Part shown: piece after piece, positions 1 to 35,458 of the stretch
How the letters are laid out: every line of letters begins with the position of its first letter
Position numbering within the stretch: the stretch's first letter is position 1
Assembly: GCA_017420755.1 (NCBI GenBank)
Contig: JAFQOG010000013.1
Location: 1 to 35,458, forward strand
Origin: Clostridia bacterium
GTDB lineage: Bacteria; Bacillota; Clostridia; Oscillospirales; CAG-272
Length of the DNA: 35,458 nt
Direction: 5' to 3'
Position numbers and translations under genes: made by a program
The notes under the pieces: model-generated
The model's input: the letters and a program-made list of their open reading frames with translations, nothing else
Database searches by the model: none
Told to the model about the DNA's origin: nothing

Positions 1-126
1 AAGGTGCAAGTGCCTATTGAAAGCGACCACGAATTTATGTGGGTTGAGTATGAACAGTTAAAGGGCAAAATGTTTGCTGAAATGCAAAACTGGGCTATCG
101 AAATAGCAAAAACATTTTTTAAATAA
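1..126 (+). CDS. 3' end of a gene cut by the window edge, possibly Nudix hydrolase
   Basis: Frame 1 is open from the first base to a TAA at 124-126 and gives the last 41 residues of a protein. The piece contains HEFMWVEYEQLKG followed by a short helix ending in KTFFK. A pattern of acidic residues, His-Glu-Phe/Tyr, x-Trp-Val and then a short helix is common at the C-terminus of Nudix hydrolases, so that is my best guess, but the Nudix box itself would lie outside the window. A strong hairpin terminator follows at once, which supports this being a real gene end. The reading frame is certain as an open frame; the family is not. Confidence 0.45.
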   Translation, partial: KVQVPIESDHEFMWVEYEQLKGKMFAEMQNWAIEIAKTFFK

Positions 127-130
127 CGAC

Positions 131-162
131 AAAGCGAGTGCAATCAAGCACTCGCTTTTGAT
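131..162 (+). terminator. Hairpin terminator between convergent genes
   Basis: A perfect 10-bp stem (132-141 with 148-157, arm AAGCGAGTGC) with a 6-base loop is followed on the plus strand by TTTTGATTATTTTAT. It ends the plus-strand gene at 126. The XRE gene converges from the other side with its stop codon at 162-164, so the same hairpin may also serve the minus strand, although the T-run there is poorer. Confidence 0.8.
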
Positions 163-1247
163 TATTTTATCTTTTCTTTCAACCGTTCAATTATAGTTAT
201 AAACCTTTGATTACCACGAAGCTTATCATATCTTTCCTGTGTTGTAAATCTTTTAAGCAAATCTTGACAAGGTGTAGTGCTCCAAACACATTTATCACAG
301 CTTTCGTTACCCTTCATAATAGGCGAAGAATAAAGGTCGCCATCGTTAAATCTTTCATCAAAATCAACTGCATATTTATATGCTATTTCAAAATTATCTA
401 TCGCCTGTTCTTCATTACCTTGGAGAAGATACAAGACTCCTATTATTCTATAACAATCATATAAATCAAAATTCTTATCGCACAGATTTTCACCATAAAT
501 TGATTTGCATATAGAAGCAAGGCTTTCTAAAACGCTTATTCTTTCTTCAACGCTTGCAGTTTGACAAGGGTTTTTATAATCTGCATCAGCAATTTTCATT
601 ATATATTCATGCATTAGCGAATAAAGAGCATCAACCTGCCAACGATATGTTTCTAACAACTCGTTTTGAGGTATTAAATTCAAATGAGTTTTTATTCTTG
701 TTTGATTAAATTGCATAGTGTGAGGCAATTGCTCTGCATAATACAATGCCTTTTCTTTATTGCCTTTTGAATAATGTGCATAACAAAGCATATTTGTTGC
801 TCTTAATCTGGTTTTAGTATCTGTGCACTTATTAAAAATCAGCTCTAACAGCTCAATTTTTTCATCCAAAATACACGGTGTGTTCTCAATGCAATCTAAA
901 GAAAACGCCAATAGATACATAACATCGTAATTGTTAGGCAACTCTTTCATAGTCTTTCTTGCAAGAGCTACCATTTCATCATATTTGCGTTCTCTATATA
1001 GAGAGTCTATCTGTTCCTTGAAAAGCTTAAAAGCTTCTTTGTTCTGCTCCTCCGAAAAGCCCAAAACCTCATCTGTTGACACACCAAAAATAATAGCCAA
1101 TTTTGGCAATAGTGTTATATCAGGCATTGTTTTTCCTGATTCCCATTGAGAAATTGCAGACACAGTAACATTTAGAAGCTCTGCAAGCTCCTCTTGTGTC
1201 ATATCCTTGCTTCTGCGAAAATTTCTAATATTCCTTCCTATATCCAT
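162..1247 (-). CDS. XRE-family transcriptional regulator with TPR-like C-terminal region
   Basis: A 361-residue protein. Residues 1-64 form a helix-turn-helix of the XRE/Cro type (MTQEELAELLNVTVSAISQW is the HTH core), ending in PDITLLPKLAIIFGVS. The rest (about 85-320) is helical, with TPR-like stretches such as LYLLQGNEEQAIDNFEIAYKYA. The same architecture occurs in Bacillota regulators that sense a ligand or peptide through the TPR part; no ligand can be named here. The HTH ends in the same PDITLLP block as the second XRE protein at 33571-34626, so the two DNA-binding domains are related. The start ATG at 1247 has an AAGGAG ribosome site. A promoter and a perfect 14-base palindrome lie just upstream, suggesting autoregulation. 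Cysteines near the C-terminus (CDKC and a later C) are notable but of unknown role. Confidence 0.85.
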   Translation of the reverse strand: MDIGRNIRNFRRSKDMTQEELAELLNVTVSAISQWESGKTMPDITLLPKLAIIFGVSTDEVLGFSEEQNKEAFKLFKEQIDSLYRERKYDEMVALARKTMKELPNNYDVMYLLAFSLDCIENTPCILDEKIELLELIFNKCTDTKTRLRATNMLCYAHYSKGNKEKALYYAEQLPHTMQFNQTRIKTHLNLIPQNELLETYRWQVDALYSLMHEYIMKIADADYKNPCQTASVEERISVLESLASICKSIYGENLCDKNFDLYDCYRIIGVLYLLQGNEEQAIDNFEIAYKYAVDFDERFNDGDLYSSPIMKGNESCDKCVWSTTPCQDLLKRFTTQERYDKLRGNQRFITIIERLKEKIK

Positions 1248-1272
1248 AAATATCTCCTTACAAAATAAGTTT

Positions 1273-1286
1273 CAAAAGCGCTTTTG
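1273..1286. promoter_or_regulatory. Palindromic operator downstream of the XRE promoter
   Basis: CAAAAGCGCTTTTG is a perfect 14-base palindrome lying 7 bases downstream of the -10 element, roughly at the start of transcription of the XRE/TPR gene. A repressor bound here would block transcription. It is a candidate autoregulatory site. The inner AAAGCGCTTT also matches the core of LacI/CcpA-type cre sites, though the outer TG...CA of a cre site is missing. Confidence 0.6.
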
Positions 1287-1293
1287 TACCTTC

Positions 1294-1322
1294 ATTATAT
1301 CAATGCTAAAAGACAAATTCAA
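1294..1322 (-). promoter_or_regulatory. Promoter of the XRE/TPR gene
   Basis: On the minus strand TTGAAT (1317-1322) and TATAAT (1294-1299) are separated by exactly 17 bases, a good sigma-A-type promoter reading into the gene that starts at 1247. Confidence 0.75.
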
Positions 1323-1371
1323 GATAGCGTTTCTTTACCGTTGTTTAGTATCTCTTAAATTTTGTAAACAC

Positions 1372-1405
1372 TACTAACAAAACCCACCAGCTAAGCTGGT
1401 GGGTT
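1372..1405 (-). terminator. Terminator of the SPFH/NfeD operon
   Basis: An 11-bp perfect stem (1381-1391 with 1395-1405) and 3-base loop start 4 bases after the SPFH stop codon. On the minus strand the hairpin is followed by TTTTGTTAG, a usable T-run. Confidence 0.75.
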
Positions 1406-1409
1406 GTTG

Positions 1410-2414
1410 TTATTCTTGCTCCGGAGTGCTATTTGTTGTTGGCGCTCCGTTTGGAGTTGAAATTGTTTCGGTAATTGTGCTAACAATTCCGGCAATTGCT
1501 TGTAGGTCGCTTGGAATAATAAGCTTTGTTGCATTTCCGTCAGCAACCTTTACAAGAGCATCAAGCTTTTGGAGTAGCAAGAATGCCTCTTGCGGTCCTG
1601 CCTCATTAATTAAGCGAATCGCTTCGGCTGTTGCATGATTAATCTTAAGAATAGCCTCTGCCTCAGCCTCTGCTACTCTAATTCTCGCTTCCATTTCAGC
1701 CTCTGCACGAAGGATAGCGGCTTGCTTTTCAGCCTCTGCTGCGAGAACCTTTGATTCCTTTTCACCTTGCGCTACAAGGATTTTACTTGCCTTTTCACCC
1801 TCAGCGCGAAGAATTGCTTCTCTTCTTTCACGCTCAGCCTTCATTTGCTTTTCCATTGCATCCTGAATTTCGTGAGGTGGCTTGATATTTTTGAGCTCTA
1901 CTCTATTAATTTTAATTCCCCAAGGGTCAGTTGCCTCGTCAAGAATTGAACGGATTTTTGCGTTGATTGTATCTCTTGATGTAAGAGTGTGGTCAAGCTC
2001 CATTTCACCAATTATATTACGAAGAGTTGTCGCTGTTAGATTTTCGATTGCACGAATTGGATTTTCAACACCATATGCAAAAAGCTTTGGATCTGTGATT
2101 TGGAAAAACACAACCGTGTCAATTTGCATTGTTACATTATCCTTTGTAATAACAGGCTGAGGATCAAAATCCGCTACCTGCTCTTTTAAAGAAACCTGCT
2201 TTGCTACTCTTTCGATAAGTGGGATCAAGATATGAATACCTGTTTCCCATGTTTTTTCATACGCGCCAAAGCGCTCAATTACATATGCCTTTGATTGTGG
2301 AACGATTTTTATGCCCGAAATAAGTGCAATAAGTGCTATAAGAACAATTACTGCAATAGCAATTAGTATTCCAATTCCTGCGCTACCGGCGAACATCATT
2401 AATGCAAAATTCAT
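1410..2414 (-). CDS. SPFH-domain membrane protein (stomatin/QmcA-like)
   Basis: A 334-residue protein of the SPFH/band-7 superfamily. An N-terminal membrane segment (about residues 8-33) is followed by the band-7 domain, which includes YVIERFGAYEKTWETGIH, then a long Ala/Glu/Arg-rich coiled coil with repeats of the type AEGEKASKILVAQGEKESK, and a hydrophobic C-terminal piece. Family members form large ring-like assemblies in the cytoplasmic membrane and are linked to membrane microdomains and to protection of membrane proteins. I start the gene at the ATG at 2414, because AAAGGAGG lies just upstream; the open frame extends further 5' only by running back into the NfeD-like gene. That gene stops 1 base before this ATG, so the two are one operon. 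The SPFH plus NfeD pairing is a known conserved arrangement and supports both calls. Confidence 0.92.
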   Translation of the reverse strand: MNFALMMFAGSAGIGILIAIAVIVLIALIALISGIKIVPQSKAYVIERFGAYEKTWETGIHILIPLIERVAKQVSLKEQVADFDPQPVITKDNVTMQIDTVVFFQITDPKLFAYGVENPIRAIENLTATTLRNIIGEMELDHTLTSRDTINAKIRSILDEATDPWGIKINRVELKNIKPPHEIQDAMEKQMKAERERREAILRAEGEKASKILVAQGEKESKVLAAEAEKQAAILRAEAEMEARIRVAEAEAEAILKINHATAEAIRLINEAGPQEAFLLLQKLDALVKVADGNATKLIIPSDLQAIAGIVSTITETISTPNGAPTTNSTPEQE

Positions 2415-2415
2415 A

Positions 2416-2856
2416 TTATTCCTCCTTTGATTTTGAAACAAATGCTTTATTACCACTAACTCTTTCGAAAATGACGATTTCACCCACCTCGATTATTGAA
2501 TTGTCACTTGAACGAGCGGTCCAAACAAGACCATTGATTTTTACAGCACCCGTTTCTTTAATATTATCAATTGTTTCAACTACCATTGCTGTTTTTCCAA
2601 TGTTAAGCTCCAGATTTGTTTCAGAGCCCTTCATTTTTTTAACAAGCTTTTTCACAAGTGGTCTTGTCGCAACAAGCGCACCCACAGATAAAACAACAAA
2701 TATTATAATTTGCCAAGCGATTTGCATTTGTGGAAAAATCGCTACAACTATACCTGTGATAAGAGCCGATGCGGAAAACCAAATGGAAACGAACTGCGTT
2801 GTAACAAGCTCTAACACTAAAAACGCGATTGCCAACGCAAACCATAACCACATCAT
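2416..2856 (-). CDS. NfeD-like membrane protein (short form)
   Basis: A 146-residue protein with two or three membrane segments in residues 1-70 and a small C-terminal beta-barrel (OB-fold type) domain, about residues 82-140 (GKTAMVVETIDNIKETGAVK and GEIVIFERVSGNKAFV). This is the short NfeD form without the serine-protease part. The family partners SPFH proteins and is thought to be their membrane companion; the next gene is exactly such a protein, 1 base away. Two ATGs stand side by side at 2856 and 2853; the AAGGAGG at 2864-2872 suits either. A weak promoter lies at 2894-2922. Confidence 0.9.
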   Translation of the reverse strand: MMWLWFALAIAFLVLELVTTQFVSIWFSASALITGIVVAIFPQMQIAWQIIIFVVLSVGALVATRPLVKKLVKKMKGSETNLELNIGKTAMVVETIDNIKETGAVKINGLVWTARSSDNSIIEVGEIVIFERVSGNKAFVSKSKEE

Positions 2857-2893
2857 GTAACATTCCTCCTTTGACTAGTTATTGTCTAAATCA

Positions 2894-2922
2894 ATTTTAT
2901 CATAACTACAAACAAAAGTAAA
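2894..2922 (-). promoter_or_regulatory. Probable promoter of the NfeD/SPFH operon
   Basis: On the minus strand TTTACT (2917-2922) and TAAAAT (2894-2899) are spaced by 17 bases, about 40 bases before the NfeD-like start. The -35 is weak, so confidence is moderate. Confidence 0.5.
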
Positions 2923-2931
2923 TATTTTTTA

Positions 2932-2977
2932 AAAACAAAATCTCGATTTTTGGACAAATCGCATTAATTGTCCAAAT
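2932..2977 (-). terminator. Terminator of the polysaccharide operon overlapping the last stop codon
   Basis: A 9-bp stem (2969-2977 with 2949-2957, arm TTTGGACAA on the minus strand) with an 11-base loop contains the stop codon of the glycosyltransferase gene. It is followed on the minus strand by AATCGAGATTTTGTTTTT. The T-run is set back, so this is a moderate terminator. Confidence 0.55.
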
Positions 2978-3983
2978 TCAAGTAAAGCTCTACATTATTT
3001 TTAAGAACATTTTCTTTTATATAAGGTTCAAGATTATATTCTCTCTTTTCAAGACTTGTTCTCTTTACAAGCTCGACAAAAGCGTCCTCATCATCTAATG
3101 GATATAATGACTCGCTGGGCAAAATATCTCTTTGACCCTTTATATCACTTGCAACAATTGGCAAGGATGCTCCCATCGCTTCAAGAATGTTGAAAGGAAG
3201 CCCTTCTATTCTAGATGCAGACACATAAATGTCTGTATTTAACAAATATTCTCGTACATTTTTTGTAAAGCCTGTAATAATGAGCCTATTTTCGACACCC
3301 AACTTTTTAGCAAGCCCTTCAAGCTCTTCTCGACAATCACCATCGCCTACAAGCGTAAGCCTTGCATTTTCCAATCTAGCAAGTGCCTTAACTAAAAAGA
3401 TTTGGTTCTTTCTTTTACTGATTTCGCCCACATAGGTGAGGCTTAAAAGCTCGTTGCGCTCTCTTTTTGTATTAGTAAAATCAGTGCGATTTGAGTCAAT
3501 GCCCATGCCATTAATCAAAAGCACCTCTTTTTGACAAAGCTTATTTTCGGTTGCAATCTCGTAATCCTCGCGATTCATAACGAAAATATAGTCCGTGCGT
3601 CGTCTCATAAGCCTTTCCGCAAAAAGATATAGCTTCTTTTTAAAGGATTTATCATTTTTGGAGAAAAGATATCCGTGAACGGTGTTTACAACAAGTGGTT
3701 TGTTTTTCATTCCCCACATTGCAAAGCGAGTCCAAAAGGCCGACAGCGAGGTGTGAAGATAAATCGCATCAAATTTCTCTCTTTTTAAAATTTTGCGAAT
3801 CTTAAACGATAGGAAAAAATTTTTCAAGGAAAATACGCTTTTTTTAAATGGAATTTCAAAATCCGCATCCTGTGTAGATGTCATAACATACACATCATGC
3901 CCCTTTTCCTTAAAGGCATTTATGTATGGTGTATGAAAGTTTTTTATATGCACCATATTAGATGCCACTAGCAATATTTTCAT
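2964..3983 (-). CDS. Family 4 glycosyltransferase
   Basis: A 339-residue GT-B fold glycosyltransferase. The N-terminal half starts MKILLVASNMVHIKNF, typical of GT4 enzymes. The C-terminal half carries TYVGEISKRKNQIFLVKAL and the retaining E-x7-E motif at E260-E268 (EGLPFNILEAMG), which binds the nucleotide-sugar donor. It probably adds a sugar to a lipid-linked glycan on the cytoplasmic face of the membrane. Its ATG overlaps the stop of the upstream sugar transferase (ATGA at 3980-3983), so translation is coupled. It is the last gene of the polysaccharide operon. Donor and acceptor sugars cannot be read from the sequence. Confidence 0.9.
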   Translation of the reverse strand: MKILLVASNMVHIKNFHTPYINAFKEKGHDVYVMTSTQDADFEIPFKKSVFSLKNFFLSFKIRKILKREKFDAIYLHTSLSAFWTRFAMWGMKNKPLVVNTVHGYLFSKNDKSFKKKLYLFAERLMRRRTDYIFVMNREDYEIATENKLCQKEVLLINGMGIDSNRTDFTNTKRERNELLSLTYVGEISKRKNQIFLVKALARLENARLTLVGDGDCREELEGLAKKLGVENRLIITGFTKNVREYLLNTDIYVSASRIEGLPFNILEAMGASLPIVASDIKGQRDILPSESLYPLDDEDAFVELVKRTSLEKREYNLEPYIKENVLKNNVELYLNLDN

Positions 3984-5371
3984 TTTTTTCTTTTGAATTT
4001 CTCGTTTCTGTTGAACATTTTAAATGGGGTTAGGAAAATTATTTTAATATCATTGAAAATCGTCCAGTTTTCAATGTATTTAATATCCATTTCTATTCTT
4101 CTTTCGATGGAGGTATTATCTCCACGGAAACCATATATTTGAGCAAGGCCTGTAATTCCCGGCTTAACCTGATGCTTTACCATGTAAAGAGGAATTGTCT
4201 TGCTATATTCCTCTACAAATTTTGGCAACTCCGGTCTTGGTCCTACGAGCGACATTGAGCCAAAAAGAACATTGAAAAATTGTGGCAATTCATCAATGCC
4301 AAATCTTCTCATAAACGCTCCAAATCTTGTTTTTCTGCTTTCGTCGTCCTCGTCGTGCTCCTCTAAATCTCCCTCGTGATGCTCCTCTACTCTCATAGAA
4401 CGGAATTTATAAATTGTAAATTCCTTATTGTTTTTTCCAACACGAACCTGCTTGAATATAACAGGACCTTTCGAGGTGATTTTAACGCCTATCGCCGCAA
4501 AAAGCATTATAGGTGAGGTTAAAATTATCAAAATCAAAGAACAAACAATATCAATAGCTCTTTTTATAGCTGCGTTTCCTATGTTGTCGAGAGGAATCGC
4601 TCTTGTATTAATAAGGGGAAGGTTTCCAACCATATCAACCTGACATTTTGATTTAAAATATTTATACGCAACAGGAATAATTGATGCTCTTATTCCATTT
4701 TGGTCGCAAATATTTATTATTCTTTGCGTTTTGGAGTCCTCCTTGCTTTCTAGAGCAATAACAACCTCGTGAGGACGATGCTCCTTGATAACAGTATCAA
4801 GGTCGCTATAATTGCCAAGCTTTCTAAAGCGTGGCTTCTCGGCGTCACTAACACAGCCAATTATTCTATATCCAAAGTGTAGGTTGTCGTTTATTTGTCT
4901 TGCGTACTCTACTGCACCATATCCATTACCAACAATCAATACATATTTTGGATTTTTGTTTTTAATACGAATATAGTGAAGAATTTTTGTAGCGATAATC
5001 TTTTTCACAGTAAGGACAGCTAAGGATATTAGGCAAATAATGATTGCCAAAACAAAATTTCTTGCGTTATCCTCTGTGAAAACCAATACTGCGACAACCG
5101 CAAAGCCCATAATAATCGCTTGCGCTGTTATCAGCTTTACTATTTGCGACATCAGCTTTTCCCAACGCTTAGCTGAATACAAATCAAACATAAAGTAAAT
5201 AGCGCTGGCAAAAATCAAAAGCATAGCACCTATAACTATTGATTTCTCATTGATATCATAGCCTAGCCATCTATCTGCCACCAAAAAGGATATCGCCATT
5301 ACGCATATATTTAAAAAGAAATCAACAAAAGCGCCAATATATTTAAGTGATGTCTTATTATTCTGTACCAT
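3980..5371 (-). CDS. Polyprenyl-phosphate phosphoglycosyl transferase (WbaP/WcaJ type)
   Basis: A 463-residue membrane enzyme that moves a sugar-phosphate from a nucleotide sugar to undecaprenyl phosphate and so starts a surface glycan. The N-terminal half has four or five membrane helices and a Rossmann-like domain (VLIVGNGYGAVEYARQI). The C-terminal half is the bacterial sugar transferase domain: RAIDIVCSLILIILTSP, the YKFRSMRVEE block, IDELPQFFNVLFG and SLVGPRPELP. An acidic, histidine-containing loop (EEHHEGDLEEHDEDD) lies in the usual variable loop of the catalytic domain. I start at the ATG at 5371 because GGAAGG (5376-5383) lies just upstream; the open frame extends 9 codons further without a ribosome site. 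The gene follows the exporter ATPase by about 50 bases. Confidence 0.92.
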   Translation of the reverse strand: MVQNNKTSLKYIGAFVDFFLNICVMAISFLVADRWLGYDINEKSIVIGAMLLIFASAIYFMFDLYSAKRWEKLMSQIVKLITAQAIIMGFAVVAVLVFTEDNARNFVLAIIICLISLAVLTVKKIIATKILHYIRIKNKNPKYVLIVGNGYGAVEYARQINDNLHFGYRIIGCVSDAEKPRFRKLGNYSDLDTVIKEHRPHEVVIALESKEDSKTQRIINICDQNGIRASIIPVAYKYFKSKCQVDMVGNLPLINTRAIPLDNIGNAAIKRAIDIVCSLILIILTSPIMLFAAIGVKITSKGPVIFKQVRVGKNNKEFTIYKFRSMRVEEHHEGDLEEHDEDDESRKTRFGAFMRRFGIDELPQFFNVLFGSMSLVGPRPELPKFVEEYSKTIPLYMVKHQVKPGITGLAQIYGFRGDNTSIERRIEMDIKYIENWTIFNDIKIIFLTPFKMFNRNEKFKRKK

Positions 5372-5425
5372 ATTTTCCTTCCTTGCAAAACAAAGCACTA
5401 ATCAAAATTGACTAATGCTTCGCCT

Positions 5426-6223
5426 TTACTTTTTAGAATTTGAATATTCGTAATACCTATCACAAATCTCTCCGGAATCGCCTACTGCAACAATTTCTCC
5501 CTTTTCTATCCATACAGCACGCTGACATAGCTTTTTTATCTGTTGAAGTGAGTGAGAAACTATTATGCAGGTAACTCCTTTTCTTTGAAGCTCCTCTATT
5601 TTTTGTGAGCATTTAACTCGGAAATTTTCATCTCCTACCGACAAAATTTCATCAACAAGCAAAATGTCGGGCTCTACATCAATTGCTATCGCAAATCCAA
5701 GCCTTGCAACCATTCCTGATGAGAAATTTTTAAGAGGAACATCGATGTATTCCTCAAGCCCTGCAAATTCTACTATGCTCGAAAATTTTTCCTTTAGCTC
5801 CTTTTTAGTATAACCCAAAATTGCGCCATTTAAGTGAATATTTTCTCTTGCAGTTGCCTCGTAATCAAAGCCTGCGCCAAGATTAAGCAAGGGAGCGACG
5901 CTACCCTTTACCATTACGCTTCCCGCGGTTGGCTTGATTATTCCGGTAATTATTTTTAAGATTGTACTCTTACCCGCACCATTGTGACCGATAATACCAA
6001 CGCTTTCGCCTTTTTTCACGCTAAAGGATATATCCTGTAAAATCTTTTTCTTTTGCCTTTTGATTTTTCCCTTTACAAGACGAACAAAAAACTCCTTTAA
6101 GCTATCGACCTTTTCTGCCTGCATGAAATACTCCATTGCGACATTGGTCAGCTCTATTACGGTTTGGTCTTCCTCGGTATGTATTTCTTCTACGGGCAAG
6201 GAATCATTTACAATTTCTTCCAT
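5426..6223 (-). CDS. Polysaccharide ABC exporter, ATP-binding protein (Wzt/TagH type)
   Basis: A 265-residue ABC ATPase. Walker A is GHNGAGKST (residues 79-87), the signature is NFSSGMVARL (from about 167), and Walker B is ILLVDEIL with D191 and E192. The block GSVAPLLNLGAGFDYEATARENI is diagnostic of the O-antigen/teichoic acid exporter branch. The C-terminal carbohydrate-binding domain of long Wzt proteins is absent. The N-terminal 20 residues are acidic and not part of the ATPase fold. Start ATG at 6223 with AGAGG upstream. The permease gene ends 15 bases before, so the pair forms the transporter that flips a lipid-linked glycan across the membrane. Confidence 0.93.
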   Translation of the reverse strand: MEEIVNDSLPVEEIHTEEDQTVIELTNVAMEYFMQAEKVDSLKEFFVRLVKGKIKRQKKKILQDISFSVKKGESVGIIGHNGAGKSTILKIITGIIKPTAGSVMVKGSVAPLLNLGAGFDYEATARENIHLNGAILGYTKKELKEKFSSIVEFAGLEEYIDVPLKNFSSGMVARLGFAIAIDVEPDILLVDEILSVGDENFRVKCSQKIEELQRKGVTCIIVSHSLQQIKKLCQRAVWIEKGEIVAVGDSGEICDRYYEYSNSKK

Positions 6224-6238
6224 TGCGACCTCTTAATT

Positions 6239-7120
6239 TTAGATGCTGAAAATAAATTTACGCTTTGTAATTGAAAACACAAGAGTGCCAACAATTGCAA
6301 ACGATAGTCCTATGATATAAAGCGTAATCAAGCTTGTATCCACAGTTGCCTCATGAAGAGTTCCTATCTTTACACGATATATTATGTCTCTGAAATATTC
6401 TACGAAATGCGCCATTGGATTTAGCTTCATAACGAGCTTCATGACTATTTCCTGCCAAAGCGAGCCTAAGTTTTTAAGCTTATAGAATATTGGTGTAAAA
6501 TACATCCACAATGTTAAAAATACATTGTAAAAATGCATAACATCTCTAAAGAATACATAAAGCGCAGATAAAATTAGTGACATTCCATAGTTGAACAAGA
6601 ACAACGCCGGAAGCATCGGTATGGTTAGCCAAATCATACGGCTAAACACGGGCACTTGAATACTAACTATTAGCATAACCACAATAAGCGCTATAAATGA
6701 AAACAGGAAGTTAACAATAGCACTCAAATTGCACGCAAGTGGAAAAACATTGTATGCAATCTTATTTTTGGTTAATAGCCCTCGATTATATACAAGCGAT
6801 GTCAAGGACTGCGATGTTGCGCCACGCATTGTATTGAAAATTATATTTCCGCATAACAAATACAGAAGATAGGTTTTGTCGTCGTTATATTTCAAAATTG
6901 TACCAAATACGATGTACATTACAAACATATTCAAAAGAGGATTTAATATCGTCCAAATAACTCCGATGGCAGAGTTTCTGTATTGAAGCTTAATTCCTCT
7001 TTTTACAAGCTCTATCACTATATTTGTATTTTTAGCAAGCTCCTTCTTTTGTTTTACCAAAAAGGGCTTTGCCTTCTCTTCTATAAATGCGGAAAATTTT
7101 GGTGATTTAAAAATATTCAT
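6239..7120 (-). CDS. Polysaccharide ABC exporter, permease (Wzm/TagG type)
   Basis: A 293-residue ABC-2 type membrane protein with about six membrane segments after a basic, amphipathic N-terminus. The stretch LVKRGIKLQYRNSAIGVIWTILNP is the typical entry to the first helix in exporters of O-antigen and teichoic acids, and the C-terminal PMAHFVEYFRDIIYR matches the same family. First gene of the operon, behind a consensus promoter at 7192-7220. The start is uncertain: I use the ATG at 7120; a TTG at 7138 in the same frame would add six residues. Neither has a strong ribosome site. Confidence 0.9.
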   Translation of the reverse strand: MNIFKSPKFSAFIEEKAKPFLVKQKKELAKNTNIVIELVKRGIKLQYRNSAIGVIWTILNPLLNMFVMYIVFGTILKYNDDKTYLLYLLCGNIIFNTMRGATSQSLTSLVYNRGLLTKNKIAYNVFPLACNLSAIVNFLFSFIALIVVMLIVSIQVPVFSRMIWLTIPMLPALFLFNYGMSLILSALYVFFRDVMHFYNVFLTLWMYFTPIFYKLKNLGSLWQEIVMKLVMKLNPMAHFVEYFRDIIYRVKIGTLHEATVDTSLITLYIIGLSFAIVGTLVFSITKRKFIFSI

Positions 7121-7191
7121 TGAATTTTCCCATTGCAAATTTCATTTTATTTTTAGCGAAATTTGTCATTTTATAGTATTTATATAAAGTT

Positions 7192-7220
7192 ATTATATCA
7201 AATATATGCGCAATTGTCAA
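7192..7220 (-). promoter_or_regulatory. Consensus promoter of the polysaccharide operon
   Basis: On the minus strand TTGACA (7215-7220) and TATAAT (7192-7197) are separated by exactly 17 bases, a full consensus match. The -35 overlaps the TGA stop codon of the upstream folT-folC gene (7217-7219), and no terminator separates the two units, so some read-through from folT-folC is possible. Confidence 0.88.
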
Positions 7221-9055
7221 GTGCTTTGATTTTTAATTTCTAGGCATGCACAAAGCTCGGAATACATGTATAATGAGCCAAGACAAATTATGGCTCTATC
7301 CTCACCTTGTGCTATGGCTATTGCCCTTGACACAGCGTTCTCTATGCTTTCGCATGGTGTCGCCTTAACTCCAATGGAGTTGAACACTTCGGCATATTCG
7401 CTAGCATTTAACGCACGAGGGTTGTCTGGTGTAATACATAATACCTCACTTGAAATTCTGGCAATTTGTCTTGCGATATATTGATAATCCTTATCAGCCA
7501 TAACGCCCGTTATGGCTATTAGCTTTTGATCGTTAAAGTATTTTTTTACACTTTCAACAGCACTTAAAACACCCTCTGGGTTGTGTGCACCATCAGCAAT
7601 AATTATTGGAGCCTTTGACAAGATTTCAAATCTTGCATGCCAAACCACGCATGACAAGCCTTCTTTTATAGCATTGTCGCTTATTTCAACGCCATTTTGA
7701 CGCAAAACATCTATTGCGCAAAGAACATTCGATGCATTGAAAGGCTGATACTCTCCAAGTAATGGAATGAAAATATCCTTATGAGCGCCAAAATCAATTA
7801 TAGTGCCATCAAGAGTCAACTGCTTGATTTGTGTCAAGCTATGATCCACCTTATAAAATGGTGCTCCCATCTCTTGCGCTCTATTAGAAATAACGATTTC
7901 GGCATCGTTATTTTCTCCGCCCCATATGCATGGAACATCGCTCTTTATAATTCCTGCCTTTTCAAATGCAATCTTCTCTATTGTATCACCTAGAATTGAA
8001 GCGTGATCAATTGCAATTCCTGTAATAACAGACAAAACAGATGTGTCAACAATATTTGTAGAATCAAGTCTTCCACCTAGTCCACATTCAAGAACCACAT
8101 AATCACATTTATTTTTAGCAAAATACTCAAAGGCGATAGCCGTTATAAGCTCAAATTCGGTTGGTTTGTCGATCATTTTATCAACAACAGGCTTTATTTT
8201 TTCAACGAGAGCTACAAGCTCATCATTCGATATCATCTCTTTATTAATTGCCATTCTTTCATTAAAGGTTTTTACATATGGAGATGTGAAAAGTCCTGTT
8301 TTATAGCCCGCTGATTGCAAAACCGAGGATAGCATCGCACAAAATGAGCCCTTGCCATTAGTGCCGGCAACATGAATAAATTTAAGGCTTTTCTGAGGAT
8401 TTCCAAGAGCTTCGCAAAGCGTGCCTATTCTTTCAAGCCCCGGATTACAAAATGTCCAATTTACCTTGTGAATATATTCAAGAGCCTCATCATAGGTCAT
8501 TTTATATGTTCTTTTTGAATCAACATATCCAACTGCGCTTGCAAAGCTCCTTCTTTTTAGCAAGATGCAAAGAAGCAAAATCTCAAGAGGCGCAATTACC
8601 AAATAAATCGGTATTCTCCAAAAAACCAAAAATTGATAATACTCAAACAAGCCTATTGGCTTTATTATAAGAGAGCCTACAAGGTGTGCTAGCGCTCCCG
8701 ATACAATAATTTGAGGCGCGCCCTTTTTACGCACTATAAATCTTGACGAAATGCCCGATACAACACCGACCATCATTGCTCCAAATGTTACAATCAGGTT
8801 AGGCGGATACATTTGATTTGAGAACAAATAGCTGATAAGATCAGAGCCTGCTCCCACTACTCCACCTACAATAGGACCAAACAAAATACCTGTCAAAATA
8901 ATGGGCAGATTTTCAAATGTAATCCTGAACACTCCACCAAAATCTAAAAAGTTCTTGCAAAAAATACCAATTACCACGCTTGTCGCAGTAAGCATTGCGC
9001 AAACAGTTAAATTTTTGATGCTTCCGAATAGCTTTACCTTTTTTGTTGAATTCAT
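7217..9055 (-). CDS. folC: Fusion of folate ECF transporter S component (FolT) and folylpolyglutamate synthase (FolC)
   Basis: A 612-residue two-domain protein. Residues 1 to about 172 have five or six membrane helices with FENLPIILTGILFGPIVGG and GAGSDLISYL, typical of FolT, the substrate-binding subunit of energy-coupling-factor vitamin transporters. Residues about 186-612 are a complete Mur-ligase-like FolC: MTYDEALEYIHK, the P-loop GTNGKGS (231-237), ECGLGGRLDSTN, and DGAHNPEG. FolC adds glutamates to folate, which traps it in the cell. The frame is continuous, and the internal ATG at the domain border has no good ribosome site, so one chain is likely. The protein would bring folate in (with an EcfA/EcfT module encoded elsewhere) and polyglutamylate it at the membrane. 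Start ATG at 9055; GAGGAGG lies about 12 bases upstream. The THF riboswitch at 9113-9212 precedes it and fits the folate role. Confidence 0.93.
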   Translation of the reverse strand: MNSTKKVKLFGSIKNLTVCAMLTATSVVIGIFCKNFLDFGGVFRITFENLPIILTGILFGPIVGGVVGAGSDLISYLFSNQMYPPNLIVTFGAMMVGVVSGISSRFIVRKKGAPQIIVSGALAHLVGSLIIKPIGLFEYYQFLVFWRIPIYLVIAPLEILLLCILLKRRSFASAVGYVDSKRTYKMTYDEALEYIHKVNWTFCNPGLERIGTLCEALGNPQKSLKFIHVAGTNGKGSFCAMLSSVLQSAGYKTGLFTSPYVKTFNERMAINKEMISNDELVALVEKIKPVVDKMIDKPTEFELITAIAFEYFAKNKCDYVVLECGLGGRLDSTNIVDTSVLSVITGIAIDHASILGDTIEKIAFEKAGIIKSDVPCIWGGENNDAEIVISNRAQEMGAPFYKVDHSLTQIKQLTLDGTIIDFGAHKDIFIPLLGEYQPFNASNVLCAIDVLRQNGVEISDNAIKEGLSCVVWHARFEILSKAPIIIADGAHNPEGVLSAVESVKKYFNDQKLIAITGVMADKDYQYIARQIARISSEVLCITPDNPRALNASEYAEVFNSIGVKATPCESIENAVSRAIAIAQGEDRAIICLGSLYMYSELCACLEIKNQST

Positions 9056-9112
9056 AAAATAAAAATACCTCCTCGACGATATACAGATTTTTCAGCAACC
9101 ATCTCGGAGAAA

Positions 9113-9212
9113 AGTCCAGCGGGATGCAATGCCCGTACCGCAACCTAGGTTTTCGTCCAAAGGGCAACTCCCCGTCCCTCTAGCACTTAACGCACGCACA
9201 TTTACTCTGTAA
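9113..9212 (-). ncRNA. Tetrahydrofolate (THF) riboswitch
   Basis: Read on the minus strand, the leader has the conserved blocks of the THF-I (folT) aptamer in order: AGAGTA, GCGTTAAGTG, GGGGAGTTGCC, CGAA, GCGGTA, then TTGCATCCCGCT. The usual closing stem GGAG/CTCC appears here as CAG/CTG. The block CTCC (around 9103-9107) downstream of the aptamer can pair with the GGAG of the ribosome site of folT-folC (9068-9075), which suggests control of translation start; no U-tract terminator is seen. It sits between a promoter at 9227-9255 and a gene with a folate transporter domain, which is the expected context. Confidence 0.85.
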
Positions 9213-9226
9213 AAATCTTATATAGT

Positions 9227-9255
9227 ATGATAGCACATATGCGTATGTTTTTCAA
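9227..9255 (-). promoter_or_regulatory. Promoter of folT-folC
   Basis: On the minus strand TTGAAA (9250-9255) and TATCAT (9227-9232) are 17 bases apart. Transcription would begin near 9220, just before the first conserved block of the THF aptamer. Confidence 0.7.
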
Positions 9256-9295
9256 TACCTTTTGAAAAATCATATAAAAATCATTGCTCTTTCAC

Positions 9296-9324
9296 TTGAC
9301 AAGCGTTCTTTTTTGATGTATAAT
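9296..9324 (+). promoter_or_regulatory. Consensus promoter of the metal-transport operon
   Basis: TTGACA (9296-9301) and TATAAT (9319-9324) with a 17-base spacer match the full sigma-A consensus. The Fur-type palindrome begins about 8 bases downstream of the -10. Confidence 0.88.
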
Positions 9325-9332
9325 CAAAATGT

Positions 9333-9355
9333 AATTTGAGAATGATTATCAAATT
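9333..9355. promoter_or_regulatory. Fur-family box at the start of the metal operon
   Basis: The core TGAGAATGATTATCA (9337-9351) matches the 7-1-7 Fur consensus TGATAATNATTATCA at all but one position. The symmetry extends to AATTTGA...TCAAATT, giving 11-base arms with one mismatch. A third half-site, AATTTGATAA, follows at 9364-9373. The site covers the region just after the transcription start, so a bound repressor would block the strong promoter. The TGA/TCA ends fit Fur better than Zur (which prefers CGTAAT/ATTACG) or PerR (TTATAAT/ATTATAA), by analogy with Bacillus sites. Confidence 0.82.
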
Positions 9356-9409
9356 TGAAAACGAATTTGATAAAAGGTTTCATTTTAAATCATCTAAGAG
9401 AGGAATTTT

Positions 9410-10261
9410 ATGCCATTTGAAGAAATACTGCATGTACTTTTACATGCGTTAATCGAAACCTTAAAATCAATCCCTTTTCTCTTTTTAGCTTATTTGCTTA
9501 TGGAATTTATTGAGCATAAGGCATCAGGAAAAATGGAAGGCTCTTTAAGGAAATTACGAGGCGCAGGCCCTGCTATTGGCTCGGCGCTTGGATGCATTCC
9601 ACAATGTGGCTTTTCGGCATCTGCATCTAATCTTTACACCGCCGGTCTTATCACTGAGGGAACATTAATTGCTGTTTTTCTTGCTACAAGCGATGAGGCA
9701 ATTCCCTTACTTATAAGCAATCCTGAGGCTCATGGCGCGATTTGGAAGCTTTTAGCTTGCAAGATAGGAATAGGAATTCTTTGTGGTTTTGCTATTGATT
9801 TTATATACAAAAAGCTGAAAATCGCTAAATCTCCTGTGGATTTGTGTGAGGACTGTGGTTGCGAGGAAGAAGGTGGAATTTTCAAGCCCGCCTTAAAGCA
9901 CACATTAAAAATCACACTCTTTATACTTATTGTTAATGTTGTTTTAGGCTTCGCAATTGAGCTTTTGGGTCATGATAGGCTTAACACCATTTTGCTTAGT
10001 GGAAGCTATGCTCAGCCTTTTGTCACCGCCCTTTTAGGTCTTATTCCTAACTGTGCTGTATCAGTTGCTCTTACAGAGCTTTATATCGAAGGCTCTCTCT
10101 CATTTGGTTCTGCTGTTGCCGGTCTATGCTCCGGTGCCGGAATGGGCCTTACAGTTCTTTTCAAAGCCAACAAAAACAAAAAAGAAAATATTCGCATAGT
10201 TGCAATTTTATATGCCATCTCTTCAATATTTGGATTGATATTAATGCTATGCGGTGCATAA
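9410..10261 (+). CDS. Multi-TM heavy-metal permease of the ArsP_2 / putative manganese exporter family
   Basis: A 283-residue membrane protein with about eight to ten hydrophobic segments built as two similar halves: GCIPQCGFSASASNLYTAGLI in the first half and LIPNCAVSVALTELYIEG in the second. This duplicated PQCG/PNCA pattern marks the ArsP_2 family, annotated as a putative heavy-metal or manganese transporter. A loop in the middle reads CEDCGCEEEGG and could bind metal. Start ATG at 9410 with AGAGAGG upstream. First gene of a four-gene operon behind a strong promoter and a Fur-type box, so it is likely turned on when a metal, probably iron or one sensed like it, is scarce. The substrate and direction of transport are not established by the sequence. 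Confidence 0.85.
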   Translation: MPFEEILHVLLHALIETLKSIPFLFLAYLLMEFIEHKASGKMEGSLRKLRGAGPAIGSALGCIPQCGFSASASNLYTAGLITEGTLIAVFLATSDEAIPLLISNPEAHGAIWKLLACKIGIGILCGFAIDFIYKKLKIAKSPVDLCEDCGCEEEGGIFKPALKHTLKITLFILIVNVVLGFAIELLGHDRLNTILLSGSYAQPFVTALLGLIPNCAVSVALTELYIEGSLSFGSAVAGLCSGAGMGLTVLFKANKNKKENIRIVAILYAISSIFGLILMLCGA

Positions 10262-10285
10262 TGCATAAAATGATAGGAGGAAATT

Positions 10286-10927
10286 ATGATTTGCACAAAA
10301 AATTTATCAAAGCATTTCAAAAACGAAACCGCCATTGACTATCATGATATGACCTTCGAGGACGGTAAATCCTATATGCTTCTTGGAGCATCAGGATGCG
10401 GGAAATCTACTCTACTCAATATGATTGCGGGCATTCTCTCTGTAGATAGTGGCTCAATTGAGATTGATGGTGTTGATATGTCCCTGAAAACTCAAAAGGA
10501 AAGGGACAAGTTTAGAATTCAAAAAATCGGCTACATATTCCAAGATTTCAAGCTCATTCCCGAAATGACAGTAATTGACAATATTAACATTTTAAGGCTT
10601 GAGGGTGTTGACACATCGGGTGTTGATGAAATTTTAGCCAAGCTTGAAATTCTAGATAAGAAAAACAAAAAGGTAAAGCATCTATCCGGTGGTGAAAAGC
10701 AAAGAGTTGCTATCGCTCGTGCCATTGTTAAAAAGCCTGATATAATCCTCGCTGACGAGCCAACAGGAAACCTCAACTTCGCAATTGGCGAGGAGGTAAT
10801 AAAACAGCTCGTTGAGATTTCAAAGGGAAAAACTCTTATTGCTGTTACTCACGACGAAAGACTTTCATCATATTTCGATTATGTTATTGACATGAATGAG
10901 ATGACAGGAGGTAGGCGAGATGTTTAA
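10286..10927 (+). CDS. ABC transporter ATP-binding protein, LolD/MacB type
   Basis: A 213-residue ABC ATPase. Walker A is GASGCGKST (about residues 34-42), the Q-loop is YIFQDFKLIP, the signature is LSGGEKQRVAIARA, Walker B is IILADEPTGNLN, and the switch His lies in VTHDE. ADEPTGNLN is typical of the LolD/FtsE/MacB branch, which pairs with FtsX-like permeases. That partner is the next gene, whose ATG at 10920 lies 8 bases inside this one. Ribosome site AGGAGG before 10286. Most proteins of this branch work on substrates at the outer membrane face rather than by classical import; the job here is inferred from the neighbours to be metal-related. Confidence 0.93.
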   Translation: MICTKNLSKHFKNETAIDYHDMTFEDGKSYMLLGASGCGKSTLLNMIAGILSVDSGSIEIDGVDMSLKTQKERDKFRIQKIGYIFQDFKLIPEMTVIDNINILRLEGVDTSGVDEILAKLEILDKKNKKVKHLSGGEKQRVAIARAIVKKPDIILADEPTGNLNFAIGEEVIKQLVEISKGKTLIAVTHDERLSSYFDYVIDMNEMTGGRRDV

Positions 10928-12098
10928 GTTTGCTCTTAAAAATATGGCAATAAAGAAAATTCAAATCATTCTTGTTGTGCTTTCCGTTGTTATTTCTGCA
11001 GGCGTTGCAATCCTTGCGTATAATATTGCATCGCAAATTGATGACGGAATATCGTCAAATGCCGGCTACTACTCTCTTATCGTCGGTCCTGCAGGCTCTA
11101 ACACCGATCTAGCAATGAATTCAATGTACTTTACAGGAAATCCTACCGAAACCATTCCATATTCTTACATGGACACTCTATATAAGGACACCAATGTAAG
11201 AAGAGTTATTCCTCTTGCAATAGGTGGCGGAACATATAAAAATCAATACAAGGTTGTTGGAACATCGGCAGATCTTTTGGCAAATAAGGGCTTCGATTCC
11301 GGAAATGCCTTTGATGATTCTACCGATTGTCAGGTTGTTGTAGGATATACAGTCGCTCAAAGAAATAATCTAAGTGTCGGCGACAAAATAAAGATTGGCC
11401 ACGGAACTGACGCTCATGGTCAAGATCTTGAGGTTGTAGGCATTCTTGAGCAATCCTATTCCTCGTACGATACAGTTGTTTTTACACAGGTAAAGACTCT
11501 ATGGCATTTACATGAGAATGAGGGCGAGGAGCATCACGACCACAATGTTTATGCGTTTTTAATAAATACAAACAATTTAACAGGCGCTTCTACTCTTATT
11601 AGAAAGCTCAATAATACAGTAATTGTTGACGAGGAAAGTGGCACTACATATCCAATTCAAGCCATCGAGCCTATGAGCATTATGCGTGGCGTGCTTGATG
11701 ATTTGGGAGATACAAAATATATAACCCTTGTTCTTTGTGCAATTATTCTTGCAATGAACATTTTGGTTATTTCCATTATCACTCTTCTTAATATGTACAA
11801 TTCCAAAAAGGAAATTTCTCTTATGCGCCTTATTGGAATAAGCATGAAAAAAATAAATCTATTATATATAATTCAAAACAGCATTATTGGAATTATCAGT
11901 ACATTGCTTGCATTTGGAGCATCAAGACTCTGCTTACTCCTTATGAGTGGATTTGCACAAAAAATGGGAGTTGTGCTGAACTATGGTAAATTCTACCCTC
12001 TCGAATTTGTAATTCTATTGGGCGTATTCATAATTACTGTGTTGCCTACAATAATTTGCACATATTCAATGGCAAGAAAGGATAGCTTGGAGCAATGA
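10920..12098 (+). CDS. FtsX-like ABC permease with histidine-rich loop (MacB/LolC type)
   Basis: A 392-residue permease with one N-terminal membrane helix (about 14-36), a large extracytoplasmic domain (about 40-262) and three C-terminal helices (about 268-290, 315-343, 362-382), the FtsX/MacB topology. STVLRLIG-like coupling appears as KEISLMRLIGISMKK near 297-311. Unusual is a histidine cluster in the outside domain, residues 196-208 (HLHENEGEEHHDH, five His and five acidic residues), a likely divalent-metal binding site. Overlaps the ATPase gene by 8 bases and the lipoprotein gene by 4, so all three are translationally coupled. Zinc-related FtsX-type ABC systems with a small lipoprotein partner are known in other bacteria; that similarity is inference. 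Confidence 0.9.
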   Translation: MFKFALKNMAIKKIQIILVVLSVVISAGVAILAYNIASQIDDGISSNAGYYSLIVGPAGSNTDLAMNSMYFTGNPTETIPYSYMDTLYKDTNVRRVIPLAIGGGTYKNQYKVVGTSADLLANKGFDSGNAFDDSTDCQVVVGYTVAQRNNLSVGDKIKIGHGTDAHGQDLEVVGILEQSYSSYDTVVFTQVKTLWHLHENEGEEHHDHNVYAFLINTNNLTGASTLIRKLNNTVIVDEESGTTYPIQAIEPMSIMRGVLDDLGDTKYITLVLCAIILAMNILVISIITLLNMYNSKKEISLMRLIGISMKKINLLYIIQNSIIGIISTLLAFGASRLCLLLMSGFAQKMGVVLNYGKFYPLEFVILLGVFIITVLPTIICTYSMARKDSLEQ

Positions 12099-13039
12099 AA
12101 AGAAGCATAATTTTAAAGATATTTTCAGTTATTATGGTGTGCTTGCTTATGCTATCGCTTGCTTCGTGTGGAACTCCAAGCTATGATGACCCCACTAAAA
12201 TAAGCTTCAAAAGCGCATTGAGCTACGAATATTTAAAATCTCTTGATGGAAAGCCGATTACAATAAACGGATATATGGCAACCAGCTCCCCTGTTGACGG
12301 ATCTTTTATTTATCTTATGAACCTTCCATATCAAAGCTGTCCCTTCTGTGTGCCAAACACGAACGAGCTTTCAAACACGATGGCAGTTTATCCGCAAGGT
12401 AACAAAAAATTCGACTACACAAATCAAGCTATAAAAATCACCGGCATTCTTGAGGTTTCTCGTAACAAGGAAACATTTTTCGAGGACAATTTTGGATATA
12501 AATTCAATTTTAAGATTGTAGATGCCTATTATGATGTGCTTGACGAAAGTGAGCTTGGCGACAAATCTCTTTGGACCGAAATTGCAAGCAGTGATATTAT
12601 AACAGATATCTACGAAATGTATGATTATTTGTATTTTACAACACATTGGTTCACCTACACCGCAACATTTGAGCAGGGTAAGGATTATTTATATCCTAGT
12701 GATGCAATATATTTTATAACCCAAGATGGTGCGCAGTTCAATTACGGCTACAAGAGTGGTTATTTCGATTCTCTACGCTCTTCAGTTAATAGCATAAGTG
12801 AAACAGAGCTAAACGACCTTATCGAAAATATAAACAAGGTTGAGCAGTTATCAAAAACAGCCGTTTCGGAGCTTCAAAGAGGGCTTAATAATACTAGCGT
12901 GTATAAGCCTGTTGTAAAATATTCCGAGGAATTCAAGGACAATAGAACTCAATATGAATATCTGTCAGACGAGCTACAAAAGCAATACACTGCTCTTTTC
13001 GCTGAATTTTCGGAATGGATGTCAAGCTTTGAATACTAA
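12095..13039 (+). CDS. Lipoprotein with CPFC motif, DUF3299-like OB-fold domain
   Basis: A 314-residue exported protein. A signal peptide with lipobox LASC puts the lipid-bearing cysteine at residue 25. Residues about 45-150 read as a small beta-barrel: YLKSLDGKPITINGYM, IYLMNLPYQSCPFC (C82 and C85) and ITGILEVS. This order (Leu-Asp-Gly-Lys, hydrophobic-x-Gly, Cys pair, x-G-x-L near the end) resembles DUF3299 proteins that sit next to FtsX-type metal ABC genes. The C-terminal half is helical and unknown. ATGA overlap with the permease gene (12095-12098) makes it the last gene of the metal operon, followed by a strong terminator. It may bind metal outside the cell for the transporter. Confidence 0.8.
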   Translation: MKRSIILKIFSVIMVCLLMLSLASCGTPSYDDPTKISFKSALSYEYLKSLDGKPITINGYMATSSPVDGSFIYLMNLPYQSCPFCVPNTNELSNTMAVYPQGNKKFDYTNQAIKITGILEVSRNKETFFEDNFGYKFNFKIVDAYYDVLDESELGDKSLWTEIASSDIITDIYEMYDYLYFTTHWFTYTATFEQGKDYLYPSDAIYFITQDGAQFNYGYKSGYFDSLRSSVNSISETELNDLIENINKVEQLSKTAVSELQRGLNNTSVYKPVVKYSEEFKDNRTQYEYLSDELQKQYTALFAEFSEWMSSFEY

Positions 13040-13043
13040 CATT

Positions 13044-13078
13044 AAAGGCAGGAAGCAAATTCCTGCCTTTGTTTTTGC
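13044..13078 (+). terminator. Terminator of the metal operon
   Basis: An 11-bp perfect stem (13044-13054 with 13060-13070, arm AAAGGCAGGAA) with a 5-base loop is followed by GTTTTTGC and further T-rich DNA. Confidence 0.88.
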
Positions 13079-13096
13079 ATTTTTTTAATTTTCGCC

Positions 13097-13125
13097 TTGA
13101 CAAGTTGATTTTTATATGTTAAAAT
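13097..13125 (+). promoter_or_regulatory. Promoter of thrS
   Basis: TTGACA (13097-13102) and TAAAAT (13120-13125) with a 17-base spacer precede the T-box leader; start of transcription near 13132. Confidence 0.8.
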
Positions 13126-13131
13126 AGGTCA

Positions 13132-13353
13132 CAACAAAGGCATTGACGGAAAGAGTAGCAAAGCTTTCGTTTTTCAGAGAGGATAGCGCTATGGTGAAAG
13201 CTATCTATTACGATTTTTGTGAAGACCACTCCCGAGCTGTAAAGGGGTAACAACCTTTATCGTATATTCGCGTTAAGGATTTGAGTTAAATACAAGGTGG
13301 AACCGTGTTTTTTGCACCCTTGATGTCTTTTTGACATCAAGGGTTTTATTTTT
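13132..13353 (+). ncRNA. T-box leader for threonine with attenuator
   Basis: The leader carries T-box blocks in order: an AGAGAGG loop-like block near 13180, a specifier region with ACC (Thr codon) at 13225-13227 in GAAGACCACTCCCGAG, and the T-box core AAGGTGGAACCGTG near 13294-13307, which pairs with the tRNA acceptor end. A terminator follows: an 11-bp stem (13317-13327 with 13333-13343) and TTTTATTTTT. Uncharged tRNA-Thr would stabilise the antiterminator and let thrS be read. The ACC specifier agrees with the gene downstream. Confidence 0.93.
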
Positions 13354-13378
13354 GAAATTTATCAAGGAGGATATATTT

Positions 13379-15178
13379 ATGAAAATCATTTTAAATGACG
13401 GAACAGTAAGAGAATGTGAAAGCAAAGCCGAGGAGCTTCATGTTATTAGACACACCGCTGCTCACATTATGGCTCAAGCCATCAGACGACTCTTCCCTCA
13501 CGCCATCTTTGCGTATGGTCCTGCTAACGAAAAGGGCTTTTACTACGATGTAGATTTAGGGGAAACAAAGCTAACTGATGCTGATCTTGTTAATATTGAA
13601 AAGGAAATGAAGAAGATTACAAAGGAAAATCTTCCAATCAAGCCATTTACTCTTCCTCGTGACGAGGCTATCGCTCTTATGGAGAGCCGTGGCGAGAAAT
13701 ACAAGGTTGAGCATATTGGTGATCTTGACGATGATGCTGTTATAAGCTTCTATCAGCAGGGCGACTATATTGATATGTGCGTTGGTCCTCACCTTTGCTA
13801 CACAAAGGCACTTAAGGCCTTCAAGATTTTGAAGCTTTCCGGTGCTTATTGGAAAAATGACAAGAACAATAAAATGCTCACTCGTATTAATGGCGTTGCA
13901 TTTGCTAATCAAGAGGAGCTTGATGCTCACCTTAAAATACTTGCAGAGGCTGAAATGCGCGACCATAACAAGCTTGGTCGTGATCTTGAATACTTCACTA
14001 CTGTTGATGTTATTGGTCAAGGCCTTCCGGTTCTTTTGCCAAAGGGCTCAAGAGTTATTCAGCTCCTTCAAAGATGGGTTGAGGATACCGAGCAAAAGCG
14101 TGGTTACCTTTTGACAAAAACACCTCTTATGGCAAAGCGTGAGCTTTACAAGATTTCAGGACACTGGGATCACTATCTTGATGGTATGTTTATTATGGGC
14201 GACCCGAACGACGAAACAAAGGAATGCTTTGCTCTTCGTCCTATGACTTGTCCATTCCAATATCAAGTATTTCTTAACAAGAAGCGCTCATACAGAGATC
14301 TTCCTATGCGTCTTGGCGAAACCTCTACTCTTTTCCGTAACGAGGATAGTGGCGAGATGCACGGCCTTATTCGTGTAAGACAATTTACAATTTCCGAAGG
14401 ACATCTAATTCTCCGTCCAGATCAGCTCGCCGAGGAATTCAAGGGTTGTCTTGAGCTTGCAAAATACTGTCTTGAAACAGTTGGTCTTTGGGAGGATTGC
14501 ACCTTCCGCTTCTCACAATGGGATCCTAATCGTACCGACAAATACGAGGGCACACCTGAGCAATGGAACGAGGCGCAAGAAATCATGGGCAAGCTACTTG
14601 ATGATATCGGTCTTGATTATGAGATTGGCATTGACGAGGCTGCATTCTATGGCCCTAAGCTTGACATTCAGTGCAAGAATGTATTTGGTAAGGAGGACAC
14701 AATCGTTACAATCCAAATTGATATGCTTCTCGCTAAGAAGTTTGGAATGGAATATGTTGACTCTAATAACCAAATGGTAACTCCATATATCATTCACAGA
14801 ACCTCTCTTGGATGCTACGAAAGAACTCTTGCTCTTATTCTTGAAAAGTATGCCGGTGCTCTTCCTCTATGGCTATCTCCTACACAAGCTGTTATTATTC
14901 CTATCAACTCCGATTGCGAGGAATACTGTAATGGTGTAATGGAGAAAATGGACGCTCTCGGAATGAGAGTTGAGGTTGATACTCGTAACGAAACAATGGG
15001 TAAAAAGATCCGTGAGGCTCAGCTACAAAAGATACCTTATGTTATCGTTGTTGGAAACAATGAAATCGAGAGTGGAACTGTTTCTCTTCGTGCCCGTGGT
15101 GGAGTTGATTGCGGTTCTATGACTGTTGAAGAAATGACAAACAAATTACTCCTCGAAATTGCTACAAAAAAGAGATAA
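13379..15178 (+). CDS. thrS: Threonine--tRNA ligase, with almost no TGS domain
   Basis: A 599-residue class II aminoacyl-tRNA synthetase that charges tRNA-Thr. The editing domain has HTAAH (residues 25-29) and C134-x3-H138. The catalytic core has the zinc ligands C291 (RPMTCPF), H342 and H473 (IIHRTSLG), motif 2 (FRNEDSGEMHGLIRVRQF, from 319), and motif 3 in the LGCYERTLALILE block. The C-terminal anticodon-binding domain follows from about 500. The usual N-terminal TGS domain of about 60 residues is reduced to its first strand (MKIILNDGTVRE), and the editing domain begins at residue 20. The MTCPF and ETSTLFRNEDSGEMHG wording marks a divergent but known ThrRS subtype. I chose the ATG at 13379 because AAGGAGG lies 9 bases upstream; the longer open frame would start inside the T-box terminator. 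A 16-bp terminator follows. Confidence 0.95.
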   Translation: MKIILNDGTVRECESKAEELHVIRHTAAHIMAQAIRRLFPHAIFAYGPANEKGFYYDVDLGETKLTDADLVNIEKEMKKITKENLPIKPFTLPRDEAIALMESRGEKYKVEHIGDLDDDAVISFYQQGDYIDMCVGPHLCYTKALKAFKILKLSGAYWKNDKNNKMLTRINGVAFANQEELDAHLKILAEAEMRDHNKLGRDLEYFTTVDVIGQGLPVLLPKGSRVIQLLQRWVEDTEQKRGYLLTKTPLMAKRELYKISGHWDHYLDGMFIMGDPNDETKECFALRPMTCPFQYQVFLNKKRSYRDLPMRLGETSTLFRNEDSGEMHGLIRVRQFTISEGHLILRPDQLAEEFKGCLELAKYCLETVGLWEDCTFRFSQWDPNRTDKYEGTPEQWNEAQEIMGKLLDDIGLDYEIGIDEAAFYGPKLDIQCKNVFGKEDTIVTIQIDMLLAKKFGMEYVDSNNQMVTPYIIHRTSLGCYERTLALILEKYAGALPLWLSPTQAVIIPINSDCEEYCNGVMEKMDALGMRVEVDTRNETMGKKIREAQLQKIPYVIVVGNNEIESGTVSLRARGGVDCGSMTVEEMTNKLLLEIATKKR

Positions 15179-15180
15179 AT

Positions 15181-15225
15181 AAAAAAAGAAAAATCTTGCC
15201 ATTTGGCAAGATTTTTCTTTTATAT
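15181..15225. terminator. Bidirectional terminator between thrS and lysA
   Basis: A 16-bp perfect stem (15185-15200 with 15205-15220, arm core AAATCTTGCC) with a 4-base loop. A-runs on one side and T-runs on the other make it work on both strands; it ends thrS and, on the minus strand, the dapA-dapB-lysA unit. Confidence 0.85.
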
Positions 15226-15247
15226 AAATGTTATTGAGTGTGTTTTT

Positions 15248-15277
15248 AAATTTTAGATTTTTAAAATTCTAAAATTT
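15248..15277. repeat. AT-rich 30-base palindrome downstream of lysA
   Basis: Outer arms AAATTTTAGA and TCTAAAATTT are perfect inverse complements, and the symmetry runs to the centre with one mismatch. It lies in a 100-base stretch that is nearly all A and T and repeats the words ATTTTAAA and TTCTAAAA. It may form a hairpin in either transcript or bind a protein; no function is evident. Confidence 0.6.
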
Positions 15278-15322
15278 ATGAATTTTAAAAATATTTATTC
15301 TAAAAATCTTGAATTTTAAAGC

Positions 15323-16618
15323 CTATAAATCATTTTTAGTTAAGTCTGCAAAGGTTTCTCTACGAATAATTTCAAAGTCCCCTGTATCCCTTATTCCAAC
15401 AACCTTTGGACGAGGAATTCTATTGTAATTGCTTGCCATAGAATAGTTATAAGCGCCCGTCACAAGCACAGCGAGAATCTCCCCTCTTTGTGGCTTTGGA
15501 ATGTCAACATTTTCTTGAAGCAAATCTCCGCTTTCACAGCATCTGCCAGCAACTGTGCATTTAAAATCGTTTTTGTCGTTCATTCTAGATGCAAGGCAAA
15601 CTGTATAATCCGACTGATAAAGAGCATATCTTGGATTATCAGGCATTCCTCCGTCAACAGAAACATAATTTTTAAAGCCAGGTATTTCCTTCGTTCCACC
15701 AACTGTATAAAGTGTTAGGCAAGAATCCGCAACAATACTTCTTCCCGGCTCCATTATTATAATGGGCCTTTTTATTTTTGAAGCCTCAATTTCAAGATTG
15801 ATAAATTCAGATATTAGCCTTATGAATTCCTCATAATCAAGCTCCGGCTGAGATGGAATATATCTAACTCCAAAGCCACCACCGAGGTTCAAAATACCGG
15901 CCTCATATCCTGTTTTTTCCTTAATTTCGGCAATATATTTTATCATAAGCCTTGCTGCATCACAAAATGGCTTAATATCAAAAATTTGAGAGCCGATGTG
16001 ACAATGGAAGCCATCAAGGCGTATATTTGCCTTACTCAAGGTGTATCTTACCGCATCATCAGCTTGTCCTGTTTCAATTGCGATACCAAACTTGCTATCT
16101 ACCTGCCCTGTGGTGATAGAAGCATGAGTATGAGGATCAATTCCGGGTGTTAATCTAAGTATTACAGGCTGTATAATTCCCTTTTTCCTTGCGATTCTGT
16201 CAATGGAATCAAGCTCTGTCATATTATCAACAACGAAATGCCCTACTCCGTTATCAATTCCATACTCAATATCAAAATCAGTTTTATTATTTCCGTGGAA
16301 AAATGACTTTTCAACATTAAAGCCCGCTTCGAGAGCTGTATATAGCTCGCCGGAGGAAACTATGTCAATTCCGACATTTTCTTCCCTTGCTAGACGATAG
16401 ATATATTTGCATGAAAAGGACTTGCTTGCAAAGGCAGGAAAGGAGCCTTCGCCGAAATACTTCGCCATAGCACCCTTATAGATTTGAAAATTTCTTCTTA
16501 TCCTTTGCTCGTCCATGACCATAAGAGGCGTGCCATGCTTTTGTGCCAACAATAGCGTATCTGCACCAGCAATGCACAAGTGTCCTAGGTCATTTATGGT
16601 TAAATTTTCGTGTAACAT
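15323..16618 (-). CDS. lysA: Diaminopimelate decarboxylase
   Basis: A 431-residue PLP enzyme of the alanine racemase fold that turns meso-diaminopimelate into lysine. PLP lysine K66 lies in FASKSF. Other family marks in order: GIDIVSSGELYTA, FFHGNNK, FHCHIGSQI, LNLGGGFGVRY, EPGRSIV, and CESGDLL with its active-site cysteine near the C-terminus, then GAYNYSMASNYN. I place the start at the ATG at 16618, which overlaps the dapB stop (TAATG); the open frame continues 17 codons upstream, but only inside dapB, and the shorter start has AAGGAG at 16633-16638. Last gene of the riboswitch-controlled lysine operon. Confidence 0.95.
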   Translation of the reverse strand: MLHENLTINDLGHLCIAGADTLLLAQKHGTPLMVMDEQRIRRNFQIYKGAMAKYFGEGSFPAFASKSFSCKYIYRLAREENVGIDIVSSGELYTALEAGFNVEKSFFHGNNKTDFDIEYGIDNGVGHFVVDNMTELDSIDRIARKKGIIQPVILRLTPGIDPHTHASITTGQVDSKFGIAIETGQADDAVRYTLSKANIRLDGFHCHIGSQIFDIKPFCDAARLMIKYIAEIKEKTGYEAGILNLGGGFGVRYIPSQPELDYEEFIRLISEFINLEIEASKIKRPIIIMEPGRSIVADSCLTLYTVGGTKEIPGFKNYVSVDGGMPDNPRYALYQSDYTVCLASRMNDKNDFKCTVAGRCCESGDLLQENVDIPKPQRGEILAVLVTGAYNYSMASNYNRIPRPKVVGIRDTGDFEIIRRETFADLTKNDL

Positions 16619-17358
16619 TAGCTCTTCAAAAGCTCCTTCATCGTATAAAGTCCTGCGCTCTTTCCGCACATAAACTCAGCAGCCTTAATTGCGCCATCTG
16701 CAAAAAGCGCTCTATCGTATGCCTCGTGCTTTAAGGTTATCTGCTCGGTTGCAGTTCCAATTCTTACCTCGTGAATGCCAACTATGTTGCCGATTCTTAT
16801 CGAGTTAATTCCAATCTCGTTTGTATCGCGCTTGCAAAGCCCGTTTCTGCCTTGATTTGCATAAGCCTCGGGGCGAACCTCTTTTATTGCCTCAAAAAGC
16901 ATTTTTGCCGTACCCGAGGGAGCGTCAAGCTTACGATTATGGTGAGTTTCGATAATCTCAACATCTGCATCAGGAAAAACACTAACAACTCTTTTTACAA
17001 CATCGCAAAGAGTTGCAATTCCAAGGGACATATTTCCTGTATAAAATAGTGCCACCTTTTTTGATGCCTCGTTTATTATTTCTCTTTCCTCATCAGTTTG
17101 TCCTGTTGTTGCCAGAATTGTAGGAGTTCCCGTTTTTATTGCATAATCGGTAATTTCCTTTGTCAAGCCATGAAATGAAAAGTCAATTATAACATCTGCC
17201 TTTTCCTTGACATCACAAATGCGAGTATATTCGTTTGGTTGAGGATTTTCTGTATATTTAATATCTACATATGCGACGCACTCGTGTCCTGCCTTATTTA
17301 CAGCATTTATTACATGGTTTCCCATGATACCGAGCGAGCCAACTACTAATACCTTCAT
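16618..17358 (-). CDS. dapB: 4-hydroxy-tetrahydrodipicolinate reductase
   Basis: A 246-residue NAD(P)H-dependent reductase, second step of the diaminopimelate branch. The N-terminal nucleotide loop is GSLGIMG (7-13). The catalytic block ETHHNRKLDAPSGTA holds H139, H140 and K143 and the substrate-binding SGT. Length is close to the family norm. The ATG at 17358 overlaps the dapA stop (ATGA), so the longer open frame upstream is not used. The gene overlaps lysA by 1 base. Confidence 0.96.
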   Translation of the reverse strand: MKVLVVGSLGIMGNHVINAVNKAGHECVAYVDIKYTENPQPNEYTRICDVKEKADVIIDFSFHGLTKEITDYAIKTGTPTILATTGQTDEEREIINEASKKVALFYTGNMSLGIATLCDVVKRVVSVFPDADVEIIETHHNRKLDAPSGTAKMLFEAIKEVRPEAYANQGRNGLCKRDTNEIGINSIRIGNIVGIHEVRIGTATEQITLKHEAYDRALFADGAIKAAEFMCGKSAGLYTMKELLKS

Positions 17359-18245
17359 ATTTCTATTCCTTGTTCTCTTAGTCTTTCTACGAGTACAGCC
17401 TCGTGATCGCTTTCCATTGGATAAAGCGGTGAGCGCAATACATTTTCTGTATATCCCATATGAGCCATAGCGCATTTTACAGGAATAGGATTAACCTCAC
17501 AGAAAAGTGCGTTAATTAAAGGAAGTAGCTTTAGCTGAAGCTCACAGCTTCCCTTTACATCGCCCTTGAAAAATCTATCGCAAATTTCAACTGTTGCTTT
17601 TGGTAATGGATTTGACAAAACAGAGATAACTCCTTTGCCTCCAAGCGCCAAAATTGGAACGATTTGGTCATCATTTCCGCTATAAACATCGAGCTTATCG
17701 CCAACGAGCGCTATTGTTTCAGCGATTTTACTAATATTTCCGTTTGCTTCCTTAATAGCCACGATATTTGGATGATCTGCCAAGGCAAGATATGTTGATG
17801 GTTCAATATTAACGCCTGTTCTTGATGGAACATTATAGATAATAACAGGCTTTGTTGATGCATCAGCGATTGCTGTGTACATTCTTATAAGTCCCTTTTG
17901 AGTTGCCTTATTATAATATGGTGTTACAACGAGAACTGCATCTGCGCCAACCTCGCACGCGTGTTGAGTCAGCCAAATTGCGTAGTCTGTATCATTACTT
18001 CCTGTACCTGCGATAACGGGAACTCTGCCGTTTACTTGCTTTACAACAAATTCGATTGCGTCCTTATGCTCATCATCAGTTAGAGTTGAAGCCTCTCCTG
18101 TTGTTCCACACACTACAAGCGCATTTATTCCCTCGGAAATTTGGAATTCTACAAGCTCGGCGAACTTTTTGTAATCTATCTTTCCGTTTTCGTCAAATGG
18201 TGTAATAAGAGCGGTTGCTGCACCTTCAAAAATTGTCTTTTTCAT
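17355..18245 (-). CDS. dapA: 4-hydroxy-tetrahydrodipicolinate synthase
   Basis: A 296-residue TIM-barrel aldolase joining pyruvate and aspartate semialdehyde, first committed step to diaminopimelate and lysine. Visible marks: GTTGE (47-51), YYNKATQKGL, Y137 in IYNVPSRTG, and the Schiff-base lysine K165 in AIKEANG. Start ATG at 18245 with AAAGGAG upstream. First gene of dapA-dapB-lysA, read from a strong promoter through a lysine riboswitch. Confidence 0.97.
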   Translation of the reverse strand: MKKTIFEGAATALITPFDENGKIDYKKFAELVEFQISEGINALVVCGTTGEASTLTDDEHKDAIEFVVKQVNGRVPVIAGTGSNDTDYAIWLTQHACEVGADAVLVVTPYYNKATQKGLIRMYTAIADASTKPVIIYNVPSRTGVNIEPSTYLALADHPNIVAIKEANGNISKIAETIALVGDKLDVYSGNDDQIVPILALGGKGVISVLSNPLPKATVEICDRFFKGDVKGSCELQLKLLPLINALFCEVNPIPVKCAMAHMGYTENVLRSPLYPMESDHEAVLVERLREQGIEI

Positions 18246-18283
18246 TTTAATTCTCCTTTATTTTATCTTAAAGATTATTTACA

Positions 18284-18308
18284 TAAAAAAACTCCGAATA
18301 ATCGGAGC
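18284..18308 (-). terminator. Riboswitch-controlled terminator before dapA
   Basis: On the minus strand a 6-bp stem (CTCCGA with TCGGAG, 18292-18307) is followed by TTTTTTTA. The upstream ACGGAGT at the 3' edge of the lysine aptamer (18359-18365) can compete for the CTCCG arm, giving the usual on/off switch. A second hairpin with arms TTGGTTAA/TTAACCAA lies between aptamer and terminator (18321-18351). Confidence 0.8.
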
Positions 18309-18349
18309 ATACACAAAATATTGGTTAAAACAAAAATACTATATTAACC

Positions 18350-18514
18350 AACACATAGCACTCCGTAAAAACGACAGTCGGTCAAATCTTATTTGACAAA
18401 CCAAGAAAGGATTGCGAGTCCCTCTTTCGGCATCCTGCCCTTTCACAAATCCAACCCTTTCGCCCGAGGTTGACGGATTTTGCTACTGATGCGCAGATGC
18501 GCCTCTATGATGTT
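18350..18514 (-). ncRNA. Lysine riboswitch (L box)
   Basis: Read on the minus strand, the leader carries the L-box blocks in order: AGAGGCGC, GCGCATCAGTAG, TGAAAGGG, ATGCCGAAAGAGG, CTTGG-TTTG and CGACTGTC. The closing stem pairs AACA-TCATAG at the 5' edge with CTATG-TGTT at the 3' edge. It lies between a promoter and dapA and ends in a terminator, so excess lysine should stop transcription of dapA-dapB-lysA. Confidence 0.93.
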
Positions 18515-18520
18515 GTAAAT

Positions 18521-18549
18521 ATAGTAACACACGAAAATGCTCTTGTCAA
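18521..18549 (-). promoter_or_regulatory. Promoter of the dapA-dapB-lysA operon
   Basis: On the minus strand TTGACA (18544-18549) and TACTAT (18521-18526) are 17 bases apart; transcription would start at about 18514, the first base of the riboswitch. Confidence 0.82.
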
Positions 18550-18581
18550 GAGGGTTTTGCGAAAAAAGTCGCATTTATCAA

Positions 18582-18618
18582 ATATTTCCCATTTTTTCTT
18601 TGAGAAAATGGGAAATAT
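18582..18618. repeat. Perfect 14-bp inverted repeat of unknown role
   Basis: Arms ATATTTCCCATTTT (18582-18595) and AAAATGGGAAATAT (18605-18618) are exact inverse complements with a 9-base loop. No T-run follows on either strand, so it is not a standard terminator. It sits between the pyr operon terminator and the dapA promoter, outside both transcripts as predicted. Confidence 0.7.
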
Positions 18619-18635
18619 GCAAAAAGAAGCTATTA

Positions 18636-18677
18636 TTATAAAAAATCACCGACTTAAAATCGGTGATTTTTGTTTTA
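18636..18677. terminator. Terminator of the pyr operon (bidirectional shape)
   Basis: A 12-bp stem (18641-18652 with 18660-18671, arm AAAAATCACCGA) and 7-base loop follow the pyrI stop at 18685. On the minus strand the hairpin ends in TTTTTTATAATAATA. Confidence 0.88.
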
Positions 18678-18684
18678 TTATTGT

Positions 18685-19101
18685 TTATTTCGCTTTTGTT
18701 TCGCAGTAGATACAGCGGTAAACACGGTTTTCCTTATCGGTTAGACGGAAAATATGAGAGAGCTCTTGCTCGGTTGAGGTGATACAGCGTGGATTTTTAC
18801 ATTTCACTACATCAATCACCTCATATGGAAGCTCCGGATGAAACTTCTTTACAATTTTTCCGTTTTCGATAATATTAACTGTAAGGTCAGGATCAATATA
18901 GCCCAAAACGCTCAAATCTACATTTAGGCTTGTATCAACCTTAATTATATCCTTGCGTGTCATAGTTTTGCTGTAAGCATTCTTTATAATCGCTATATTG
19001 CAATCAAGCTTATCAAGTCCAAGAAAATGATAAATATCCATTCCCTGTCCTGCTTTTATATGGTCAATTACAATACCATTTTTTATCTCGTCAACCTTCA
19101 T
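18685..19101 (-). CDS. pyrI: Aspartate carbamoyltransferase regulatory subunit
   Basis: A 138-residue zinc protein that binds nucleotides and controls PyrB. The N-terminal allosteric domain holds the [15 protein letters not shown] block, and the C-terminal zinc domain has four cysteines in the pattern C101-x4-C106 and C130-x2-C133. Its start lies 11 bases inside the 3' end of pyrB. Presence of PyrI implies feedback control of pyrimidine synthesis at the enzyme level. Last gene of the pyr operon. Confidence 0.95.
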
Positions 19102-20014
19102 TTTTAGCCTCCAATAAGAATTTGATTAGAGCCATTCTTATATATTTACCATTTAGAACCTGTCTAAAATAGCACGCGCGAGGATCCTTATCTATTGCCA
19201 CGGAAATTTCATTTACTCGTGGTAGTGGATGTAGGATTGCGAGATCGCTCTTTGCGTTATCAAGCTTTTCGGGAGTCAAGATATAGCTATCCTTAAGTCT
19301 TATATAATCCTGCTCATTGAAAAATCTTTCTCTTTGAACACGAGTCATATAAAGAATGTCTATATTTGGCATAGCGTCCTCAAGAGATGCGGTTTCTATA
19401 TATTCTATTCCGTTTCTTTCGAGTACATCATGCTTGATATAATCGGGAATTTTTAGCTCGTCGGGCGATATAAGCACGAATTTAACATTTTTATATCTTG
19501 CCATGGCAGAAATGAGTGAATGAACGGTTCTGCCGAATTTTAGGTCTCCACAAAGTCCTACAACAAGATTGTCAAGGCGTCCCTTCTCGCGTTTGATTGT
19601 AAGAAGGTCAGTGAGTGTTTGAGTTGGGTGATTGTGGCCACCATCACCCGCGTTAATCACAGGAATTGTAGAATTAAGAGATGCAACCATAGGTGCTCCC
19701 TCTTTAAAGTGGCGCATTACCATAATATCTGCAAAGCATGAAATTACCTTTGCGGTATCAGCTACACTCTCTCCCTTTGCGGCAGAGCTACTTTGCGCCT
19801 CAGAAAATCCGATCACGCTTCCTCCCAGCTCTATCATAGCAGACTCAAATGACAAGCGAGTTCTGGTAGAAGGCTCGTAGAATAGTGTTGCGAGCTTTTT
19901 TCTTTTGCAAACCTCTGCGTATTTATCGGGATTTGCGATTATATCCTCGGCTGTTGCGATAAGATTGTCGATTTCCTCGTTTGTGAGATCCTCGATTCCG
20001 ATTAAGTGTCTCAT
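19091..20014 (-). CDS. pyrB: Aspartate carbamoyltransferase catalytic subunit
   Basis: A 307-residue transferase making carbamoyl-aspartate. The carbamoyl-phosphate loop is [13 protein letters not shown] (STRTR at 49-53), followed by the [10 protein letters not shown] and [12 protein letters not shown] blocks and HPLPRVNEI near the C-terminus that binds aspartate. Length is normal. Start ATG at 20014 with AAAGGAA upstream. Works with PyrI, the next gene, in the pyrB2I-type complex. Confidence 0.97.
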
Positions 20015-20048
20015 CGTTTTTTCCTTTCGTTTTTATTTTGCGTCAGGA

Positions 20049-20699
20049 TTATGCTCCGTAAACCTCAAGATACTTCTTAATGCGGTTTACATTCTCCTCG
20101 TTTGCCTTATCCTCTGAAAGATATTCAATAATGTCATAAACATCAACTACTGAATATACTGGGAAGCCAAATTCCTCCTCGATTTCAACCATAGCGCCCT
20201 TTTGACCTTGACCCTTTTCCTTACGGTCAACCATTACGAAGGTTGCGGCAACCTTAACGCCCTCAACGCTCTTCATAATTTCCATGGTCTCGCGAATTGC
20301 AGTTCCGGCTGTAATAACATCCTCAACAATTACAACCTCTTCGCCTGCCTTTGGCTTATAGCCTACGAAAACTCCGCCCTCTCCGTGATCCTTAACCTCT
20401 TTTCTGTTAAAGAAGAATGGAAGGTTTAGTCCTTCGTTTGCAAGTGCGATTGATGTAGAAACAGCTATTGAAATTCCCTTATATGCAGGACCATAAAGAG
20501 CTGTTTGCCTCTTGCCTACCTTGTCAAGATAAGCCTTTGCGTAGAATTGTCCTAGCTTTGCAATGTGCTCTCCTGTTTTGATTTCGCCTGCGTTTATAAA
20601 ATATGGGATTTTTCTTCCACTTTTAGCAGTAAAGTCACCAAACTTAAGAACGCCTGCGCTTTGTAGAAATTCTATAAATTCTCTCTTGTAGCTTTCCAT
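20049..20699 (-). CDS. pyrE: Orotate phosphoribosyltransferase
   Basis: A 216-residue enzyme joining orotate and PRPP to form OMP. The PRPP motif VVIVEDVITAGT lies at 122-133, and the flexible-loop RKEVKDHGEGG at 99-109 is typical. Start ATG at 20699 with AAGGAG upstream; pyrF ends 14 bases before it. Confidence 0.97.
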   Translation of the reverse strand: MESYKREFIEFLQSAGVLKFGDFTAKSGRKIPYFINAGEIKTGEHIAKLGQFYAKAYLDKVGKRQTALYGPAYKGISIAVSTSIALANEGLNLPFFFNRKEVKDHGEGGVFVGYKPKAGEEVVIVEDVITAGTAIRETMEIMKSVEGVKVAATFVMVDRKEKGQGQKGAMVEIEEEFGFPVYSVVDVYDIIEYLSEDKANEENVNRIKKYLEVYGA

Positions 20700-20713
20700 T
20701 TTATTTCTCCTTA

Positions 20714-21412
20714 TTAGTCAACAAATTCTCTTACGCATCTTCTGTATGCTTCAACAGGATCAGCAGCTGCGGTAATAGGTCTTCCTACTACTATATAATC
20801 GCTTCCGATTTTCTTTGCCTCGGCCGGTGTCATAACTCTTACCTGATCACCCTTATCACCATCGGCAAAGCGAACGCCCGGTGTTACTGTGATAAAGTCG
20901 CTTCCACATGTTGCGTGAACCTTTTCAGCCTCAAGTGGTGAGCAAACAATGCCGGCAAGTCCTGCCTTCTTTGCATTCATAGCATAGTGCATAACTACCT
21001 TATCCATAGGCTCGTTAATAAGAAGGTCGTCTCTCATTCTCTCCTCGCTTGTTGATGTAAGCTGAGTTACTGCGATAAGAAGTGGTCTTGTGCCGTCCTC
21101 TCTTGTAAGTCCCTCAAGTGCTGCCTTCATCATTGCGATAGTTCCTGATGCGTGAACATTTGTCATATCAACATCAAGGCGTGATAGCACTGCCATTGCC
21201 TTCTTTACTGTATTTGGAATATCGTGAAGCTTTAGGTCAAGAAATATCTTATGTCCTCTTTTTTTGATTTCTCTTACAATTTCTGGTCCTTCAGCATTGA
21301 AAAGCTCCATACCGATTTTTACAAATGGCTTTTCATCCTTGAATTTAGCAAGAAAATTAAATACCTGCTCCTTGCTTGCAAAATCGCAAGCGACAATTAC
21401 ATCTCTTCCCAT
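20714..21412 (-). CDS. pyrF: Orotidine 5'-phosphate decarboxylase
   Basis: A 232-residue TIM-barrel enzyme giving UMP. The catalytic D59-x-K61-x-x-D64 ([15 protein letters not shown]) is intact, and the phosphate loop [12 protein letters not shown] lies near the C-terminus. Bacterial short type, normal length. ATG at 21412 overlaps the pyrD stop (TAATG), with AGGAGGAG upstream inside pyrD. Confidence 0.97.
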
Positions 21413-22323
21413 TAGTGTGCTCCTCCTATTATTTCCTTTAAATCTGTTATTCCATATTTTTTCATTGCTCTTGGTAGATCCTCTATGATTTTCTTACAAG
21501 CATAAGGGTCAACTAGGTTTGCTGCACCTACCTCGACTGCACTTGCACCGGCAAGCATCATTTCGATAACATCCTCGGCACAGCTTACTCCGCCACCACC
21601 AACGATTGGAATTTTAACAGCCTCGTAAACCTGATAAACCATTCTTATTGCAACAGGCTTAATTGCCGGACCTGAGAAGCCACCCATTTTATTGGCTACA
21701 ACAGGCTTTTTGGTCTTTAGGTCTATTTTCATTCCGAGTAATGTATTAATCAAGCTTATTCCATCTGCGCCCGCATCCTCGCAAGCCTTAGCAATAGCTA
21801 CGATATCGGTAACATTGGGAGATAGCTTTATAATTACAGGCTTTTTTGTTACCGCCTTAACTGCTCTTGTAACATCACCTGCAAGCTCAGCAGATACGCC
21901 GAAGCTCATTCCTCCGCCGTGAACATTTGGACAGCTTATGTTTATTTCAAACCAACCAACTATGTCCTCTTTGTCAAGCTTTTCAACCGCTGATACATAA
22001 TCATCAATTGAAAATCCACTCACATTCGCCATAACAGGCTTGTAAAAGCATTTTCTTAGCTTTGGAAGCTCCTCACTTATAACCTTATCAACGCCTGGAT
22101 TTTGGAGTCCTACGGAGTTAATCATACCTCTTTCGCACTCTGCAATTCTAGGAGTTGGATTTCCAAAGCGTGGGTCCTTGGTAGTTCCCTTAAAGGAAAA
22201 TGTGCCAAGACAATTTATATCGTATATTTCTGCGAATTCATAACCAAAGCCGAATGTTCCGCTAGCGGGAATCAATGGATTATCTAGCTCTATTCCGCAG
22301 AGAGAGGTTTTTAAGCTTACCAT
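21412..22323 (-). CDS. pyrD: Dihydroorotate dehydrogenase B, catalytic subunit
   Basis: A 303-residue FMN enzyme of class 1B that oxidises dihydroorotate. The catalytic cysteine is C131 in [19 protein letters not shown]-binding blocks include NSVGLQNPG and [13 protein letters not shown]. Class 1B enzymes need PyrK to pass electrons to NAD; pyrK is directly upstream, and the two genes overlap by 7 bases, so the assignment to 1B rests on context as well as sequence. Confidence 0.96.
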
Positions 22324-23045
22324 ATGATTTCCTCCTTTTCAAGAACAGGGCCATCCTTACAAATACGCTTATTGCCATATTTGGTCTTACAGCTACAGCC
22401 CATGCAAGCACCAAAGCCACAGCCCATACGCTCCTCAAAGCTGAATTGTCCGCTTGTTGTACTCTTATTATATACTGCCTTAAGCATTGGCTCCGGACCA
22501 CAGGTGTAGAAGTATGTATAATCAACCATATCAAAGGCGTCTGTTACAAATCCCTTAACGCCATAGCTTCCGTCTGCGGTAGCCACAATAACCTCAACCC
22601 CGAGTGCCTTGAATTTATCCTCATAGAACACCTCTTCTGCACTATTAAAGCCAAGAATAACGCTAGGACTCTTTCCCTGTGCTACAAGCTCACGACAGAG
22701 CTTATACATTGGGGGAACGCCAGCCCCACCACCTACAAGAAGTGGCTTTTCTCCGCTTTTGTCGGTGTTGTATCCATTGCCTAGACCAGTTAGAGTCAAA
22801 AGCTCTGTACCACTATCCATATCGGCCATAGCCTCTGTTCCTGCGCCTACTACCTTATAAATAAGAGTTAGCTTGTCTCCCTCTACATCACATACTGAAA
22901 TAGGGCGACGAAGATAAAAGCCATCAAGCTTTATATTTACAAACTGACCACATTTTATATCGGTACAGTCACCGCAAAGAACCATTTCATATGTGTTCTT
23001 TGCGATTTTTTTATTTGTTATGATAGTAAAAACTGTGTCTTTCAT
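22317..23045 (-). CDS. pyrK: Dihydroorotate dehydrogenase B, electron transfer subunit
   Basis: A 242-residue flavoprotein. The FAD site RRPIS is at 46-50, the NAD-binding GGGAGVPPMY follows near 105-114, and the C-terminal [2Fe-2S] cluster is held by C209, C214, C217 and C229 (MGCGFGACMGC, then ICKDGP). It takes electrons from PyrD to NAD. Start ATG at 23045, 10 bases after the carB stop. Confidence 0.96.
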   Translation of the reverse strand: MKDTVFTIITNKKIAKNTYEMVLCGDCTDIKCGQFVNIKLDGFYLRRPISVCDVEGDKLTLIYKVVGAGTEAMADMDSGTELLTLTGLGNGYNTDKSGEKPLLVGGGAGVPPMYKLCRELVAQGKSPSVILGFNSAEEVFYEDKFKALGVEVIVATADGSYGVKGFVTDAFDMVDYTYFYTCGPEPMLKAVYNKSTTSGQFSFEERMGCGFGACMGCSCKTKYGNKRICKDGPVLEKEEIIW

Positions 23046-23055
23046 AATATCCTTA

Positions 23056-26000
23056 TTAGCTATCTATTGTAGAAATTGTTAGTGTAATTTCCTCTAAAAC
23101 ATCGAGAAGAATTCTTACTGTATCAAGCGATGTGAACAAGGAAATGTTGTTCTCAATTGCAAGATGACGAATTTCGTAGCCATCCTTTTGGTTAGCTCCG
23201 CCAGCGCCAGCGTCGCTTGTGTTAATTACATATGCAATATGTCCTTGACGCATAGTTTCCGGAATATCGTTTGAGCCATTTCCAATCTTTTTCTTAACTC
23301 TTGTTCTAATTCCGTGCTCCTTTAAGAACTTAGCTGTTCCCTCGGTAGCCTCAATATTAAATCCGAGATTATAGAAGCGACGAATAAGCTCAAGAGCCTC
23401 TTCCTTATCCTCGTCAGCGATAGTAGCAAGAATTGTTCCATAATTTTGGAGCTGCATACCAGATGCTTGAAGAGCCTTATAGAATGCTCTGTTCAAGGTA
23501 TCATCATAGCCGATTGCCTCACCTGTTGACTTCATCTCCGGGCTTAGATAAGCATCAATTCCACTAATCTTCTTATATGAGAATACAGGAACCTTACAGT
23601 ACCATCTCTTCTTCTCCTGTGGATAAAGGTCGAATATTCCAAGCTCCTTAAGTGATTTACCAAGAATTACCTCAGTTGCGATGTCCGCAAGAGAGTATCC
23701 TGTTGACTTAGATAGGAATGGAACTGTTCTAGATGAGCGTGGGTTTACCTCGATAATATAAACATCATCGTTTTGGTCAACTATGAACTGAATGTTGAAC
23801 AGACCAATTATGCCGATACCAAGACCAAGCTTTTTTGAATAGGTTAGGATTTTGCCCTTTACCTTGTCAGAGATTGAGAATGATGGATATACGCTAATAG
23901 AGTCACCACTGTGAACTCCTGTACGCTCTACAAGCTCCATGATTCCTGCAACAAATACATCGCGTCCGTCACAGATTGCGTCAACCTCTACCTCCTTACC
24001 CTTGATATAGTGGTCAACAAGAACGGGCTTATCAACATCTATTTCAACGGCGGTTCTAAGGTATTGACGGAGCTGTTGCTCATTTGATACGAGCTGCATA
24101 GCACGGCCACCAAGAACGAATGAAGGACGAACCAAAACAGGATATCCAACCTCGCTTGCTACTCTTACGCCATCTTCAATATTTGTAACTGCCTGTCCTC
24201 TTGGCTGAGGGATATCAAGCTCTTCGAGAATTTTTTCAAAGGCGTCACGATTTTCCGCTCTTTCTATTGCCTCGCAGTCTGTACCTATAAGCTTAACCCC
24301 ACGCTCTGCAAGAGGAGCGGCAAGGTTAATTGCGGTTTGTCCGCCAAGAGATGCAATAACACCGTCTGGCTTTTCAAAGTCTATAACCTCCATTACATCC
24401 TCGACTGTTAGAGGCTCAAAATAAAGCTTGTCAGAGGTTGTATAGTCGGTTGAAACGGTTTCCGGGTTATTATTTATAATAATAGCCTCGTAGCCGGATT
24501 CCTTAATTGTCTTTACAGCGTGAACTGTTGAATAGTCAAACTCTACGCCTTGACCGATACGAATAGGACCAGCACCAAGAACGATTATCTTCTTTCTGTC
24601 AGTATGAATGGACTTGTTTTCACCCTCATGTGACGAATAGAAGTAAGGAATATATGCTCCAACATGAGCTGTATCAACCATTTTAAATACAGGAACAACT
24701 CCGTTTTCATGGCGAAGATTATATACTGCAAGCTCATTTGTGCCCCAAAGCCTTGCAATAAACTTATCTGAGAAGCCCATTTTCTTAGCCTCTGCGAGTA
24801 CTGCTATATTATTTACATTAGCAGAAAGCTTTTTCTCCATATCAACAATCTTCTTAACTGATTCAAGGAAGAATGCTGTTATCATTGTAATCTCGTGAAG
24901 CTTTTCTACGCTTACGCCAAGACGAAGGAGCTGTGCGATACCGAAAATGTTATCGTCATGGAATTCTGATATATATTCAAGGATCTGTGCTTCGCTCCAA
25001 TCATCGAATTTAACCATATGAAGATGGCAAACACCAATTTCAAGTGAGCGAGCAGATTTAAGAAGACATTCCTCGAGGTTCGAGCCAATGCCCATGCACT
25101 CGCCTGTTGCCTTCATTTGTGTTCCGAGCTTGTTTGGAACGGTTGTAAACTTATCGAATGGGAAGCGTGGGAATTTAGCCACTACATAATCAAGGCTAGG
25201 CTCAAAAGACGCCTTTGTGCCGGCAACCTCGATCTCGTCAAGAGTCATACCAACTGCAATTTTTGCGGTTACTCTTGCGATCGGGTAGCCACTCGCCTTT
25301 GATGCAAGCGCGCTTGAACGGCTAACTCTTGGGTTTACCTCTATAAGATAGTATTCGCTAGTTTCAGGGTTAAGAGCAAATTGAACATTACAGCCACCCT
25401 CAATTTTCAACTCCTTAATAAGCTTTATAGCGCTATCGTTGAGCATTTTAAGGTCATGCTCGTTAAGAGTCATGATAGGAGCAACAACAATTGAGTCGCC
25501 TGTATGAACTCCAACAGGGTCGATATTCTCCATTCCACAGATGGTAATTGCGTTATCGTCACCATCACGCATAACCTCAAACTCGATTTCCTTAAAGCCT
25601 CTTACGCTCTTTTCTACGAGAACCTGATGAACGGGTGATGCGTCAAGAGCACCTTGAGCAAGCTCGATATATTCTTCCATGTTGTATGCGAAGCCTCCAC
25701 CTGTTCCACCAAGCGTAAATGCAGGACGAAGAACTACAGGGAAGCCAATCTTTTCAATTGCACGCATAGCCTCTTCCATGTTGTTTGCGATTTCAGATGG
25801 AATTACAGGCTCACCAATGGATTCACATAGCTCCTTGAAGAGCTCTCTATCCTCGGCTCTTTCAATACTACGACCGCTAGTTCCAAGGAGCTCTACTCCA
25901 CTTTCCTTGAGAACGCCCTTCTTTTCAAGGAGCATAGCCATATTAAGTCCTGTTTGTCCACCGATACCAGGTACGATTGCATCAGGACGCTCATGTCTTA

Positions 26001-26232
26001 TGATTTTTGCCACATATTCAAGTGTTAATGGCTCCATATAAACCTTGTCAGCAATTACGGTATCTGTCATTATAGTTGCAGGGTTAGAGTTTACAAGGAT
26101 TACCTCGTAGCCTTCTTCCTTAAGTGCAAGGCATGCTTGAGTTCCTGCATAGTCAAACTCTGCTGCTTGGCCAATTACGATAGGTCCTGAGCCTATAATC
26201 ATAACTCTTTTTATATCTGTTCTCTTTGCCAT
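23056..26232 (-). CDS. carB: Carbamoyl-phosphate synthase large subunit
   Basis: A 1058-residue enzyme of normal length built from two ATP-grasp halves. The first half opens VMIIGSGPIVIGQAAEFDYAG and the second, near residue 555, IVLGAGPIRIGQGVEFDYS. Each half has an ATP-binding lysine/glycine loop (RPAFTLGGTGGG; RPSFVLGGRAM) and an EVNPR metal site. The C-terminal MGS-like domain (from about 930) would bind regulators. It makes carbamoyl phosphate from ammonia, bicarbonate and ATP, but normally gets ammonia from the small subunit CarA, which is not encoded here. Start ATG at 26232 with AAAGGAG upstream. Confidence 0.97.
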   Translation of the reverse strand: MAKRTDIKRVMIIGSGPIVIGQAAEFDYAGTQACLALKEEGYEVILVNSNPATIMTDTVIADKVYMEPLTLEYVAKIIRHERPDAIVPGIGGQTGLNMAMLLEKKGVLKESGVELLGTSGRSIERAEDRELFKELCESIGEPVIPSEIANNMEEAMRAIEKIGFPVVLRPAFTLGGTGGGFAYNMEEYIELAQGALDASPVHQVLVEKSVRGFKEIEFEVMRDGDDNAITICGMENIDPVGVHTGDSIVVAPIMTLNEHDLKMLNDSAIKLIKELKIEGGCNVQFALNPETSEYYLIEVNPRVSRSSALASKASGYPIARVTAKIAVGMTLDEIEVAGTKASFEPSLDYVVAKFPRFPFDKFTTVPNKLGTQMKATGECMGIGSNLEECLLKSARSLEIGVCHLHMVKFDDWSEAQILEYISEFHDDNIFGIAQLLRLGVSVEKLHEITMITAFFLESVKKIVDMEKKLSANVNNIAVLAEAKKMGFSDKFIARLWGTNELAVYNLRHENGVVPVFKMVDTAHVGAYIPYFYSSHEGENKSIHTDRKKIIVLGAGPIRIGQGVEFDYSTVHAVKTIKESGYEAIIINNNPETVSTDYTTSDKLYFEPLTVEDVMEVIDFEKPDGVIASLGGQTAINLAAPLAERGVKLIGTDCEAIERAENRDAFEKILEELDIPQPRGQAVTNIEDGVRVASEVGYPVLVRPSFVLGGRAMQLVSNEQQLRQYLRTAVEIDVDKPVLVDHYIKGKEVEVDAICDGRDVFVAGIMELVERTGVHSGDSISVYPSFSISDKVKGKILTYSKKLGLGIGIIGLFNIQFIVDQNDDVYIIEVNPRSSRTVPFLSKSTGYSLADIATEVILGKSLKELGIFDLYPQEKKRWYCKVPVFSYKKISGIDAYLSPEMKSTGEAIGYDDTLNRAFYKALQASGMQLQNYGTILATIADEDKEEALELIRRFYNLGFNIEATEGTAKFLKEHGIRTRVKKKIGNGSNDIPETMRQGHIAYVINTSDAGAGGANQKDGYEIRHLAIENNISLFTSLDTVRILLDVLEEITLTISTIDS

Positions 26233-26246
26233 TTTCGTCTTCTCCT

Positions 26247-27422
26247 TTATCTATTACTTAATTTTTCATCAATATAAACCAATTTGCCATCACATATTGT
26301 AGCGAGGCATTTTCCGAACACTCTTTCTCCGTTATAAGGAGTTGAGCGTCCCATTGTCTTAAAGCTATTTGCGTCTATTATATATTCCTCGTCAAGAGAA
26401 TATACTGTATATCCATTTGGCTCAATTCCAAGCCTTGCATATGGATTAACCGCCATTAGCTCGATAAGCTTTTCAAGGGAAATGACTCCCTCTTTTACAA
26501 GCTTGGTATATAAAATCGGGAATGCGGTTTCAAGGCCGACAATTCCATTCAAGCTTTTAAGACCTTTGCTTTTTTCCTCTGCCGAATGAGGAGCGTGATC
26601 TGTAGCTATCATATCGATAGTTCCATCGCAAAGTCCCTCGATTAGAGCAAGCCTGTCCGCCTCAGTGCGAAGTGGTGGGTTCATACGGAAGCCACCCTCA
26701 TCTCTTATAACCTGTTGAGATAGGGTTAAATAGTGAGGCGCAGTTTCACATGTTATATTAACACCATTTCTCTTTGCCTCGCGAATTAAGGCAACGCTTT
26801 CCTTGGTTGATATGTGGCAAACATGATATTTGCATTTTATATCGTCAACAAGCATAATATCTCTTTCGATTTGCTTCCATTCAGCCTCGGGAGAATCCTT
26901 TATTTGAGTGCCATCCTCACAATGCGCAGAGATTATTTTGTCAAGCGCCCTTGCTCTATGCATCGCCTCTCGCATAAGACCGTTGTCATCAACGCCACGG
27001 CCATCATCACTAAATCCGCAAACGAATGGTGCTAACGCCTCAAGATCGGCAAGCTCGCATCCGTTTTGTCCCTTGGTAATACTTCCAAATGGCAAAACGC
27101 GAATATCTGCTCCGTTTTTGATTAGCTCTAGCTGTATATTCAGGCTATCAAGGCAATCCGGAACGGGATTAAGGTTTGGCATTGTGCAAACGGTTGTATA
27201 TCCTGCGCTTTTAGCAGAATTATTTCCTGTCACAATGGTTTCCTTATAAGAAAAGCCCGGCTCTCTAAAATGCACATGCAAATCAGCAAAACCGGGAAAA
27301 ATGAAATATTTAGTTGAGTCGATAAAAAGACTGTCAAAAGAAGTGGTATGAGCCTTTAGCTCGCCACCCTGCTCGAATCTTCCTTTTTGAAAAAAAGTAG
27401 CCCCGGAAAAAACAGCGTTCAT
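26247..27422 (-). CDS. pyrC: Dihydroorotase (class I)
   Basis: A 391-residue amidohydrolase closing carbamoyl-aspartate to dihydroorotate. Zinc ligands: H49 and H51 in HVHFREPG, SAHCEDG, YHVCHIST, and the catalytic Asp in ATDHAPHS. The block CGFSDDGRGV marks class I. It is somewhat shorter than the usual 420-430 residues; the N-terminal part before HVHFREPG is short and odd (GATFFQKGRFEQGG). Start ATG at 27422 with AAAGGAGG upstream. First gene of the eight-gene pyr operon, behind two promoters. Confidence 0.95.
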   Translation of the reverse strand: MNAVFSGATFFQKGRFEQGGELKAHTTSFDSLFIDSTKYFIFPGFADLHVHFREPGFSYKETIVTGNNSAKSAGYTTVCTMPNLNPVPDCLDSLNIQLELIKNGADIRVLPFGSITKGQNGCELADLEALAPFVCGFSDDGRGVDDNGLMREAMHRARALDKIISAHCEDGTQIKDSPEAEWKQIERDIMLVDDIKCKYHVCHISTKESVALIREAKRNGVNITCETAPHYLTLSQQVIRDEGGFRMNPPLRTEADRLALIEGLCDGTIDMIATDHAPHSAEEKSKGLKSLNGIVGLETAFPILYTKLVKEGVISLEKLIELMAVNPYARLGIEPNGYTVYSLDEEYIIDANSFKTMGRSTPYNGERVFGKCLATICDGKLVYIDEKLSNR

Positions 27423-27457
27423 ATCGAATCCTCCTTTGCTACAAAATTATCTTGTAT

Positions 27458-27486
27458 ATATTATCACAACAATCTCGTGTTGTCAA
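27458..27486 (-). promoter_or_regulatory. Proximal promoter of the pyr operon
   Basis: On the minus strand TTGACA (27481-27486) and TAATAT (27458-27463) are 17 bases apart; start near 27451. An inverted repeat ACAACA-N6-TGTTGT (27466-27483) fills the spacer and touches the -35, so it is a candidate operator. Confidence 0.8.
27466..27483. promoter_or_regulatory. Candidate operator inside the pyr promoter
   Basis: ACAACA (27466-27471) and TGTTGT (27478-27483) are perfect inverse complements separated by 6 bases, centred between the -10 and -35 of the proximal pyr promoter. No PyrR-type leader is visible, so a DNA-binding repressor acting here is a plausible alternative control. Confidence 0.45.
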
Positions 27487-27538
27487 TACCTAAAATTAAA
27501 TTTTTATATTAATTTTTTGCTGATTAATACTGTATATT

Positions 27539-27567
27539 ATTTTAGCATATAAATATTATATTGTCAA
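27539..27567 (-). promoter_or_regulatory. Distal promoter of the pyr operon
   Basis: On the minus strand TTGACA (27562-27567) and TAAAAT (27539-27544) are 17 bases apart, giving a second start near 27532, about 80 bases upstream of the proximal one. Confidence 0.75.
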
Positions 27568-27569
27568 TA

Positions 27570-27615
27570 TTAATAATAAACAAAAAGGCGATTTTTTATC
27601 GCCTTTTTGTTTATT
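27570..27615 (-). terminator. Terminator of the ClC/glycosylase operon
   Basis: An 18-bp perfect stem (27575-27592 with 27598-27615, containing AAAAAGGCGAT) and a 5-base loop, ending in a T-rich arm on either strand. It follows the glycosylase stop at 27643 on the minus strand. Confidence 0.9.
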
Positions 27616-27642
27616 GCTCATTTCCTAGGAAATTATATGCCA

Positions 27643-28122
27643 TTACAGGATTATTTTGCGCCATTCATCTACAAGAGCTTCAATACTCCATTTTGCATTT
27701 GCGGCAGATGTTGATGGCAGACAAATAGCTTCTATTTTAATAGTATCCTTTATGAATTTATCATAATATTTTTTTGCAGTTTTGCCATTTATGAAGATTT
27801 TTTCAATTTTTGATGCCATAATTATTTGGTTCAAATCGTTTGGAACTACATTTTTTATAGAGCTATCAGCGCTACCGATTATTTCACATGATGAAATAAC
27901 ATCCCAAAGGGCTATTTTATGATTAAAAAGAAGCTGTTTCTTCTCTTCTATCGTTTGAGGCTCATCTTGTTCAAAGACTGATGATACAACTCGCCAAAAT
28001 CTATTTTGCTTATGTCCATAGAAAAACATTTGCTCTCGTGATTTAACAGATGGAAAGCTTCCTAATATAAGAATTCTGGAGCTTTCGCTATAAAATGGCG
28101 GAATTGGATGCTTTATTATCAT
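27643..28122 (-). CDS. DNA-deoxyinosine (hypoxanthine) glycosylase, UDG superfamily
   Basis: A 159-residue base-excision repair enzyme. The N-terminal ILGSFPSVKSREQMFFYGHKQN block and the FINGKTAKKYYDKF and LPSTSAANAKW blocks match the short uracil-DNA glycosylase family annotated as DNA-deoxyinosine glycosylase, which removes hypoxanthine (and possibly uracil) from DNA. Its ATG overlaps the stop of the chloride channel gene (ATGA at 28119-28122), so the two are co-translated; I see no functional reason for this pairing. Confidence 0.88.
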   Translation of the reverse strand: MIIKHPIPPFYSESSRILILGSFPSVKSREQMFFYGHKQNRFWRVVSSVFEQDEPQTIEEKKQLLFNHKIALWDVISSCEIIGSADSSIKNVVPNDLNQIIMASKIEKIFINGKTAKKYYDKFIKDTIKIEAICLPSTSAANAKWSIEALVDEWRKIIL

Positions 28123-29714
28123 ATTACTTCCGCTTCCTTGGCATCAAATATTTGGTCACCAACTATGGCTAACAGCTCGTCCTTGGTGATTCCCTCATCG
28201 TATGTTGAATACCTTACATGAAGCGTATCTCCCTCTCTTATCGCCTTTGAACCATGCTCATCAACCTCAGCATCTAAATTTTCATTATGCTGAAGAGATA
28301 GAACGAAAAGATTTGTTGGCCAAAAGATATCTCTTATTTGCTTTCCTATTGCAAAAGCCCCCTTTTGAACAGTAACAAACGCATCAAATACCTTTATACT
28401 CTTACCCTCGTTTTGCTCCTCTACTCTGGTATCCAAAACGCTATCGTTAATCGACTTTGCTCCAAACACCTCTGTTATTACAAAAGCAACAGCGGAAACA
28501 ACAACTACATATAAAATATTTTCATAGCACGAAAGGGCCTCTATTGCAAATACAATCGCTGTAAGAGGTGTTTTCATCATACTGGAAATACACGCGGTTA
28601 TTCCTAAGACAAGAATAAGCACATAATATTCTTGACCAAGACCAAAAAGCTCACATATCCCATTTCCTAAAAGCGAGGAAATTAATGCTCCTAGGGCTAG
28701 GATAGGAATAAACAATCCTCCTGTTATGCTAGTCGAGCTGGCACAAAGCGTCAAAATTGATCTTGCAATTAAAATCAACGCCACTAAATATATTGCTATA
28801 CTATCTTCAAATAGCCCCAATATCAGCTCATGTCCGGTCGAAATAAATGAATATGAAATCAAGCCCAAGCCTAGTGTCACTATAAGAACCGCAAAAATTT
28901 TATACTGATGTGGAATTTTCTTTGTTTTCTTATTTATCAAATAATTAATTAAACGATAAAGCTGTAAAAATCCAACAGCGAAAAGTCCGACCACTATTCC
29001 TATAACAAGCGGAATCCAAATATCCTTTATTGGCATAGGCATTATGTCCATGCTTGGAAATAGCGATATGGTTATTTTCAAAATTGGAGCTAAAAGCTCT
29101 GTTGTTATACGAGCAAACATTACGGAAACACAAGATACAATTATTATCATAGGGGAAATGCGCTGATGCGCCTCCTCTACCGCAAACATAATTCCCGATA
29201 TTGGCGCTCCCGTAGCAGTTGAAAAGCCTGCACACGCTCCACCTGTCATTGAGTATCTATCCCATGCCTTTTGTTTTTTCGCAAACGAGTACACGCTTCC
29301 ACGACCTACTGCCGTACCAATTTGAACAGCTGGTCCTTCGTTACCTAGAGGAACTCCAATTAAAAATGTAGTAAGGGACAAGAAAAAAACTCCAAGAAGA
29401 TTTCTTAACCATCTAAAAGTAAGTATTCCTCTTAAAACACCAATAGAGGTTGGAATTCCACCTCCGCGCAGATTAGGAATTTTCTTATAGATAAATGCGA
29501 AAAGGAAAGAGATTCCAAAAAGCGCAAAAATCGTAATAGGAATAAACTGTGGGTGTTCTCTTATTAATTCATACCCCTTTTCAGAAAAAGAGATTATATA
29601 TGTTGCACACACCTTATATAGCATTACAATAATCGCGGTTAAAATACCCGTTACCGAGCCAAATATAAAAGCGGGACATATTAAATTGATAAAATAATTT
29701 TTATATTTTTTCAT
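28119..29714 (-). CDS. ClC-family chloride channel/antiporter with C-terminal RCK_C domain
   Basis: A 531-residue membrane protein. Anion-path motifs are GGGIP (84-88, in place of GSGIP), GNEGP (124-128, in place of GREGP, with the gating glutamate E126) and GGLFIP (in place of GxFxP). The gating glutamate suggests an H+/Cl- exchanger or a gated channel. It is not the fluoride-type ClC, which uses other residues. The last 90 residues after the membrane part form a TrkA-C/RCK_C-like domain (VFDAFVTVQKGAFAIGKQI to DTLHVRYSTYDE), a cytoplasmic ligand-binding module. I start at the ATG at 29714 because AAGGAT lies 8 bases upstream; the open frame has 10 more codons without a ribosome site. Confidence 0.93.
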   Translation of the reverse strand: MKKYKNYFINLICPAFIFGSVTGILTAIIVMLYKVCATYIISFSEKGYELIREHPQFIPITIFALFGISFLFAFIYKKIPNLRGGGIPTSIGVLRGILTFRWLRNLLGVFFLSLTTFLIGVPLGNEGPAVQIGTAVGRGSVYSFAKKQKAWDRYSMTGGACAGFSTATGAPISGIMFAVEEAHQRISPMIIIVSCVSVMFARITTELLAPILKITISLFPSMDIMPMPIKDIWIPLVIGIVVGLFAVGFLQLYRLINYLINKKTKKIPHQYKIFAVLIVTLGLGLISYSFISTGHELILGLFEDSIAIYLVALILIARSILTLCASSTSITGGLFIPILALGALISSLLGNGICELFGLGQEYYVLILVLGITACISSMMKTPLTAIVFAIEALSCYENILYVVVVSAVAFVITEVFGAKSINDSVLDTRVEEQNEGKSIKVFDAFVTVQKGAFAIGKQIRDIFWPTNLFVLSLQHNENLDAEVDEHGSKAIREGDTLHVRYSTYDEGITKDELLAIVGDQIFDAKEAEVI

Positions 29715-29745
29715 ACTTATCCTTATTCTCAAAATTATTAACACT

Positions 29746-29774
29746 ATTCTATCATATTTCTGCTATAAAATCAA
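29746..29774 (-). promoter_or_regulatory. Promoter of the ClC/glycosylase operon
   Basis: On the minus strand TTGATT (29769-29774) and TAGAAT (29746-29751) are 17 bases apart, about 30 bases before the start codon. Confidence 0.6.
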
Positions 29775-29791
29775 TAAATATTTAAAATAAA

Positions 29792-29865
29792 AGCTATGTC
29801 ACAGCTAAGAGGTGATAAGCAAAGCTATTTTTCGTCGAAAATCAGCCTCGTGTTGTGTCAGAGCC
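29792..29865. other. Unassigned 74-base intergenic segment, possibly structured RNA
   Basis: A stretch of more even base composition than the AT-rich DNA around it, between the ClC promoter and the terminator of the protease gene. A long imperfect stem can be drawn with CACA and GAGG at 29803-29817 pairing with CCTC and TGTG at 29846-29857, and an inner TTTTC-GTC-GAAAA hairpin near 29829-29841. On the plus strand it runs into the terminator at 29866-29899, so a short plus-strand RNA is conceivable. No clear promoter is seen. Confidence 0.3.
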
Positions 29866-29899
29866 AAAATAAAGCTCCTCGAATGAGGAGCTTTATTTT
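29866..29899. terminator. Terminator of the AAA+ protease gene
   Basis: A 15-bp perfect stem (29866-29880 with 29885-29899, containing AAAGCTCCTC) with a 4-base loop begins at the stop codon of the protease gene on the minus strand. Its AT-rich outer arms let it work on the plus strand too. Confidence 0.88.
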
Positions 29900-32800
29900 T
29901 AATCGTTTGTTACATTTGCGCTAAGAATTTCGTCAATTTCATTTTCTCTTAGTTGGCTATTTTCAAGTAATGCATCAACTAGCGCATCAATAGCGTTTTT
30001 GTTTTTGCTAATGAGCTCTATTGCCTTCTTTAGCTCCTCTTCAAGAATTTGGTTGATTCTTTGACGAACCTTTTCGTAGTTAAATGTCAACGCATCATGA
30101 CCGATACGAGAAATTCCAAACTCCTCGTCCATACCATAGTAGCAGATCATATGCTCGGCTGTTCTTGTTGCGCTATAAATATCGCCACTAGGACCGGTTG
30201 AAATTCCGTCCTCGTTTCCATAATAAACGACCTCTGCTGCGCGACCACCCATAGAGGTGCGAATTAATCCTCTTAACTCTGCCTTGGTATATCCAAATTT
30301 GTTTTCAGAATCTCCATGCTGCATATATCCACCATGGTCGCCTCTTGACACGATTGTTAGATATGAGGGCTTTTCGCCATTTAGCCAACAAATTAATGCG
30401 TGTCCTGCCTCGTGGCGAGCAGTACGAAGCATGGTTTCCTTATCCCACTTCTTCTTTTCGCCACTATTAAAGGTTTCAAACGCCTCCTCAAATATCGCAT
30501 CGTCAATTATCATATTATCGGAGCGAATTGCCATTCTAAGAGCAAGCTCAAATACGGAATCAAGCTCTGCTAAGCTCATACCGGTAGAGCGTATGCACGC
30601 GTTTTGAAGTTGATTTTCGGAGAGGTTAACATTTGGATGCTGTTTAATCTTCATTTCAAGGAATTGTCTGCGCTCGTCCTTGTTTGGAAGATCCACGCAA
30701 ATTCTTCTGTCGAAACGACGAAGCAATGCTGCATCAAGGCTTCTTGCACTATCCTCTTCTATCGAGTAGTTAGTAGCTGCCAAAACGAAAACAGGCTTAG
30801 ATGTATCTGTTTTGAAGCCATCCATTTCAGTCAAGAAGGCAGTCAAAATGGAGCTATATGCATCTGTTACATTTCTGTTTTTACCAATCGCATCTATCTC
30901 ATCAACAAACAAAATTGATGGTGCATATTTACGAGCGGTCTTAAAAATGTTATGTACTCCCTCAGGACCATCCTTTATGAATTGATTTCCCTCGGCTGCA
31001 ATAAATGTTAGATTAGACTCACCAGCCATAGCCTTTGCAAGCAAGGTTTTACCTGTACCTGGAGGGCCATAAAGCAATACGCCCTTTGGTGCAGCAACAC
31101 CCTTTCTAACATATTTTATTGGATCTTTAAGATATTCTACAAAGTATGCAAGCTCTTCCTTTGCATCCTTTGCACCAATTACCTTGTCGAATTTTACATT
31201 TGGTCTAGAAACGCTATCAAGAACACTTCCGTCGTCCTCAACATCGGTTACGAGGCTTAGGTGGAAATTATAAAGATTGATTTCGGCAACGCTTCCATCC
31301 TCAGAGAGTGTTTGAGATGTCTTGTATGAAAGCACCTTGCTTTCTCTTGCAAGCTTGAGCATTTTGCTCTGCTTATATGCAATATCGCATCTTTCAGTTA
31401 TCAATGCTACAAACTTTTCCGGATCATCAAAGCTTGCAGTTATAACATCTCTTGCGCCAATTCTTGCAAATGACAAGAATTCTTGATCGCTAATATCGCC
31501 ATCGTTTTCTTGAATAATATAAGTCGGAACTGTTGTCTTGGTAAGAACATAGTCTAAGAATTCGATTCCCGCAGAATCAATATCCTCTACATTAAGAACC
31601 TTTCTTTCATTCTTTGTATTACAATGAATATCTCCCAAAACAAGTGTTATGTCATTATCAAACATAATCTTTTTAGCATCTTCAAGATTGTCGACAATAT
31701 GACATGTCATATTTGATAATATTTCGCTACACTTAGTTATATTAGGATTGTTTGAAAATACAAGAATTTGTGGATTTTGCGAATTTACAAATAGATTTGC
31801 GCTATCCTCATCACAATTATCCATAGAAACATTAACCTTGATTTCCTTAAGGCTTGTAATTCCTTCTGCTGAAACAAGACGAAGTAGCTCATATAGCTCT
31901 TCATGGAAAAACGCCTTTGCTCTTCCGCTAACAGAACGAGCGTCAGCATTTCCACCCTCTGAGAATAAGATTGTAGACGGAATTGCATTATCAAGTGTAA
32001 TTTTAACGCCTGTTGCGCTTTCAAATGCCTCAATATCCTTGTTTAATTCACGCTTTGCTATTGTAGCAAGATTGTTAGCATCAAGGAAATTGAACATAAC
32101 AACGGTTTCCGCTGAAAAACGAGAGCAAATAGCCGGTGGGAACAATGGCTCGTCGCTCATAGGCTTTTTGTCAGAAGCAAGAGCTTTTATAATTTTCTTT
32201 CTAGGAATTGTAGAAAGATTGATACATTCAGTTTCCTCATATAAGTTTTTACCCGCATTGGTTGTAAAGATTATGATAGCTTGAGTAAAGGAAACCTCTT
32301 CCTCTGTATATCTATCTGTTAGTCTTCCACCCTCGAGAATTTGCAAGAAAAGGTTCATTATATTAAGGTGTGCCTTCTCTATTTCATCAAACAAAATTAC
32401 GCACTTAGGATTATCTGCAACAAAGCTAGTTACAAGACCTTCTTTTGCGTTTTTATAAGAGCGTTGAGTTCCGGCAAAAAGTCCAACGCCTTCCTCGTGT
32501 GTGATATATTCGCTCATATCAAAACGCTTAAATGGCAATCCGAGAGCCTCAGCTACCTTTTCGGACAAGAAGGTTTTTCCAACACCTGGAGGGCCTGCAA
32601 AAAGGAATACAGAGCTTGGCTTTTTAACCTCTTTACCGGAAATCGCCTTTATTCTAGACTGAAAATATCCGGATACAAAGTTATTTATAGCATTATCTTG
32701 TCCATATACATTTTCAAGCAAAAATGACTGAATTCTTTGAGTGTCAGTAATGATTTGAGCAAGATTCTCCTCGGGCTCTTCCTTTAGATCATCATCTTCA

Positions 32801-33348
32801 AATTCATCATCAAAGCTTTCAGGCTCGGGATTACGGCGACGCTCCTCTGGTCTCTTTTTAAAAGCACCAAACAAATCTTCAATTTCTGTTTTAAAACCAA
32901 TCTCGTCTGTGTTTCCAAGAGTGATTGTTCTATCCTCACTTGCATCGATTATAGTTTTTCTAATCGCATCAGTAGGATTATCGAAAACCATATTCAATAA
33001 AGCATCAGTAGTTAAGATTGAATCCTCATCTACATTATTCAAAATTTCTTCAAAAAGCTCCTCGTCGGCAGTAGGAACATAATCCAAAGAGTTTACAGTA
33101 TTTAACAGGTTGTTTATAACCTCGATAAAATTGACATTATATCTGTTAAAAACATTTCGTGCTTTTTTTATTTCTTGAAGTATTTCCGGGGTGTTTAAGC
33201 TTTCGTCCAAAGCATTATCATTTGCAGAATTTAAAATTCTAATAGTTATAACCACAAAATGATCTGGCGTCAGGCGTTGGCTTGAACTCATTAAAAACAT
33301 TTCCTCAGCCATGTCAAAGATGTAATTTAGCAATGCAGTTTTTTTCAT
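29899..33348 (-). CDS. Soluble two-motor AAA+ protease: Clp-N, ClpA/B D2 ATPase, receiver-like domain, FtsH ATPase and M41 peptidase
   Basis: A 1149-residue protein, numbered from the ATG at 33348 (AAAGGA 7 bases upstream). Residues 1-135 resemble the paired Clp-N repeats; 160-195 is an acidic linker. Residues about 205-490 are a ClpA/B D2-type ATPase: YGQDNAI, Walker A GPPGVGKT (252-259), Walker B with D321-E322 (FDEIEKAH), arginine finger R410, D2-small domain. Residues about 524-648 look like a receiver domain that keeps the phospho-Asp position (D573 in LGDI) but lacks the acidic pair and the lysine. From about 715 comes FtsH: GPPGTGKT (761-768), Walker B D816-E817, R878 and R881, then M41 HEAGH (979-983) with third zinc ligand D1056 in TGPSGDI. 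No membrane helix. The FtsH pore loop (FVG) is missing; Y298 keeps the Clp one. No partner genes nearby. It should unfold and degrade cytosolic proteins. Confidence 0.9.
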   Translation of the reverse strand: MKKTALLNYIFDMAEEMFLMSSSQRLTPDHFVVITIRILNSANDNALDESLNTPEILQEIKKARNVFNRYNVNFIEVINNLLNTVNSLDYVPTADEELFEEILNNVDEDSILTTDALLNMVFDNPTDAIRKTIIDASEDRTITLGNTDEIGFKTEIEDLFGAFKKRPEERRRNPEPESFDDEFEDDDLKEEPEENLAQIITDTQRIQSFLLENVYGQDNAINNFVSGYFQSRIKAISGKEVKKPSSVFLFAGPPGVGKTFLSEKVAEALGLPFKRFDMSEYITHEEGVGLFAGTQRSYKNAKEGLVTSFVADNPKCVILFDEIEKAHLNIMNLFLQILEGGRLTDRYTEEEVSFTQAIIIFTTNAGKNLYEETECINLSTIPRKKIIKALASDKKPMSDEPLFPPAICSRFSAETVVMFNFLDANNLATIAKRELNKDIEAFESATGVKITLDNAIPSTILFSEGGNADARSVSGRAKAFFHEELYELLRLVSAEGITSLKEIKVNVSMDNCDEDSANLFVNSQNPQILVFSNNPNITKCSEILSNMTCHIVDNLEDAKKIMFDNDITLVLGDIHCNTKNERKVLNVEDIDSAGIEFLDYVLTKTTVPTYIIQENDGDISDQEFLSFARIGARDVITASFDDPEKFVALITERCDIAYKQSKMLKLARESKVLSYKTSQTLSEDGSVAEINLYNFHLSLVTDVEDDGSVLDSVSRPNVKFDKVIGAKDAKEELAYFVEYLKDPIKYVRKGVAAPKGVLLYGPPGTGKTLLAKAMAGESNLTFIAAEGNQFIKDGPEGVHNIFKTARKYAPSILFVDEIDAIGKNRNVTDAYSSILTAFLTEMDGFKTDTSKPVFVLAATNYSIEEDSARSLDAALLRRFDRRICVDLPNKDERRQFLEMKIKQHPNVNLSENQLQNACIRSTGMSLAELDSVFELALRMAIRSDNMIIDDAIFEEAFETFNSGEKKKWDKETMLRTARHEAGHALICWLNGEKPSYLTIVSRGDHGGYMQHGDSENKFGYTKAELRGLIRTSMGGRAAEVVYYGNEDGISTGPSGDIYSATRTAEHMICYYGMDEEFGISRIGHDALTFNYEKVRQRINQILEEELKKAIELISKNKNAIDALVDALLENSQLRENEIDEILSANVTND

Positions 33349-33366
33349 AAACAATTCCTTTCTTAT

Positions 33367-33390
33367 GGTATTATTTTCTCGACTAATACC
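33367..33390. promoter_or_regulatory. Inverted repeat in the protease leader
   Basis: GGTATTA (33367-33373) and TAATACC (33384-33390) are exact inverse complements with a 10-base spacer. The site lies between the -10 and the start codon, so it may be an operator or a leader hairpin. Confidence 0.5.
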
Positions 33391-33401
33391 CTATAATATT
33401 A

Positions 33402-33429
33402 ATTATACAACTTTTTTGATAAAAATCAA
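33402..33429 (-). promoter_or_regulatory. Promoter of the AAA+ protease gene
   Basis: On the minus strand a perfect TATAAT (33402-33407) has TTGATT (33424-33429) 16 bases upstream, leading to the gene that starts at 33348. Confidence 0.65.
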
Positions 33430-33534
33430 GTGATTATGACAGATTTTTGTTTGTGACGGAGAAAAAAGATATACAAGTTGGTAGTTGTAAAACACAAGCA
33501 CATATTTTCTTTGCAAAATATCATTTCAAAGTAC

Positions 33535-33563
33535 TTAAAAAGACCTCGAAAGAGGTCTTTTTA
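33535..33563. terminator. Terminator of the membrane XRE gene
   Basis: An 11-bp stem (33537-33547 with 33552-33562, arm AAAAAGACCTC) with a GAAA loop, 9 bases after the stop codon. The arm core AGACCTC is shared with the terminators at 34854-34881 and 35342-35369. Confidence 0.88.
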
Positions 33564-33570
33564 ATGTAAA

Positions 33571-34626
33571 TCATTTTTGAGTTTTATTTCTTCTACAATG
33601 ACAATTTATGCCTATAATTAAACCCACAATAGCTAAAAGTAATAATGTTAAAGATATAATAAGGTGAATATTCTGCTCTATTGTTACATTCGCTTGCCAA
33701 GAAATCAAATTCGCCTTGAAAATATTAATTCTGTCGATTTCTTTTTGAATTTGAAGATTTTTTGATTTTATAAAAAGTGGTGGCAAATATAAAAATGCGT
33801 TTGATAAAAACAAAACTATACTCGTCTTTAAAAATCTATTTATTTTTAAAAATCGTACACTCATAATGACATTTAATGCCAAATACACGCCTAATTCAAT
33901 AGGAAGTGCTGTTTTCAGATACCAAATATTAGGTTCTCCATTTGTTATTGTGTATGCATTAATCACAATAAGAAGGATATTTAGCATTAAAAAATCAACG
34001 GCAAGAGAAATAAAATCATTATATTTTTTCAGTTTAGAAAAAACTTCATATTTTGCAATATAAATAGGAGTAAATATAATTATCAATCCCAAAAGCACAG
34101 ATATTGATGCTATCCAAAACCAGTTTCCATTCGTATAAATACAACACACTCCAAAAAGCAAAACAAGCGCTAAATACTGCGATAATGGAATAAAAATAAG
34201 CTTGTTTTTCTTTATCAATTTCGGCAAATTCGTAAAAGTGAATGCAAGCAATAACGCTGAAATGACAATCCAAAACCAAGAAAGTGTTTTATTTATTGCC
34301 AAATTGCAAATAAAGCATGGTATTAAAGCAACACCATAAGCAATATAAAAGAAGAGACTCCAAGATAACGAAAAGGCTCTCCATTTTCTTGCTTGATTTT
34401 TTTCCTCTCTTGCTTCATTATCAACACTGGCCGTTATAAGCTCGTGTTCGGAAACACCTAGAATTTCCGCAAGCCTTGGCAACAAAGTTATATCGGGATG
34501 GGCCACATCTCTTTCCCATTTGCTTATTGCCGATTCAGAAATGAATAACAATTTAGCTAATTCTTTTTGGGTCAAGCTCTTTTCTTGTCGTTTTTCTCTT
34601 AAAAAGCTACCGAAACTGTTTTCCAT
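33571..34626 (-). CDS. Membrane-anchored XRE-family regulator
   Basis: A 351-residue protein. Residues 1-65 are an XRE helix-turn-helix (LTQKELAKLLFISESAISKWERDVAHPDITLLP), close to that of the gene at 162-1247. From about residue 85 come seven or eight hydrophobic helices with short loops, and the C-terminus is cysteine- and basic-rich (GINCHCRRNKTQK). Regulators with a DNA-binding head and a multi-helix membrane tail occur in Bacillota and may sense signals at the membrane; the trigger is unknown. Start ATG at 34626 with GAGAGGAG upstream; an extended -10 element lies at 34662-34670. Confidence 0.85.
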   Translation of the reverse strand: MENSFGSFLREKRQEKSLTQKELAKLLFISESAISKWERDVAHPDITLLPRLAEILGVSEHELITASVDNEAREEKNQARKWRAFSLSWSLFFYIAYGVALIPCFICNLAINKTLSWFWIVISALLLAFTFTNLPKLIKKNKLIFIPLSQYLALVLLFGVCCIYTNGNWFWIASISVLLGLIIIFTPIYIAKYEVFSKLKKYNDFISLAVDFLMLNILLIVINAYTITNGEPNIWYLKTALPIELGVYLALNVIMSVRFLKINRFLKTSIVLFLSNAFLYLPPLFIKSKNLQIQKEIDRINIFKANLISWQANVTIEQNIHLIISLTLLLLAIVGLIIGINCHCRRNKTQK

Positions 34627-34661
34627 TAAGTATTCTCCTCTCGTATATTATTAACATCTTA

Positions 34662-34670
34662 ATTATATCA
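34662..34670 (-). promoter_or_regulatory. Extended -10 promoter of the membrane XRE gene
   Basis: On the minus strand TGATATAAT carries the TG of an extended -10 and a perfect TATAAT (34662-34667); no clear -35 is visible. An inverted repeat with arms ACTTGAAA/TTTCAAGT lies about 45 bases upstream (34711-34729) and could be a regulator site. Confidence 0.55.
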
Positions 34671-34710
34671 TAAAATCTATGAAATTGCATCATTATTGGA
34701 TAAATAACGG

Positions 34711-34729
34711 ACTTGAAAGTTTTTCAAGT
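34711..34729. promoter_or_regulatory. Inverted repeat upstream of the membrane XRE promoter
   Basis: ACTTGAAA (34711-34718) and TTTCAAGT (34722-34729) are perfect inverse complements with a 3-base centre. Candidate binding site for the XRE protein or another regulator; not followed by a T-run. Confidence 0.45.
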
Positions 34730-34848
34730 TTAAAAATTTCACAATTATGAGCCTTAGAGTGTACCGAAAAGGGTCAGACGACTATGCGACTGGAGTGGAG
34801 TTCAGCGAACTGAACCTATGCTTTAGCATTGGTTCGAGCCCTAGTGAG

Positions 34849-34885
34849 CAACAAAAAAAGACCTCGTTTGAGGTCTTTTTTGTTG
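34849..34885. terminator. Orphan terminator in repeat copy A
   Basis: Stem AAAAAAGACCTC (34854-34865) with GAGGTCTTTTTT (34870-34881), loop GTTT. It is the copy of the tRNA-Asn terminator, but the gene in front of it on the minus strand has been lost. Confidence 0.85.
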
Positions 34886-34900
34886 GCTCCCACTGCTGGG
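34884..34900 (-). pseudogene. Remnant of a tRNA-Asn 3' end
   Basis: On the minus strand CCCAGCAGTGGGAG plus CCA equals the 3' T-stem strand, acceptor strand and CCA tail of the intact tRNA-Asn at 35372-35447. Nothing upstream matches a tRNA. The 14-base part without CCA recurs once more at 35159-35172. Confidence 0.75.
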
Positions 34901-35233
34901 TAGTGAAGTTAAAAAGGATTGATAATCGTTTTTAACGAACGAAACCGCCCAAAGAAAGGAGCTCTCGAAGCGAAGACTTGAGCGACACAGAGCGACTATT
35001 CGACGGTGGTGGCTACGGAGTAGGAACCGGCATTTGCAAAGCAAATTCGCTTGGTGAGACGCCCAGCTTGTTATGGCACAAGGGCTCGAACTCCCTAAAG
35101 GGACTAGGACTTCGTCCGTCGCAGCAATCGGCTAAAGCCGAGCAGATTCGTTTATTGACTCCCACTGCTGGGAAACGAGGAAGAAAACAATTAAATATTG
35201 TTTTCTTTGAAGTTTTCTCCACAAAGCAAGGAG
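34901..35233. other. Hairpin-rich spacer without a gene
   Basis: This 333-base stretch holds no convincing gene. It is a chain of small stem-loops: a 12-bp stem with one mismatch at 34908-34936, TTTGC-AAA-GCAAA, CTTGT-TATGGC-ACAAG, TCCC-TAAA-GGGA, GGA-CTTCG-TCC, CGGC-TAAA-GCCG, and an 11-bp stem at 35181-35207. A T-arm-like word GGGCTCGAAC is at 35082-35091, and a third copy of the 14-base tRNA 3' end is at 35159-35172. It looks like debris of a tRNA cluster or an intergenic repeat family. Confidence 0.6.
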
Positions 35234-35388
35234 TATGAGCCTTAGAGTGTACCGAAAAGGGTCAGACGACTATGCGACTGGAGTGGAGTTCAGCGAACTG
35301 AACCCATGCTTTAGCATTGGTTCGAGCCCTAGTGAGCAACAAAAAAAGACCTCGTTTGAGGTCTTTTTTGTTGGCTCCCACTGCTGGG
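35234..35388. repeat. 155-base direct repeat, copy B (attached to the intact tRNA-Asn)
   Basis: Partner of 34746-34900 with 154 of 155 bases identical. Here the repeat runs into the complete tRNA-Asn gene, so this copy is likely the original arrangement of tRNA, terminator and downstream flank. Confidence 0.95.
35337..35373 (-). terminator. Terminator of tRNA-Asn
   Basis: Stem AAAAAAGACCTC (35342-35353) with GAGGTCTTTTTT (35358-35369), loop GTTT, directly after the CCA end of the tRNA on the minus strand, followed by a run of seven T. Confidence 0.88.
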
Positions 35389-35447
35389 CTCGAACCAGCG
35401 ACAACCTGATTAACAGTCAGGTGCTCTGCCAACTGAGCTAAGTAGGA
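35372..35447 (-). tRNA. tRNA-Asn (anticodon GUU)
   Basis: Read on the minus strand: acceptor TCCTACT pairs with AGTGGGA (one G-T pair), D-arm GCTC-AGTTGGCA-GAGC, anticodon stem CCTGA/TCAGG around the loop CTGTTAA (anticodon GTT, Asn), T-arm GCTGG-TTCGAGC-CCAGC, discriminator G and an encoded CCA at 35372-35374. All arms are intact, so this is a functional gene. Confidence 0.96.
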
Positions 35448-35458
35448 ATAGCACAGAG

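Follow-up and report, generated by a model that had tools for sequence, protein, structure and literature searches.

It was found that one gene of a Clostridia bacterium encodes, in a single chain, a degenerate Clp N-like domain, a ClpA-D2-type AAA+ ring, a pseudo-receiver, an FtsH-type AAA+ ring and an M41 zinc peptidase, in this order. In known AAA+ proteases, either the unfoldase has two rings and its peptidase is a separate protein (ClpAP), or one ring is fused to a peptidase (Lon, FtsH). As a whole, the sequence is best explained as that of an AAA+ zinc protease which is soluble and self-contained and in which two unlike ATPase rings are stacked, a reading that I somewhat favour; that the protein is an active double-ring protease seems quite likely. 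The same architecture occurs in dozens of related genomes, frequently next to genes that resemble those of nucleotide-signalled stress or defence responses. The author of a preliminary description of this DNA was aware of no published protein with such a domain order, and none was found in Pfam, NCBIfam, PADLOC or full-text literature searches.

Gene and domain order

The window, that is, the whole stretch of 35,458 nucleotides analysed, contains a continuous minus-strand frame (29899-33348) of 1149 amino acids in the source sequence. It can start at 33354 (TTG) or 33348 (ATG) and runs to the stop at 29899. An AAGGAA sequence (33360-33355) lies six bases ahead of the ATG and abuts the TTG; thus, the ATG, which gives 1149 residues, is the better start. 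Residue numbers are counted from the ATG, and counting from the TTG puts the same motifs two residues higher. A promoter-like site lies upstream, but the region has 22 such sites where shuffled sequences give 17.9 (sd 4.6), so that the promoter call is weak. The neighbours of the gene in the window encode an HTH/membrane protein and a ClC-type channel. The features are as follows.

33402..33429, minus strand: promoter-like TTGATT-16-TATAAT upstream of the fusion gene (consensus scan, 10/12)
29899..33348, minus strand: fusion gene, ATG start, 1149 amino acids plus stop (open frame and AAGGAA)
32944..33327, minus strand: residues 8-135, degenerate Clp N-like domain (profile resembles that of 14 Clp N-domains)
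31975..32736, minus strand: ring 1, ClpA/B D2-type AAA+ module, residues 205-458 (NCBIfam ClpA D2 part, E 3e-46; Pfam AAA_2)
32572..32595, minus strand: ring 1 Walker A GPPGVGKT, residues 252-259 (sequence; K258 invariant, 36/36)
31393..31773, minus strand: pseudo-receiver insert, residues 526-652 (profile-profile match to seven receivers of the same genome)
31630..31632, minus strand: D573, equivalent of the receiver phospho-acceptor (D in 31/36)
30451..31209, minus strand: ring 2, FtsH-type AAA+ module, residues 714-966 (NCBIfam FtsH_fam; Pfam AAA)
31045..31068, minus strand: ring 2 Walker A GPPGTGKT, residues 761-768 (sequence; K767 invariant, 36/36)
30964..30981, minus strand: ring-2 pore loop FIKDGP, shorter by four KYVG-like residues (alignment and DNA)
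29926..30441, minus strand: M41 zinc metallopeptidase domain, residues 970-1141 (PF01434, 101 bits)
30400..30414, minus strand: HEAGH zinc motif, residues 979-983 (H979, E980 and H983 invariant, 36/36)
30181..30183, minus strand: D1056, third zinc ligand (invariant, 36/36)

The two AAA+ cores of different families that had been noticed by eye in one frame were recovered by Pfam (AAA, 3.2e-46; AAA_2, 1.7e-34) and by the NCBIfam ClpA D2 and FtsH_fam models, as was Peptidase_M41 (1.2e-28); the three Pfam matches lie above their curated cut-offs. The two Walker A motifs and HEAGH fall where they had been placed, and the third zinc ligand, in TGPSGD, is D1056, a role known from FtsH structures. On the other hand, the Clp N-like domain and the four-residue deletion in the ring-2 pore loop had been overlooked. 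The claim that the protein has no membrane helix was borne out: its maximal 19-residue hydropathy is 0.99, compared with 3.05 for the ordinary FtsH of the same genome.

Out of 272 relatives, 80 loci were kept; 44 of them, where the match was short (43-163 residues), were put aside as presumably Clp-type. Homologues with the same domain order, which the preliminary description had proposed to look for, are plentiful; full-length frames of 1094-1361 amino acids were found at 35 of the 36 public loci whose match spans ring 1 and the insert, and the remaining locus (L047) is cut by its contig end. L047 is left out of the alignment (A3), which includes no loci from the genome-sample searches. In the 36 aligned proteins, the Walker A and B residues of both rings (Walker B: E322 and E817), R410, R471, R877, R878, H979, E980, H983 and D1056 are each invariant; thus, no member deviates in the zinc ligands or in the arginine fingers.

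Pfam and NCBIfam met only one Clp-type AAA module in the protein, not a D1 and D2 pair. The ClpP-docking tripeptide [ILVM]G[FLIVM] was absent between sensor 1 and the arginine finger of ring 1 in the 37 sequences scanned. The FtsH-type module directly precedes the M41 domain, as in FtsH. However, NCBIfam FtsH_fam (TIGR01241) gives 326 bits over residues 714-1138, under its 600-bit cut-off. In a tree of 55 rows (without the protein of genome G152, L014, L047, L166 and L167), the branch between the FtsH part and eight ordinary FtsH sequences has a length of 1.94 changes per site and a support of 100/100.

The two remaining domains are degenerate. The N-domain matched the 14 Clp N-domains in a profile-profile comparison (probability 90.7, E 1.2e-6; receiver control 0.2), and the insert matched seven receivers from its own genome (76.4, E 2.2e-5; control with Clp N, 0.06); these values come from the cleaned alignment, while a comparison that included a row in the wrong frame and one more alignment option had given 55 and 46. 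In single-sequence scans, Pfam Clp_N matched none of 21 N-domains, and Response_reg matched 6 of 36 inserts (best E 2.6e-4), the window's insert not being among them. A PDB profile search with the N-domain returned a designed protein first, then the ClpA N-domain (0.0025) and troponin C (0.0045); with the insert, receivers were the best matches (E 0.006), followed by a designed protein (0.008). Besides the phospho-acceptor equivalent, the phosphotransfer residues are not kept: position 532, in the acidic pair of receivers, is A, G, S or T in 36/36, and the aligned proteins have no conserved Thr/Ser at 613 nor Lys around 637. Thus, the insert appears to be a pseudo-receiver whose phosphorylation is unlikely. 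The preliminary description took the protein for a cytosolic protease that is self-contained and has two motors, and the insert for a regulatory one. At the sequence level the first part holds, by the invariant ATPase and zinc sites (36/36), the lack of a membrane segment and a ring 1 without the ClpP-docking tripeptide; as for the second, the insert appears to be a degenerate receiver, for which I infer a regulatory role.

Comparison with known systems

The protein shares with FtsH an AAA module and an M41 peptidase with HEXXH and an Asp ligand, and it is about 40% identical to the ordinary FtsH of related genomes. Unlike FtsH, it lacks a membrane helix, reaches about half of the curated score, sits beyond a long branch, and has, ahead of its FtsH part, another AAA+ ring followed by a receiver-like domain; furthermore, the aromatic-hydrophobic-Gly pore loop is deleted in the window's copy. 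Ring 1 aligns with ClpA D2, and the Clp N-like domain may be another likeness to ClpA, ClpB and ClpC, but there is one Clp-type ring, no ClpP-docking tripeptide and a peptidase in the same chain. LonA, a soluble AAA+ protease, also has motor and peptidase in a single chain, while it has one ring and a Ser-Lys peptidase.

The FtsH component of the MoxR-vWA ternary systems, which are predicted conflict systems, has two FtsH-type AAA+ modules, the first being inactive (Kaur et al. 2020, PMC7159879). It resembles the present protein in having two AAA+ modules, the second FtsH-type; in contrast, both modules are FtsH-type there, and the accessible text of that paper mentions no peptidase or Clp ring. 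A MoxR-vWA pair was not noticed among the neighbours listed for the fusion-gene loci.

Predicted function

I infer hexamers, a substrate path through them, proteolysis and a function with partners. The N-domain, or a partner protein, would deliver the substrate, which the Clp-type ring 1 would grip and unfold. Six pseudo-receivers would form a collar, through which the polypeptide would then enter the FtsH-type ring 2, to be cut in the M41 chamber. In FtsH, a membrane segment precedes the AAA module; the pseudo-receiver would take its place here and would probably couple a signal or a partner to the rings by binding rather than by phosphorylation.

Alternatively, the protein may be a dedicated disaggregase or remodeller in which ring 1 pulls, ring 2 is mainly a scaffold, and the M41 domain cuts limited sites (regulator processing) or is dispensable. 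The pore loops are consistent with this possibility, since the ring-1 loop has its aromatic residue in 33/36 members, while that of ring 2 has it in 29/36 and lacks it in the window's copy and six others; the L162 protein, from the same genus, is one with an intact ring-2 loop. Thus, the second motor of the window's copy may be weakened, without strong translocation. However, the ring-2 Walker residues and all of the zinc ligands are invariant (36/36), which argues that both activities are in use, and I regard this alternative as unlikely.

Distribution and partner genes

The distribution of the fusion gene is patchy: carriers are 7/197 genomes of the order, 5/29 of the genus, 2/391 of the class sample and 3/398 of the phylum sample (the source genome is counted in each). 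A single-protein query of the genome contigs gave no match, whereas a query with an alignment slice did. The ring-1/insert slice matched no phage record, viral contigs gave two short Clp-type matches (132 and 110 residues), and no plasmid record matched over 80% of the protein (0/2984 matched records).

At least one of five partner clusters lies within 9 kb at 22/44 loci. The strongest link is that of a TrkA/RyR-like membrane protein, present in 6/7 carriers and 6/190 non-carriers of the order (p 8e-8, the sampled genomes not being independent); the p value is 2e-5 when the two genomes used to build the model are left out, and the co-occurrence holds also with the partner on another contig. 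A Card1/Can2-like CARF nuclease is linked more weakly, with 4/7 against 17/190 at the preset E of 1e-20 (p 0.003, the genomes again not being independent); an E of 1e-60, a cut chosen after the fact, gives 4/7 against 8/190 (p 2.6e-4). When G089 and G002, which contributed to the CARF model, are left out, p is 0.02. YbjN-like small proteins were found in 2/7 and 6/190 at the preset 1e-10, or in 2/7 and 2/190 at 1e-30, also chosen after the fact.

Some of these labels are weak. In the membrane family, the RyR part was matched in 2/8 members (E 0.089) and TrkA_N in 3/8 (1.1e-5), and its profile had no match in a PDB search. The larger YbjN-like cluster had no Pfam match in five members tested and reaches the Pfam-recognised one (L052, 1.2e-10) at a probability of 37 only; a PDB search with the YbjN-like profile matched only a designed protein. 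The sigma/anti-sigma and PP2C labels of some neighbours were given by eye, without Pfam support. PADLOC matches (IetA, DolB and others) reflect AAA similarity only.

A CRISPR link was also considered and rejected; a repeat scan of 58 loci (931,064 bases) gave one match, a simple repeat. The absence of an array from these loci sets them apart from CalpL, the CRISPR-associated SAVED-Lon protease, in so far as the accessible account of it goes, while a protease in a nucleotide-signalled immune setting would be a common point if the link here is real. CalpL has a Lon-type peptidase and is not known to have AAA+ rings.

The genes that carriers share (TrkA/RyR-like protein, CARF nuclease, YbjN-like proteins) hint at a protease under control within a nucleotide-signalled module for stress or defence, a link to which I give nearly an even chance. 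A general housekeeping protease for protein quality, with no tie to defence and with neighbours that merely hitch-hike in variable islands, seems rather improbable. It would suit the source genome (87% complete), where the partner models, including TrkA/RyR-like and CARF, had no match and the gene lies between the HTH/membrane protein and the ClC-type channel, but it fits poorly with the patchy distribution and with a co-occurrence that extends to partners on other contigs.

An artefact of assembly or annotation joining a clp gene to an ftsH gene has a negligible chance and was rejected, since conserved full-length homologues in many independent assemblies exclude both chance and assembly error: although the source genome is a fragmented draft of 57 contigs, a separate ordinary ftsH sits elsewhere in it, and the insert, found eight times in the 7/197 genomes of the order, was seen only between the two rings. 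Homologues split into two genes, a counter-case raised in advance, were not seen there; all eight places have single frames of 1003-1206 amino acids.

Significance

Tentatively, and at less than even chance, the fusion may represent a class of AAA+ protease not described before, in which one cytosolic chain combines two motors from separate clades, a collar of pseudo-receivers and a metallopeptidase. It would be the switchable protease in a likewise undescribed module of Clostridia, immune or stress-related and signalled by nucleotides, in which a TrkA/RyR-like membrane protein would be the sensor and YbjN-like small proteins the adaptors, with a Card1/Can2-like CARF nuclease, outside any CRISPR locus seen, as a further member. 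Two motors of different origin and a peptidase in one chain make the division of work between motors directly testable, since a single change in the gene is enough to disable either motor. If the co-occurrence means function, a protease arm would have been added to the CARF/RyR-type nucleotide signalling of gut Clostridia.

Fusion gene and its surroundings in the window

The fusion gene, whose ATG is preceded at six bases by a Shine-Dalgarno-like AAGGAA, is flanked by genes for a ClC-type channel and an HTH/membrane protein. The features are as follows.

23056-27422, minus strand: two frames, one of 1058 residues and, upstream of it, one of 391 residues
28119-29744: ClC-type channel, on one side of the fusion gene
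29899-33348, minus strand: fusion gene, open frame of 1149 residues
33539-33560, minus strand: perfect inverted repeat, AAAGACCTC/GAGGTCTTT then T, after the upstream HTH gene
33571-34626: HTH/membrane protein, on the other side of the fusion gene

Judged by eye, the inverted repeat is a possible terminator; the computational scan did not list it. Since the 391-residue frame reads by eye like a dihydroorotase, a pyrimidine cluster is suggested downstream of the channel gene.

The fusion protein matches AAA_2, AAA and Peptidase_M41 in Pfam, each above the cut-off. In NCBIfam, residues 205-458 align to ClpA, within its D2 part. The alignment to FtsH covers residues 714-1138 and scores 326 bits, where the cut-off is 600. 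FtsH is described as membrane-anchored in the part consulted of a review (PMC9020784), and an ordinary FtsH is present on another contig of the same genome. The preliminary description had claimed that the fusion has no membrane helix. This was borne out, as its top hydropathy is 0.99, versus 3.05 (a strong membrane segment) for the ordinary FtsH. The value slightly exceeds 1.6 (1.62-1.69) in the N-terminal region of 4 of the 35 relatives checked, segments which I do not read as membrane helices.

Conserved sites and domain identities

The Walker A and B motifs of ring 1 (ClpA/B D2-type) and ring 2 (FtsH-type), the arginine fingers (R410; R877 and R878), the sensor-2 R471, and the zinc site (H979, E980, H983, and D1056) are identical in all 36 aligned proteins. 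The two complete AAA+ cores and zinc site noticed earlier are confirmed, and the invariance of these sites argues that both motors and the peptidase are used across the family. A pattern scan of 37 sequences found no ClpP-docking tripeptide in ring 1.

In profile-profile comparison, the N-terminal region matched Clp N-domains with a probability of 90.7 and E 1.2e-6, against 0.2 for the control. For the insert between the rings, the match was to receivers (probability 76.4, E 2.2e-5; control 0.06); single-sequence and PDB searches gave far weaker matches for both. The insert is a predicted pseudo-receiver, because the receiver aspartate is retained in 31 of the 36 aligned proteins while the first acidic residue, the Thr/Ser and the Lys are not kept.

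The ring-2 pore loop of the window's copy lacks four residues, including the aromatic one, which is present in 29 of the 36 proteins. A comparable gap occurs at L027, another compared locus, and the aromatic residue is missing from five more proteins; the loop is complete in the same-genus relatives L162 and L161. The shortened loop suggests that ring 1 may do most of the pulling in the window's copy.

Distribution of the fusion family

The fusion family is real and conserved. A search of 197 genomes from the order yielded seven more full-length relatives (32-47% identity), spread over six genomes of different families. When a slice of ring 1 and the insert was scanned against 84,980 species genomes and 80 of 272 relatives were kept, 36 had matches spanning ring 1 and the insert, in one case incompletely. 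The whole frame (1094-1361 residues) is present in 35 of these 36 loci, and the remaining one is truncated by a contig end. Their records bear the names of Clostridia, Oscillospiraceae, Ruminococcus, Eubacterium, Lachnospiraceae and similar groups, or uncultured bacteria.

Are there split versions, which the preliminary description had named as evidence against a fusion? A profile of the insert alone found eight places in 7 of the 197 genomes of the order, all within frames of 1003-1206 residues. Five of 29 genomes from the genus carry the insert, as do two in a class sample of 391 and three in a phylum sample of 398, each figure including the window's own genome. Thus, these samples showed no stand-alone or split version. 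On plasmids, those of Klebsiella, Enterobacter and Acinetobacter, the top matches were to ClpK and FtsH encoded by separate genes; several records have both under one match, adjacent and unfused.

In an unrooted tree of the FtsH-like part (45 fusions, two short variants and eight ordinary FtsH), the fusions and short variants are set apart from the ordinary FtsH by a branch 1.94 changes per site long, with support of 100/100, a separation compatible with one origin.

Some relatives vary in length. Those at L057:8516-12508 and L058:3228-7313 (1330 and 1361 residues) have a long extra N-terminal region. Shorter ones of 961-962 residues (L161:2726-5611, minus strand; L164:7497-10385, plus strand) are without the Clp N-like region and have GAPAVGKT as the ring-1 Walker A. 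At L161 (genome G214), some 6 kb separate the short relative from a full-length fusion, and the two have separate companion genes. Genome G002 has two divergent paralogues (L018 and L023), one adjoining a CARF nuclease and the other a YbjN-like gene.

Neighbouring genes

Neighbours were surveyed at 44 loci with unequal flanks, several contigs ending nearby. As raw counts, not set against random loci, small YbjN-like proteins are encoded within 9 kb of the fusion at 15 loci, a TrkA/RyR-like protein whose N-terminal part has 3-4 hydrophobic segments at eight, and a CARF-PD-(D/E)xK nuclease at seven; 22 loci have one or more of five partner clusters within this distance. YbjN-like proteins are taken as peptide-binding chaperones in conflict systems in the part consulted of PMC9503650. 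The nuclease matches PADLOC CARF4--CARF_PDDEXK (5e-36) and the solved structures VC1899 (2.6e-9) and Can2 (7e-6), and scores below the cut-off of Pfam Card1_endonuc. TIR proteins occur in L021 and L037, and protein kinases in L054 and L060.

Co-occurrence was counted in the 197 genomes instead. The TrkA/RyR-like family is present in 6 of 7 carriers versus 6 of 190 non-carriers, with p 8e-8, which becomes 2e-5 when the two carriers used to build the model are left out. The CARF family is present in 4 of 7 versus 17 of 190 (p 0.003, preset threshold). These p values are optimistic because the sampled genomes are related. In four carriers, the TrkA/RyR-like gene does not adjoin the fusion. The YbjN-like family is present in 2 of 7 carriers versus 6 of 190 non-carriers.

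G144, a genome with no fusion, has two small genes, a CARF nuclease and a 659-residue AAA/AAA_lid_6 protein in a row (L111:6583-10916, minus strand). The row resembles L023, where the fusion occupies the last place.

No partner family was found in the window's own genome, which is 87% complete. In G204, of the same genus, a fusion 51% identical to the window's adjoins a YbjN-like gene. Because a few genes away there is also a ClC-type channel sharing 54% identity with that of the window, the locus is probably common to both; the small YbjN-like gene may have been lost in the window's lineage.

Novelty and proposed role

No description of this domain order was found in the open-licence full-text literature, outside which most subscription papers and preprints lie, and no model for it in Pfam, NCBIfam or PADLOC. 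Within these sources, the earlier claim that no such protein has been described stands. A protein with two FtsH-type modules, described in the part consulted of PMC7159879, differs in that both modules are FtsH-type and the first is inactive. The fusion is a predicted AAA+ protease variant whose parts are known and whose combination is new.

From this anatomy, the protein would form hexamers in the cytosol, ring 1 being followed in line by a pseudo-receiver collar, then ring 2 and an M41 chamber, and substrates would enter from the Clp side. Since the distribution is patchy and partner genes are shared, I favour a conditional module, for example in a nucleotide-signalled stress response or defence, over a housekeeping role.
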